NCBI GenBank assembly: GCA_020723325.1
Contig: DYJD01000005.1
Coordinates: 231,753 to 284,539, forward strand
DNA length: 52,787 nt
Origin: Desulfosudis oleivorans
GTDB lineage: Bacteria > Desulfobacterota > Desulfobacteria > Desulfobacterales > SURF-7
Direction of reading: 5' to 3'
The notes below the pieces were generated by a model, which made no database searches, had not been told where the DNA came from, and worked only from the letters and a program-made list of their open reading frames with translations. The position numbers and the translations under genes were made by a program. Positions 1 through 52,787 of the stretch are shown here, piece after piece (position 1 is the first letter of the stretch; each line of letters begins with the position of its first letter).

Positions 1-96
1 TCGGCTTCCGCCTTGGCTTTGGCCTCTGCTTCGGCTTTGGCTCTGGCTTCGGCTTCCGCCTTGGCTTTGGCCTCTGCTTCGGCTTTGGCTCTGGCT
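1..96. repeat. 48-bp exact tandem repeat (two copies, continues left)
   Basis: Positions 1-48 and 49-96 are identical base for base. Each unit encodes 16 residues of the alternating Ala/charged tail of the gene read on the minus strand. Shorter sub-repeats built on TCGGCTTTGGC and related words lie inside the unit. The array continues past the window edge, so copy number is unknown. Exact identity suggests recent expansion or slippage. Confidence 0.9.
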
Positions 97-479
97 TCGG
101 CTTTGGCAGCGGCTGCTTCTAAATCCGCCATGGTATATTTTCGAAAAAGTATTTTATGCAATTCTTCAGTTTCAGCACCATCACCGAGGAAAGTCGGTGC
201 GCTGAACTGTTGTGAGTCTGTTTCACTCAATGGAGCGGTATACAATTTTTCAGGAACCCAGTTATCAAATTTTTTATGAATAAGAGATTCCAATGTGGGC
301 TTGGTTTCCGGAGGGGATTGTTTTTTAGCAGTGGATTTTGCTTTGGTGGTTGCTTTACTCGTGGATTTTTTGCCTTCCGCGGTTCTTTCTTCTGTGGTCG
401 CCGCAGCAGCTTTTTCCTTTGCAGCTTTGTCTTTGCTCCCCTTTTTCGAAGTGGACTTCAATAAACTTTTCTTGCCCAT
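1..479 (-). CDS. Lys/Ala/Glu-rich repeat protein, N-terminal part (runs off left edge)
   Basis: The frame opens at an ATG preceded by GAGGATT, a plausible ribosome binding site, and stays open to the left edge (about 159 residues, no stop). Residues 1-60 are rich in Lys, Ala, Thr and Ser. Residues about 60-120 look like an ordinary folded segment containing LESLIHKKFDNWVPEK and LHKILFRKYTMADL. From about residue 122 the protein becomes a monotonous alternation of Ala with Lys, Glu and Arg, encoded by an exact 48-bp tandem repeat. Such tails form long charged helices, as in histone H1-like or AlgP-like bacterial proteins and some envelope proteins. No signal peptide is visible. I do not recognise the family and assign no function. 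Confidence 0.75.
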   Translation of the reverse strand, partial: MGKKSLLKSTSKKGSKDKAAKEKAAAATTEERTAEGKKSTSKATTKAKSTAKKQSPPETKPTLESLIHKKFDNWVPEKLYTAPLSETDSQQFSAPTFLGDGAETEELHKILFRKYTMADLEAAAAKAEARAKAEAEAKAKAEAEARAKAEAEAKAKAEA

Positions 480-788
480 AGAATCCTCATTTTTCAATTA
501 GTTACCAATAGTTCTGCCATTGCTGGATATACAAAACAAAATTCTATATCGGATGTAATGGGCTTTGTAAACATTTTTTTCAGATCCGGATCTGTGGTGA
601 AAATTAGGTGTTATGAAAACCTTGATAAAGACCCATATGCCCCAGGCCGAATATTAAAAAAGAAAACGCATTTTTAAGTTGACAAGAAAAGCCGTTGCAC
701 TCTATCAATGGCAGAACAACTCGAAAATTCAGGTTATGGTCTGACAAAGCATTCAATATGTACCCGACAATCCCCATGGAGGTGTGAT
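480..788. other. Intergenic region upstream of metF
   Basis: This 309-bp gap separates two divergent genes. It carries the ribosome binding site of the left gene and a sigma-70-like promoter toward metF at 679-708. Short frames in it show no family resemblance and no good ribosome binding site. No other element was seen. Confidence 0.6.
679..708 (+). promoter_or_regulatory. Putative sigma-70 promoter of metF
   Basis: A perfect -35 TTGACA (679-684) is followed by an 18-bp spacer and a -10-like TATCAA (703-708). The coding start is about 80 bp downstream, behind GGAGG at 778-782. This is a sequence match only. Confidence 0.5.
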
Positions 789-1664
789 ATGGCTTTGAAG
801 AGGAACTTGGAGGCAGGACAATTTGTGATTCTGGCGGAAATGGAGCCTCCAAAAGGTGTGGATGTCACCGGTTTTGTCAACAATGCGCTTAAAGTCAAAG
901 GTGCCATTGACGCCTTTCTGATCCCTGAAATGAGCAACGCCGTAATGCGCATCAGCTCATTGGGGGGGGCCATGCTGCTGCAGTCCAAGGGAATGGAGAC
1001 TGTCATGCAGGTTTGCTGCCGGGATCGCAACCGGCTGGCTCTGCAAGCAGATTTATTGGCGGCTTATGCCTGCGGGATCAGCACAATCATGGCGGTCACA
1101 GGTGAGGATCCGACTTTCGGCGACCATCATAAGGCCAAAGCGGTTTACGATGTGGGGATGATCGAGCTGCTGCATGGAATTCGGGGGCTGCAGGACGGCA
1201 AGGATATGGCTGGCGTAGAACTTGCCGGTGCACCGGACTTTATGGTGGGCGGCGCGGTCAATACCGGCCTCAGCGGCCAGGCCCTGGAAGCCGAGCTTAA
1301 GGAGCTGGAAGATAAAATCAATGCCGGCGTACGCTTTTTGATAACCCCGCCGATTTTCGATCTGAGCGTGCTGGACAGGCTTGGCCAGATCATCCCGCGC
1401 AAGGATGTAAAAATCATCCCCACGGTCCTGCTGCTCAAATCCATGGGGATGGCGCGGTATATCGCCCGCAATGTTTCCCATATCCATGTTCCGGATGAAA
1501 TCATAACCCGGCTACAAAAGACCGGGGATAAGGTCCGTGAATGCATCCTCATCGCCCAGGAGACCATCAAGGCCTGCAAGGACAAAGGCTTCAGCGGCGT
1601 GCTGATTTCCACCATGGGATGGGAAAACAAACTTCCGGAGATAATTGGTGGAATGGGGGTTTAA
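789..1664 (+). CDS. metF: Methylenetetrahydrofolate reductase family protein (MetF)
   Basis: A 291-residue TIM-barrel flavoprotein of the MetF family, which interconverts 5,10-methylene-THF and 5-methyl-THF for methionine synthesis or the methyl branch of the Wood-Ljungdahl pathway. The N-terminal AEMEPPKG carries the conserved catalytic-type Glu. AVTGEDP and the following GDHHKAKAVYDVG match the folate/FAD loop region. A later segment, GVRFLITPPIFD, is also typical of the family. The start was placed at ATG 789 because GGAGG lies 6 bp upstream; longer in-frame starts have no such site and would add unconserved residues. The length fits short MetF forms of anaerobes that lack a regulatory domain. 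It converges on the ferritin-like gene and their stop codons overlap. No metV-like partner is adjacent. Family confident; physiological direction not determinable. Confidence 0.9.
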   Translation: MALKRNLEAGQFVILAEMEPPKGVDVTGFVNNALKVKGAIDAFLIPEMSNAVMRISSLGGAMLLQSKGMETVMQVCCRDRNRLALQADLLAAYACGISTIMAVTGEDPTFGDHHKAKAVYDVGMIELLHGIRGLQDGKDMAGVELAGAPDFMVGGAVNTGLSGQALEAELKELEDKINAGVRFLITPPIFDLSVLDRLGQIIPRKDVKIIPTVLLLKSMGMARYIARNVSHIHVPDEIITRLQKTGDKVRECILIAQETIKACKDKGFSGVLISTMGWENKLPEIIGGMGV

Positions 1665-1673
1665 TCCCCCATT
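1652..1673. terminator. Shared hairpin at convergent metF / ferritin-like gene ends
   Basis: A perfect 8-bp stem (AATGGGGG pairing with CCCCCATT) with a 6-nt loop contains both overlapping stop codons. Being symmetric, it can form in both transcripts. A real U-run is lacking (only ATTTT on the plus side), so it may stop transcripts weakly or protect 3' ends. Confidence 0.5.
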
Positions 1674-2116
1674 TTGGCCATATAATCGTCGTACATGGTT
1701 TCCAAAGTCAATTTGTGCTTAGCTTCTTCCTGGCACAAGATTTTAAAGAGTTTTTTCTGGTCGCCGGCATCAGTATGCTCCTGCAGATGATTATACAGAG
1801 CCAGGGCTTTTTCTTCCCGTTTCATGGCCACCATCAAAATCTCCTTATAGCCCATGCCCTTGCTGTATTCGAGATCGACCACAAAGTCGCTGCGTTTTAA
1901 ATCCGTGATCCACTCCATTTTGTAACCGACTAAAGCGCCGGCCGACAGACCCTGCAACATTTGCTGATGTTTTTTCTCTTCCTTGGCAAAATCCGCAAAA
2001 AGCTTTTTGGCGCCGGACATGCTTTCCTCTTTGCTGAGTTCCAGATAAAATGCTTCCGCCTCTTTTTCCTTTTCAATGGCATAGTCAATGACGGCTTTCA
2101 GGCTTTCAAATTTCAT
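1661..2116 (-). CDS. Rubrerythrin-like ferritin-superfamily protein
   Basis: A 151-residue four-helix diiron protein. Two E-x2-H motifs appear at E47-x2-H50 (EEKKH) and E131-x2-H134 (EEAKH), with further Glu in EKEAEAFY and KREEKALALY, the ligand pattern of the rubrerythrin/ferritin-like fold. The C-terminal rubredoxin domain of classical rubrerythrin is absent, so electrons would have to come from a separate partner. Known relatives reduce peroxide or handle iron in anaerobes, and a detoxification role is inferred. The start ATG is preceded by AAGGAG at good spacing. Its stop overlaps metF's stop by four bases in convergent orientation. Confidence 0.88.
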   Translation of the reverse strand: MKFESLKAVIDYAIEKEKEAEAFYLELSKEESMSGAKKLFADFAKEEKKHQQMLQGLSAGALVGYKMEWITDLKRSDFVVDLEYSKGMGYKEILMVAMKREEKALALYNHLQEHTDAGDQKKLFKILCQEEAKHKLTLETMYDDYMAKMGD

Positions 2117-2558
2117 GGAAATCTCCTTTTCGTCTGATCTGCTGCTGATATAAAACCGGTTGGTGCCTGCCTTTTTTTCACTTGAAGAAATTTTTATTTA
2201 ACAGAATTTGTGGAGGAATTCCATCTTTTCCTTATATCTATTCCCACAGGAAGAGCCCATGTAAAAGAAACTCTTTTATCGTGGTCGATTGAAACTCTAT
2301 ATAGATATGGACCTCGATCGCGACCCTGGAAAAAAGCTGCATGCAATCCTTATCTGCGCTGAAGCTGTGGATGTGTGGAATAATCAAACAGGGCTGTTGA
2401 AAATAGCAACACATATACAACAATCTTAATTATAAAGATAAAATGAATATTTTTCAGGTGCTTTTCCTTGTGGGTGTAGAGATATCCCCCAGTTGATCAA
2501 AGCCGGCTGAACTTCAAGCCGCTAGGCGGACATGCTTTAAAATTATGTAACATATTAA

Positions 2559-2582
2559 TTTTATATTTAAATAAATATAAAA
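2559..2582. promoter_or_regulatory. AT-rich palindrome upstream of GcvH-like operon
   Basis: Two 11-bp arms (TTTTATATTTA and its exact complement) are separated by AA. The palindrome sits about 9 bp upstream of the -24 element of the putative sigma-54 promoter, where an activator or IHF-like protein could bind. It could also be a chance feature of AT-rich DNA. Confidence 0.45.
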
Positions 2583-2590
2583 TCAATATT

Positions 2591-2606
2591 TGGCATCTGT
2601 CTTGCT
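2591..2606 (+). promoter_or_regulatory. Putative sigma-54 (-24/-12) promoter of GcvH-like operon
   Basis: TGGCATCTGTCTTGCT matches the sigma-54 consensus: GG at 2592-2593, exactly ten bases, then GC at 2604-2605, with the extended GGCA and TTGC words. Transcription would start near 2616, about 70 bp before the first ATG. Use of this promoter would need RpoN and an enhancer-binding protein not seen in this window. Confidence 0.55.
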
Positions 2607-2684
2607 ATACCATTAGACAACAAAACAGATTGTCCCTATCGATGATATGTACATAAACAAATCAACCAAAGAAGGAGCACGGGC

Positions 2685-3680
2685 ATGGCACTCAAAAATG
2701 AAGAAAAAAGAAGCCGGTTGGGGTATGGATCCACTTATATGAAGGGCGAAGGCCGGGATCAGGCGGACAACCAAGGGATTCGGACCGTGCTGGGCGGCCA
2801 GGTCTGGACGGTTGCGCCGGATAAACGGGCGGAAACGGCCAATCCCTGCATCTGGATGCAGGCCGGAGTAGCTAAATTCAAGAATTGCAACAACTACTAT
2901 GACTGCACCACCTGCAAATATGATTTCGGCATGCAGACCAAAGTCGCGGAAGGCAAACAGAGCAGTTGGCAGGATGCCATGCGCAAACGCTCCGCCTTGC
3001 AGCGGGTCTGCCGTCACAGTCTCACCCACCGCATTGAAAACCGCGCCTGCGCCTATGACTATCAATGCGCCTCCTGTGATTTTGATCAATATTTTGAAGA
3101 TGTCTGGACCGCCCGGGCCAGATCCTTCCCCAATGAGATCCGCAAGGTCAAAGGTTTTGCCCTGCCCCTGGATTACCACTTCCATATGGGCCACACCTGG
3201 GCCAGGATCGAGAGCGGCGGTTTTATCCGTATCGGCTTGGATGATTTTGCGCTGAAACTCTTGGGCAAGGCCGATGCCTTCCAACTGCCCTTGATGGGCA
3301 AGGAACTGGATCAGGGCAAGGTGGGCTGGGGTTTGAATCGGAAAGGCAACCTGGCCGACGTGCTTTCGCCGGTGGACGGGGTGATCATGGATGTGAATGC
3401 CAAAGTGCGCGAAAACCCGCAATTGGCCAACGGCGAGCCTTACGGCGACGGCTGGCTTTTCATGGTGCGCACCCCGGACGTGAAGCAAACCATGAAAAAT
3501 CTCATGGACAATCAACACAGCCTGACCTGGATCAATGACGAAATCAAGACCCTGGAGCAGATGATCGAAGGCGTGGCCGGCCCCCTGGCAGCCGACGGCG
3601 GATTTTTCACCGACGATATTTTCGGGGCCCTGCCGTCCCTGGGCTGGAAACAATTGACCAAGGCGTTCTTGAAAGCATAA
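2685..3680 (+). CDS. Cysteine-rich GcvH-like lipoyl-fold protein, copy 1
   Basis: A 331-residue protein. Residues about 160-300 match the glycine cleavage H-protein fold (YHFHMGHTWARIE, IRIGLDDFA, LSPVDGVIMDVN, YGDGWLFMV). The N-terminal half is unlike GcvH: it holds two copies of C-x12-C-x5-C-x2-C, at C55/68/74/77 and C109/122/128/131, suggesting two metal or Fe-S sites. The usual lipoyl Lys sits eight residues before the Pro of SPVDG; here that position is Gly and Lys is one residue further out (K220), so lipoylation is uncertain. The C-terminus ends in a region with AGPLAADGG that is also present in the downstream paralogue. The start ATG follows AAGGAG. It lies 27 bp before its paralogue behind a sigma-54-type promoter. 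No other glycine cleavage genes are nearby, so a role in glycine cleavage is doubtful. Confidence 0.85.
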   Translation: MALKNEEKRSRLGYGSTYMKGEGRDQADNQGIRTVLGGQVWTVAPDKRAETANPCIWMQAGVAKFKNCNNYYDCTTCKYDFGMQTKVAEGKQSSWQDAMRKRSALQRVCRHSLTHRIENRACAYDYQCASCDFDQYFEDVWTARARSFPNEIRKVKGFALPLDYHFHMGHTWARIESGGFIRIGLDDFALKLLGKADAFQLPLMGKELDQGKVGWGLNRKGNLADVLSPVDGVIMDVNAKVRENPQLANGEPYGDGWLFMVRTPDVKQTMKNLMDNQHSLTWINDEIKTLEQMIEGVAGPLAADGGFFTDDIFGALPSLGWKQLTKAFLKA

Positions 3681-3707
3681 ACAACCTGGAAAGACGAGGG
3701 CAACGCC

Positions 3708-4634
3708 ATGGGATCACTATGTTCTGTTCAAAAAAAGAAAGGCAACCAGCCGGCCTGTATCTGGATGCAGGCCGGCGTGGTGCCCCGCAAGATCTGCAAC
3801 CTGAATTATGATTGCGCCGCCTGCACCTTTGATCGCGCCATGACCCGGGCCGCGGATGAAAACCGGAAGTCCAGACTGGAAGGGAAAAGCCATGCCGGTG
3901 AATCGGGCCGGATTGTTTATTGGAAGGACAAACTGCGCGCCCTGCCCCCCTGGAAGCGGCCTTGCCTGCATCATATGAAAGGCCGAATCGACTTTCGGGC
4001 CTGCACCGGCGAATATCAATGCGGCAAATGTGACTTTGACCAATATTTCAACGACCAATACAGCGTGCATGCCCTGCTGCGCCCGGTGGAAGTCCTGGAT
4101 GTGGACGGATTCAAGGTGCCCCAGGGATTTTATCTGCACCGGGGCCACACCTGGCTGAAAGTGGAGGAAAACGCCGAAGTGCGCATCGGTCTGGATGATT
4201 TTGCCGCGCGCCTGCTCGGCCCCTTGAGTTATGTCGAAGCGCCTTTGTTGGGCAAGGAATTGCGCCAGGACCGCGCCGACATCCTGGTCCATCGGAAGGA
4301 GCGCAAGGCCCTGCTGCTGTCCCCTGTGAGCGGAGTGGTCACGGCCGTGAATTCGGCCCTCCGGGAAAAGGGCCGAAAGGTCAATGATGATCCTTACGCT
4401 TCCGGCTGGATCCTGCGGATTCAGGCCGATGATCTGCGCCGTGATTTAAAGAACCTGATGATCGGCGAGGAAACCGAGGCCTTTTTGGCAGAGGAGATCG
4501 ACCGGCTTTATCAAGTAATTGAAGACGAAGCCGGACCCCTGGCCGCCGACGGCGGCCAGTTGGGCAAGGATATTGCCGGAAACCTGCCCGGGCAAAGCTG
4601 GGACCGTTTGGTCAATCTCTTTCTGCACACCTAA
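3708..4634 (+). CDS. Cysteine-rich GcvH-like lipoyl-fold protein, copy 2
   Basis: A 308-residue paralogue of the preceding gene, cotranscribed after a 27-bp gap. It keeps the same doubled C-x12-C-x5-C-x2-C pattern (C17/30/36/39 and C86/99/105/108), the GcvH-like core (FYLHRGHTWLKVE, RIGLDDFAARLLG, LLSPVSGVVTAVN) and the C-terminal AGPLAADGG signature. Lys again lies nine residues before the Pro of SPVSG rather than the canonical eight. It lacks about 38 N-terminal residues present in copy 1. Both copies conserve CIWMQAGV at the first cysteine. Strict conservation of cysteine spacing while the rest diverges points to metal binding; this is inference. Start chosen at the ATG behind CGAGGG. It converges on the thiolase with only 13 bp between stops. 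Confidence 0.85.
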   Translation: MGSLCSVQKKKGNQPACIWMQAGVVPRKICNLNYDCAACTFDRAMTRAADENRKSRLEGKSHAGESGRIVYWKDKLRALPPWKRPCLHHMKGRIDFRACTGEYQCGKCDFDQYFNDQYSVHALLRPVEVLDVDGFKVPQGFYLHRGHTWLKVEENAEVRIGLDDFAARLLGPLSYVEAPLLGKELRQDRADILVHRKERKALLLSPVSGVVTAVNSALREKGRKVNDDPYASGWILRIQADDLRRDLKNLMIGEETEAFLAEEIDRLYQVIEDEAGPLAADGGQLGKDIAGNLPGQSWDRLVNLFLHT

Positions 4635-4647
4635 GCAAGCCCGCGCT

Positions 4648-5823
4648 TTAGCGCTTCACGATCATGGCCACGGCCTCGCCGCCGCCCAGACACAGGGAGG
4701 CGAGGCCGGTTTTTTTATCCTGTTTGATCATTTCATGCAGGAGGGTCACCAATACACGGCAGCCGCTGGCGCCGATGGGATGGCCCAGGGCCACACTGCC
4801 GCCGTTGACATTCACGCGCCCATGGTCCAGGGAGAGCTCCCGCAGGACCGCCAGGGTTGATCCGCTGAAGGCTTCATTGATTTCATATAAGTCCACCTGA
4901 TCTTTGCCCAGGCCCTCTTTGCGCAGGCATTTGGGAATGGCCCAGATTGGCGCCACCAGTACATATTTCATGTCAATGCCGTAAGCAGCCTGGGCACCGA
5001 TGACCGCCATGACGGTACAGCCCAGTTCCCGGGCTTTTTGCGCAGACATGACCACCACTGCGGCAGCTCCATCGCTGATAATGGAAGCATTGCCGGCAGT
5101 GCCCACCCCATCCTTTTGAAAAGCCGGCTTCATTTTGGCGAGGATCTCATAGGTGGTTTCCTGGGGGCATTCATCCTGCAGGAATTGAGTGGGAGCACCC
5201 TTGCGGCCCGGCACTTCCACCGGCACGATTTCGTCGGCGAACCGGTTGGTGCGGACCGCGTGCAAGGCCCGGCGGTAGGATTCCACGGCAAAGTGATCCT
5301 GATCGTCCCGGCTGATGTTGTATTTTTGAGAACAGAGCTCGTTGGACATGCCCATGTGAAAATCATTGACTATATCCCACAGGCCGTCGTGCACCATGTG
5401 GTCCTGGAGGGTTGCGGGCCCCATGCGGTAGCCGAAGCGGGCCTTCTCCAGGTAGTAGGGCGCCATGCTCATGTTTTCCATGCCGCCGGCCACCACCACA
5501 TCCGCATCCCCCGTTTGCACGGCCTGGGCCGCCAGCATGACGGCCTTCAGGGCTGAACCGCAAACCTTGTTGACGGTCACGCATTCCACTTCCCAGGGCA
5601 TCCCGGCTTTCACCGCGGCCTGCTTGGCCGGATTCTGGCCATAGCCGCAGGGCAACACCATGCCCATGATGACTTCATCCACGACTTTCTTTTCAATACC
5701 GGCCTGCTGAATAGCGGCATCAATGACCACGGCGCCCAGGCTGGTTCCATCGATTCGACCCAAGGAGCCGTTGAAACTGCCCAGCGGGGTGCGTACGGCG
5801 CTGACTATTACTGCTTCTTGCAT
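4648..5823 (-). CDS. Acetyl-CoA C-acetyltransferase (thiolase)
   Basis: A 391-residue thiolase of normal length. The acyl-accepting Cys is C88 (VNKVCGSALKA). The second active-site region, GHPIGASGCR, supplies H348, and the C-terminal SLCLGGGEA supplies C378. NEAFSG replaces the commoner NEAFA, a mild deviation. These enzymes cleave acetoacetyl-CoA or a longer 3-ketoacyl-CoA with CoA, or condense acetyl-CoA. It lies about 280 bp downstream of icmF on the same strand, which fits a pathway in which isobutyryl-CoA is isomerised to butyryl-CoA and oxidised. The intervening AT-rich inverted repeat may separate the transcripts. Substrate chain length cannot be read from the sequence. Confidence 0.93.
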   Translation of the reverse strand: MQEAVIVSAVRTPLGSFNGSLGRIDGTSLGAVVIDAAIQQAGIEKKVVDEVIMGMVLPCGYGQNPAKQAAVKAGMPWEVECVTVNKVCGSALKAVMLAAQAVQTGDADVVVAGGMENMSMAPYYLEKARFGYRMGPATLQDHMVHDGLWDIVNDFHMGMSNELCSQKYNISRDDQDHFAVESYRRALHAVRTNRFADEIVPVEVPGRKGAPTQFLQDECPQETTYEILAKMKPAFQKDGVGTAGNASIISDGAAAVVVMSAQKARELGCTVMAVIGAQAAYGIDMKYVLVAPIWAIPKCLRKEGLGKDQVDLYEINEAFSGSTLAVLRELSLDHGRVNVNGGSVALGHPIGASGCRVLVTLLHEMIKQDKKTGLASLCLGGGEAVAMIVKR

Positions 5824-5892
5824 ACTCCCTACCTTTTACAATAAATTATGGTTTGCCATCCTTTGGCATTGTTCATTGGTTCGGCCACATAT

Positions 5893-6065
5893 TTTAAATT
5901 CGAATATTGAAATCCGAAATTCGAAACAAATTCAAAATTTCAATGATCAAATAGCCCAAACAAAAAACAGCGATTCGATGGTCGAATTATTTGCCAATGT
6001 TGTTTTATTTGAATTTTGGTAATTCGAATTTGTTTCGGATTTCGATATTCGAATTTCGGATTTTT
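5893..6065. repeat. AT-rich imperfect long inverted repeat
   Basis: The left arm (about 5895-5945) and the complement of the right arm (about 6005-6062) share AATTCGAATAT, GAAATCCGAA, ACAAATTC and AAAATTC in the same order, separated by about 55 bp. Base composition is much richer in A and T than the flanking genes. It has no frame of interest. It could act as a transcript-ending or 3'-protecting structure between icmF and the thiolase gene, or be an interspersed palindromic element. Confidence 0.6.
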
Positions 6066-6101
6066 CTGACTGGTCGAAACAGTGATCAAAGCCCGTCCTT
6101 T

Positions 6102-9100
6102 CTACATGCTTCGCCGATATCGGCCGCCCACTTCGTAGAGCGCCCGGGTGATCTGGCCCAGGGAGCAGACCCGCACGGTCTGCATCAATTCCTCAAAAAT
6201 ATTGGCGCCGGAAAGGGCCTTCTGCTGCAATCTAGCCAGGGCCGCCGGAGATTCTTTTTCATTGCGTTTCTTGAATTCAGCCAGCCGGGCCAATTGGGAC
6301 TGCTTTTCCTCTTCCGTGGCCCGGGCCAGCTCCAGATTGGAAGCGACTTCCGCCAGGGAAGCGTCCGGATTGAGAAAAGTATTGACGCCGATGATGGGCA
6401 GGGTGCCGGTATGCTTGCGCTGTTCGTAATACATGGACTCTTCCTGGATTTTGCTGCGTTGATAACCGGTCTCCATGGCGCCGAGCACCCCGCCCCGGGC
6501 CGTGATACGATCAAATTCCATGAGTACGGCTTCCTCCACCAGCCGGGTCAATTCCGCGACAATGAAACTGCCCTGATTGTTATTTTCATTCTTGGCCAGC
6601 CCCCATTCGCGATTGATGATCAATTGAATGGCCAAGGCCCGGCGGACGGATTCATTGCTGGGGGTGGTGATGGCTTCATCAAAAGCATTGGTGTGCAGGC
6701 TGTTGCAGTTGTCGTAAACAGCGCAAAGGGCCTGGAGGGTGGTGCGGATGTCGTTGAACTGAATTTCCTGGCTATGCAAGGAACGGCCGGAGGTCTGAAT
6801 ATGGTATTTGAGCATCTGGGACCGGGGGGCGGCCTGATATTTTTCCCGCAGGGCCACGGCCCAAATCCGTCGTGCCACCCGGCCCATGACCGTATATTCG
6901 GGATCCATGCCGTTGGAAAAGAAAAAGGATAAATTGGGCGCGAATTTGTCAAGGGACATGCCCCGGGACAGATAGTATTCCAGATAAGTGAAGCCATTGG
7001 CCAGGGTCAGGGCCAGTTGGGTAATGGGATTGGCTCCAGCTTCGGCAATGTGATACCCGGAAATGGAGACCGAATAGAAATTGCGCACATCGTTTTGGAT
7101 GAAAAATTCCTGGATGTCACCCATCATTTTCAGGGCGAATTCAATGGAGAAGATACAGGTGTTCTGGCCCTGATCCTCCTTTAAAATATCCGCCTGGACC
7201 GTGCCGCGGATGTTGGATAGCACCATGGCGCGAATGCGTTGGGCCTCCTCGACTGTGGGCGGAGAGCCTTTTTCAGCCTCATATCCGGCCATCTGCTGAT
7301 CTATGGCGGTATTCATGAACATGGCCAGGATAATGGGCGCCGGACCGTTGATGGTCATTGAAACCGATGTGCTGGGAGAGCACAGGTCAAAACCGCCATA
7401 GAGCACATGCATATCGTCCAGGGTGCAGATGCTGACGCCGGAGGTGCCGATCTTACCGTAGATGTCCGGCCGGATGTCCGGATCATACCCGTACAGGGTG
7501 ACGGAATCAAAGGCCGTGGAGAGCCGGGTGGCCTTATAATCAGAGGACAGCAGCTTGAAACGCTTGTTGGTCCTGGCCGGCCCGCCTTCGCCGGCAAACA
7601 TGCGCGTGGGATCTTCATCGGCCCGTTTCAGGGGAAACACGCCGGCGGTGTAGGGAAATCGGCCGGGGACGTTTTCTTCCCGCATGAAACGGTAGATTTC
7701 AGCAGGATCGGTGTAGCGCGGCAAGGCCACTCTGGGAATCTTCAAATGGGACAGGGATTCGCTGAAGAGCGGCAGTTGCATCTTGCGCTCACGGATCTCG
7801 AATTCCAACTGGTCCTGGTGGTAATCCCGGCTGATTTCCTCCCATTCAGCCATGAGCCGGGTGGTTTCCGGGGCCAGCAAGTTCCCAAAGCGGTCGGCTT
7901 CATCCAGCAGATGATCACGCATGACTGCTTTTTCTTCCGGATCGGTCGCATGGCTTAGGAGCGCCGCGGTTTCCCGCAGGTGCCAGCAATTCCGCAGCAC
8001 CAGGGCCTGCTTTTCCGTCTGCTGATGATAGGTTCTGACCGTATCGGCGATTTCGGAAAGATAGCGCGTACGCGTGGGCGGAATGATGATGGTCTTGGAG
8101 GAGGAAAACTTGTTCTCCAAAAGGGGGAGATGCGATTTGAAATCCACCCCGATTTTACGGGATATGGTGGCCAGAATGGCCTGATACAACGCGGTAACGC
8201 CGTCGTCATTGAATTTGGCGGCAATGGTGCCGAAAACCGGCATTTTTTCCGGAGGCATATCCCAGGCCTTGCGGTTGCGCTGCACTTGTTTTCTGACATC
8301 CCGCAGGGCGTCCTCGCTGCCTTGTTTATCGAATTTGTTCACCGCCACCAGGTCGGCATAGTCCAGCATGTCGATTTTTTCCAATTGGGAAGCAGCGCCG
8401 AATTCACTGGTCATGACGTAAATGGAGACATCCGTCATATCAAAGATGCGTGAATCGCCCTGACCGATACCGGCGGTTTCGGCGATGATCAGATCAAAGC
8501 CGGCGGCCTTTACCACATCAATGGCCTCGGGCATGGCCAGGGGGATCTCCATGTGAGAGCGTCTGGTGGCCAGACTGCGGGTGTAGATACGCGGGTTGTC
8601 GATGGCGTTCATGCGGATGCGGTCGCCCAGCAGGGCTCCGCCGGTTTTACGGCGGGAAGGATCGCCGCAGAGCACGGCCACGTGAAGATCCTTTTGATCC
8701 AGCAGAAGTCTCAGGATGAATTCGTCTGTCAGGGAGGATTTCCCGGCGCCGCCGGTTCCGGTGATGCCGATCACCGGCACTTTCCGCTCCCCTTGTTTTT
8801 GATGCAGGCCGGCCTGGATCCTTTCAAGGCGGCTGTCGTTGGTCTCCTTCAAGAGCATGACAGCGGAAATGAATTTGGCCAGGGCTGAGCGGTTGTTCAC
8901 GGAAAGGGCGTCTATGTCCAGGGTATCCACATCCGCTGTAGCAAAATCAAGCTGCTCCAGCATGTGGTTGATCATGCCCTGAAGCCCCATTTGGGCGCCG
9001 TCTTCCGGGGAATAAATTTTGGAAATCCCGTAAGCCTCCAGCTCTTTGATTTCCTCCGGAACAATGACCCCGCCGCCGCCGCCGAATATTTTAATGTGCC

Positions 9101-9374
9101 GGGCGGATTCGGCTTTTAACAGATCGGCCATATATTTAAAGAATTCCATATGACCGCCCTGGTAGCTGGACACGGCCACGCCGTTGGCGTCTTCTTCCAC
9201 GGCGGCATTGACGATTTCTTTCACAGAGCGGTTATGCCCGAGATGGATTACTTCGGCGCCGGAATCCTGTAGGATTCTGCGCATGATATTGATGGCAGCG
9301 TCATGGCCGTCGAATAAGGAAGTGGCCGTGACAATGCGGATATTGTTTTTTGGTCTGTAGGGAACCGGCTGCAT
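6102..9374 (-). CDS. icmF: Fused isobutyryl-CoA mutase (IcmF)
   Basis: At 1090 residues this has the full IcmF length. Residues about 10-140 form the B12-binding domain ([10 protein letters not shown] with the cobalt-coordinating His24, IFGGGGGV). Residues about 198-410 form the MeaB-like G-protein chaperone (Walker A GTGGAGKS at 206-213, VNKFD for guanine). The remainder is the mutase barrel ([24 protein letters not shown]-like loop, GMDPEY). The position equivalent to the mutase Tyr that contacts substrate is Phe (YTAGVF), and the carboxylate-binding Arg is Gln (DQGQNTCIF), as in isobutyryl-CoA rather than methylmalonyl-CoA mutases. It interconverts isobutyryl- and n-butyryl-CoA using adenosylcobalamin. 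RBS AAGGAGA precedes the ATG. It follows a tetR gene by 29 bp and is probably controlled by it. Confidence 0.95.
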
Positions 9375-9403
9375 TTACTCTCCTTGGCAGATCTATTCCA
9401 TCA

Positions 9404-10039
9404 CTATTCGCTCTGCCCATTGAAAATACTGAAAATGGTTTTGGTTTGAAAAGCAATATAGTCCTCAATGGAGTAATTGCGTGTGTAGAACCAGCGCCGA
9501 AAGGCCCAGGCTTGTCCAAGCACGGAAATATTGTGGGCCACGAGTTCGGCCGTCTTCTCATCCAGCATCGGCAAATCACCGGAAGCAGCAGCGTGCCGCA
9601 AGACGTCCCGGAAAATGCCGGTAATGCGGATTTCATTTTCAAGCACTTTTTTCTTCCATTGGGGCGGCAGGAATTGGGTTACCTGGTACATCAGCAGAAT
9701 GTGATCACTCATGCGATGACAGATCATCAGGTATTCCCGGATCACCTCCGACAAGGCTTCCCGGCCTTGGGACGCATCCGATAAAATTTTGGCGACACTG
9801 GCTTCCACCTCGGCATGAATGGCATCGCAAACTAGGTAAAGCACATCTTCCTTGGAAGCAACATATTCATACAGCGAACCGATGGAAAAACCGGTGGCCC
9901 GTGCGATCTGACGCGTGGTGGTTTTATGGAATCCGTTTTCAACAAATAATTTCACCGAAGCGTCCACTATCTGCCGGCGTCTCTGCAATACAAGGTTCGG
10001 ATCTTTAATCTGGGTTGGGATGTCGGCGGTCTGGTTCAA
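9404..10039 (-). CDS. TetR-family transcriptional regulator
   Basis: A 211-residue repressor. The N-terminal helix-turn-helix covers residues about 20-65 (ASVKLFVENGFHKTTTRQIA, FSIGSLYEYVASKEDVLY), and the all-helical ligand domain follows. The only sensible start is TTG at 10039; no in-frame Met lies before the HTH, and a weak AGGA lies upstream. It is the first gene of the tetR-icmF operon. A palindrome directly downstream of a good -10 in the promoter is the likely operator, implying autoregulation and control of icmF, probably by an acyl-CoA ligand. Ligand identity is inference from context. Confidence 0.9.
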   Translation of the reverse strand: MNQTADIPTQIKDPNLVLQRRRQIVDASVKLFVENGFHKTTTRQIARATGFSIGSLYEYVASKEDVLYLVCDAIHAEVEASVAKILSDASQGREALSEVIREYLMICHRMSDHILLMYQVTQFLPPQWKKKVLENEIRITGIFRDVLRHAAASGDLPMLDEKTAELVAHNISVLGQAWAFRRWFYTRNYSIEDYIAFQTKTIFSIFNGQSE

Positions 10040-10097
10040 AACAAGTTAATCCTGTTTTTTAGTTTTTAGGTGATTTACACCTGAAGTTTACGCAATC

Positions 10098-10115
10098 TGA
10101 TCGAGCGCTCGGTCA
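10098..10115. promoter_or_regulatory. Palindromic TetR-type operator
   Basis: TGATCGAGCGCTCGGTCA is an 18-bp palindrome with a single mismatched pair. It begins two bases downstream of the -10 element of the tetR-icmF promoter, covering the expected transcription start, an ideal position for repression. GACCGAGCGCTCGGTC-like sites are known for TetR regulators of acyl-CoA metabolism. Confidence 0.65.
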
Positions 10116-10117
10116 AA

Positions 10118-10147
10118 AAAGTAGCATGCCAAATCCCTGCCTGTCAA
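10118..10147 (-). promoter_or_regulatory. Putative sigma-70 promoter of tetR-icmF
   Basis: On the minus strand a perfect TTGACA (10147-10142) is followed by an 18-bp spacer and TACTTT (10123-10118). The expected start near 10111 lies inside the palindrome. The -35 also overlaps a 7-bp stem hairpin (AATCCCT/AGGGATT, 10132-10153). Confidence 0.6.
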
Positions 10148-10165
10148 GGGATTATTCGAGCAACA

Positions 10166-11494
10166 TCAATGATCAACTGCCGCACCGGGTTTTTTGGAAA
10201 TTTCGGAAGCCTTATCAATATCGATGATTTTTCGTCCCCCCACATAATCCCTTGTCCGATAGCTTGTGATACCCATTAATTTTTTGGTGATATCACCCAT
10301 GCGATCGATCTGGGCTTTCATCTTGGTGATCGTCACAAAATATGGATCGCTTTCCGCCAGATCCATTAACAGAATTTCAGCCGAACCGGATACATATTGG
10401 AGGGGTTGATTCAGTTCGTGACAAATGCTTCCGGACATTTCCAAGGCACCCTGCAAGCGCTCTTTCAGGATCCGGTCCTGTTCTGCGCGGGTGCGCCAGG
10501 TGTTGTCGGAAATGGTAAAAATGGACTGCTTGTTATAATCTTCCGGGTCCTTGCAGCTCAGCCGTAGATTCCCTGGAAAGGTCGAGCCGTCCTTGCGTTG
10601 AAAAACCGCATCCACTTCCAGGGGCTTGTTCTCCAAGAGATGATTTCGAAAAATCGCATCCACCCGATTAAACTCATTTTCCGATGGGAAAAAAAGCTTG
10701 GTGCTCTGCTGGTGATAATCGTTTTCAGATTCAAAGGCAAACAAGCTCAACATTTCATCGTTCACCCATTCGATCCGGCCTTCTTTTATCAGGCAGATTC
10801 CTATGGGCGAGGCTGATAGTATGTTTTTCTGGATTTCATAGCTTTGCTGCAGGGCTTTTTCAGCCCTTTCCTTCTCCTGGATTTCCAGTGTCAGCTTGCG
10901 ATTTGCTTCCTCCAGCTCAGCGGTTCTGGCTTTTACCAGATCCTCCAGGTGATTTCGATATTGATTCAACTGTTGATTCACCTGGTGCAAATTTTGCGAT
11001 AAACTGTAGGCCCGCAGGGAAGCAGTAATGGAAGTCAGCAGCTTGCGCGCGTTGAACTCGGTTTTGGACTTATAGTCGTTGATATCATATTTTGTTATAA
11101 CTTCATGTTCCGGGGCCTGGCCCGGCTGGCCGGTGTTGAGCACGATCTGGACGATATTGTTTTTCAATTCCTCGCGGATAAAATGAACGACTTGGAGTCC
11201 GGCATCGTCGGTTTCCATGACAACATCCAGTAAAATAAAAGCAACATCCGGATGTTTCAGGAGAATGTTTTTAGTCTCCTCGCCCGAATAAGCACTCAGG
11301 AATTGAAGCGAGCGGCCTTGAAAGGTAAAATCGTCCAGGACTAGCTTCGTAACACTATGGATTTCTTCCTGGTCATCTGCAATGATGATTTTCCAGGGGG
11401 GCCGGTTCGTGATTCGGCCTGTTCTTTCAGCAGCATCTTCTGGAAACAGTAGATCGTCTTCATGGATGGGAATAACGCTGCCGCTCTCAGTCAT
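10166..11494 (-). CDS. Receiver-PAS-DHp protein lacking an ATPase domain
   Basis: A 442-residue signalling protein. An N-terminal receiver (residues about 34-160) carries the acidic pair and phospho-acceptor D90 (AFILLDVVMETDD). A coiled coil (about 170-220) and a PAS domain (about 225-345) follow. A HisKA-type segment with H359 (SICHELNQPLQY) comes next. The chain ends about 80 residues after that His, so the HATPase domain of histidine kinases is absent. It therefore cannot autophosphorylate alone and could be a phosphotransfer or phosphatase partner. AGGAGA precedes the ATG at correct spacing. The N-terminal half closely resembles the kinase at 14224-16335. Truncation by mutation is possible, but the downstream DNA is the tetR promoter with no ATPase remnant. 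Confidence 0.88.
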   Translation of the reverse strand: MTESGSVIPIHEDDLLFPEDAAERTGRITNRPPWKIIIADDQEEIHSVTKLVLDDFTFQGRSLQFLSAYSGEETKNILLKHPDVAFILLDVVMETDDAGLQVVHFIREELKNNIVQIVLNTGQPGQAPEHEVITKYDINDYKSKTEFNARKLLTSITASLRAYSLSQNLHQVNQQLNQYRNHLEDLVKARTAELEEANRKLTLEIQEKERAEKALQQSYEIQKNILSASPIGICLIKEGRIEWVNDEMLSLFAFESENDYHQQSTKLFFPSENEFNRVDAIFRNHLLENKPLEVDAVFQRKDGSTFPGNLRLSCKDPEDYNKQSIFTISDNTWRTRAEQDRILKERLQGALEMSGSICHELNQPLQYVSGSAEILLMDLAESDPYFVTITKMKAQIDRMGDITKKLMGITSYRTRDYVGGRKIIDIDKASEISKKPGAAVDH

Positions 11495-11831
11495 GCTTTA
11501 TCTCCTGTGTGTATCTTGGTCACCATTTCCCGCGTATCGGTCAGCAATCGTTCATTGGATTGATAGTATCAAAGCGGAGGATAGACGGGCGTGTTATATG
11601 GCTAAAATATAGAACAAATATCTTTATGTCAAGGGATCAATTGCATGGTCAGGCCTTGAAGACGAAAGGATCGGAGTTGTGGTTATCTTTCTGCCCCAGG
11701 GGCCAAAAGCCGGTTTTCAAACGATTATCCTTGACATTAGGCATGGAAAAGCGATATATCTATCGAAGAATATTGTTTATTTGTGAAAATGACCGACGCC
11801 TACAGGCTTGATTCTGCTGCGGAGTGAAGCG
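11495..11831. other. Intergenic region upstream of pilin-like locus
   Basis: A 337-bp divergent intergenic region holding the ribosome binding site of the leftward receiver gene, a good rightward promoter at 11731-11760, and the ribosome binding site at 11821. No gene was seen. Confidence 0.6.
11731..11760 (+). promoter_or_regulatory. Putative sigma-70 promoter of pilin-like locus
   Basis: TTGACA (11731-11736), a 17- or 18-bp spacer, then ATATAT or TATATC (11754-11760). The ATG of the first gene is about 70 bp downstream. This is one of the best promoter matches in the window. Confidence 0.6.
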
Positions 11832-12953
11832 ATGAACAAGAAGATCGTGATTGTTTTGGTACTAGTGGTTACCGGGGCAGCAATATTTCTGTTTTTTCGA
11901 AATACGAAAAAAGACGAAACCAACAAACTGATCGGCCAGGAAGCATTTACGAAATTAACGGACATATCCAAGAAGGTGCCCCAGGCCGGACTCACCCAGA
12001 TGGGTTTTGCCATTAAGCAGTATCAGGAAAAAAAAGGCTCTTATCCGGAAAAGCTGGCGGATTTGTACCCGGATTATATTCCCAACAAGGGCTTTATCGA
12101 TGAAATCAACTGGCATTATGAGTCCAAGGGAAACGATTTTCTTCTGAGCAAGACCATTGCAAAAGGGAGTGAGCAAATTGTAGCTTCCGTGGATAAAGCA
12201 CTCATCCCCAAACTCAGCGGCGAAATGATGGTGGCCGCAGCCCCCAAAAAAGAAGCGCCACCCAAGCCTGAAATAAAATTGCCTGAACTTCCGGAAATCA
12301 AGCCATTATTGCCGCCAGCCCCCACAGCCGCTGAAGCCGCACCTGATGAGCAAATCGTGGACACACTGATTGAGCAGCTTGAGATCCTAGCTGTGGAAGA
12401 TGGTCAAATTAAAGAAGGCATGCCCGAAGATATCGGCAAAACCGTCTTGGTTTGGAAAGATGAAAAGGGCACCCTTGGTTTCGGCAATATTGTATATCCG
12501 GAGACGCGCCAGCTTTCGATTTACAAAAACAATAAATGGATCAAAATCAAACGGCCGGCTCCAAAAGTGCCTGAAGAAGTGACGTCTGCCGGCGTTGTCG
12601 TACCTGGTCAAGCCTCTGATGAAGCCGGAAATTACTGGATATGGCAGGATGATAAAGGCCAGCGGGGGTATGGAAACATGGAATTGCCGGGAGGAAAAAA
12701 CATAAAAATATTCAACAATAAAGAGTGGATTGACTTGAAAGAAATCCAATCGGAGCTGCCCTCGATAACACAGGTATCAGGTCCGGCTGAACCCAAACGA
12801 TTGCCGGCCGAAATTGCCGCAGAATACAGCAATCGCTATTTTGTATGGAAAGATAAAAAAGGCAATCTGGGTTACGGGAATATTCAATATCCGGGCGAGC
12901 ATGAAATTGATTCCATTTGTGTGGACGGCAATTGGCAAAAACCGGTCAATTAG
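11832..12953 (+). CDS. Membrane-anchored pseudopilin-like protein with three WKDxKGxLGYGN repeats
   Basis: A 373-residue protein with an N-terminal membrane helix (residues 4-22) and no type III leader. Residues about 55-110 (KKGSYPEKLADLYPDYIPNK, INWHY) resemble the C-terminal region of pseudopilins. A Pro/Ala/Glu-rich linker (140-172) precedes three copies of one module at about 205-240, 267-303 and 336-372. Each copy carries [VI]W[KQ]D[ED/K]KG..G[FY]GN followed by a strand and a Trp. The start was placed at ATG 11832 because GGAG lies 7 bp upstream. The next gene is a pilin-like protein 37 bp on. I do not recognise the repeat family; a beta-hairpin or carbohydrate-binding repeat on a surface appendage is one guess. 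Confidence 0.8.
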   Translation: MNKKIVIVLVLVVTGAAIFLFFRNTKKDETNKLIGQEAFTKLTDISKKVPQAGLTQMGFAIKQYQEKKGSYPEKLADLYPDYIPNKGFIDEINWHYESKGNDFLLSKTIAKGSEQIVASVDKALIPKLSGEMMVAAAPKKEAPPKPEIKLPELPEIKPLLPPAPTAAEAAPDEQIVDTLIEQLEILAVEDGQIKEGMPEDIGKTVLVWKDEKGTLGFGNIVYPETRQLSIYKNNKWIKIKRPAPKVPEEVTSAGVVVPGQASDEAGNYWIWQDDKGQRGYGNMELPGGKNIKIFNNKEWIDLKEIQSELPSITQVSGPAEPKRLPAEIAAEYSNRYFVWKDKKGNLGYGNIQYPGEHEIDSICVDGNWQKPVN

Positions 12954-12990
12954 TTAGGCAGTCCCAACAAAAAAAAGGAAAAACAAAAAA

Positions 12991-13473
12991 ATGGAAACAA
13001 GAAATCAACAGGGCTTCACCTTGATGGAACTGGCAATCATCATGGCAATCATGTCTATTCTATCAGCAATGGCGATGATTTATTTCAACGACTCATTAAA
13101 AACGAGTCGTGATGCCGCAGTATATGCAAATGCTCAGAATCTGATAACAACGATCAACAACCAAATTTTGGATAGGGTCAGCGTCGACTATCAATCCACC
13201 ACTGTATCCGGCTCCACTGTCAGCATCGGTGCCACGGAAGAAGACGGCTCCACTGCACGGGCTCCGATTCCTTTATCGCCGGGCGTACAAATTGTCTTTA
13301 CCGCCGGTTTTGACAATAAATGCTTTAAAAATATGAATCTTAGTTCTTTTGCGGCCTATATTTATCATGCCAACGGCAGCAGAAGCCCTTTTGACCCCAC
13401 CGGCAATAATAGGCGGGGGGTACAGATCATCATCGATGAAACCACAAGAGTAAATGAATATATTATGTTCTGA
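12991..13473 (+). CDS. Type IV pilin-like / pseudopilin protein
   Basis: A 160-residue prepilin. The leader METRNQQG ends at G8 and is followed by FTLMELAIIMAIMSILSAMA, with Glu at +5 of the mature chain (E13): a class III prepilin signal cleaved and N-methylated by PilD (encoded at 40330-41106). The remainder is a short globular head with one visible Cys and a Ser/Thr-rich segment. RBS AAGGAAA precedes the ATG. It follows the WKD-repeat protein closely and is probably cotranscribed. Whether it builds a pilus or belongs to a type II secretion pseudopilus cannot be told; no assembly ATPase or secretin is present in the window. Confidence 0.87.
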   Translation: METRNQQGFTLMELAIIMAIMSILSAMAMIYFNDSLKTSRDAAVYANAQNLITTINNQILDRVSVDYQSTTVSGSTVSIGATEEDGSTARAPIPLSPGVQIVFTAGFDNKCFKNMNLSSFAAYIYHANGSRSPFDPTGNNRRGVQIIIDETTRVNEYIMF

Positions 13474-13631
13474 TATTTTTAATGCGATTGCCCCGAATCC
13501 CCCTCTTTACATTCTTGTTCATCATTGATACGGTACTTGCGCCCGTGCGTTCCATTATTTAGAGAACGGACCTGGATTGCTTTTGAGCCATGATCTTGGA
13601 TTTCAGAATGATATTCAAAAAGAGGTGGAAG

Positions 13632-14234
13632 ATGAAACAAGTGGAAAAACAACTGCTGCGGATTTGCTGTTTGATGATTTTATTTTTGCCGGCCTTTACC
13701 TGGGCCGAGACGCTCACAGCCCAACTGAATGTAAATTCTTCTGATTTAGAAGCCAAGGTTGAGGGCCAGGTGTATCAATTCCAGGCCAACCTCTTTGCCG
13801 GAGCCGGTTTTCTTTACAGCAAGGATGATTATTGGGTTGCCAATCTGAATTTTTCGGCCAGAGACAGTGTTATTTCGCCGGCCCTGAATGTGGGCCTGGG
13901 ATTAAAGGGCATCCTGGCAAGGGTTGATTTTGATCATCACGATTACAATGCAAGCGCCATTGGATTCATGGCTTTGGGTGCATATGATTTCCGTAAGGAC
14001 TATACCCAACTACCCATAAAAGTCGCCACGGCTTTCACCATCGCCCCCTATGTACTCAGTTTCGGTGATACGGATCTATACATGGACTATCACGCCACGG
14101 TGTATGGTTATTTCATACCCAATGCAGCGGTATTGGCAGGCTATCGGTACACGGATTTACGTTTTAAAACTAGATTCTATAAAGACAAGAAGGCCGATGA
14201 CGCCATTTTTGCCGGGGTCAGCTTTACTTTTTGA
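13632..14234 (+). CDS. YfaZ-like outer-membrane beta-barrel protein
   Basis: A 200-residue protein with a signal peptide (MKQVEKQLLRICCLMILFLP, cleavage near TWA-ETL). It has alternating amphipathic strands ending in the aromatic C-terminal residue typical of barrels (GVSFTF). The pattern (LDLEAKVEGQ-like start, FAGAGFLYSKDD, AGYRYTDLRF) resembles the YfaZ family. Function of the family is poorly known. Start chosen at ATG 13632, behind GAGGTGG; earlier in-frame Met codons are possible. Its last 11 bases overlap the end of the convergent kinase gene. It could be a porin-like partner of the pilin locus, but that is only proximity. Confidence 0.75.
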   Translation: MKQVEKQLLRICCLMILFLPAFTWAETLTAQLNVNSSDLEAKVEGQVYQFQANLFAGAGFLYSKDDYWVANLNFSARDSVISPALNVGLGLKGILARVDFDHHDYNASAIGFMALGAYDFRKDYTQLPIKVATAFTIAPYVLSFGDTDLYMDYHATVYGYFIPNAAVLAGYRYTDLRFKTRFYKDKKADDAIFAGVSFTF

Positions 14235-16335
14235 GTGCTTTTACGGGTTCATCCAGGGTCTTGCGTACCAGCCTGAGCAGGTTGACGGCCGTGAATGGTT
14301 TTTGAATAAAATTCTGCCCAGGCTCTACCAGGCCTTGTTGCTCGATGATATTGTAAGTATAGCCGGACATGAAGAGGACCTTCAATGCCGGCAGCATTTT
14401 CCAGATCCGTTTCACGAGCTGGACCCCATTCATCCGCGGCATAATCACATCCGCAAGAATCAGATCTATTTTTTCCCTGTATTCTTCACAGATGAGCAGG
14501 GCGCTGCCGGCATTGGGCGCTTCCAGTACATTGTAGCCGTACATGTGTAATGTTTCAGAGGTTAATTTGAGGACATCGGGCTGATCCTCAACAACCAGAA
14601 TGGTTTCGGTTCCGGATAAGCGATCAGGAATTTCCTGACGATTTTCAGAGATGGGCGGCTTTTCACCGATTCTTGGGAAATAGAGCTCAAAACTAGTGCC
14701 TTTGCCCTTGGCGCTTTTTACCGAAATATATCCTTTGCTTTGGTTGACAATGCCATAAACCGTTGAAAGCCCCAAGCCTGTGCCTTTGCCTTTTTCCTTG
14801 GTGGTGAAAAAAGGCTCGAAAATATGTTCCAGGACATCTTGCTCCATGCCGCAACCGGTATCGGCCACGGACAGCAGGATGTAATCACCGGCCTGAATTC
14901 CGATTCGCTGGGACAAATTGCTGTCGCTCAAATCCAGATTCTGGGTCTCCAAAGTCAACTTACCGCCGATGGGCATGGCATCGCGGGCATTAACGATCAA
15001 ATTCATGATCACTTGTTCGATCTGACCGTAATCCGCCTTGATATTGCCAAGCCCTTCATCCAGACGCACCCGCAGATCAATGTCCGATCCCAATAACCGG
15101 GCCAACATTTTGGTCATGTCCCGGATCAGGGCATTCAGGTTCACTGGTCTTAAGGTCGTAACCTGGTGGCGGCTGAAGGAGAGCAGTTGCCGGGTGAGCG
15201 CTTCGGCCCGGCCGGCGGCTTTTTCGATCTGCTTCACCTTGCTGTAAACCAGGTCTTTGGGGCTCAGGCGCGCCAGCGTGATATCACAATAGCCCCGAAT
15301 GACGGTCAGGAGATTATTGAAGTCATGGGCCAAACCTCCGGCCATGCGGCCGACGGCCTCCATTTTTTGGGCCTGACGCAATTGGGTTTCCAACTGGCGC
15401 TGCTCGGTGACATCCCTTCCCAGGGAAATGCGTCCATAGGGCTTGTTGTGGCTGTTCCGCATTTCCCGAAAAGCCCAGGATATGGTTCGGCTTTGTCCAT
15501 TTTTTGTGCGAATGGTGGTTTCGTAATCATCCGTATGTTGATCGCTCTGGATGATCTCCTCAATATGCTGTTGTATGACTTTGCGCTTTTCAAGGTCAGG
15601 ATAAAGCCGGGCGGATATTTCATCTTTACCCAGCACTTCTTTTCGCGAATATCCGCTGATGAATTCCGCCGCCTTGTTCCAAATGATCATGCGACCGCGG
15701 GCGTCGCTTACATCCAGCCAGATATTGGCATTGTCAATGACGGTTTCCTGGAACTGGGTTAGCCGACGAACAGCCGCTTCCGCTCGTCTTCTTTCCACCA
15801 GCTCTTTCTGGAGTTTCAGATTCAAACGGTTAAGGGAGTAAGACAGCCAGTAAGCCCGCAAAGACGCCGTGACCGTGGAAAACATTTTTTCAGCGGTCAA
15901 CTCCACCTTGGAGGTATAGCCGTTGATTTCATATTCGGAGATGGCTTCTTTTTGTGGGGTCAAGCCGGGTTGTCCGGTGCGCAAAACGATCTGGACAATA
16001 TTGTTTTTATATCTTTCGCGTATATCGCGGACCAGTTTCAGCCCGGCATCATCTGTTTCCATGATTACGTCCAGAAGAATAAGGGCCACGTCCGGATGCT
16101 TCTCAATCATTTCTTCAGCTTCCTGAGCAGACAAGGCGCTCAGAATCGTCAATTCTCTGCCTTCAAATGAAAAATCATCCAGGGCCATGCGTGTCAGCCG
16201 ATGAACCTCTTCTTCATCATCGACGATCAGGACCTTCCAGGCATCCGGTTTCGGCACAAAGGCGGCATCCGCGGGGCTCATCCCGGTTTCATTCATATTT
16301 TCCGGTACTATGGGCAATTCTTTTTCGTTTTTCAT
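14224..16335 (-). CDS. Hybrid sensor histidine kinase (REC-PAS-HisKA-HATPase-REC)
   Basis: A 703-residue cytosolic kinase. An N-terminal receiver (D89 in [13 protein letters not shown]) is followed by PAS (about 190-310), HisKA with [12 protein letters not shown], HATPase with [16 protein letters not shown] and [12 protein letters not shown], and a C-terminal receiver with [10 protein letters not shown]. The first receiver and its tail ([20 protein letters not shown]) are strongly similar to the protein at 10166-11494. ATG 16335 was preferred over a TTG 14 codons upstream because the extra residues are low in information; no strong ribosome binding site marks either. It overlaps the YfaZ-like gene tail. 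The two receiver-first proteins bracket the pilin-like genes and may regulate them or signal to each other (inference). Confidence 0.92.
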
Positions 16336-16646
16336 ATGGCTATTTTGCCTAGTGTTGTCAGCCGCGGCAAAAAACAAATCACGAAAGCTGAACTACTGGA
16401 CCATGGTTTTAAAATCGTTCGATCATAAGGAAACCGATGGACGCTGTCAAATGAAAATCGAACCCAGGTTCGGCAAGCTGCGCTGAATCAAGCCGGAGGC
16501 AGATATTCCCGGCCCACTTTTGCCCTTGCCGCCATGTCCAATATGGTTTATTGTTCACCGAATAAAGGCTTGCCTTTGCTTGAGTCTCGAATCCTTAGGT
16601 GATGAATTAACGGCATGTGACCGGCGCACGGGGAGAAAATTATATT
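16336..16646. other. Intergenic region before mltG
   Basis: A 311-bp divergent gap. Apart from weak ribosome binding sites I see no clear promoter hexamers, RNA gene or conserved frame. Small frames here have no support. Confidence 0.5.
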
Positions 16647-17693
16647 GTGAAAAGAATTGTCAGGATCATGCTCATCTGTGCGATTATCCTCAGTGTCGCG
16701 GGCATTTCCATAGTATCCACTTTACTCCTGTATGGGATACAGCCGGCCGGGACCGACAACACTCCCCGAACCATTTGGATTCAACCGGGCCAGGGCTTGC
16801 CGGCCGTCTCCCAGGCTTTGGCCGAAGCCGGCGTCATTCAGCATCCCATGCGTTTCAGACTTTATGTGCGCATGCGCTGTCTGTCGAAAAAACTGCGCGC
16901 CGGTGAATACGCCTTAGCCGCCGATATGACGCCGAATCAGATTATCGAAAGGATCGTCAGCGGCAAGGTATGCCTGTATCGCTTAACCGTACCGGAAGGT
17001 TCCGATATCAAACAGTTGGCCGCCATCATTGCCGAGGCGAAAATTGCCGATGGCAGAGACTTTATCCGGCTTTCAAGGGATGCGGGTTTGATGAAAACCT
17101 ACAATCTGACCGCGCTTTCCTGTGAAGGCTATCTTTTTCCAGATACCTATCTTTTTCCCAAAGGGGTCGGTTCGCAAGTAATCATGGAAACCATGCTCAA
17201 GCGGTTTTGGGCTGTTTTCACACCCGAATGGCAGGAACGGGCCCGGGACTTGAATCTTTCCGTTCATCAAATCGTGACCCTTGCATCCATGATTGAAAAA
17301 GAAACAGGGGATGCCAGTGAACGGCCGATCATTTCATCAGTATTTCACAATCGTTTGAAAATGAGCATGCGTCTTGAAAGCGATCCCACAGTGATATACG
17401 GCATCGAGGACTTTGACGGCAACATCACCAAAAGGCACTTGAAAACAGAAACACCTTACAACACTTATTTGATTGATGGGCTCCCGCCGGGGCCCATCGC
17501 GAATCCCGGCCTGGAAGCCTTGAAAGCGGCTTTATATCCGGCTGACACACCGTTTTTGTATTTTGTTTCCAAGGGGGATTCCACCCACCAGTTTTCCACC
17601 AATTTTGCCGATCACCAGAAAGCCGTAAACAAATATCAGCTCGGCAACGATACCAAGAAGACCTCGAAGGAAGGCAAGCCCAGGAAAAAATGA
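16647..17693 (+). CDS. mltG: Endolytic murein transglycosylase MltG
   Basis: A 348-residue inner-membrane enzyme that cuts nascent glycan strands and helps set chain length. One membrane helix lies at about residues 4-28. A LysM-like segment (about 40-95) precedes the YceG/MltG domain. The catalytic Glu is in LASMIEKETGDASERPIISS, followed by the diagnostic VFHNRLKMSMRLESDPTVIYG and SPYNTY-like TPYNTYLIDGLPPGPI. GTG 16647 is chosen because GGGGAG lies about 11 bp upstream and the membrane segment starts there; a GTG ten codons upstream is less likely. It overlaps nagZ by four bases (ATGA), implying coupled translation. Confidence 0.95.
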   Translation: MKRIVRIMLICAIILSVAGISIVSTLLLYGIQPAGTDNTPRTIWIQPGQGLPAVSQALAEAGVIQHPMRFRLYVRMRCLSKKLRAGEYALAADMTPNQIIERIVSGKVCLYRLTVPEGSDIKQLAAIIAEAKIADGRDFIRLSRDAGLMKTYNLTALSCEGYLFPDTYLFPKGVGSQVIMETMLKRFWAVFTPEWQERARDLNLSVHQIVTLASMIEKETGDASERPIISSVFHNRLKMSMRLESDPTVIYGIEDFDGNITKRHLKTETPYNTYLIDGLPPGPIANPGLEALKAALYPADTPFLYFVSKGDSTHQFSTNFADHQKAVNKYQLGNDTKKTSKEGKPRKK

Positions 17694-18706
17694 ACCTATC
17701 TTTAGAAGAACATATCACCGGTCAGCGCCTGATGATCGGCTTTGACGGCCTATCCTTGAATCAAGAACTTGAATTCATGATTCGAACCTGTAAAATCGGG
17801 GGGATTATTCTTTTTTCACGGAACATTGCAGCCCCTGACCAAATCAAGGAATTGTGTCTATCGGTTCAGGCTGTGGCCCGCTCCGCAGGGCAGCCGCCCT
17901 TGTTCATCGCCATTGATCAGGAAGGGGGCCAGGTGGCGCGCCTTAAGCCGCCTTTCACCCAGTTTCCCGGCAATCCGTTCTTGAAAGACGTGGAAGACGC
18001 CAGGTATTTCGCCACTGTTACCGCAGCGGAATTGAACAGCATCGGTGTGAATATGAACATGGCACCGGTAATGGATGTGCCGCCAGAAGGCTTTCAGAGT
18101 GTGATGGACGGCCGGGTATTTGGAAAAAATCCGGAATGGGTGGCAAGTCTGGGCACCACAATAATAACAGAGTTGCAGCATAAAGGCATTATGGCGGTTG
18201 CCAAGCATTTCCCCGGCATCGGGCGAACCACCTTGGATTCACATATCCATGCCCCCGTTGTGAACGAAAGCCTGGAAATTCTAGAATCCACTGATCTGCT
18301 ACCGTTTCAAGCCGCGATTCAAGGAGATGTGGCCGCCGTCATGCTGTCGCATATCTGTTATGAAAGTCTGGATCCGGAATGGCCGGCCAGTCATTCAAAA
18401 CAGGTCGTAACCGGTTTGCTGCGCGGTAAAATGGGCTTTAAAGGCGTGGTCATCACCGATGATCTGGATATGGGTGCCATTGGCGGCCGTTATGATATAC
18501 ACACATCGATTCAACGTATTGTGGAAGCGGATATTGATATTGCCTTGATCTGCCACCAGGGACCGAATATTCAAATTGCCTTTGAAGAGATGCAGAAATG
18601 CCTTGCGGATTCTCATGATGCAAGACAAAAAGGCTTTGATTCCTTGAACCGGATTCTGGCCCTAAAAAAACGCTTTTTACAATGGGACCCTCATTCATTG
18701 ACATAA
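17690..18706 (+). CDS. nagZ: Beta-N-acetylhexosaminidase NagZ (GH3)
   Basis: A 338-residue cytosolic glycoside hydrolase family 3 enzyme that removes GlcNAc from recycled muropeptides. KHFPGIGRTTLDSHIHAP is the family motif carrying the acid/base His/Asp dyad. VITDDLDMGAI holds the nucleophile Asp. FIAIDQEGGQVARLK is also diagnostic. Translation is coupled to mltG through an ATGA overlap, giving a peptidoglycan turnover pair. Its 3' end overlaps the convergent GspC-like gene by 16 bases. Confidence 0.95.
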   Translation: MNLSLEEHITGQRLMIGFDGLSLNQELEFMIRTCKIGGIILFSRNIAAPDQIKELCLSVQAVARSAGQPPLFIAIDQEGGQVARLKPPFTQFPGNPFLKDVEDARYFATVTAAELNSIGVNMNMAPVMDVPPEGFQSVMDGRVFGKNPEWVASLGTTIITELQHKGIMAVAKHFPGIGRTTLDSHIHAPVVNESLEILESTDLLPFQAAIQGDVAAVMLSHICYESLDPEWPASHSKQVVTGLLRGKMGFKGVVITDDLDMGAIGGRYDIHTSIQRIVEADIDIALICHQGPNIQIAFEEMQKCLADSHDARQKGFDSLNRILALKKRFLQWDPHSLT

Positions 18707-19380
18707 TTCAATGTCATGGCATTGCCGCCGCGGATGATGGCAAGAGTGCCTTTGGATGAAGACCGGATGCTTTCATAGATCTCCATGGAATCATCCAGGG
18801 TCTCGATATCTTTCCAGTCCACGGCGATGATGATGTCGCCGGGCTGCAAGCCCATCTTTTCAAAAATCGAACCCGGCTGCGTGTCCACCACCTTCACACC
18901 GGCCGGAACTGCATCCTCCACATGGGTTTCCAGGCTAAGTTGGCTCTTCAATTGTTTCACTTCCTGGATATCGGTTGCAAACCCGAGTTTCTCGGCCAAT
19001 TCCTCGCGGGTATAATTCGGCGGCTCCAATGGGGATATGCTCAGGAACGGTTTGGAATCAGCGGACCTGTCAATGGGCAGACGCTCTTGTTGAACATGGT
19101 CGGCAGAAAAAACCTGGTCCGGATCGTTAGGATCGGCTTGTGCTGCCACCTGTGCGGCTTTACGGGGAAGCTGAGCCGGAACAGGGCCGGCTGCTAAAGA
19201 ATCGGTTTTAACCGCAATCGCCCGGCGCGGTTGCGGTATTGAATTTTCCTGGGCGATTTTCGGGGTCGGGCTTTGAGGCTGATGGAAAAAAAACAAAACA
19301 AGCCCGATGCAAATCAACAGCACCAGCCCCAAGGCCCCACCGGCACAGGCCGACAATTTGTGCTTTTTTAGAAACGCCAT
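18691..19380 (-). CDS. GspC/PulC-like PDZ-domain inner-membrane protein
   Basis: A 229-residue bitopic protein. A single membrane helix lies at about residues 12-33. A Pro/Ala-rich periplasmic linker follows to about 120, and a PDZ-like domain fills the C-terminus (GVKVVDTQPGSIFEKMGLQP, GDIIIAVDWKDIETLDDSME). This arrangement matches GspC of type II secretion, which contacts the secretin and recruits substrates, although GspC's homology region is not clear here. It lies 46 bp downstream of a secreted lipase gene, suggesting a dedicated helper for lipase export. No other gsp gene is in the window. Some rhombosortase- or protease-associated PDZ proteins are alternatives. Confidence 0.7.
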   Translation of the reverse strand: MAFLKKHKLSACAGGALGLVLLICIGLVLFFFHQPQSPTPKIAQENSIPQPRRAIAVKTDSLAAGPVPAQLPRKAAQVAAQADPNDPDQVFSADHVQQERLPIDRSADSKPFLSISPLEPPNYTREELAEKLGFATDIQEVKQLKSQLSLETHVEDAVPAGVKVVDTQPGSIFEKMGLQPGDIIIAVDWKDIETLDDSMEIYESIRSSSKGTLAIIRGGNAMTLNYVNE

Positions 19381-19426
19381 GAACCGGCAATACCATCGCT
19401 CCTGTCGGAAAACAACCGGATTCCCA

Positions 19427-20257
19427 TCAGGGCGTGGCCCACTTCAGGGCTTCATCGGCAACCGCCGATTGGGTGACAAGTTCCATATGATCATAACTCC
19501 AGAAGCGCTTGATAAAGGTAGTGCCGCTGATGGTGTCATAGCCTTGGGGCACGGCACCGTCGCTGTCGGTCCAATAAACCGTGGTCAAAATATCCCAGCC
19601 CACCTGAAGTTCGCCGCCCCAGCCCCAGCAATCCCAGCCGTCGCCGTCACCGCCGATGGTGTAGATTTTGCCGCTGTCCGCCATGGGTCCGGGCGGAGGA
19701 TACTGCACATTAAAGGTGCCTTGCACCCAGCTCGGCTTCAGGTTCTCAACTGCCGCTTCCGCGCCGATGAAAAAGGATACCCAGCTCCCGGCATAGGCCA
19801 GTTGGGAGCCTTTGTGGGGTGTGCCCAGGGAGACCAGGCCGGCAACAGTATTTGGATTGTTGTAAATGTAACGGCGGGAAACCAACCCGCCCATGCTATG
19901 GGCGATGATCTTGAATTTAGTGCTGAGTCCATAGGATTGCTGGAGGATCTGGGTCTTTGTGCGCATCAGAGAAGCCTGGACCGCCACGGAATCATCCCCT
20001 GCTGAAAAATCGTTTTCACCGATGCAGATCAGTTTGCGGCCGTTGATCCAGCGCTCCCACACCCGGTTTGACTCGTTGGTGTACACGGCATATACATTGC
20101 CGGAACCGAATTTCTGGAGGCATTTGTCTAAAAAACTTGAACTCCACTGGTGTTTATTGGTCAATCCATGCATCAGAACCAGATCATAGGCCCCGGCATA
20201 ACTTGCAAAAAGTAAAAACATCATTACCCCGATCAAACTTGTTCCAATTCGTTTCAT
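19427..20257 (-). CDS. Secreted triacylglycerol lipase / esterase
   Basis: A 276-residue alpha/beta hydrolase with an N-terminal signal peptide (MKRIGTSLIGVMMFLLFASY, cleavage near AGA-YDL). The oxyanion-hole loop is LMHGLT. The nucleophile elbow is AHSMGG with Ser121. Candidate Asp and His of the triad are in WTDSDGAVPQ and YDHMELV. The overall pattern matches lipases of the Pseudomonas lipase type, which hydrolyse acyl glycerols outside the cell after type II secretion. No lipase foldase gene is adjacent; the GspC-like gene downstream may help export. GTAGGAGG precedes the ATG. Confidence 0.85.
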   Translation of the reverse strand: MKRIGTSLIGVMMFLLFASYAGAYDLVLMHGLTNKHQWSSSFLDKCLQKFGSGNVYAVYTNESNRVWERWINGRKLICIGENDFSAGDDSVAVQASLMRTKTQILQQSYGLSTKFKIIAHSMGGLVSRRYIYNNPNTVAGLVSLGTPHKGSQLAYAGSWVSFFIGAEAAVENLKPSWVQGTFNVQYPPPGPMADSGKIYTIGGDGDGWDCWGWGGELQVGWDILTTVYWTDSDGAVPQGYDTISGTTFIKRFWSYDHMELVTQSAVADEALKWATP

Positions 20258-20615
20258 ACTTTTCCTCCTACTTAAAAAGCTTCATGGATGATCCGTAATT
20301 GTCGTGTCCTGCGGCTCATTCACCCAGTGCAATCGCATGTATGAATATCTCTTCCACTCGGGGTCGGGGTCGCTATCGGTATGGAGTTGATTTTTTCGAT
20401 TCAGATTCTGACCCCGAAAAAAACCACATGCAATTCCCCTGCGCATTTGCCGTGCTGCCGATGCCGGCAGCCTGATAGCATGTTTTCAAACCGGCCATAG
20501 GTCCTCCTTTGATGGATTGGGTGGCGCATCAATATGAAAAATCAATTATTATATAGATTCGACCTTGCAGGAAGGCAATTGGGGAAAACCTATTTTATGG
20601 ATGGGAAAAGCCTAA
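20258..20615. other. Intergenic region with dispersed repeat copy
   Basis: A 358-bp gap between the lipase start and the end of the NarL-type regulator. Most of it is copy A of the (TCGGNN)n inverted repeat family (20325-20442). No gene was seen in the rest. Confidence 0.6.
20325..20442. repeat. Dispersed (TCGGNN)n inverted element, copy A
   Basis: The left side reads TCGGGGTCGGGGTCGCTATC, i.e. degenerate TCGGNN hexamers. The right side carries the complementary ACCCCGA followed by AAAAAAACCACATGCAATT and CCCCTGC. Both outer ends contain the family end word (GCAATCGCATGT left; ATGCAATTCCCCTG right, inverted). The same ends and arms recur at 34571-35036 and 46691-46872. Noncoding. Confidence 0.75.
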
Positions 20616-21269
20616 TTAAATTTCGAGGGACGTCAACCCCTCCTTAATGGCGTATTTGGTGAGACCGGCAACACTGTCGATCTTCAGCTTTTCCATGATC
20701 TGCTTGCGCCGGGCCTCCACGGTTTTAACGCTGATATGAATGTGATCCGCGATTTCCTTGGTTTTCATGCCTTCGGCAATCAGTTGGAGCACCTCCCGCT
20801 CCCGATCCGTCAGAATGCCGGCGGCCGAGGTGTCGCCGGATTTCAGGAGCTTGATGAATTCCTTGCGGACGATATCGGAGATTTTTGAGCTGAGATAGGT
20901 TTCGTCCGCATGCACAGCGCGAATGGCCAGGGTCAACTCTTCAAAGGCGCAGTTTTTCATAAGATATCCCGAGGCCCCGGCTTTGAGCATTCCCTTGATA
21001 TAACTCCTGTCCGCATACATGGAAAGGGCGATGACTTTCACCGTGGGCACTTCTTCAATGATTTGACGGGTGGCGTCGATTCCATTCAGATCCGGCATAT
21101 TGATATCCATGACTACCATGTCGGGCTGATGACGCTTGGCCAGCTTAACACCGGTGCGACCATTTTCCGCTTCCGCCACCACCTCGATATCCGGTTGTTT
21201 TTCCAATAGGGCCCGCAGGCCTTCGCGGGTGATGCTGTGATCGTCGACGATAATGATACGAATACTCAT
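20616..21269 (-). CDS. NarL/FixJ-type response regulator
   Basis: A 217-residue regulator. The receiver (residues 1-120) has the acidic pair D9-D10, phospho-acceptor D55 (MVVMDINMPDLNG) and a conserved Lys in GYLMKN. The C-terminal LuxR-type helix-turn-helix (about 150-210) contains LTDREREVLQLIAEGMKTKE and VKTVEARRKQIMEKL. ATG 21269 is set by AGGAGG seven bases upstream and overlaps the stop of the giant kinase (ATGA). It is the obvious output partner of that kinase's HisKA_3 domain, as in NarX-NarL pairs. Targets are unknown. Confidence 0.94.
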   Translation of the reverse strand: MSIRIIIVDDHSITREGLRALLEKQPDIEVVAEAENGRTGVKLAKRHQPDMVVMDINMPDLNGIDATRQIIEEVPTVKVIALSMYADRSYIKGMLKAGASGYLMKNCAFEELTLAIRAVHADETYLSSKISDIVRKEFIKLLKSGDTSAAGILTDREREVLQLIAEGMKTKEIADHIHISVKTVEARRKQIMEKLKIDSVAGLTKYAIKEGLTSLEI

Positions 21270-24200
21270 CCGCTTTCCTCCTGTTTGCACGCCAAGGGTG
21301 ATATCAGCGTGATGCTGGTTCCGCCCTGGGGCGGGGATTCAATGGTCAGCCGGCCGCCTTGCAGTTTCAGGCGCTCCTGAATGGAAAAAAGTCCGAATCC
21401 ACCCACCTGCTTCAATGGGGCTGCCCTGCTGCGGCTGATCCCGACCCCGTCATCTTCGATACGGAGGATGATTTGCCGGTCTTGTCGTTGCAGCGAAATC
21501 AAGGCATGCCGGGCGCCGGCATGTTTGACCACATTGAACAGCAATTCGCGGGCAGCCTGGAAAATCAGGAGGCGAATACTTTCGTCCATTTCCTTGGGCT
21601 GGTTGTCGTCCATGAATTTCACTTCAATCCCATGTTGTTCCTGGGTTTGATATGCAAGCCATTCCAGCGCCGCTTCCAATCCAAGATCATACAATACCGG
21701 CGGACTTAGTTCAAAGGTTAGGGTATGGGCGTCCTGAATGGATTGATCCACCAAGGCCTGAATTTTCGAGCTGATTTTTTTTTGTTCAGCAGGCTCGGCG
21801 GTCTGGAGCAAGCCCAGTTGAATGCGGATGTTGGTCAGAGCATGGCCGATGCGGTCATGCAGTTCAACCGCGATCCTGCGTCGTTCCCGCTCTTCGGTCA
21901 GGACGATTTCAGAAGAAAGGGAGCGAAGTTTATCAGAGAGCTCGCGCAAATCCTTTTCCTTGTGGCTGAGCCGGTCATACAAACGGGCATTCTCAAAAGA
22001 GATGGCGGCCTGGGAGGCCAGCAATTCCAAGGTTTGGATCCTGGCCGGCGTAAAAACACCGCTGGTGATATTGTTTTCCAGATAGAGGATGGCCACTAGT
22101 TTTGCAAGCCTTAAAACCGGCAGGCACAGGATTGATTTGGGATGATGGGTAAGGACATATGGGTCCGCACCAAAATCATGCTGCCGGGCGGCATCTTCCA
22201 GAACCTTGTATTGCTTGGTGCGGTTGACATAATTGATGAGCGGGACCAGGACATCGTTTCTTTGTTCCAAGGGGATGGGCGGCGTGATTTCCACCGTGTC
22301 GTTGTCAATGGAACCGGCGGCGATTACATATAAGCTGCCTGCTTCATTCAACAGAAAAACGGCTTTTTGGGCTCCGGCATTTTGCAGGCAGGTCTTGATC
22401 AGTTTCTGCAATAACTTGTCCGGGACGATTTCCGTTGAGATGGTTTGCAAGGCAGACACCACCGCCGCATAATCCAGTTGTTGGGTGGTGGAAAAAACAC
22501 CGGCTGATTTGGGTGCGAGCAGGTGGGGATTGTCCGCCAGAAGCGCATCGGCCTTGGCGGTGGCGCCCCAATCCAGGTAGTCGGCCCTGGCTTGGGCAAC
22601 GGCTTGGTCCGCCGGCTGAATGAGACCGTGCCGTTTATAAAATTTAGCGGCCCGTTCCGCTGCCATGGCCTTGATATGGCGAAAACCGTTGGTCTCGGCA
22701 GATTGGACCGCCGCCTGGTAAGCACCCATGGCCATATGATCGCGACCTTGAATACAGGCCAGTTCGGCCCCGATGAGCAGGGCGTGGTGCTGGAAGTTTT
22801 CCCGGCAGCGCTCTGCCAGCCTACATAGTTTGGCATGCAGCCGGCTGAGGCGGCGTTTGAGTTTGCGCTTTTCCGAGGACTTGACTTCAGGATAGCGGGC
22901 GGCCATGGTCAGGGCCAGGTAAAAAAGCAGCTCGGCCATGACAATGGTGCCGATATGATGCCGCGCAAGCTTTTGACAGGCAATTGCGGCGGTGAAGGCG
23001 CCGGCGTAATCCCCCATGATACATAACACTTTTGTTTTTAAAAGATGGTGCCGCATCAGGATCACCGGAATATTGTCGGCCAGCATTTGTTGCAGGTGGT
23101 CTTTTTCCTGGAAATCCGGGTCATCCAGGCTGAAGGGCTGCTGGGTTGCGCCCCGGAGGCATTTGATGGCCTGGCGAACGGAGATGAGATAATTGCGCGC
23201 GCCGCTGTCTTGGGTTTTGGTGACAAAATCCATATATTTTTGGCAGGTGTGTTCAATTTCCGTGAGCCTGGTACCGCCTGCCAGTTGAAACATGATGATG
23301 GATTGCAAATGGTAAACCGCATAATTGCGGTCACCGGTTTCCAGGGCCGCGCGAAAGCCGCGATGATTGTATTGCAGGCCGTGCCGTAGATGGCGATACC
23401 AGGGGCAGATGCTGCTGCCGTAGTAAAGATAGATTTTCGGATGGGAATGGGCCCGGCCGAACTTCTGGTTGATGTTCAAGGCGATCTTGCCAAAGCGGCT
23501 GCTGGTATCGGCGGCCTGGAAAAAAACATACATGGCCGCGCCGTAGATGGCATACCCCAGGGCCGAAGCCGGGGAATTGCCGTATTTCAATGTGAACGCG
23601 ATGATTTTGGCGGCAATGGTCACGGTAAGATAGGGGTTGCACAAATAGGCGGAAAACGACAGATTCAGAAGCATTTCCATGACCAGCAAGTGCCGCGGGT
23701 CCTGCATTTCCGGCAGATTCAGCAATTGGGATTTTTGTCGCCCCCGTAGCGCCAGCCGGATTCGCAACAAATGCAGAACGGCGCTCGCGGCGTTTTGGGG
23801 CGCCCGCAGCTTGACCCCGAGAAAGCGCAAGCCTTCCAGCCCCACGGCCAGGGCCTCCCGATGGTCGGCCAGGCCGGCGCACATGACCATTTTAAGATTG
23901 GAAACGCCGGCTTTGTCCAAGGCGGTTTTAGCCCTGGTAATGAGCAGTTGGAACATTTCTTCCGCCGTGGTCAAATCCTGATCCAAATAGGCGCATTCCA
24001 TTTTTTCCTTATAAAGACCGAAGGCCAGGGCGAATTGATCATCCCAACAGTTTGCATTCAGCAGGGCGATACCGGTGTTGATATAACTCAAGGCCAGGGA
24101 ATAGGCTGCCGCGTTTTTGGCGCGTTTGCCGGCGGTCAGGTTGAGTTCGGCTAGTCGCCGGAGCTCGTCGGACTCGAAAAAAAAGTCCAGACCATAATTC

Positions 24201-26458
24201 AGATGATTGACGATGCTGAAGATATTGGCGTCCAGGGCCTGTGCATCACAAGAGTTCAGCATCAATTTACCGATTTTAAAATGCAAGGAGCGCCGCATGG
24301 GGATGGGGACCAGGCCATAGGCGCTCTGGCGCACCCGATCATGTAAAAATTCGCAGAAGATCCCGGTTTGAAAATTCTGTGGGTTTTGCCGGCCGGAGAG
24401 GCCGGACTGATCGGCATGGGCATAGGCGCGCAGAAGCGGATAAATATCTTCCTGGGCCAGAATCAAACCGGCGTCCAGGGCCAGAATAAGCCGGGCGGCG
24501 GTTTCCTCCGGCGGAGTCTGGCTGACGATGGATAGAATGCGCAAATCAAAGCGATTGCCGATGCAGGCGGCCAGTTTGAGCAATTCCTGGGTGGGGGGCG
24601 GAAGTTGTCTGATTTCGTCGGTCATCAATTCGATGACATTATCCGTCATGCGATTATTGTGGATTTCGATTTTGTTCCAATGCCATGCGCCGGTTTGAAA
24701 ATCAAAGGCAAGATTTTTTTTGGAGTGCAGGGATTGAAGAAATTGCCGTACGAAAAAGGGGTTGCCCCGGGTTTTATCGTAAATAACGGCGGCCAGACCT
24801 TTAACATCCTGGATATGATTCGAGAAGCTGTCGGCCAGCAACTGCCGGATATGCACCTCATTCAAAGGGTCCAGCAGCATTTTCTCCACTGTAAAACCCT
24901 GGAGCTCCAGCTCCGACACCAGTTGGATAAAAGGGTGCCGGCTGCTGATTTCCTTATGGCGATAGGCGCCGATAAAATAACAACACTGGATGGCCGCGTC
25001 CAGAAATAAGCGTTTCATCAGCCGGATGCTGGCAGTATCCGCCCATTGCAGATCATCCAGGAAAATCACCAGCGGATGCTCTTTGCGCGCAAAAACGTTG
25101 ACAAAGCGCTCGCAAATCATGTGAAAACGGTTCTGGGCGTCGCTGGATGGCAAATCCGGCAGGAGCGGCTGGGGGCCGATAATCAGTTCGATTTCCGGAA
25201 TGACCGTGGCGATGACCCGGCCGTTCATGCCCAAGGCTTCCAGCAGCATTTTTTTCCAGTATTTGATGCGGCCGGCATCTTCAACCAGGATCCGCCGGAT
25301 GAGTCCCTGAAAGGCCTGAATGATGGCGCTGTAAGGCACGTTTTGCTGGAAATGGTCGTATTTACCGCTGATGAAATATCCGCCGGCGGCCATGACCGGT
25401 CTTTGGATCTCGTGGACCAATCGCGATTTGCCGATACCGGGATAGCCGGTGAGGAGCATAAAGTGATTCCGGCCGGCCTGGGTCTTTTGATAACCGTTCA
25501 AAAGCCGGGCGACTTGCGCTTCCCGGCCGTAAAGCCCTTGCTTCAAGCGGAACTGTTGGGGGGCGTCATGAAGTCCGATGATGAATTCAGCCCCGGCTGG
25601 CTTGCGGCCGTTGTATCTGCGGCAGTGCTTCAGATCCGCCTGCAAACCGAATATGCTCTGATAACGTTCATTGGGGGTCTTGGCCAGGAGCTTCAGAATG
25701 ATTTGCCCAAGGGGGCCGGGGATTTCCGGCCGCAGCTCGGCCGGGGAAACCGGCGGCCTGGCAATATGGGCATGGATCAGTTCCATGGGGTCCGATAAGG
25801 TAAACGGCGGTTTGCCGGTGAGCAATTCGAACAGGATCGCCCCCAGGGAATAAAAGTCGGCCCGGTAGTCCACCTTGGCATTGGTCCGGCCGGTTTGCTC
25901 CGGCGCCAGATAAGGCAGGATTCCGCCCTGGGTTTTGGGATCATCCAGCCGGACCTGTTCCAAAACCGCGCCGCAGAAAAATCCGGCAAAGGAGGAAACC
26001 GACCAGTTGAATTGCACGTGTCCGCTCTGCGGGTGAATATAGATATGATGGGGGTAAACCTCATTGTAACAGATGTTGTTTTGATGCAGAACTCTCAGGG
26101 CCGAAAGCACCTGCTCGGCAATGTTCACGGCCTCAGCCGGCAGGAGGGGCAGGCGCTGTTTTATGTATTCTTGTAGGGCAATGCCGGCCGGGGTCAGAAA
26201 AGCGATGTAACTGCCTTTGTGCTCCGGTAGGCGCACAATGCCCATGTCGATAACCTGAATCAGGTTGGGAGAGGCAAGATTTTTCAGTTCGCGGTATTCG
26301 CGTATGATCACTTGTTGATTGGATTCACTGGGCCGGACTGCGGGGTAAAATTTCAACAAAACTTGCAGACCGGAAGTAATGTGCTGCCCTTTAAACAGGC
26401 GATAATCCGTCCGTTGTTCGATTTCGGTAAGCCGGGCGTATCCTTCAATGGCGATCAT
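21266..26458 (-). CDS. Giant pseudokinase-AAA-GAF-histidine kinase
   Basis: A 1730-residue multidomain sensor. Residues about 10-280 have a Ser/Thr-kinase fold (VLLK with K36, APEQ, DFYSLGAILFELLTG), but the catalytic HRD is YNE (131-133) and DFG is NWS (151-153), so this domain is probably inactive. Residues about 300-650 form an AAA/STAND-type ATPase (Walker A GYPGIGKS at 338-345; FLDDLQWAD). A long helical-repeat region follows, then a GAF domain (about 1330-1490). The end is a NarX-type kinase: HisKA_3 with H1534 (ELHDRIGHALTNI) and HATPase (ELLFNVVKHAG, EDDGVG, GGFGLFSI). This order is known for large bacterial signalling proteins. Both flanking genes are response regulators overlapping it by four bases, giving one coupled operon. 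The signal is unknown. Confidence 0.93.
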   Translation of the reverse strand: MIAIEGYARLTEIEQRTDYRLFKGQHITSGLQVLLKFYPAVRPSESNQQVIIREYRELKNLASPNLIQVIDMGIVRLPEHKGSYIAFLTPAGIALQEYIKQRLPLLPAEAVNIAEQVLSALRVLHQNNICYNEVYPHHIYIHPQSGHVQFNWSVSSFAGFFCGAVLEQVRLDDPKTQGGILPYLAPEQTGRTNAKVDYRADFYSLGAILFELLTGKPPFTLSDPMELIHAHIARPPVSPAELRPEIPGPLGQIILKLLAKTPNERYQSIFGLQADLKHCRRYNGRKPAGAEFIIGLHDAPQQFRLKQGLYGREAQVARLLNGYQKTQAGRNHFMLLTGYPGIGKSRLVHEIQRPVMAAGGYFISGKYDHFQQNVPYSAIIQAFQGLIRRILVEDAGRIKYWKKMLLEALGMNGRVIATVIPEIELIIGPQPLLPDLPSSDAQNRFHMICERFVNVFARKEHPLVIFLDDLQWADTASIRLMKRLFLDAAIQCCYFIGAYRHKEISSRHPFIQLVSELELQGFTVEKMLLDPLNEVHIRQLLADSFSNHIQDVKGLAAVIYDKTRGNPFFVRQFLQSLHSKKNLAFDFQTGAWHWNKIEIHNNRMTDNVIELMTDEIRQLPPPTQELLKLAACIGNRFDLRILSIVSQTPPEETAARLILALDAGLILAQEDIYPLLRAYAHADQSGLSGRQNPQNFQTGIFCEFLHDRVRQSAYGLVPIPMRRSLHFKIGKLMLNSCDAQALDANIFSIVNHLNYGLDFFFESDELRRLAELNLTAGKRAKNAAAYSLALSYINTGIALLNANCWDDQFALAFGLYKEKMECAYLDQDLTTAEEMFQLLITRAKTALDKAGVSNLKMVMCAGLADHREALAVGLEGLRFLGVKLRAPQNAASAVLHLLRIRLALRGRQKSQLLNLPEMQDPRHLLVMEMLLNLSFSAYLCNPYLTVTIAAKIIAFTLKYGNSPASALGYAIYGAAMYVFFQAADTSSRFGKIALNINQKFGRAHSHPKIYLYYGSSICPWYRHLRHGLQYNHRGFRAALETGDRNYAVYHLQSIIMFQLAGGTRLTEIEHTCQKYMDFVTKTQDSGARNYLISVRQAIKCLRGATQQPFSLDDPDFQEKDHLQQMLADNIPVILMRHHLLKTKVLCIMGDYAGAFTAAIACQKLARHHIGTIVMAELLFYLALTMAARYPEVKSSEKRKLKRRLSRLHAKLCRLAERCRENFQHHALLIGAELACIQGRDHMAMGAYQAAVQSAETNGFRHIKAMAAERAAKFYKRHGLIQPADQAVAQARADYLDWGATAKADALLADNPHLLAPKSAGVFSTTQQLDYAAVVSALQTISTEIVPDKLLQKLIKTCLQNAGAQKAVFLLNEAGSLYVIAAGSIDNDTVEITPPIPLEQRNDVLVPLINYVNRTKQYKVLEDAARQHDFGADPYVLTHHPKSILCLPVLRLAKLVAILYLENNITSGVFTPARIQTLELLASQAAISFENARLYDRLSHKEKDLRELSDKLRSLSSEIVLTEERERRRIAVELHDRIGHALTNIRIQLGLLQTAEPAEQKKISSKIQALVDQSIQDAHTLTFELSPPVLYDLGLEAALEWLAYQTQEQHGIEVKFMDDNQPKEMDESIRLLIFQAARELLFNVVKHAGARHALISLQRQDRQIILRIEDDGVGISRSRAAPLKQVGGFGLFSIQERLKLQGGRLTIESPPQGGTSITLISPLACKQEESG

Positions 26459-26955
26459 TCTGCTTCTTTTTCCAGCCAGGGCGCCGCGCGAATAATGTCC
26501 AGAACCACATCTTCGGTAAAATACTTATCCTTTACTTCGCTTTTCAGCCGTTCCAGCCATAGGGCCTGGGGATAATGTTGATGGGCTTTCATCACGGCAA
26601 TATTCAGCAGCATCACATCCAGGGGCTTGGGCAAATAGGTGACGTTTTCCCGGGCCGTATGAATGGTGATGCTGCCCTTATAGAAACCGCTGACGATGAT
26701 GATCTGGGTGGCCGGGCTGAGCTTCAGAACCTGCTGCATGAGGTCCATGCCGTCCATGCGCGGCATCATGGCATCAGTAACCACCACCGGTATGACCCGA
26801 CCGGCTTTCCATTCCCGCTGAAAAATCTCCCAGCCCTCCAGGCCGTCCTTGGCCGTGAGAATATGGGTAAAGCGTTTTTGCAAGGAAAGAGAATACATGG
26901 CCAGAACAGCCTCATCATCTTCCACCACCAGGACAGTCAGCTCGATTTTTTTCAT
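26455..26955 (-). CDS. Stand-alone response regulator receiver protein
   Basis: A 166-residue protein. The receiver (residues about 5-125) has E13-D14-D15, phospho-acceptor D61 (VVVTDAMMPRMDG), Ser in IIVSGF and Lys in YLPKPLD. The tail (about 130-166) has no recognisable output domain. ATG 26955 was chosen because GGAGGG lies nine bases upstream; an ATG three codons earlier touches the ribosome binding site. It is the first gene of the three-gene signalling operon, overlapping the giant kinase by ATGA. It may feed into or drain phosphate from that kinase. Confidence 0.9.
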   Translation of the reverse strand: MKKIELTVLVVEDDEAVLAMYSLSLQKRFTHILTAKDGLEGWEIFQREWKAGRVIPVVVTDAMMPRMDGMDLMQQVLKLSPATQIIIVSGFYKGSITIHTARENVTYLPKPLDVMLLNIAVMKAHQHYPQALWLERLKSEVKDKYFTEDVVLDIIRAAPWLEKEAE

Positions 26956-27257
26956 AGCAAACATCCCTCCCTGGAAAATGATTTATATGTCATTTAAAGC
27001 AATTTCGCAAATCCCTAATATTTCGGCTTCAGATGGATCGACGGGTTCCTGCAAGACAGGACGGATTCCCAAAATCTAGGACGAAATTCCATATCCGCAG
27101 CCATCTTGGCCGATAAACTTTTCCCGTGTTGTTAACAAATTGCCGCCCCATGTTGACAAGGGGCTTGCGGCACTAAAATTGCATTTTATTATCCGGAATA
27201 GATCCGGCTTTAATCCCCCAAATAGTCAAAGGTAAAACAACCGAGGAGAGTGGAGTG
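26956..27257. other. Intergenic region between signalling operon and chemoreceptor
   Basis: A 302-bp divergent gap. A GC-rich inverted repeat (TGCCGC/GCGGCA with inner CCCC/GGGG, about 27140-27172) overlaps the upstream edge of the sigma-54-type promoter of the chemoreceptor. No gene was seen. Confidence 0.55.
27168..27183 (+). promoter_or_regulatory. Putative sigma-54 promoter of chemoreceptor
   Basis: CGGCACTAAAATTGCA has GG at 27169-27170, exactly ten bases, then GC at 27181-27182, with the extended GGCAC and TTGCA words. Transcription would start near 27194, about 65 bp upstream of the ATG. Flagellar and chemotaxis genes are frequent sigma-54 targets. Confidence 0.6.
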
Positions 27258-29648
27258 ATGCTGAAAAATTGGAAAGTCTCAACCAAACTGAACAGCGGAT
27301 TCGGAATCGTGCTGACCCTCCTGCTGGTGATCATCGGCATTTATTATTTCACCCTCACAGAGGCGGTGGAACGTTTCAGCGCCCTGCTCCACTGCGAAAT
27401 CGCGTTACGGGAAACAACCCTGAATGTGAATCGGTCCTTGCTGGAATGCCGGCGGCAGGAAAAAAACTTTCTGATCCGCCATGACAAGCAGTATTTGGAT
27501 AAATTCGAGAAGGACTTCAGCCTGCTGAAACAGCACTCCCAGGAACTAGCGGGATTGACTGAAAAGGCCGGTCGGGAGGAGCTGGGTCGCGCCGCCGGCG
27601 CCATCATCCAACTGGGGGAGAAATACAGCGAGAGCTTTCGGAATTTGGCTGCGGCCTTGGTAAAAAAAGGTCTGGATCATCAAACCGGATTGCAGGGGGA
27701 ATTCCGCGGTCATGCCCAGCAATTGGAAAAGGATGCCAAGGAACATGCCATAGACGATCTTGAGATCGCCAATTTACAGCTCAGGAGGTATGAAAAGGAT
27801 TTTCATCGTACCAAGAATGATTCCTACCGTAAAAAATGGAGCGACAGCCTCAGCGGCTATCAGACCCTGCTTTCCAAGAGCGCCTCCGACCCCGAAGCCC
27901 TGGCAGCCCAGAATTCCGCCTTGACCGAATACCGCAAAATCCGCGATAAATATCTGGGCCTTGTGGATGGAAAGGCCGACAATGGGGAAATCGATGCTTG
28001 TTATGAAGAATTGCGCGGCGGGCCGGCTGAAGTAATTGCCAAAGCCCTTGCCGGAGTTTATGTCCCCAACGCCAAGGCCCTGGTGCTGGAAATCCGCAAA
28101 CATGAAAAGGATTATCTGCTGCGTCAGGACAAGGCTTATGTGGAAAAGCTGAAACAAGCCCTGGTCAATCTGTCCACGGCCTTTCGAAATGCCGGCGTGT
28201 TGGAAAAACACGTTCAAACGGTTGCCGCAACGGCTGAAAACTACCAAAAGGCTTTTGATTTGTTGGTCAAGGAAGATGATACCATCAAAACCCTCAATCA
28301 AAACATGATGGACAACGCCCGGGCCATGGAACCCCTGGTGGACCAAATCGACAAAACCACGGCCAAACTGCAGGATGAACAGGAAGGCGCTGTGATCCGG
28401 GCCGCCGCCCTGCGCAATCGGATGGCCCTTGGAATGGGCGGGCTGGCCATGCTCACCGGCCTGCTCCTGTCCGCCGTCATCACCGTCTCCATTAAAAAAC
28501 CCCTAGCCAAGACCATTGAATTTGCCAAAAACGTCCGCGCCGGCGATCTCAGCACCCGCCTGGGCATGCAGACCCGGGATGAAATCGGCGAACTGGCCCG
28601 CACCCTGGATGAGATGGTGGATAGCCTGAACACGAAACAGGATCAGCTCCAAAAAAATCTTTCCGACCTGGAAAGCCTGATTCGTGAAGTGGCGGTGATC
28701 TCCGACCAGGTGCATTCCGGGGCTCAACAGGTATCAGACTCCAGCCAGGCCTTGTCCCAGGGCGCCAGTGAACAGGCCTCGTCCCTGGAGCAAATCACCA
28801 GCAGCATGACCCAGATCGGCACCCAGACCCGCACCAACGCGGAAAACGCCACCCAGGCCAACCAAATCTCCCTGGCGGCCAAGGAAAAGAGCCTGAACGG
28901 CAAAAGCCAGATGAACGAAATGATCCAGGCCATGGCCAATATCAATGCTTCCAGCCGGGAGATCGGCAAAATCATCAAGACCATCGACTCCATCGCCTTT
29001 CAAACCAATCTGCTGGCCTTGAACGCGGCAGTGGAAGCGGCCCGGGCCGGAAAGCACGGCAAGGGCTTTGCCGTGGTGGCCCAGGAAGTCCGCTCCCTGG
29101 CGGCCCGCAGCGCCCAGGCCGCCCAGGAAACCACCCACCTGATTGAAACCGCCGGCAAAAACGTGGACAGGGGCAGTTCTTTGGTGGAAATCACCGCCAA
29201 GGCCTTGGATGAAATCGACGACAGCGTCACCAAGGTATCGGACATCGTGGCCGAGATCGCCGCCGCCAGCAACGAGCAGGCCCAGGGTATTTCCCAGGTC
29301 AATCAAGGCCTGAGCCATATCGACAGCGTCACCCAGCAAAACACGGCCACAGCCGAAGAGACTTCCTCCGCCTCGGAAGAGCTGTCCGGCCAGGCCGCGG
29401 TGCTGCGGCAACTCCTCAGCCGTTTCGGCAACAATCCGCAACAAACGGGTGCCCCCAGGCGCCTGGAAGGCCCCCAGCCTCTGCGGCGGATCGACCATCG
29501 GCCCAAAAAACTCCCGGCCGCCGCGGTTCAGCCCGCCGTTCGCGAATCCGCCTGGGGCCGCGGTCCGGCGCAAATCCAGGCTGAAAATACGGATCAGGAC
29601 CCGTCCAGGATCATTAAACTGGACGATACGGAATTCGGTAAATACTAA
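27258..29648 (+). CDS. Methyl-accepting chemotaxis protein with HBM-like sensor
   Basis: A 796-residue chemoreceptor. The first membrane helix spans about residues 10-33. A large periplasmic region (about 35-380) is made of helical bundles with repeated R[RK]xEK[ND][FY] motifs ([32 protein letters not shown]), as in helical bimodular (HBM) sensor domains. The second membrane helix is near 390-415, followed by HAMP, then the signalling hairpin with [20 protein letters not shown]. The tail ends in GKY without the CheR-binding pentapeptide. ATG 27258 follows GAGGAG and GGAG sequences; GTG one codon earlier is less likely. It detects an unknown small ligand and signals to CheA/CheW, which are not in the window. 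A sigma-54-type promoter precedes it. Confidence 0.95.
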
Positions 29649-29830
29649 GGCAATGTCTTTTGGGCGTATGTAATAATATATCGATTGCATTCCAAACTGT
29701 TATCAGATATGTGTCCAATCATACTCCATGACCCGACTGTGCTTCTGCAGGGAATAGGAATACCGATTCCTGCAACACTGGATCCTGATCCTCCAGCGGA
29801 ATTGAATATTAACCGGTCACCCACGGAAAA

Positions 29831-32299
29831 ATGGCTATGCCGCTTGGTGAACTACCAGCTCTTACGGAAAAAACACCAAACACCCGGCGCTTCTTGAAAG
29901 AGGCTGCATGGTCCGCCCTGATCGCCGCAGCTTATTTCATCGCCGTCCGGATCGGTCTGCTCTTTGTGGCAAGGCCGGAAGGGCTTGCCTCCATCTGGCC
30001 GCCCAGCGGTATCGCCCTGGCCGCCCTGCTGTTGAATGACAAATCCAAATGGCTCCGGATCCTATTGATAATTTTTATTGTCAACACCTTCGGCAACATG
30101 CTGGGCGGTAATACCCTTTGGGTCAGCCTGGGCTTTGCCCTGGCCAACAGCCTGGAACCGGCCTTGGCCGGCGCTGTGATCCTTCGGCTTTGCGGATTGC
30201 GGCCCAATTTTGAAAACACCTTCCAGGTCCTTTGCCTATGCACCACCGCAATTGTTTGCAATGGTCTGACCGCCCTGGCCGGCGCGGCAGTGCCCAGCCT
30301 GGCTTTTGGATCAGGTTTTTGGGATACTTGGAAGATCTGGGTGATCGCGGACGGTCTCGGGACGATTCTGATCACACCGGTGATCCTCACATGGGCGCTT
30401 CAGCCCATCATGCCCCCCCAAATGTCCTGGATCAGATCGGCTGAAGGGGGCATACTCCTTTTTGCCATGGGATTTGTCCCCTGGATTATTTTCCATTACC
30501 TATCCGCAACAGACCATGCCTTTTTCAAGGTATACCTGATTTTTCCGCTTCTGATCTGGGCTGCGTTGCGCTTCAAGCCCCGGGTTGTGGCTGCTTTGCT
30601 GCTGATGTTTACCATGGTCGTGTTGTGGCATACCATCCAAGGCTGCAATATATTCGGATCCACCGGCTTGAAGATGAAGGAAAATCTTCTTTCAGCCCAA
30701 ATCCTGTTGTCCGTCACCTCCCTTTCCGGCCTGTTCCTTGCGGCCATTGTATGCGAACGCCGGCAACTTCAAACAACTCTCATGGAAAACGAGCGTCGCT
30801 TTCGCGGCATTGTGGAAGATACCGAGGCCGGTTATTTTTTCATCGACACCCGGGGCTGCTTTCAGGAGGTGAACCAGGCCTGGTTGAACATGCATGGCTA
30901 TGACCGCAAAGAAGAAGTCATCGGCCGGCACTTTTCCCTGACCCAAACCCAAGTCGATGTTCAGGCCGCCCATGCCGTGATTGACGGCCTGCGCGCCGGC
31001 AAATCCATCCCCAAAGGGGAATTCAGCCGGCGCTGCAAAGACGGATCTGTGGGCTATCATTCCTTTACTGTAACCCCGGTGGAAAAAGAGGGCAAGATCA
31101 TCGGTTTTGAAGGCTTCCTGATCGACACCACGGAACAAAAAAATCTCGAGGCCCATTTGCGCCAGGCCCAAAAAATCCAGGCCATCGGGACCCTGGCCGG
31201 CGGCATTGCCCATGACTTCAACAACATTTTAAGTATTATTTTAGGCAATACGGAACTTGCCTTTGATGACCCGGCCCTTGGGAATTCGTCGCGATTCAAT
31301 CTGGAAGAAATTCAGGCCGCCGGTCTGCGGGCCAGGGATATTGTCCGGCAGCTTTTGCACTTCACACGCATGACGGATCGCAGTTTAAAACCGATCAATA
31401 TCCACGCCGTCATTATGGATGCCTTGAAAATACTGCGTGCTTCCATCCCCGCCGGCGTTGATATCCGATCACATGTCACGGATGAAACCATGACGGTTTT
31501 GGGCGACGAAAGCCAGTTGACCCAAATCCTGATTCATTTATGCACCAACGCCAACCAGGCCATGCCCGACGGCGGGGTTCTTACAATCAATGCTGTGGAG
31601 CTCATCCTGGGCGAAAACAGATCAAATCACCATGGCGAGCTGCCTCCAGGCCGCTATGTTCATCTATCCGTGGGGGACACCGGCCACGGCATTCCGCCGG
31701 AAATTTTGGAGCGGATTTTTGACCCGTATTTTACCACCCGGAAGGTCGGCGAGGGTTCCGGCATGGGCCTTGCCATCGTGCATGCCATAGTCATGAAAAG
31801 CAAAGGTTCTATTTCCGTGGAAAGCACAGTGGGTCAAGGAACGATTTTTCACATTCTCCTGCCCATGGCCGCAACACAACCTTTGCCGGAAACCATGGTT
31901 GCCGAGCAAAAAGAGCTGCCCAAAGGCCGGGAACGGGTTTTGCTGGTGGATGATGAAGTCGCCATTGTCAAACTGGGGCGTCAACGCCTGGAACGCCTGG
32001 GATACCAGGTGACCGCCGTCACCGATCCCCTTCAGGCCCTTGAATTGTTTCGCTCCACACCAATGGATTTTGATTTGGTCATCACCGATCTCACCATGCC
32101 CAAAATGAACGGAGAAGATCTCGTCAAAACCATTCTGGCCATCCGGCCGGGTATGCCCATCATCCTCTGCAGCGGGTTCAGCGACAGGGTCAGCAAGGAA
32201 CGCGCCAGGGAAATCGGCGCCGCCGACTACCTGGAGAAGCCCAATGACATGCAGTTGTTTGCCGAGACCGTGCGAAAAGCCATAGCAAACGCGGAATGA
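29831..32299 (+). CDS. MASE1-PAS hybrid sensor histidine kinase
   Basis: An 822-residue membrane kinase. Residues about 24-310 form the multi-helix MASE1 sensor (GLASIWPPSGIALAALLLN is its hallmark). A PAS domain (about 325-440) follows. HisKA carries AGGIAHDFNNILSI, and HATPase carries HLCTNANQAM, DTGHGI and GSGMGLAIVHAI. A C-terminal receiver has DLVITDLTMPKMNG. MASE1 kinases sense unknown signals at the inner membrane. The ribosome binding site is weak (ACGGAAAA); an ATG two codons later is equally possible. The 3' end is followed by a 7-bp repeat array that reads into the facing protease gene. No dedicated response regulator is adjacent. Confidence 0.93.
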   Translation: MAMPLGELPALTEKTPNTRRFLKEAAWSALIAAAYFIAVRIGLLFVARPEGLASIWPPSGIALAALLLNDKSKWLRILLIIFIVNTFGNMLGGNTLWVSLGFALANSLEPALAGAVILRLCGLRPNFENTFQVLCLCTTAIVCNGLTALAGAAVPSLAFGSGFWDTWKIWVIADGLGTILITPVILTWALQPIMPPQMSWIRSAEGGILLFAMGFVPWIIFHYLSATDHAFFKVYLIFPLLIWAALRFKPRVVAALLLMFTMVVLWHTIQGCNIFGSTGLKMKENLLSAQILLSVTSLSGLFLAAIVCERRQLQTTLMENERRFRGIVEDTEAGYFFIDTRGCFQEVNQAWLNMHGYDRKEEVIGRHFSLTQTQVDVQAAHAVIDGLRAGKSIPKGEFSRRCKDGSVGYHSFTVTPVEKEGKIIGFEGFLIDTTEQKNLEAHLRQAQKIQAIGTLAGGIAHDFNNILSIILGNTELAFDDPALGNSSRFNLEEIQAAGLRARDIVRQLLHFTRMTDRSLKPINIHAVIMDALKILRASIPAGVDIRSHVTDETMTVLGDESQLTQILIHLCTNANQAMPDGGVLTINAVELILGENRSNHHGELPPGRYVHLSVGDTGHGIPPEILERIFDPYFTTRKVGEGSGMGLAIVHAIVMKSKGSISVESTVGQGTIFHILLPMAATQPLPETMVAEQKELPKGRERVLLVDDEVAIVKLGRQRLERLGYQVTAVTDPLQALELFRSTPMDFDLVITDLTMPKMNGEDLVKTILAIRPGMPIILCSGFSDRVSKERAREIGAADYLEKPNDMQLFAETVRKAIANAE

Positions 32300-32358
32300 G
32301 GGCGCGGTTCAGCCGCAATGCTGCGGAACCCTTCTATCTTTCGCGTTATCCAGGTTTT

Positions 32359-33270
32359 TTATTCCGCGTTCCGCGTTCCGTGTTCCGCGTTCGGTACGTT
32401 CCGCGTTGTATGTCGGCTCCTGATTCCATCCAGAAACTCCCTGACCTGATTGCTGGGCACCGCAAAGCCGATGCCCTGACCGGCCTGGGCGCCGGCGGTA
32501 TTGACGCCGATCCAAGCGCCGGTCAAAGTGATCAAGGGACCACCGGATGAGCCGGGGTTGATGGCCGCGTCGGTCTGGATGAAATTGATCTGACGTCCTT
32601 GTTCCTCCGGCACCCCTGTCAGATGCCGGCCGGTGTGGCTGATAATGCCGGCGGTGACCGTATGGCCCAGGCCGATGGGATTGCCCACGGCAATGACGAT
32701 TTCCCCGGAATCCACGGCTTTGGAATCACCCATGGGCAGCGCGGGGAATTCCCGGTCGGGTGCGATAATCTTCAAAAGCGCCAGGTCATAAATAGGGTCC
32801 CGGGCCACGATCTGCACATCAAAATCCTGACCTTCCTGGGTCTGCACTTTAATTTTTTCCGCCCGCTGAATGACATGGTTGTTGGTCAGAAGATATCCGG
32901 AGGGATGAATGAAAAAACCCGAACCGAGACCCACCCCGGGCACGCGCACGGGCAGGCCCGTGCCGGGCAAGGGAATGGGCAGAAGTTGAATGCGCAGGGG
33001 GCCACGGGTCTGGGCATAGACGCTCACCACGGCCCGGCGGGATTTCTCCGCCACTTGTCGGATGAGTTGGGTGCGCATCTCCATGTCTTTGACGGTTTCC
33101 GCGGCCTCCACCACCAGCTTTTCCGAGGCCGCGCCCCGGAGTTCCTCAGCCGCCGGATACCATCCGCCGGCTTCATCCACGTCGGACATGGTCTGGATTT
33201 CCAAGCGGAGACAGCCGGCCGCCGGCCATATACACAACCACAACAGCCATAAAAAGGTGAATTTTCGCAT
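32359..33270 (-). CDS. Trypsin-like (DegP/HtrA-type) serine protease lipoprotein without PDZ
   Basis: A 303-residue S1C-type protease. The N-terminus has a signal sequence ending PAAGC with C20 as possible lipidation site (Ala at -3 is not ideal). The triad is visible: His in TNNHVI, Asp in PIYDLALLKI, Ser in INPGSSGGP. An upstream helical segment (about 30-85) replaces the usual N-terminal region. The protein ends soon after the protease domain, with no PDZ domain. Its last 15 or so residues (TTRNVPNAEHGTRNAE) are encoded by a 7-bp tandem repeat array and look like a recent extension. A role in envelope protein quality control is inferred. Confidence 0.88.
   Translation of the reverse strand: MRKFTFLWLLWLCIWPAAGCLRLEIQTMSDVDEAGGWYPAAEELRGAASEKLVVEAAETVKDMEMRTQLIRQVAEKSRRAVVSVYAQTRGPLRIQLLPIPLPGTGLPVRVPGVGLGSGFFIHPSGYLLTNNHVIQRAEKIKVQTQEGQDFDVQIVARDPIYDLALLKIIAPDREFPALPMGDSKAVDSGEIVIAVGNPIGLGHTVTAGIISHTGRHLTGVPEEQGRQINFIQTDAAINPGSSGGPLITLTGAWIGVNTAGAQAGQGIGFAVPSNQVREFLDGIRSRHTTRNVPNAEHGTRNAE
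32361..32407. repeat. Degenerate 7-bp tandem array (TTCCGCG)n
   Basis: About five or six copies of TTCCGCG, some with one substitution. Read on the minus strand a 7-bp unit cycles through three frames and yields the 7-residue periodic peptide NAEHGTR. It forms the end of the protease gene and abuts the end of the MASE1 kinase gene. Confidence 0.75.
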
Positions 33271-33425
33271 TGGGTCCTTTTCCCATCATGTGATTTTCCC
33301 AAACTAGTAATCCTTAACACAGCAAAATATATAGTACAAAGTGATTTTCTGTTTATGTTATGCTGATCGTGGACGGCCGGAGAGACCTTCAGGCCCTGCT
33401 GCAAAGACGATGATTAGACGCGTAA

Positions 33426-34466
33426 TCAGTCGACCCATTTCACCCGCAGTTGCTCCCGTTCCACAACCTGGTCCACTTGCCCCTGGGGATAGCCGAGGGT
33501 CAGGGAGGTGATGATTTCAAAGGGCGGGTGTACGCCGAGCTTGCGTTTGAACAAAGGAAAGCCTTGCAGCCCGTCTATAAGGCTCACGTAGCAGGTGCCG
33601 AGCCCAAGGGAATGGGCGGCCAGGACCATGTTCTGGCCGCAGATGCCGGTGTCCAGATCAATGGAGCCGATGCCCCGACGGTCTGCCAGTAAAATGATCA
33701 GGGTGGGGGCATGAAAAAAGGTGTGATAGTCAGGATCGGCCACAATGGCATTTATGCCGCCCAAGGCCCGGGGATCCAGTTCATTGGGCCCGCGCAGGCG
33801 CAGCAGCAATTGATAAACAGCCTTCTGCCAAAAACGCAGACGGGGATTGCATTCAGTGGCCTTCTTGGACTTTACCCAGGGCAGGGGCATGGTGCCGAGC
33901 ATGACCAGCTTGCAAAATTGCTTGACCTTGCGGTCGATCTCATCAATCAAGGCCCGGTTTTGAATGACGATGAATTTCCAGGGCTGGTTGTTGCCGGCGG
34001 AAGGTGCAAAACGTCCGGCCTCCAGGATCCGCATAACCATTTCCCTGGGCACTTGCTTCCGGAGATAGAGCCGCACACTCCGGCGCTGGTAAATAACCTT
34101 TTCCGTCTCGGTCAGTTCCTGGGCCAGGGCTTCAAACGGCAAGCCGTTCTTACCCTGAATCGGCCTGGGCCGGGTTTTGCCGCCGGCGAACAAATCGTCG
34201 TTTTTCCAGTAGCCTTTGGGAACCCGATAATCACCGCTGATGGTGATGGCCTGTTGCGGGCAAACCGCCACACAGTTCTGGCAGGTGATACAGCGAAAAT
34301 GATCGTAGCGCCGGTTGTCGCGACTTTTTTTATCCTCAATGGACAACAGTTGAATGGGACAGGATTGGACGCAACGGCCGCAACCGGTGCATTTGTCATC
34401 CGCTACTTGTAAACCTGGGAAAATCGCGGGCGGCAGATGGGTAAGGCGATGTTTTTCCAAAAGCAT
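33426..34466 (-). CDS. Ferredoxin-nitroreductase fusion protein
   Basis: A 346-residue redox protein. Residues about 20-80 hold two [4Fe-4S] motifs (CTGCGRCVQSCP and CITCQNCVAVCP). Residues about 120-346 form an FMN-dependent nitroreductase domain (RRSVRLYLRKQVPREMVMRI, RFAPSAGNNQPW, GICGQNMVLAAHSLGLGTCY). Such fusions pass electrons from ferredoxin-type clusters to flavin and reduce nitro compounds, quinones or unknown substrates in anaerobes. The substrate cannot be read. It is a single gene flanked by the protease gene downstream and a repeat-filled gap upstream. Family assignment is secure. Confidence 0.92.
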   Translation of the reverse strand: MLLEKHRLTHLPPAIFPGLQVADDKCTGCGRCVQSCPIQLLSIEDKKSRDNRRYDHFRCITCQNCVAVCPQQAITISGDYRVPKGYWKNDDLFAGGKTRPRPIQGKNGLPFEALAQELTETEKVIYQRRSVRLYLRKQVPREMVMRILEAGRFAPSAGNNQPWKFIVIQNRALIDEIDRKVKQFCKLVMLGTMPLPWVKSKKATECNPRLRFWQKAVYQLLLRLRGPNELDPRALGGINAIVADPDYHTFFHAPTLIILLADRRGIGSIDLDTGICGQNMVLAAHSLGLGTCYVSLIDGLQGFPLFKRKLGVHPPFEIITSLTLGYPQGQVDQVVEREQLRVKWVD

Positions 34467-34570
34467 GAACGACTCCTTGGCCGGGTTGGGTTGTCGTCGT
34501 CTCAGATTTCATTTGCAACCACCCATAGCATTTAATTGACCATTGAGTCAAGTGCATTTCGTTTGCCCGA

Positions 34571-35036
34571 CAGGGCAATCGCATTTGGTTTTCGAGGTCG
34601 TAGTCGCCATAAGAGTCGAAATGCTTATCAATATTGATAACCAGCAAGCCATGAATTTTATGTACAGTTTATGTACAGTTATGACTTCTTCCCTCAGGGC
34701 AATCGCATGTAGTTTTTTTTCGGGGTCGGTATCGGGATCGGTATCGAAAAAATAATTTGGGAGGCCCCGCCCCCAAAAAACCAGGGCTTTTCCCATGTTG
34801 ACCCCAAGACTCAACACCATGGCCTCTCCGTAAGGGCGGTTCGCGAACCGCCCCTGTACAAAAAAAAACTCGATACCGATACCGATTCCGACCCCGACCC
34901 CGAGAGGTTGGATGGCAGAGACAAAACCCAAGCACTCACGAATCGCTTTGTCTTGGCGAGCAATAGTATTCGCTGGGTGAAATATTGGCAATTAATGGTT
35001 GCTCATTCCGCGCCAAGTTTACATGCCATTCCCCTG
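34571..35036. repeat. Dispersed (TCGGNN)n element, composite copies B and C
   Basis: Copy C (34695-34912) begins CAGGGCAATCGCATGTAG, then T-run and TCGGGGTCGGTATCGGGATC. Its inverted arm at 34870-34904 reads TCGATACCGATACCGATTCC and on to ACCCCGACCCCGAG. A partial copy B starts at 34571 with CAGGGCAATCGCATTTGG and a decayed arm. The inverted family end ACATGCCATTCCCCTGC lies at 35021-35037. The layout suggests one element inserted next to, or inside, another. Confidence 0.75.
34834..34853. repeat. 20-bp perfect GC-rich palindrome
   Basis: GGGCGGTTCG followed by its exact complement CGAACCGCCC, inside the interior of repeat copy C. It resembles bacterial REP-type palindromes and would form a strong hairpin with no loop spacer. 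No function assigned. Confidence 0.75.
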
Positions 35037-35067
35037 CTTCTTCCCTTCTCCTGACTTGACCATTGAT

Positions 35068-35112
35068 AAAAAAGCCCAAACCAAAGGCCTGGAACCTTTT
35101 GTTTGGGCTTCT
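35068..35112 (-). terminator. Intrinsic terminator of DUF4382-type lipoprotein gene
   Basis: On the minus strand, about 45 bp past the stop, AAGCCCAAAC and then AAAAGG pair with CCTTTG and GTTTGGGCTT across a short loop. Six T residues (73-68) follow directly. This is a textbook Rho-independent terminator and the clearest one in the window. Confidence 0.85.
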
Positions 35113-35154
35113 CCAAGGGAGGCTATGTTTCTGCTTCAGCTCATTGCAGTTGAA

Positions 35155-36747
35155 TCATTTTTTGCCTTTCCCAGGCTTTTGCTGACTATCTGCGCTTCCG
35201 GCTTCAGTATCCTGGTCTTCGTCCGAATTTTGGCGACACTCACCCTGCGCATCCCCATGGCCGAGATGGGCGTTCAACGCCGATTCCGAAATGGTGATGC
35301 TGCGGCCCTTATGGCAAATGGTGATCATGGCCTGGCCATTGCCATCATCCGGCTCCAACCCGGGCTCTTCATTATCTTCACCATCATCATCATCCGTTCC
35401 TTCGCATGAGCCGGCCACATCACCATGGTTGAGGTGGGCCTTAAGAGCCGAGGCGGAAATGGTGATGGTGCGACCCTTGTGGCAAACAGCGACCTTGGAA
35501 TTCCCGTCGGTGGAATCATCATCATCCTCTTCATTATCCGCATTCTCAAACAGGATATCGAATTGAATCGCCGTTCCAGCCTGAATTTCAAAGGCTTCCT
35601 TGGCTTCCAGGGTCATTTCTTCGCCGTCTACGGTAAAAACGGCTGTCATGGAATATGTCCCTTCCGGCAAATCAAACCAGTAGCTTCCTCCGTTGGCCAC
35701 GGTGGCCGATGCCACTTCCACCACCGTGCCGTCCGCTTTGTTTTCAAGAATGTTGATGCGGACGGACTGCTCGTCTTCCCCGTTCTGAATATCCACATTG
35801 CCGTAAATCGTACCCATGCCTGCTGCGGATTCCAGCAAGAAATCGTGCGTCCCTCCCCCGCTCGCGGTGACCACGATTTCAGCGGAGGCGGATTTGTATC
35901 CGGGCATGATGGCAACCACCGTATAGGTTCCCGGTTCGGTGAGCAAGGTATATGCACCGGTTTCATCGGTAACCGTGGCGGCGTTGACCATTTCAGTTGA
36001 ATCTTCCGTCGCCTTGATTTGGGCGCTTACAATGGCGCCTGCCAAGGGTGTGTCGCCGGCGGCGGTATGGGCATACACCACCCCGCTGATGGATGTGGCT
36101 TCACTTTCGTCCAAGACCTTCACCGTGGGTTTCAGCAACCATTTACCGCTTTTGCCGGCCTGGACTATGGATTTGATCACATTGAAATCCAACACCAGGT
36201 CTGTGGTCTGGTTTTCTTCAATGGTAAAACCGCCCACGATTTTAAAGCCGGATTGAAAACCGCTGGGAATGGTCAACTCAATATATTGATAATCATCCTT
36301 TTCATCGCCCCCAAGCTCTCCATAAACGAGATAATTGGCAAAGGGATGGATTTCGTCCTTGATGTTGACGGACCCGTCGGGCACATCCCCGAGCACAAGG
36401 CGGATTTGCTCATAACGGCCGGCTTCCAGATCAGCCAGACCCAGATTTTGAATTATACCGTTGACCAGTTCCAGAAGATTAAACGTGGCATTGGGCTCGG
36501 CAACCGTCAGCCAACTCTGCTCGTCGGTTTCATCCCCGGCGGATTTGGATACCAGGACTTCTTTGATGGTGATGTAAACCGCCTGGTAATCCGTGGCCGC
36601 GGCGTCGGTTAATCCCAGGGATAATTTGCCGGATGAAGGGGTTGCGTTTGCACCGGTTGTTTGGCCGCCGCTGCCGCCGCTACAGGCGGATAGGATCAGA
36701 ATAAGAACCATGGTGATAAAAGGTAGGGTTGAAATTTTGCTTTTCAT
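35155..36747 (-). CDS. DUF4382-type lipoprotein with two CHKG-type cysteine/histidine modules
   Basis: A 530-residue envelope lipoprotein (lipobox LSAC, C22). Residues about 38-215 match the DUF4382 pattern (GKLSLGLTDAAATDYQAVYI, LVNGIIQNLGLADLEAGRYE). Two carboxypeptidase-regulatory-like beta domains follow (about 220-310 and 315-400). Two 30-residue modules then appear, CHKGRTITISASALKAHLNH and CHKGRSITISESALNAHLGH, each followed by GD and a second Cys, joined by Asp/Glu-rich linkers. The modules resemble the CHIPPGNP-HTI-AHL-HGD type found in secreted bacterial proteins, in a shortened form. Cys, His and acidic linkers suggest metal binding (inference). The tail is GKGKK. A sigma-54-type promoter precedes the gene and an intrinsic terminator follows, so it is a single-gene unit. 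Confidence 0.85.
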   Translation of the reverse strand: MKSKISTLPFITMVLILILSACSGGSGGQTTGANATPSSGKLSLGLTDAAATDYQAVYITIKEVLVSKSAGDETDEQSWLTVAEPNATFNLLELVNGIIQNLGLADLEAGRYEQIRLVLGDVPDGSVNIKDEIHPFANYLVYGELGGDEKDDYQYIELTIPSGFQSGFKIVGGFTIEENQTTDLVLDFNVIKSIVQAGKSGKWLLKPTVKVLDESEATSISGVVYAHTAAGDTPLAGAIVSAQIKATEDSTEMVNAATVTDETGAYTLLTEPGTYTVVAIMPGYKSASAEIVVTASGGGTHDFLLESAAGMGTIYGNVDIQNGEDEQSVRINILENKADGTVVEVASATVANGGSYWFDLPEGTYSMTAVFTVDGEEMTLEAKEAFEIQAGTAIQFDILFENADNEEDDDDSTDGNSKVAVCHKGRTITISASALKAHLNHGDVAGSCEGTDDDDGEDNEEPGLEPDDGNGQAMITICHKGRSITISESALNAHLGHGDAQGECRQNSDEDQDTEAGSADSQQKPGKGKK

Positions 36748-36813
36748 TATGCCTCCAGCTTTGCTCGGATCAAAAAATCAAAGGGCTATTCCACCAATTT
36801 TCCCAAGCTTTCA

Positions 36814-36831
36814 GAGCAATTTTCATGCCGG
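36814..36831 (-). promoter_or_regulatory. Putative sigma-54 promoter of DUF4382-type gene
   Basis: On the minus strand CGGCATGAAAATTGCT has GG at 36829-36828, exactly ten bases, then GC at 36817-36816. GGCATG and TTGCT match the consensus well. Predicted transcription start near 36804, about 57 bp before the ATG at 36747. Confidence 0.6.
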
Positions 36832-36961
36832 TTTATCTACTGCAAAACCCCGATGAATCATTGACCGTTTGAGAGCAAAGGGCGCAACTGTCTACAAAAT
36901 ATCAAGATGAACCATATGTTTTTGTATACAGATATCGGTTGGAACAGAATGTGTTAAAAAT

Positions 36962-37651
36962 TCATTGGGGGGCTTTGCGCATTTTTTCCGCGTCGGACTT
37001 GCGCAAATAGCAGGGGGTCAGCTCGGCTGCGGAAAGGGTTTGATTCATATGATATAATTGTTCGGCCAGGCGCCCCACGGCAGCCGCCTGAATCACATTT
37101 TGCTCCGGCGTGCCAAAGGCAGCCCAAGGGCCCAGCACCGCGGCGATTTCAGCCTGATAGGCCGCAGCACCGTCACCCACGAACAAACATGGGCCGGTGA
37201 TGGGGGCCACCGCCTGTATTGGCGGCAGGGCCTGTTCAGGGCATTCCTGATTGATCTTGCCGCCTACTGCATGATAGCGGCTGAAATACACCTCGCCCCT
37301 GCGGGCGTCCAGCATGGGGCAGAGCAAACCAGCATGATCTCCAAAGGGCTCCACCAGGGTCGCCAGACTGGAAACCCCCACGGTTTTTTTACCATGGGCA
37401 AAAGCCAGGCCCTTGACGGCGCTGATGCCGATGCGCACGCCGGTGAAACTGCCCGGCCCGACCGTAACAGCATAGAGATCCACCTGGGCAATCTCAACCG
37501 CCGCCCTTTCCATGACTGCATGGATCAGATTCATCAGGTGTTTGGAATGGGTCTCGGCCCTGCCCCACGTGCTTTCCGCCAGCACAGCGCCGTTATCCAA
37601 GAGGGCCGCGCTGCTGCTCTTGGAGATAGTATCCACGGCCAGAAGGATCAT
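36962..37651 (-). CDS. tsaB: tRNA N6-threonylcarbamoyladenosine biosynthesis protein TsaB
   Basis: A 229-residue ASKHA-fold protein that, with TsaD and TsaE, attaches threonylcarbamoyl to A37 of ANN-decoding tRNAs. LAVDTISKSSSAALL, HSKHLMNLIHAVM and YAVTVGPGSFTGVRIGISAV are family signatures. CPMLDARRGEVYFSRY is also typical. Length is normal. Its ATG overlaps the stop of lon (ATGA), so translation is probably coupled. The order lon-tsaB is not one I know as a standard pair. The downstream DUF4382-type gene has its own promoter. Confidence 0.95.
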   Translation of the reverse strand: MILLAVDTISKSSSAALLDNGAVLAESTWGRAETHSKHLMNLIHAVMERAAVEIAQVDLYAVTVGPGSFTGVRIGISAVKGLAFAHGKKTVGVSSLATLVEPFGDHAGLLCPMLDARRGEVYFSRYHAVGGKINQECPEQALPPIQAVAPITGPCLFVGDGAAAYQAEIAAVLGPWAAFGTPEQNVIQAAAVGRLAEQLYHMNQTLSAAELTPCYLRKSDAEKMRKAPQ

Positions 37652-40080
37652 TTTTTTTTCTTGGCCGCGCTCTTTTTGGGCGGGCGCACCTTTTTGGCCT
37701 TGCGCACCGGTCCCTGCACGGCAATGGAAAGCACTTCCTCCATGTGCTTGACCGGTACGAATTTGATTCTGCGTTTCACGTTGGCCGGGATTTCCACCAG
37801 GTCCTTCTTGTTTTTTTCCGGCATGATAATGGTGCGGATGCCGGCGCGCATGGCGCCCAGGGCCTTGTCCTTTAATCCGCCGATGGGCAACACCCGGCCC
37901 CGCAGGGTGATTTCGCCGGTCATGGCCACATCCTTGTTCACCGGCACGTTGGTGATGACCGAAATCAGGGCCGTGGCCATGGCAATGCCGGCGGAAGGCC
38001 CGTCCTTGGGAATGGCCCCGGCCGGCACATGAATATGCACATCGATGTTTTCAAAAAAATTCGCATCCACATTGAAATCATCCAAATGGGCCCGGGCAAA
38101 GGAAACCGCGGCCCGGGCCGATTCCTGCATAACTTCGCCCAATTGCCCGGTGATGATCAGGTCCCCCTTGCCGGGCATGAGGGAAGCTTCCACATACAGG
38201 GCTTCTCCGCCCACCTGGGTCCAGGCCAGGCCGGTGGAAAGTCCCACCTGGCTGCCTTCCTGGTCCATTTCCGGCTGGAATACGGGCGGCCCCAACATTT
38301 TGTGCAGGTTGGAACGGGTCACGGTAATTCCGCCTTTGGCGCCCTCGGCGCGCATGCGCGCCGCCTTACGGCAGATCTTACCCAGCTCGCGCTCCAGATT
38401 GCGCAGGCCGGCTTCGGAAGTGTATTCGGCGATGATCAAGTCCATGGCACTTTTGGTGATCACCAGGCTTTTGGGTGTCCGCAGGCCGTTTTCCCGGATC
38501 TGGCGGGGCAAGAGGTAGGATTCGGCAATGGCCATTTTTTCCTCGGGGGTATAACCCGATATATTGATCACTTCCATGCGGTCCAGCAAGGCCGGGGGAA
38601 TGGTATCGGTGATGTTGGCGGTCAGGATGAACATGACCTTTGAAAGGTCAAAGGGCAGGTTTAAATAATGATCGCTGAAGGCGAAATTCTGTTCCGGATC
38701 CAGGGCCTCCAGCAGGGCCGAGGAAGGGTCGCCGCGGAAATCCGCCCCGATCTTGTCGATTTCGTCCATCATGAATATCGGATTGTTGGTGCCGCTCTGT
38801 TTCAGGCCTTGAATGATGCGACCCGGCAAGGCGCCGATATAGGTACGGCGGTGCCCGCGGATTTCCGCCTCGTCGTGCATCCCCCCCAGGGAGATGCGCA
38901 CGAATTTGCGCTTCATGGCCTTGGCAATGGCCTGGCCCAGGGAGGTCTTGCCCACCCCCGGCGGGCCCACAAAACAGAGAATCGGACCTTTCATTTTGGG
39001 ATTGAGCTTGCGGACGCTCAAATATTCCAGAATCCGGTCTTTTACCTTTTCCAGACCGTAATGTTCACTGCTGAGAATCTTCTGGGCTTCCTTGATATCG
39101 ATGTGTTCCTTGGCGGCTTTGTTCCAGGGCAATTCCACCAGCCAGTCCAGATAGGTGCGCACAATGGAGGCTTCCGAGGCGTCTGGATGCATCTGACCCA
39201 GGCGCTTCAATTGCCGCAGGGCCTCGGTCTCGGCCTCCTTGGGCATTTTGGCTTTTTTGATATTCTTGCGGTATTCTTCCAGTTCCTGGGCTTTTTCATC
39301 CATTTCACCCAGTTCCTTATGAATGGCGCGCACCTGCTCTCGCAGATAGTAGTCCCGCTGGCTTTTGGAAATTTCATCCCGGACATCGGACTGGATCCTG
39401 GCCTGCACCACCGACAATTCCACTTCCTTGGACAGCATTTCGTTGATCTTGTTGAGCCGGGCCACCGGCTCGGTCATTTCCAGCAGGTTCTGGGCATCCT
39501 CGGTTTTCAGCCGCAGATTGGAGGCCACCAGGTCGGCGAGTTTGCCCGGATCCTCGATGGTTTCCAAAATCGTATTGATATCACTGGACATCTCTCCGCG
39601 CAGGGCCAGGATTTTCTCGCACTGTTCCCGCACATTGCGCATAAGGGCCTCGCCTTCCAGATCGATCTTGCCGGCGGGTACTTCCTTGATCACTTCAATT
39701 TTTACGCGATAGGAAAGGCGTTTGCGGGTATATTCCAGGATGCGGGCTTTGGCCACACCCTGCACCAGGGCTTTCAAGCGACCATCGGGCAGCTTGAGCA
39801 TGCGCAGGACCCGCCCGATGGTGCCGACCTCATAAATCTGCTCTGGAATGGGATTTTCCACCATGGGGTCTTTTTGGGTGGCCAGAAACAAAAGCTTGTC
39901 TTTGGCAACCGCCTCTTCCATGGCGTGCACGGATTTTTCCCGCCCGATGAACAACGGCAGCAGCATATCGGTAAAAATCACCACATCCCGCACCGGTAAA
40001 AGAGGAAGAATGGTCGGTATGGTAAATTCAACTTCTTCCTCGATGATGCTTATCAAATCGTCTTTATCGGTTTCACCCAT
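37648..40080 (-). CDS. lon: ATP-dependent protease Lon
   Basis: An 810-residue AAA+ protease of normal LonA length that degrades misfolded and regulatory proteins in the cytosol. The N-terminal substrate-binding domain (about 20-220) is followed by a coiled-coil middle part and the ATPase with Walker A GPPGVGKTSLGQ and Walker B MDEIDKIG. The protease domain carries the catalytic Ser in KDGPSAGIAMATA and Lys in GGLKDKALGA. The C-terminus ends in a Lys-rich tail (PPKKSAAKKKK) beyond the usual end. No clear heat-shock promoter was found upstream. It is divergent from pilD and overlaps tsaB by four bases. Confidence 0.97.
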   Translation of the reverse strand: MGETDKDDLISIIEEEVEFTIPTILPLLPVRDVVIFTDMLLPLFIGREKSVHAMEEAVAKDKLLFLATQKDPMVENPIPEQIYEVGTIGRVLRMLKLPDGRLKALVQGVAKARILEYTRKRLSYRVKIEVIKEVPAGKIDLEGEALMRNVREQCEKILALRGEMSSDINTILETIEDPGKLADLVASNLRLKTEDAQNLLEMTEPVARLNKINEMLSKEVELSVVQARIQSDVRDEISKSQRDYYLREQVRAIHKELGEMDEKAQELEEYRKNIKKAKMPKEAETEALRQLKRLGQMHPDASEASIVRTYLDWLVELPWNKAAKEHIDIKEAQKILSSEHYGLEKVKDRILEYLSVRKLNPKMKGPILCFVGPPGVGKTSLGQAIAKAMKRKFVRISLGGMHDEAEIRGHRRTYIGALPGRIIQGLKQSGTNNPIFMMDEIDKIGADFRGDPSSALLEALDPEQNFAFSDHYLNLPFDLSKVMFILTANITDTIPPALLDRMEVINISGYTPEEKMAIAESYLLPRQIRENGLRTPKSLVITKSAMDLIIAEYTSEAGLRNLERELGKICRKAARMRAEGAKGGITVTRSNLHKMLGPPVFQPEMDQEGSQVGLSTGLAWTQVGGEALYVEASLMPGKGDLIITGQLGEVMQESARAAVSFARAHLDDFNVDANFFENIDVHIHVPAGAIPKDGPSAGIAMATALISVITNVPVNKDVAMTGEITLRGRVLPIGGLKDKALGAMRAGIRTIIMPEKNKKDLVEIPANVKRRIKFVPVKHMEEVLSIAVQGPVRKAKKVRPPKKSAAKKKK

Positions 40081-40329
40081 CTTTTCCCGCCCGTTTGCTC
40101 AGCCCCGGATTTTCCGCAGGGCCTTGTTTTGAAGGTAAAATCATTCCCGCCCTTGTCAGGGGTCCCGACCGTGGCAAATGATTCTGGGGTAATATTAACA
40201 ATGTTTTCCAGCTTGGCAATATCAGCCTTGCTTTTTTTATGCAACCTCTCTACTATATCTGATCTTGTTGATCGGAACGGTGCGTTGAGCGTAACCTGCT
40301 TTTATCCTGATTGATTTATGGTATAAAAA

Positions 40330-41106
40330 ATGCCGGAAACATTCCTTCGAATCATGATCTTCCTGTTCGGCGCCTGTATCGGCAGTTTCTTGAACGTCTG
40401 CATTTACCGCCTGCCGCTGAACCGCTCCATCGTGACGCCCCGCTCCGCCTGCCCCAGTTGCGGCACACTGGTGCGCTTTTACGACAATATACCCATCCTC
40501 AGCTATCTGCTGCTGATGGGCCGCTGCCGGCATTGCCGGGCATCCATCGGCTTGCGTTATCCCCTGGTGGAAGGGCTGACCGGATTGTGCGCCCTGGCCG
40601 TCTACGTCAGGTTCGGGCCCAATGCCCAGGCTTTGATTAACTTTGCCTTTATCGCTGTTCTAATCCTGATCACTTATATTGATCTGGACCACCGCATCAT
40701 TCCCAACCACATCACCCTGCCCGGCATTCCCCTCTTTTTTTTAGCCTCCCTGGCCTTGCCCGGCATCACCTGGAAAGAAACCCTCCTGGGCATCATCGCC
40801 GGCGGCGGCTGTTTGTGGATTGTGGCACAGACTTATTGGTTGCTGACCAAACGGGAGGGTATGGGCGGCGGCGACATCAAACTGCTGGCCATGATCGGCG
40901 CGCTTTTGGGTTGGAAGGGAGTGTTGTTCACCATTTACATCGCTTCTGCCGTGGGCGCTTTTTCCGGCTTGCTGATCATGGTGATCCGTAAAATGGACAT
41001 GAAACTGGCCATTCCCTTTGGTCCGTTTTTGGCTGTGGGCGCCCTCTTGTATGTCTTTTTCGGTGAAACCCTCACCAACTGGTATTTTTCCTTGCGACTT
41101 TTGTAA
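40330..41106 (+). CDS. pilD: Prepilin leader peptidase / N-methyltransferase (PilD/GspO)
   Basis: A 258-residue integral membrane enzyme that cleaves class III leaders and methylates the new N-terminus of pilins and pseudopilins. The cytosolic zinc-type loop is C41-x2-C44 and C66-x2-C69 (CPSCG, CRHCR). Catalytic aspartates lie in YIDLDHRIIP (near D118) and GMGGGDIKLL. At least seven membrane helices are visible. It stands alone, divergent from lon and convergent with the PilZ gene, away from any pilus cluster. The pilin-like protein at 12991-13473 is a likely substrate. Confidence 0.96.
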   Translation: MPETFLRIMIFLFGACIGSFLNVCIYRLPLNRSIVTPRSACPSCGTLVRFYDNIPILSYLLLMGRCRHCRASIGLRYPLVEGLTGLCALAVYVRFGPNAQALINFAFIAVLILITYIDLDHRIIPNHITLPGIPLFFLASLALPGITWKETLLGIIAGGGCLWIVAQTYWLLTKREGMGGGDIKLLAMIGALLGWKGVLFTIYIASAVGAFSGLLIMVIRKMDMKLAIPFGPFLAVGALLYVFFGETLTNWYFSLRLL

Positions 41107-41125
41107 TTACCGCGCGCCCCGGTCA

Positions 41126-41917
41126 TCATCCCGTTGATTTCTGAATTTCATGCAATTGGGCATGGTGGATGAACTTGTTCAGTTTCTCCACATCCCACTG
41201 GGACAAGCCGGTCAAGCGCATACCGGCGTAGCCGCTCCTGCGGGTGAAATCCGGCTCCTTTCTCACCACGATCACATCACAGGACATATCGGCTTCCAGG
41301 TCCTCGGCCCGGGCATTGGAAAGACGCAGATCAATGGCCACCTCTTGGCCTATGGATAATTCCAGCAATGGATTGGGGTTGCCGTTTACCATTCTGGGAA
41401 GCACCAAGCCGATGCCGTTAAAGGAAATATTGTCGATGTTGCAGTACTGTTCCGAGGCATAGACAGTTCCGGCCAAATGGATCTCAATGTCCACCCGAAA
41501 AATTTCATTGGGTTTGAAACGATAGGCGGAGCGGACATTGACCACCTGCAGGGATTCCGGAACAAAGGCGACCCGCACGGCACTGACGGGCTTTTGGTTG
41601 GACAAGCGGTAATCCTTCATGAAATCAAGGACGCGACAGTCCAGGCCGGCCCGGATTTTCCGATTTTCACCCAAGTTGACCAGGGTGCTGATGTTCATTT
41701 TTTTGGCTTGAAGGCTGGGCAGGATTTCCGGATTGGTCTGGGAAATAATCATGCGGGCGCCGGGTAGATCGCATTCGTGAATATGCGCTGACCGCACAAT
41801 GGGATATTCCGCATCCATGTCGAATACCACTTCGATTTTGGTTCCGGGGCGGTAAATCCGGCTGATTTCCAGCTCCGCCGACCTGGGCCTGGTTTGATCA
41901 AATTGATTTTTTTCCAT
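41126..41917 (-). CDS. PilZ-domain protein
   Basis: A 263-residue protein. The C-terminal half (about 130-250) has the c-di-GMP-binding PilZ motif pair RSAYR and, after one strand, DNISFNGIG, matching RxxxR and (D/N)xSxxG. The N-terminal half (about 20-125) looks like a YcgR-N-type beta domain (GTKIEVVFDMDAEYPIVRS). It probably binds c-di-GMP and modulates motility, secretion or polysaccharide output; the partner is unknown. It is the last gene of the cinA-amidohydrolase-coaE-radical SAM operon, 25 bp after the radical SAM gene. Confidence 0.87.
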   Translation of the reverse strand: MEKNQFDQTRPRSAELEISRIYRPGTKIEVVFDMDAEYPIVRSAHIHECDLPGARMIISQTNPEILPSLQAKKMNISTLVNLGENRKIRAGLDCRVLDFMKDYRLSNQKPVSAVRVAFVPESLQVVNVRSAYRFKPNEIFRVDIEIHLAGTVYASEQYCNIDNISFNGIGLVLPRMVNGNPNPLLELSIGQEVAIDLRLSNARAEDLEADMSCDVIVVRKEPDFTRRSGYAGMRLTGLSQWDVEKLNKFIHHAQLHEIQKSTG

Positions 41918-41942
41918 GACCTAAATCCAAACCAAAACAAAG

Positions 41943-43532
41943 TTATAAATAATCCACCCATTGCCAATGGATGGTATCACCTTGCCGCTTATTGACGATA
42001 TTACCTTTTTGAAAGGCATGAAGCAAGGCATCTTGCAATTTTTGCGGTTCTTGATCCACTGAACCCCGGACCCGTTCCAGCAATTCCGCAAGGGCCGCTT
42101 CATCGGAAAGGGCCTTGCCGTTCACGGTCCATTTGCCGAGACGCTCAACCGCATGGGCCATCATGAGCGCATAGATCGCCACAATGCGTTCCAGATTGAC
42201 CAGGGGATAGGCCTCCTCATCCGTGGCCTGGCCGGCTTGAATGCGCTTGGCAATGTCGCCCAGCCAGATATCGATGTTTTTTTCCCATTCAATGGCAACG
42301 GCATCCAGCATGGCCTTGGTCACCCCGGGGGTCTCCACAATGGCGCGGTTGGCATGGTATTCACGCCAATCATCGGTCAGGATGCGGAGGCCGTAGCGGT
42401 CGCATTCCTCGCGCACCCGCGTGCCTGGGAAAGGAGCCAAAAGGTGGAAGCCGTAGATCACTCCCATTTCACGCAGTTTCTTGCCGAAGGCCACGGTTTC
42501 CTCCACGGTGGCCGGGGTTTCGCCGGGCAACCCCAGGATGAAGGAGGCACTGGGCTGAACGCCCGCATCGTTACACATCTGCACCGCAGCCAGCACCTGT
42601 TCCGTGGTGATGCCCTTGCGGATGGTTTTAAGAATATCGGCATTGGCCGTCTCAATGCCGAAGCTCACCGAATCACAGCCGGCGGCCCGCATCTTTTGCA
42701 GAACTTCCGGTGACACCGTATCCACCCGGGCAAAGGAAGACCATTTGATTTTCAGACCCCGCCGCAGAATCTCTTCACAAATCGCCAGGCAATGTTTTTT
42801 ATTGGCCGTGAACAAATCATCGGCAATGTTGATCTGGTGGAACCCCAGGGACCCGAGATACTCCAGTTCATCCACCACCTTTTGGGCATTTCTGTAACGC
42901 ACTTTGGCGCCCACCATTTTGCGGCCCACGCAGAAAATGCATTTGTGCGGGCAGCCCCGGCTGGTGGTCATGCTGACGGCCATGCCCAAGGCCCGGTAGC
43001 GTCCCAGGGCCAGCAGATGGCGGGCCGGCAGGGGCAAAGCATCCACATCCATGAGTTCCTTACGGGCCGGGGTGCGCACCAGGCCGCTCCCATTCCGGTA
43101 GACGATGCCGTTCACCCGTTCCCACTTACGGCCGTGGGCCAGGGCCTGCATCAATTCCACCACGGTGGCTTCACCTTCACCCAGGACAATGAGATCGATG
43201 AACGGAAATTGCTCCATAGTGGCTTCGGCGCAAAAGGTCACATGGGGCCCGCCCATGACTGCCAGAAGATCGGGATTCAATTCCTTGGCATCCTTCAGGA
43301 CCTGCAGGGCATTATCAATGGTCATGGTAACGGCGGTGGCGCCGATGACCTGGGGCTGAAAGGCGTGAAGTTCGGCTGCCAGCAATTCCTTGCTGTAAGG
43401 AAAGATAACCAGATCCAGCACTTTTACTTCCACCCCGGCGGCCTCCAAAACCGCGCCCAGAAAAGCAAGCCCCAGGGGCGGCGAAGGGCCTTCGGAAATG
43501 GGATAATGGGGATTGACCAATAAAAAACGCAT
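41943..43532 (-). CDS. B12-binding-domain radical SAM protein
   Basis: A protein of about 529 residues. The N-terminal cobalamin-binding-like domain covers about 1-150 (NPHYPISEGPSPPLGLAFLG, MGGPHVTFCAE). The radical SAM core follows with its cluster motif CPHKCIFC and GGD-like FGIETANADIL, and a C-terminal extension without recognised motifs completes it. The His of canonical B12 domains (DxHxxG) is not evident, so cobalamin may bind base-off without that ligand or not at all. Members modify lipids, natural products or tRNAs; no substrate can be inferred. ATG 43532 is preferred over an upstream Met because MRFLLVNP is the typical family start and the extension would overlap coaE. It sits 7 bp after coaE. 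Confidence 0.9.
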   Translation of the reverse strand: MRFLLVNPHYPISEGPSPPLGLAFLGAVLEAAGVEVKVLDLVIFPYSKELLAAELHAFQPQVIGATAVTMTIDNALQVLKDAKELNPDLLAVMGGPHVTFCAEATMEQFPFIDLIVLGEGEATVVELMQALAHGRKWERVNGIVYRNGSGLVRTPARKELMDVDALPLPARHLLALGRYRALGMAVSMTTSRGCPHKCIFCVGRKMVGAKVRYRNAQKVVDELEYLGSLGFHQINIADDLFTANKKHCLAICEEILRRGLKIKWSSFARVDTVSPEVLQKMRAAGCDSVSFGIETANADILKTIRKGITTEQVLAAVQMCNDAGVQPSASFILGLPGETPATVEETVAFGKKLREMGVIYGFHLLAPFPGTRVREECDRYGLRILTDDWREYHANRAIVETPGVTKAMLDAVAIEWEKNIDIWLGDIAKRIQAGQATDEEAYPLVNLERIVAIYALMMAHAVERLGKWTVNGKALSDEAALAELLERVRGSVDQEPQKLQDALLHAFQKGNIVNKRQGDTIHWQWVDYL

Positions 43533-43539
43533 AGTGAAA

Positions 43540-44157
43540 CTACCGCCTTTCAAACAAGTCCCGATACACCGCCAGGGCTCTAATTTGGGTTTCCGCAAGT
43601 CCTTCACTGTTGTCGATCACAATACCGGCCAATTGTTTTTTTTCTTCAATGGGCATCTGGGAACGAATGCGGGCCATGGCCGCTTCCGCGGAGATTTGGT
43701 CCCGGGCCATGAGCCGTTTAAGTTGAAGGGTTTCCGGAATGTATACCAGGACGACATCAGTCATGGCTTTGTGCATGCCGGTTTCAAACAGCAAGGGCAC
43801 GTCCAGGATAACCACCGCATCCTTTTGACGGGCCGCGATTTCTTTCAGTTGATCAGCCACCTCGGCAAAAACAAAAGGATGCACGATGCTGTCCAGCACC
43901 TTTTTCTGCTCGTGGTCATGGAAGATGATGTCCCCCAGGGCCACGCGATCAATCTCGCCGTCCGGCGCCAGAATGCCCGGCCCGAAATGCTGACGAATTT
44001 TCTCCCAGGCCGCACTTCCTCTGCGAACCGCCTCACGGGCCACCTGGTCCGCATCAATCACCACGGCCCCGGCCGCTTTCAACATGGCAGCCACCGTGGA
44101 TTTTCCAGTGGCGATGCCGCCTGTCAGTCCTGCTACAATCAAGGTCCTTTCCTCCAT
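43540..44157 (-). CDS. coaE: Dephospho-CoA kinase
   Basis: A 205-residue P-loop kinase for the last step of coenzyme A synthesis. Walker A is GLTGGIATGKST. The motifs VIDADQVAREAV, DSIVHPFVF and ILDVPLLFETG are all CoaE signatures. Normal length. It overlaps the preceding amidohydrolase gene by 19 bases and lies 7 bp before the radical SAM gene. Confidence 0.96.
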   Translation of the reverse strand: MEERTLIVAGLTGGIATGKSTVAAMLKAAGAVVIDADQVAREAVRRGSAAWEKIRQHFGPGILAPDGEIDRVALGDIIFHDHEQKKVLDSIVHPFVFAEVADQLKEIAARQKDAVVILDVPLLFETGMHKAMTDVVLVYIPETLQLKRLMARDQISAEAAMARIRSQMPIEEKKQLAGIVIDNSEGLAETQIRALAVYRDLFERR

Positions 44158-45374
44158 CCATTTTTACATCCCGCCTCATATCGCAGTTGGCCGTTTAAGT
44201 AAATAGCCTGAATCTGTTTCAGGCTTCCCGGTAGGTCTTTGGGTGAACCTTTTACCACAATGAAATCCGCCGGCCGGCCTGCTTTTATTTGTCCCCGACC
44301 CTCGAGCCCGAGCAAATCGGCGCCGTTCTTGGCAGCGCATTTTACGGCTTCCATAATCGAATAACCGGCGGCCATGAACAGCCCCAGTTCATCCCGTAAT
44401 GCCCGCCCATGATGAACCCCCGGACTGGCGGCGTCGGTGCCCACAGCCAAGAGCACCCCGGCTTTTTGGGCAGCAGCCATCTGTTCCAGTTGATGGTCGA
44501 GGTTTTTTTGCGCCACGGTCTGCTCCAGGCTACCCAGGGGCGTCACAGCAGCATAGGCTGCCATGGTCACGGCCGTGGGCACCCAGATGGTGCCGTGGTC
44601 CGCCATGCGCTTTAAATTATCCATCCCCATGAAAAAGCCATGTTCAATGGAGCGGCAGCCGGCCATGACCGAGTCCCGCACCGGACCTTCGCCGTTGGCA
44701 TGGATCATGGTATCCAGCCCTTTTTTGCGGGCGGCCGCCACGGCTGCCGTGAGTTCGGCGAGATCAAATTGGGATTGGGTCTTGCGGCCGAATTCTTTCA
44801 GGCTGTTCAGACCGGAATTCACAATTTTCAAATGATTTTTGGGTTCCGCATCCAGGGCCACGGCCTCGGCCAGGGGTTGACCGGGGCTGGGCGGCCGGCC
44901 GATCAAACGGCCGTAACGACCGGCCTGGTGAAAGGCCCGGCCGGCGCAGCGGACCACCACCGGTGTTAGTTTTTCAAAGGCGGTTTCATGTAAGAAGCGG
45001 ACCACATGGCCGTGGTGATCACCGCCGTCCCGCACTGCCAGGATTCCGTGTTTCCAATGTTCCTGCAAATGTTCCCGGATCAAGACACAGGCTGCGGCGT
45101 ATGGGTTGTCGAGCTGACCTTGGCGTTCGGCAGGGTCAATGGTGCCGGACATGCACAGATGCACATGGCTGTCTATCAGCGGCGGCAGGAGGGTGCAATC
45201 GGAAAAATTGAGGAGTTCTTCAAGAGGGCCGGGAATGGCCGGGTCCGAGCCATGGTCTGCCGGGCCAATGGCATGAACCAGCCCTTGGGTAATTTGCAGC
45301 ACGGCATTGTGCCGGATGGGGCTGCCACTGCCGTCGATGAGCCAGCCGGCTTTGCAGGCAATCCCTCCGCTCAT
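44139..45374 (-). CDS. Metal-dependent amidohydrolase
   Basis: A 411-residue enzyme of the amidohydrolase superfamily (imidazolonepropionase/prolidase-like group). Metal ligands are DSHVHL, then His in IHANG and EHGFF, and Asp in GTDAASPG. Lys in HLKIVNSG may be the carboxylated bridging residue. C-terminal GLEGRGQIKAGRPADFIVVK is typical of the family's composite beta-sandwich. Substrate could be a dipeptide, cyclic amide or other C-N bond; the sequence does not say. Its ATG overlaps the cinA stop (ATGA). Confidence 0.9.
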   Translation of the reverse strand: MSGGIACKAGWLIDGSGSPIRHNAVLQITQGLVHAIGPADHGSDPAIPGPLEELLNFSDCTLLPPLIDSHVHLCMSGTIDPAERQGQLDNPYAAACVLIREHLQEHWKHGILAVRDGGDHHGHVVRFLHETAFEKLTPVVVRCAGRAFHQAGRYGRLIGRPPSPGQPLAEAVALDAEPKNHLKIVNSGLNSLKEFGRKTQSQFDLAELTAAVAAARKKGLDTMIHANGEGPVRDSVMAGCRSIEHGFFMGMDNLKRMADHGTIWVPTAVTMAAYAAVTPLGSLEQTVAQKNLDHQLEQMAAAQKAGVLLAVGTDAASPGVHHGRALRDELGLFMAAGYSIMEAVKCAAKNGADLLGLEGRGQIKAGRPADFIVVKGSPKDLPGSLKQIQAIYLNGQLRYEAGCKNGWRKGP

Positions 45375-46636
45375 TTCAAGGACTGCTGTTCGGAGCCAAG
45401 CAATTCCCGGCGCAGGGTTTCAAGGGCCGCCATGGTGAAAATGGTCTTGTTCCGGGAACGGCTGCCAAACGAAAGCACATAGCGTTTGGAACGGGTTTCC
45501 GTGGGCGTGGCAATTCCGATGCAGATGGTGCCCACTGGCTTGTGATCGGTCCCGCCTTCGGGTCCGGCAATGCCGCTGGTGGCCAAACCATAGGTGGCCC
45601 CTGAAAAACGCCGGACGCCCACGGCCATCTCCCGAACCGTGGCTTCATCCACAGCACCGTGGGCCGAGAGGGTTTCCGGGGCAACCCCCAGCAGATCCTG
45701 CTTGGCCTGGTTGGAATAGGTCACGGCGGAAAAAAGAAAATAGGCGGAACTGCCCGGCACATTGGTGAGCAGATTGGAAATCAATCCGCCGGTGCAGCTT
45801 TCGGCCACGGCCAGGGTTTGGCTGCGCTCCTTGAGCAAACGGCCGATGGCTTCTTCCATGGTCTCGCCCTCTGTTGAAAAAATCCATTGTCCCAGGCGCT
45901 CCAAGACCCAGTCCACGGCGGATTGAACCTGCTTTTGAACATGGCTGAGATTTTCACCATGAATATATAGTTTGATTTGAATGACCGGGAAACTGGCCCG
46001 CAGACCGAATTTTATACCCGGCAAAGCCTGCTCGAAGCCGGCCAGGCGTTCGCTGACCACGGCCTCGGGCAAACCGAACAGACACATGGTTTTAAGCACC
46101 CGGGTCTCCTTTGCCCCCCCTTGGAGCTTGCGGATGCGCGGCAGGACCGCTTCATCCAGCATCCGAACCATCTCCGAGGGCACTCCCGGCAGGCAGAAAA
46201 AGCAGCAGCGGCCCACCTGCAACTGAAAACCAGGGGCTGTGCCCACCGGGTTGGGCAGACAGATGGAGCCTTTGGGCAGCATGGCCTGCTTCTGGTCGGC
46301 GGATGAACTCTGGCGGCCGCGGGCCTCAAAAAATCGGCGGATGGATTCATCGGCCACCGGATCAAAGACCAATTCCACCCCTGCGGCGGCGGCCATGGCC
46401 GCGGAGGTCAGGTCGTCAAAGGTCGGGCCGATGCCGCCGGTGACCACGGCAATGTCGGCCCTGGCGGCGATTTCCAGGATGACTGCCCTAAGACGTTCCA
46501 GCTCGTCACCCACACAATTATGGCGGCTCACCTCAAGACCGGCTTCGCAAAGTTTTTCGGCAATATGGGCGGAATTACTGTCCACCACGGCGCCTGTCAG
46601 GACTTCATCTCCGGTTGACAGAACTTCAGCTAACAT
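45371..46636 (-). CDS. cinA: CinA-family protein (NMN amidase-type)
   Basis: A 421-residue protein of normal full CinA length. The N-terminal MoaB/MogA-like domain (about 1-170) carries LSTGDEVLTGAVVDSNSAHI and VTGGIGPTFDDLT. The C-terminal domain (about 250-415) carries LAVAESCTGGLISNLLTNVP and YGLATSGIAGPEGGTDHKPV, the signature of nicotinamide-nucleotide deamidase. Such proteins recycle NMN to NaMN. AGGAGA precedes the ATG. It heads a tight operon with the amidohydrolase, coaE, radical SAM and PilZ genes, giving NAD and CoA cofactor steps in one transcript. Confidence 0.95.
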   Translation of the reverse strand: MLAEVLSTGDEVLTGAVVDSNSAHIAEKLCEAGLEVSRHNCVGDELERLRAVILEIAARADIAVVTGGIGPTFDDLTSAAMAAAAGVELVFDPVADESIRRFFEARGRQSSSADQKQAMLPKGSICLPNPVGTAPGFQLQVGRCCFFCLPGVPSEMVRMLDEAVLPRIRKLQGGAKETRVLKTMCLFGLPEAVVSERLAGFEQALPGIKFGLRASFPVIQIKLYIHGENLSHVQKQVQSAVDWVLERLGQWIFSTEGETMEEAIGRLLKERSQTLAVAESCTGGLISNLLTNVPGSSAYFLFSAVTYSNQAKQDLLGVAPETLSAHGAVDEATVREMAVGVRRFSGATYGLATSGIAGPEGGTDHKPVGTICIGIATPTETRSKRYVLSFGSRSRNKTIFTMAALETLRRELLGSEQQSLK

Positions 46637-46938
46637 GGCCGTCTCCTATCGGTCCTTTGTAAGTACTCAGGTGAATAAGCTAAAATCTTCAGCACAATCG
46701 CATCTGTTTTTCGGGGTCGGGGTCGCTATCGGTATCGGGGTCGAATTGCTAATCGATTAACAAGTCAAGGCTCTTCTCTGTCATGAGCCAATTGCTTTAT
46801 TGGCGTATTGAAAAACAGAATTGATTTCGATACCGATACCGACCCCGAAAACTACTTGCAATCCTCTTGCTGAAACCCTAATACCTGTGTTTTCATCACA
46901 TAATCATAATTAACCATTATTTTTAGCAAAAGCAAAGA
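46637..46938. other. Intergenic region with dispersed repeat copy D
   Basis: This 302-bp gap between cinA and mlaA is largely filled by copy D of the (TCGGNN)n element. No gene or clear terminator for the mla operon was seen. Confidence 0.6.
46691..46872. repeat. Dispersed (TCGGNN)n inverted element, copy D
   Basis: The left arm reads TCGGGGTCGGGGTCGCTATC and continues to TCGGGGTCG after the end word GCACAATCGCATCTG. The right arm is inverted (TCGATACCGATACCGACCCC, then GAAAACTA) and ends with TTGCAATCCTCTTGCTG. The left arm is identical over 20 bp to that of copy A at 20350. The interior of about 65 bp is not shared. Confidence 0.78.
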
Positions 46939-47733
46939 TCATTCCGCCACGCGCTTCATCCGAAACTGGACATACGCATCCCGCACGGCCTGGTAAGGGT
47001 CCAGGGCCGCCTCCTTCAGGGTCTCGTAGTCGCCGATGCGCAAGGAAGTGTCGTTCACCTTTTCAAAGGTCCACAAGCCGGCCGAAAGCATCAGGGAATC
47101 CAGATAGCCGCGGGGGTGCAAAAAACCATCGCCCACATCGCCAAGGGAATCCCGCAGGCTGGATGGGCCATAGACCGGCCAGACAATGTAGAGTCCATGT
47201 CCCAGACCGTATGTTCCCAGGGATTGGCCAAGATCTTCAGGGTGCAGCGGCAGATCCGGATACTGATCCGCCGGATTGCCGAAGCCCAGCATCCCCACGG
47301 TGCTGTTGAGCAGAAACCGCGACCATTCGGCTTCGGCGGCAAAAATCCGGCCCTGCAAAAGGCAGTTGGTCAAGCGCACCGGTGCTGCCGTGTTCACAAA
47401 AAAATTGCGAATGCCGATTCGAACCGCTTCCGGCAAAACATAATTGTATCCCTGACAAAAAGGCTTCAAGGCCCAGAAATAGAGCTTATCGTTGAAATAA
47501 AACATGGCCCGGTTCCAGAATGCCAGGGGATCAGCCACCTGTACCGCCGGCTCCTTGACCTCGTCTTCTTCCAGGTAGTCGAGATCCTCCTCCTCCTCTT
47601 CGCCGGCTGTCGCGGTCTGATTCAGGGAATCAGGCTCGCCGGCGGCCGCGGCCCCGCAAACCGCCAGCAACAAACACCCAGCCAGCAATACAGCCAGCAT
47701 CCTGCGGACGAAATCAGTTGAGCCGCCGGGCAT
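46939..47733 (-). CDS. mlaA: Outer-membrane lipid asymmetry protein MlaA (VacJ)
   Basis: A 264-residue protein of the MlaA family, which draws mislocalised phospholipid from the outer leaflet. DPLAFWNRAMFYFNDKLYFW, RNFFVNTAAPVRLTNCLLQG, RFLLNSTVGMLGFGNPA and LGTYGLGHGLYIVWPVYGPS are its hallmarks. The signal sequence is ambiguous: LAGC (C20), LAVC (C26) or a plain signal peptidase site near AAAAG. A very acidic stretch (EEEEEDLDYLEEDE) follows. Its ATG overlaps the mlaC stop by one base (TAATG), so it is the last gene of mlaEFDCA. In E. coli mlaA is unlinked; here it is in the operon. Confidence 0.95.
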   Translation of the reverse strand: MPGGSTDFVRRMLAVLLAGCLLLAVCGAAAAGEPDSLNQTATAGEEEEEDLDYLEEDEVKEPAVQVADPLAFWNRAMFYFNDKLYFWALKPFCQGYNYVLPEAVRIGIRNFFVNTAAPVRLTNCLLQGRIFAAEAEWSRFLLNSTVGMLGFGNPADQYPDLPLHPEDLGQSLGTYGLGHGLYIVWPVYGPSSLRDSLGDVGDGFLHPRGYLDSLMLSAGLWTFEKVNDTSLRIGDYETLKEAALDPYQAVRDAYVQFRMKRVAE

Positions 47734-48365
47734 TACTGGGCTTTCCCGGAATTGTTTCTTTGCAGCGCAGCCTTTTCCTTGAGCTTGGCAATCAACTGAT
47801 CCGGATTTTCCTTGTTCAGGATCTCATTGAACTGGGTGCGGTAGTTCTTGACCAGACTGACACCTTCGATGAGGACATCATATACCCGCCAGGTCTCTTT
47901 TTGCTTGAACATGCGATATTCCAGGGGGATGTCGCCGGCCGGCCGCGGAATCTTGGTTTTGACCACGGCTTTGTCATCGCCCTCCAGCTCCTGGGACAGA
48001 TACACCACGGTCTCGCCCTGATAGGCATCCCGTACTTTTTTATAATAAGTGAACCCGAGAAAATCACCGAAGGTGTCGGCAAATTCTTTGCGTTGCTGGG
48101 GGGAAAAATCTTTCCAGTTGCGGCCCACGGTGCGTTTGGACACTTCTGTGAAATCAAAAATCCGCGCCACCACCGCCATGATTTTTTCCTGTTGCAGGGT
48201 CAGTTTATCGGTTCCTTTGTATTGAGGGTCCTTGAGCAGTGCGATCACCTGATCCACCGGCTCCTTCAAGGCCGCCATGGGTTCCATGGCCGCAACGGCC
48301 CAGGCCGTATTCCCCGCCTCGCTCATGATCAATATCACTAACAGGAACGATATCCGGATTCTCAT
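47733..48365 (-). CDS. mlaC: Periplasmic phospholipid shuttle MlaC
   Basis: A 210-residue periplasmic lipid carrier with a signal peptide (cleavage near TAWA-VAA). The MlaC fold is recognised from FDFTEVSKRTVGRNWKDFSP, GFTYYKKVRDAYQGETVVYL and DVLIEGVSLVKNYRTQFNEI. It moves phospholipid between MlaA at the outer membrane and the MlaFED complex at the inner membrane. It lies 32 bp after mlaD, and its stop overlaps the mlaA start. Confidence 0.95.
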   Translation of the reverse strand: MRIRISFLLVILIMSEAGNTAWAVAAMEPMAALKEPVDQVIALLKDPQYKGTDKLTLQQEKIMAVVARIFDFTEVSKRTVGRNWKDFSPQQRKEFADTFGDFLGFTYYKKVRDAYQGETVVYLSQELEGDDKAVVKTKIPRPAGDIPLEYRMFKQKETWRVYDVLIEGVSLVKNYRTQFNEILNKENPDQLIAKLKEKAALQRNNSGKAQ

Positions 48366-48397
48366 GGGTCAATGCCTCCTTTTGCAATGTTCATCTA

Positions 48398-48844
48398 CTA
48401 CAACTTGCCGAAAACATATTTGCTGATCAATTCCTCCAGGTCCAGGGCCGATTCGGTCTCGGTGATGGTATCCCCGGGTTTCAGCATCTCATCGGAGCCG
48501 CCCTGGGTCAACTTGATATATTTGTCGCCGATGAGGCCGGCGGTTTTGATGGAGGCGATCACGTCGTCGGTGAGCAGCAGCCCTTTTTGGATGCGCAGGG
48601 TCACCAAGGCCTTTTGCTGGGCCTTGTCCAGGCCCACCTTGCCCACCTGCCCCACCTGAACCCCAGCCAATTGAATGCTGGCGCCGGTCTTCAAGCCGGC
48701 CACGGATTCGAATCTGCCGTAAAGTTCATAAGTTCTGTCGCCCATAACCTCCATTTTGCCGAAACGGATAGTGAGATAACCAATACAGACGATTCCGATC
48801 AATACAAAAAAGCCTGCCGCCGTTTCCATGGTTACGCGTTTCAT
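48398..48844 (-). CDS. mlaD: MCE-domain protein MlaD
   Basis: A 148-residue protein with one N-terminal membrane helix (about residues 8-28) and a single MCE domain (about 38-118: GLKTGASIQLAGVQVGQVGK, IKTAGLIGDKYIKL). It forms the hexameric ring that docks on MlaE and receives lipid. LEELISKYVF at the C-terminus may form the central helix. It starts 15 bp after mlaF. Confidence 0.95.
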   Translation of the reverse strand: MKRVTMETAAGFFVLIGIVCIGYLTIRFGKMEVMGDRTYELYGRFESVAGLKTGASIQLAGVQVGQVGKVGLDKAQQKALVTLRIQKGLLLTDDVIASIKTAGLIGDKYIKLTQGGSDEMLKPGDTITETESALDLEELISKYVFGKL

Positions 48845-48859
48845 ACGTCCTCCATCCCT

Positions 48860-50071
48860 TCAACAAATCCGAAATTCATACTGCATGTTTTGCCAGGAGT
48901 CGGCCCGGGAAAGGATTTCCTCCAGGCGGCATTCCTTGTTGATTTCCACAAAGCCGGCCGTGATCTGAAAACAAAAGCCGGGATAAGGCGTCAGCTCCAC
49001 AATTTCAGCACGGTTCATTTCCCTGGAAAGCCGCTCACAGGTGATCCGGGCCTGGTCCAATCTGGAATTGGCCAGGATGATCATCAGACGGTTCAGGCCG
49101 CAACGGGAACAATTGTCGATGATGCGCAGATGTTTCTGCATTTTTCCCGCGAAATCCCGCATCACCTTCTGGGTGGCCAGATGTCCCAGGCGAGCATTGA
49201 TCTCCTCCATATTGCTGATGGTGAGCAGCACGATGGAAAAAGGCGTCTGGAAGCGCAGCAGCCGTGCCATCTCCTCCTTGAAACGCTTTTCCCCCATGGG
49301 CTGGGGCGCCATGCCGCCTTGGTCTTCATGACGGCTTTCATAGCCGCGGATGAAATCACGGATCACCGGGTTGTCCGACTCCTGCAATCGTTCCGGATCT
49401 CCTTCAAAAATGATCAGCCCTTCGTCCAGCATGGCAATGCGCTGGGAAATGTGAAACACATCTGGAATTTCATGACTGACCATGATGCCGGTGAACCCGA
49501 AGCGTTGCTGATAATCCGCGATCATGCTGTGCACGGCGTGCTTGCGGATGGGATCAAGGCCGGTGGTGGGTTCGTCGAACAAAATGATTTCCGGGTCCGT
49601 CACCAAGGCCCGGGCCAGGGCCACCCTCTTTTTCATTCCGCCCGAAATCTGGGAAGGATAGTGGTCATCCACATTGAACAGCTCCAATTGCTCCATCTTG
49701 TCGTGCACTTTTTTGCGGATTTCCGCCGGCTTCATGCGGGTGCGCTCCACCAGGGGCAAGGCGATGTTTTCAAACACCGTCATGGAATCAAAAAGGGCCG
49801 AGCCTTGAAACATATAGCTGATTTTGTGCTTGAAATCCTTTTTCTCAACCCCTCGCAATCTGGCCAGGGGTTTGCCGCGGTAGAGCACCTGACCGCTGTC
49901 CGGCCGCATCAGCCCGATCATATGCTTCAGCAGTACGCTTTTGCCGATGCCGCTTTTGCCGATGATGGTGGTAAGGTCCCCCTGTAAAATGCCGAGGTTC
50001 ACCCCTTTCAGCACAATGTTGGCGCCAAAGGCTTTAACCACATGATCGAATTGAATGAGGGTCTCAGTCAT
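48860..50071 (-). CDS. mlaF: MlaF ABC ATPase fused to a degenerate GGDEF domain
   Basis: A 403-residue protein. Residues 1-250 are a standard MlaF ATPase: Walker A GKSGIGKS (38-45), signature ISGGMKKR (142-149), Walker B ILFDEPTTGLDP (D166-E167) and H-loop VSHEIPD. E. coli MlaF stops near 269; here about 140 further residues follow. They have a diguanylate-cyclase-like pattern: a receiving helix, TPFSIVLLTISNMEEINARL plus GHLAT, then a hairpin with RCGLNRLMIIL where RYGGDEFAIIL would stand, and a late ITAGF...ILSRAD. The GGDEF itself is replaced (GLNRL, 325-329), so no cyclase activity is expected. ATG 50071 was chosen because the ABC fold begins there; upstream in-frame codons fall inside mlaE. 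The ribosome binding site is weak, with 5 bp to mlaE, suggesting coupling. Confidence 0.93.
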   Translation of the reverse strand: MTETLIQFDHVVKAFGANIVLKGVNLGILQGDLTTIIGKSGIGKSVLLKHMIGLMRPDSGQVLYRGKPLARLRGVEKKDFKHKISYMFQGSALFDSMTVFENIALPLVERTRMKPAEIRKKVHDKMEQLELFNVDDHYPSQISGGMKKRVALARALVTDPEIILFDEPTTGLDPIRKHAVHSMIADYQQRFGFTGIMVSHEIPDVFHISQRIAMLDEGLIIFEGDPERLQESDNPVIRDFIRGYESRHEDQGGMAPQPMGEKRFKEEMARLLRFQTPFSIVLLTISNMEEINARLGHLATQKVMRDFAGKMQKHLRIIDNCSRCGLNRLMIILANSRLDQARITCERLSREMNRAEIVELTPYPGFCFQITAGFVEINKECRLEEILSRADSWQNMQYEFRIC

Positions 50072-50076
50072 TAAAC

Positions 50077-50880
50077 TTACAACAAAAAAGAAGTCAGCAC
50101 ATAATCGAAAATCAGCACCAGAACGCATGAAACCACCACGGCCCAGGTGGTGGCGAGACTCACGCCCTTGGCGCCGAAGCCCTCTGCCATGGTATGGACA
50201 AAATACCCCCGGTAACAACAGACCGCCATGACCACGGCGGCGAAAACCACGGATTTGATGAAGCCGCCGTTGATGTCCGTCATGGACACACTCTCTTCAA
50301 TCCGAGAAAAATAAGCCCCGCGGCTGATGCCCAAGAGAAAGGAGCCGGTCACATAGCCGCCGAAGATCCCCACCACGTCGAACAGAGCCGTGAGCAGCGG
50401 AAAACTGAGAATGGCGGCGCCGATTTTGGGACTGATGAGAAAGCGGATGGGATTGATGTCCATGGTCATGAGGGCGTCGATTTGTTCCGAAACCCGCATC
50501 ACCCCCAGTTCCGCGGCAATGGCTGAGCCGGCCCGGGCAATCACCATGATGGCTGTGAGCACCGGTCCCAGTTCCCGGATGAGGGACAAGGCCACCGCAG
50601 CCCCCAGCAACCCCTCTGAGCCGAATTTCACCAGGGTGTAGTACCCCTGCAGGCCCAGCACCATGCCGGTAAAGGCCCCGGTCAGGGCCACGACAAAAAC
50701 CGACTTGGCGCCGATGAAATAGATTTGCTGAACGAGTTTAAAGAACTGTAGGGGAAAGCTGAAAATATTAGCTAGCCCGTTGAAAAAAAAAATGGCCATG
50801 CGCCCCATTTCCTGGATCAGCGCCAGCGGAGGCCTGCCAACTGCTGCCAGCCAATTCGTCAGTTCGTCGCTCCGTGCCAT
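50077..50880 (-). CDS. mlaE: Lipid ABC transporter permease MlaE
   Basis: A 267-residue inner-membrane permease with about five or six membrane helices. TGMVLGLQGYYTLVKFGSEG, ELGPVLTAIMVIARAGSAIA, AELGVMRVSEQIDALMTMDI and NPIRFLISPK are MlaE signatures, the last group forming the coupling helix for MlaF. It heads mlaEFDCA. A strong sigma-70 promoter lies about 70 bp upstream. The order E-F-D-C differs from E. coli (F-E-D-C-B), and there is no mlaB. Confidence 0.96.
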   Translation of the reverse strand: MARSDELTNWLAAVGRPPLALIQEMGRMAIFFFNGLANIFSFPLQFFKLVQQIYFIGAKSVFVVALTGAFTGMVLGLQGYYTLVKFGSEGLLGAAVALSLIRELGPVLTAIMVIARAGSAIAAELGVMRVSEQIDALMTMDINPIRFLISPKIGAAILSFPLLTALFDVVGIFGGYVTGSFLLGISRGAYFSRIEESVSMTDINGGFIKSVVFAAVVMAVCCYRGYFVHTMAEGFGAKGVSLATTWAVVVSCVLVLIFDYVLTSFLL

Positions 50881-51538
50881 GGCAATTTCATCCGGTCTAA
50901 TTATGAATCCAAAATCAATTCGATGTTCCGTCCCATAACAAAAGAGAGAATTTATATTGAAATAAACGCGCTAAGTCAAGCACATCCCCGGTCACAATAC
51001 AATTAAAATCAACCGTGATGATTTTTCGGCCTTCTCGCTCCAAGATAATTAAAACCCTGAAAAGAATGATGGGTGTCGTGAACAACGAGGACTTTGGCAA
51101 AATGGGCAAGAACAGCAAGAAAAAATTAGTGGAGTCCCCTTACGTTCTTTAGCCAGATCGTTGCAGGGGACTCCTGCCACCATGATCAATACCATCGGTT
51201 GTGAAACAGGCAAAAGAAGACACTTTTTAAGAAACTGAGATTCTGTATACAGCGGATAATATTGCCGCCGATTGTTTTTCAGAACCGGCCTTGCCAAAGA
51301 TAAAGCCGGATGATACAGCATAAAAGAAAAACTTCGACGAATTCGAAAAGCAAAAGCTGGCCGTCAGTTTTATTATGGACCTGAACAAAGAATTGTTTTT
51401 AAAAAAAACGAAACAGGGAGATAACTAGTTCATGGAAGCGGGATAAAAAATGGATCAGGCGGGCTAAACAAAAATATTGGCCCGATTGACCAGCCCAAAA
51501 CGACGAACTGTACAATTCGCTTAGATAAATATATTTAT
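50881..51538. other. Intergenic region between mla operon and AT-rich right end
   Basis: A 658-bp gap. Its left edge carries the mla promoter. The rest has several short frames on both strands (for example minus-strand 50915-51118 and 51049-51321) without ribosome binding sites, family motifs or consistent coding character. It may hold decayed remnants of a mobile gene; I cannot name one. Confidence 0.5.
50951..50979 (-). promoter_or_regulatory. Putative sigma-70 promoter of mlaEFDCA
   Basis: On the minus strand TTGACT (50979-50974), a 17-bp spacer and TATAAA (50956-50951). It lies about 70 bp before the mlaE ATG with no gene between. Confidence 0.65.
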
Positions 51539-52291
51539 ATGCAACGGGAGGAATTCTTGCTTGGACAATACTTCAAATCCATTTATCAAGATACAATGCA
51601 GCGTGCATATGACACGGCGTATGTGCATATCTCTCAGTCGATAGATTCGAATTCAAATTTTCTCGATTGTGGTGCTAGTAATGGATGGACTTTTGATCAC
51701 ATTGCCAAGCGCTGCAGGGTTATGCCCAGCCAATATTACGGAATTGAATGGGATGAAAGCTTTGTTAAATACGGCCAGAAACGTGGACTTAACATTGTTC
51801 TTGGTGATTTAAATAAAGGCCTTCCTTATGATACAGGAACATTCTCATGTGTTTATGCTCTTTCTATCTTGGAGCATTTACTCAATCCTTGCCGGCTATT
51901 AAAAGATTGTCATCGAGTACTAAGCAGCGGCGGTCGGCTCGTGCTGCTTACACCGAATATCAGTACATATTTTACAGCGTTTTTCATACTCCTGGGGAAA
52001 ATGCCCTCCAGCGGACCGCATCCGGACTCTGATGAACTTATTCAAAGAGAGGTAATATTTCAAGTCAGTGATGCACAAGGTACCGATGCCACGGAAGACA
52101 AGCCGATCTATCGCCATCTTATAGTGTTCAGCTATCGGGTACTACGGCGTTATCTGCATATGCTTGGTTTCTCAAAAGTCTCAGGTTACGGATTCGGCCT
52201 CTATCCTTTCCCGATTTTTATGCAGCGCGCGCTTGAGCAAGTCGATCCATTCCATTGTCATCAAATGGTTTTTGTTGCAACAAAATATTGA
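51539..52291 (+). CDS. Class I SAM-dependent methyltransferase
   Basis: Up to 250 residues with a Methyltransf_11-type Rossmann fold: motif I NFLDCGASNGWTFD, acidic loop VLGDLNKGLPYD, motif IV FSCVYALSILEHLLNPCRLL and motif VI SSGGRLVLLTPN. Such genes accompany glycan and lipid clusters. Two starts compete. ATG 51539 has no ribosome binding site, whereas TTG 51557 sits five bases behind GGGAGG (51546-51551) and would give 244 residues; the latter is better supported by sequence. Codon and base use are AT-richer than the genes to the left, suggesting acquired DNA. The next gene is membrane glycosyltransferase-like. Confidence 0.85.
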   Translation: MQREEFLLGQYFKSIYQDTMQRAYDTAYVHISQSIDSNSNFLDCGASNGWTFDHIAKRCRVMPSQYYGIEWDESFVKYGQKRGLNIVLGDLNKGLPYDTGTFSCVYALSILEHLLNPCRLLKDCHRVLSSGGRLVLLTPNISTYFTAFFILLGKMPSSGPHPDSDELIQREVIFQVSDAQGTDATEDKPIYRHLIVFSYRVLRRYLHMLGFSKVSGYGFGLYPFPIFMQRALEQVDPFHCHQMVFVATKY

Positions 52292-52305
52292 TATAAAATA
52301 CAACA

Positions 52306-52787
52306 ATGGCAGCAAATATTCAAAAATTATTAATACTACTAATATTCTTATCCATTATCCTAATCGGTATGCTGGCAACTGCTCCACCGGTCAGCCGTGA
52401 TGCTCTGACCCATCACCTTGCAGTTCCCAAACTATATTTACAACATGGCGGAATTCATGAAATCCCATCAGTGGTTTTTTCCTACTATCCGATGAATCTT
52501 GATTTGCTGTATATGCTGCCGCTATATTTCGGAAATGACATTGCACCGAACTATATTCATTTTGGATTTGCCATACTGACCTCCTGGCTGATATTTATCT
52601 ATCTTAAAAAAAAAGTTCCTTTTGCCTTTGCGTTATTCGGTGCTTTATTTTTCCTCACCACACCGATCATTATTAAGCTTTCCATTACCGCTTATGTTGA
52701 TCTTGGCCTGATTTTTTTTTCAACCGCAGCAATCCCGGATGGCCACCCAAAATCCCCCACTTGTGGCCACTTGAAAATCCCCCACCT
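52306..52787 (+). CDS. Membrane glycosyltransferase-like protein, N-terminal fragment, probably interrupted
   Basis: The frame starts at an ATG 15 bp past the methyltransferase stop and stays open to the window edge. The first membrane helix (about residues 8-25) is followed by PPVSRDALTHHLAVPKLYLQ, then a SYYPMNLDLLYMLPLYF segment and two more membrane helices. The periplasmic Asp loop after helix 1 resembles ArnT/PMT-type polyprenyl-phosphate sugar transferases. From about 52735 the sequence changes to two GC-rich 24-bp direct repeats typical of an insertion-sequence end, so the last 15 or so codons are probably foreign and the gene broken. The AT-rich composition matches its neighbour. Confidence 0.6.
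   Translation, partial: MAANIQKLLILLIFLSIILIGMLATAPPVSRDALTHHLAVPKLYLQHGGIHEIPSVVFSYYPMNLDLLYMLPLYFGNDIAPNYIHFGFAILTSWLIFIYLKKKVPFAFALFGALFFLTTPIIIKLSITAYVDLGLIFFSTAAIPDGHPKSPTCGHLKIPH
52735..52787. mobile_element. Probable insertion-sequence terminus (IS21-like) at right edge
   Basis: Two 24-bp direct repeats (52740-52763 and 52764-52787), each starting TGGCCAC and containing AAAATCCCCCAC, begin abruptly inside the membrane protein gene. Repeated transposase-binding sites of this kind are characteristic of IS21-family ends. The transposase genes would lie beyond the window, so the assignment is tentative. Confidence 0.5.

Follow-up and report, generated by a model that had tools for sequence, protein, structure and literature searches.

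A tandem pair of cysteine-rich H-protein-like genes associated with a two-component system and an archaemetzincin in a sulfate-reducer-type bacterium

Introduction

The operons that encode the H-protein-like protein GcvH-L include a SirTM sirtuin and a macrodomain protein. To our knowledge, GcvH-L has no cysteine domain. A second group of GcvH-like proteins, LbpA, belongs to Hdr-like sulfur oxidation; its members share a strictly conserved lysine and mostly have two conserved cysteines, near the N- and the C-terminus, some archaeal proteins excepted (PMC6067878). For the archaemetzincin proteases (peptidase M54), it has been stated that "very little is known" about their biological importance (PMC3427221). 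Glutamate-synthase-like and HdrA-like parts are joined in the HdrL of Desulfobacterium autotrophicum, and the 2009 paper on this organism mentions neither gcvH nor glycine cleavage in its main text (PMC2702500). The main text of the papers on the sigma-54 regulome and the regulator targets of D. vulgaris is likewise free of the terms glycine cleavage, GcvH and lipoyl (PMC4641369, PMC3333781).

Here we analyze two tandem cysteine-rich H-protein-like genes, A1 and A2, of a sulfate-reducer-type bacterium. They lie in a stretch of 52,787 nt from Desulfosudis oleivorans (contig DYJD01000005.1 of assembly GCA_020723325.1, positions 231,753-284,539, forward strand), which we call the window. An initial annotation, made from the sequence, knew of no described function for their architecture, and our survey of the open-licence literature found none either; nor did it find a description of A1 and A2 together with the signaling and protease genes reported below. 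They apparently represent an undescribed variant of the H-protein fold within a signaling-protease set that seems to be undescribed as well. Our preferred reading, to which we give a probability of roughly 45%, is that A1 and A2 are inducible metal-binding adaptors of Hdr-type redox complexes under the control of a dedicated two-component system.

Materials and Methods

The family search was run on the window's own genome together with 39 relatives; 34 of these 40 genomes gave matches, many of them to ordinary H-proteins. The alignment set consists of 56 proteins scoring above 80 bits, A1 and A2 included, from 38 genomic stretches (L034-L071), and the wider set of 45 matched pieces from 20 further stretches of the phylum (L156-L175). 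Promoters and gene linkage were counted on the best 80 of 445 confirmed relatives, many of these 80 loci being cut by contig ends. Sigma-54 sites were scored out of 14 from sequence evidence alone, and scores of 13 or 14 were taken as strong. The computed parts of our model are the architecture, the conservation of the cysteines, the loss of the lysine, the promoter and palindrome, the gene linkage and the fusions.

Results

The features of the locus are collected in Table 1. The cysteine spacing described in the initial annotation, C-x12-C-x5-C-x2-C twice in each protein, is present: A1 has C55/68/74/77 and C109/122/128/131 and no other cysteine, while A2 has C17/30/36/39 and C86/99/105/108, with an extra cysteine at position 5. 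To call the two proteins otherwise well diverged was too strong, since they are 41% identical over 290 residues and are thus plain paralogues. The eight positions are cysteine in 54-56 of the 56 family members, so the spacing is not a product of chance; the departures come from a truncated protein and from a fusion (in L071) in which the apparent first "block" probably belongs to ferredoxin sequence. Two exact x12 blocks occur in 45 of the 56 and, if x13 is allowed, in 54. Beyond the N-terminal domain, the alignment contains no conserved cysteine. Judging from this pattern, the four-cysteine sites of A1 and A2 may hold metal, either a [4Fe-4S] cluster or zinc.

Table 1. Features of the A1-A2 locus in window coordinates.
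Feature	Position	Strand	Description
MetF-like protein	708..1664	+	Pfam MTHFR 92 bits (cut-off 24); relative of at least 52% identity at 11/80 loci
Rubrerythrin/ferritin-like protein	1661..2116	-	Pfam Rubrerythrin 48 bits (cut-off 22.8); relative at 12/80 loci
Candidate enhancer (NtrC-type regulator site)	2395..2411	+	Perfect palindrome TGTWG-N7-CWACA; the sigma-54 site follows 196 bp downstream
Predicted sigma-54 (-24/-12) promoter of A1-A2	2591..2605	+	TGGCAT-N5-TTGC
A1	2685..3680	+	331 aa; Cys4-Cys4 domain, H-protein-like domain, C-terminal extension
A1 cysteine block 1 (C55-C77)	2847..2915	+	
A1 cysteine block 2 (C109-C131)	3009..3077	+	
A1 H-protein-like domain	3162..3521	+	Lys220 codon 3342-3344
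A2	3708..4634	+	308 aa; same architecture as A1
A2 cysteine block 1 (C17-C39)	3756..3824	+	
A2 cysteine block 2 (C86-C108)	3963..4031	+	
A2 H-protein-like domain	4113..4496	+	Lys197 codon 4296-4298
A2 C-terminal extension	4497..4631	+	Helix, then conserved GG...D...W...F positions; common to the family

The GcvH-like domain recognized by the initial annotation is genuine, with matches of 75 and 77 bits to Pfam GCV_H (PF01597, cut-off 22.2). An AlphaFold2 model of A2, built from 80 aligned sequences (mean pLDDT 88.8), matches solved H-proteins over residues 135-267 (1htp, Z 19.3, 1.5 Å over 131 residues). In the first 130-160 residues, Pfam and NCBIfam gave only sub-threshold matches (E 0.4 to 0.9). 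Modeled alone, the cysteine domain reached a pLDDT of 80.3; Foldseek found no match to it in the PDB (best E 4.8), VIA-align against 14 chains returned nothing with a Z-score of 2 or more, and the fold search with full-length A2 barely covered this part. A known fold for the cysteine domain is unsupported by Foldseek and VIA-align, in which small metal domains are easily missed, and these searches do not establish a new fold.

The lysine of the H-protein-like domain had been described as displaced by one residue, and alignments to solved H-proteins place it just so, one residue before the lipoylated lysine, whose own position is occupied by Gly221 in A1 and Glu198 in A2. Only 6 of the 56 family members have lysine at the lipoyl position, and the preceding residue is lysine in 19 and glycine in 17; an arginine two positions ahead of the canonical one is conserved in 52. 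In the wider set, the canonical lysine is found in 3 of 41 pieces (the 45 pieces minus four from the cysteine domain that lack the hairpin). As the displaced lysine is not conserved, lipoylation of A1 and A2 appears unlikely from the alignments, and we rejected a lipoyl-type carrier acting through Lys220. That the neighboring lysine replaces the canonical one in a lipoylated carrier like LbpA strikes us as very improbable: although the Hdr linkage and the H-protein fold are common to both, the LbpA lysine is strictly conserved (PMC6067878), and neither position is conserved here.

No gcvP or gcvT was recognized among the open reading frames overlapping positions 1-30000 of the window, in agreement with the initial annotation. 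The gcvT, gcvH, gcvPA and gcvPB genes of the genome run together on another contig (C80), where gcvH scores 137 bits. A radical-SAM gene follows this run; Pfam says only Radical_SAM, and we read it as lipA. A1 and A2 stay below the NCBIfam cut-offs for gcvH, with 75.2 and 79.9 bits against 117 and 70.2 and 78.7 bits against 115.85. These scores, the unconserved lysine and the canonical genes elsewhere led us to reject a part in the glycine cleavage system, as had been suspected from the sequence. For GcvH-L (TIGR03077, cut-off 144.05), the two proteins reach 39.1 and 40.8 bits, and inspection by eye recognized no sirtuin or macrodomain gene beside them. Because the defining lipoyl lysine was looked for and is absent, A1 and A2 are assigned neither to GcvH nor to LbpA.

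When 297 genomes of the phylum were sampled, 89, the window's own among them, had a family match at E 1e-30 or better; relatives without the cysteine domain are included in this count. Several relatives are fusions. Two proteins (L071:7397-8677 and L169:4809-6089) combine a NuoG-type Fer2 and Fer4 N-terminus with a cysteine block and GCV_H, in clusters with NuoE/NuoF-type genes; an HdrA-like protein (L168:7708-11109) carries an H-like domain at its C-terminus, and so do two proteins with FlpD and molybdopterin parts (L158:8607-11522 and L159:5136-8099). It is mainly these fusions of the H-like domain that place A1 and A2 with electron-transfer enzymes. Cysteine-free GcvH-like relatives, mostly of about 210-300 residues, also occur in tandem (L166, L167, L175) and keep the C-terminal extension of the family; those in L175 lie beside NrfD, 4Fe-4S and M54 genes, and a single one among those listed (L167:13127-13837) has the canonical lysine. 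The proposal of a redox or carrier protein thus survives in its first half, by linkage and fusions to redox enzymes, and fails for a lipoyl-type carrier using Lys220.

The pair is also present in the cultivated bacteria Desulfosarcina alkanivorans PL12 and D. widdelii PP31 (L142, L155). Its genomic surroundings are recurrent. In the usual order, A1>A2> <M54<RR<HK, the pair faces genes for an archaemetzincin (M54), a response regulator (RR) and a kinase (HK), often followed by HdrL>MvhD> and at times by MetV>MetF>. Raw counts over the 80 loci are 59 for M54, 58 for RR, 52 for HK, 39 for HdrL, 27 for MvhD, 17 for MetF, 12 for the ferritin-like gene and 9 for MetV. Where enough flank is available downstream of A2, M54 is found at 46 of 54 loci, RR at 47 of 52, HK at 41 of 47 and HdrL at 26 of 42; at the 8 of 54 loci without M54 within 4 kb, five have it nowhere on the available stretch. 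Upstream of A1, 18 of 49 loci have a MetF-like or a ferritin-like gene no more than 3.5 kb away. Over the 40 genomes, 23 have both a cysteine domain and an M54 match above the cut-off, 2 only the former, 1 only the latter and 14 neither (Fisher 7e-8, a value that serves only as a guide, as the genomes are related). In the window's own genome the set is split: the MetF-like and rubrerythrin-like genes, A1 and A2 are on one contig (C64), and another (C76) carries overlapping HK, RR and M54 frames divergent from HdrL-MvhD-MetV-MetF. The pair in the window does not adjoin HdrL.

The ferritin-like neighbors bear on the view that A1 and A2 store or deliver zinc or iron, with their turnover controlled by the archaemetzincin, itself a zinc protein. 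The eight conserved cysteines would suit such a role, as would the rubrerythrin/ferritin-like gene near A1, but storage has no need of an H-protein fold and HdrL is linked more than three times as often as the ferritin-like gene; we judge it improbable. A link to the thiolase and mutase neighbors in the window was rejected, as it recurs at 0 of the 80 loci. The mutase (6102-9374, minus strand) is a large protein that by reading resembles the fused mutase/GTPase IcmF, has no match at the 80 loci and sits between genes likewise read as thiolase-like and TetR-like. Positions 13-279 of the window hold a simple Ala/Ser/Leu repeat frame from repetitive DNA.

Pfam confirmed the kinase, the NtrC-type regulator and Peptidase_M54 at a representative locus (L041), and the regulator, MvhD (FlpD) and MetV (MTHFR C-terminal family) in the window's own genome. 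Both regulators consist of a receiver, Sigma54_activat and HTH_8. All 24 kinases scanned, including the window genome's own, have PAS, HisKA and HATPase domains, and their first 120 residues contain a GGG-bearing Rossmann-like pattern. Pfam GFO_IDH_MocA matches this region weakly in 7 of the 24 (E up to 0.5, best 1.9e-4), and a profile of it finds Gfo/Idh/MocA oxidoreductases first (E 0.005); a search with it as a single sequence returned nothing relevant. The weak Rossmann assignment suggests that the N-terminus may be a dinucleotide sensor. The window genome's archaemetzincin passes NF033823 (163.8 bits, cut-off 145), and 59 of the 60 M54 matches retain the catalytic motif HExxHx5HCx4CxM. 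In the linked flavoprotein of 1400 residues, a part resembling glutamate synthase is combined with HdrA-like parts, and its HdrA equivalog scores are below the cut-off.

A strong sigma-54 site precedes A1 at 64 of 70 scored loci (0.6-0.9% in shuffles), leaving six upstream regions without one, and A2 at 0 of 72. In a second locus set, which overlaps the 80 loci and includes the window, it precedes 17 of 18 scored A1 genes. No such site was found before HdrL (0/36), HK (0/46), RR (0/53), M54 (0/57), MvhD (0/27), MetV (0/11) or the ferritin-like gene (0/12), and MetF had one at 1 of 17 loci. The whole cluster as a single sigma-54 regulon is unsupported, the promoter being regular only at the A1-A2 pair. 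At the locus of a record labeled SAR324 cluster bacterium (L124), A1-A2, M54, RR, HK and HdrL stand in the usual order, and a sigma-54 site was not found upstream of A1.

A dyad search upstream of A1 yielded TGTAG- and TGTTG-N7 dyads in seven loci each, with at most four in ten shuffles. The merged palindrome, TGTWG-N7-CWACA, is present within 250 bp upstream of the promoter at 58 of 65 loci with at most one mismatch, perfectly at 34, and absent at this tolerance from 7; the same tolerance gives 2.2% in shuffles and 3.3% in 3713 tiling 250-bp stretches of the same loci, targets included, and the excess exists partly by construction, as the palindrome was derived from these upstream regions. 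It often lies near -117, -206 and -227 from the promoter. Among the 19 palindromes and 49 exact sigma-54 sites listed for the window's own genome, a palindrome and a site lie within 250 bp of each other only upstream of A1; in the next nearest pair they are separated by 1.5 kb. That the palindrome marks a wide regulon in this genome is unsupported (19 sites against 18 for a reversed-pattern control).

Among single-copy or distant family genes, 17 of 29 have a promoter score of 13 or more; a score of at least 12 is reached by 19, nine of which carry the palindrome with at most one mismatch. A palindrome unique to the regulator of the pair is therefore unsupported, and related regulators may share the site, which is no proof of a private regulator. 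Taken by comparison across loci, the predicted regulatory architecture of A1-A2 is strongly supported. Neither the promoter and palindrome nor the links to the two-component, archaemetzincin and Hdr genes figured in the initial annotation.

In a different reading, A1 and A2 would not be subunits of an Hdr complex but would sense redox state or metal and act back on the kinase of their own set, or be cut by the archaemetzincin as a step in signaling, with the Hdr linkage reflecting shared regulation. The unit of kinase, regulator, protease and cysteine protein does recur in stretches without an HdrA-like match (e.g. L174), and one protein that has no match to the rest of the family (L169:488-1054) contains the cysteine domain as well. 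Yet the H-like domain is fused to HdrA-like, FlpD/molybdopterin and NuoG-type proteins, which suggests enzyme complexes, and it would be unusual for the sensor to be the sigma-54 target itself, as a sensor must pre-exist induction. We find the sensor role doubtful.

Discussion

In our preferred reading, a two-component system would have A1 and A2 as its dedicated, inducible output. The sensor kinase, with its Rossmann-like N-terminus, PAS domain and kinase core, would phosphorylate the NtrC-type regulator, which would bind the TGTWG-N7-CWACA palindromes and activate sigma-54 transcription of A1-A2. The products would be non-lipoylated proteins of the H-protein fold, with metal, [4Fe-4S] or zinc, bound at both four-cysteine sites. 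Their most likely docking partners, contacted by the H-like domain, would be flavin-based electron-transfer enzymes of the Hdr type, HdrL-MvhD and in part those with MetV-MetF, the methylene-THF reductase branch, on which they would act as redox adaptors or regulatory subunits. The archaemetzincin, encoded by the third gene of the kinase-regulator operon, may trim or remove them. A more far-reaching version, in which a redox-sensing kinase induces paired, non-lipoylated metalloproteins of the H-protein fold as switchable adaptors of electron-bifurcating Hdr-type enzymes and a dedicated archaemetzincin removes them, forming an undescribed control system of anaerobes, is at present speculative and in our view rather unlikely to hold in full.

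Several points give the locus a wider meaning. An H-protein fold without a lipoate site is joined to a cysteine domain that lies below every Pfam and NCBIfam cut-off, in a family that is common within the phylum. An archaemetzincin is tied to a defined signaling operon and to one candidate pair of substrates, which makes its role directly testable; if the proposal is true, a bacterial archaemetzincin gains both a substrate and a role. The set further suggests that Hdr-type electron transfer has a regulated component in anaerobes of the Desulfobacterota type.

Compared with known systems, A1 and A2 share fold and sequence homology with the H-protein of glycine cleavage (PF01597, NF002270, TIGR00527) over residues 136-263 of A2, approximately, but have no conserved lipoyl lysine, carry an additional Cys4x2 domain and a C-terminal extension, and are not linked to gcvP or gcvT. 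They resemble the GcvH-L of SirTM operons as an H-protein fold outside glycine cleavage (PMC4518038; 5a35, Z 11.9). With LbpA they have in common that a GcvH-like protein is genetically tied to Hdr-type genes; unlike LbpA (PMC6067878), they have eight N-terminal cysteines, no conserved lysine and partners of the HdrL-MvhD type. The linked protease has the family score and catalytic motif of archaemetzincins, but shares its operon here with a two-component system of the sigma-54 type, a setting that did not appear in the titles and abstract beginnings surveyed. The linked flavoprotein corresponds to the HdrL of D. autotrophicum in its glutamate-synthase-like and HdrA-like join (PMC2702500), and the succession of HdrL, MvhD, MetV and MetF resembles the methylene-THF reductases of the MetVF type (PMC9430772, PMC8760232).
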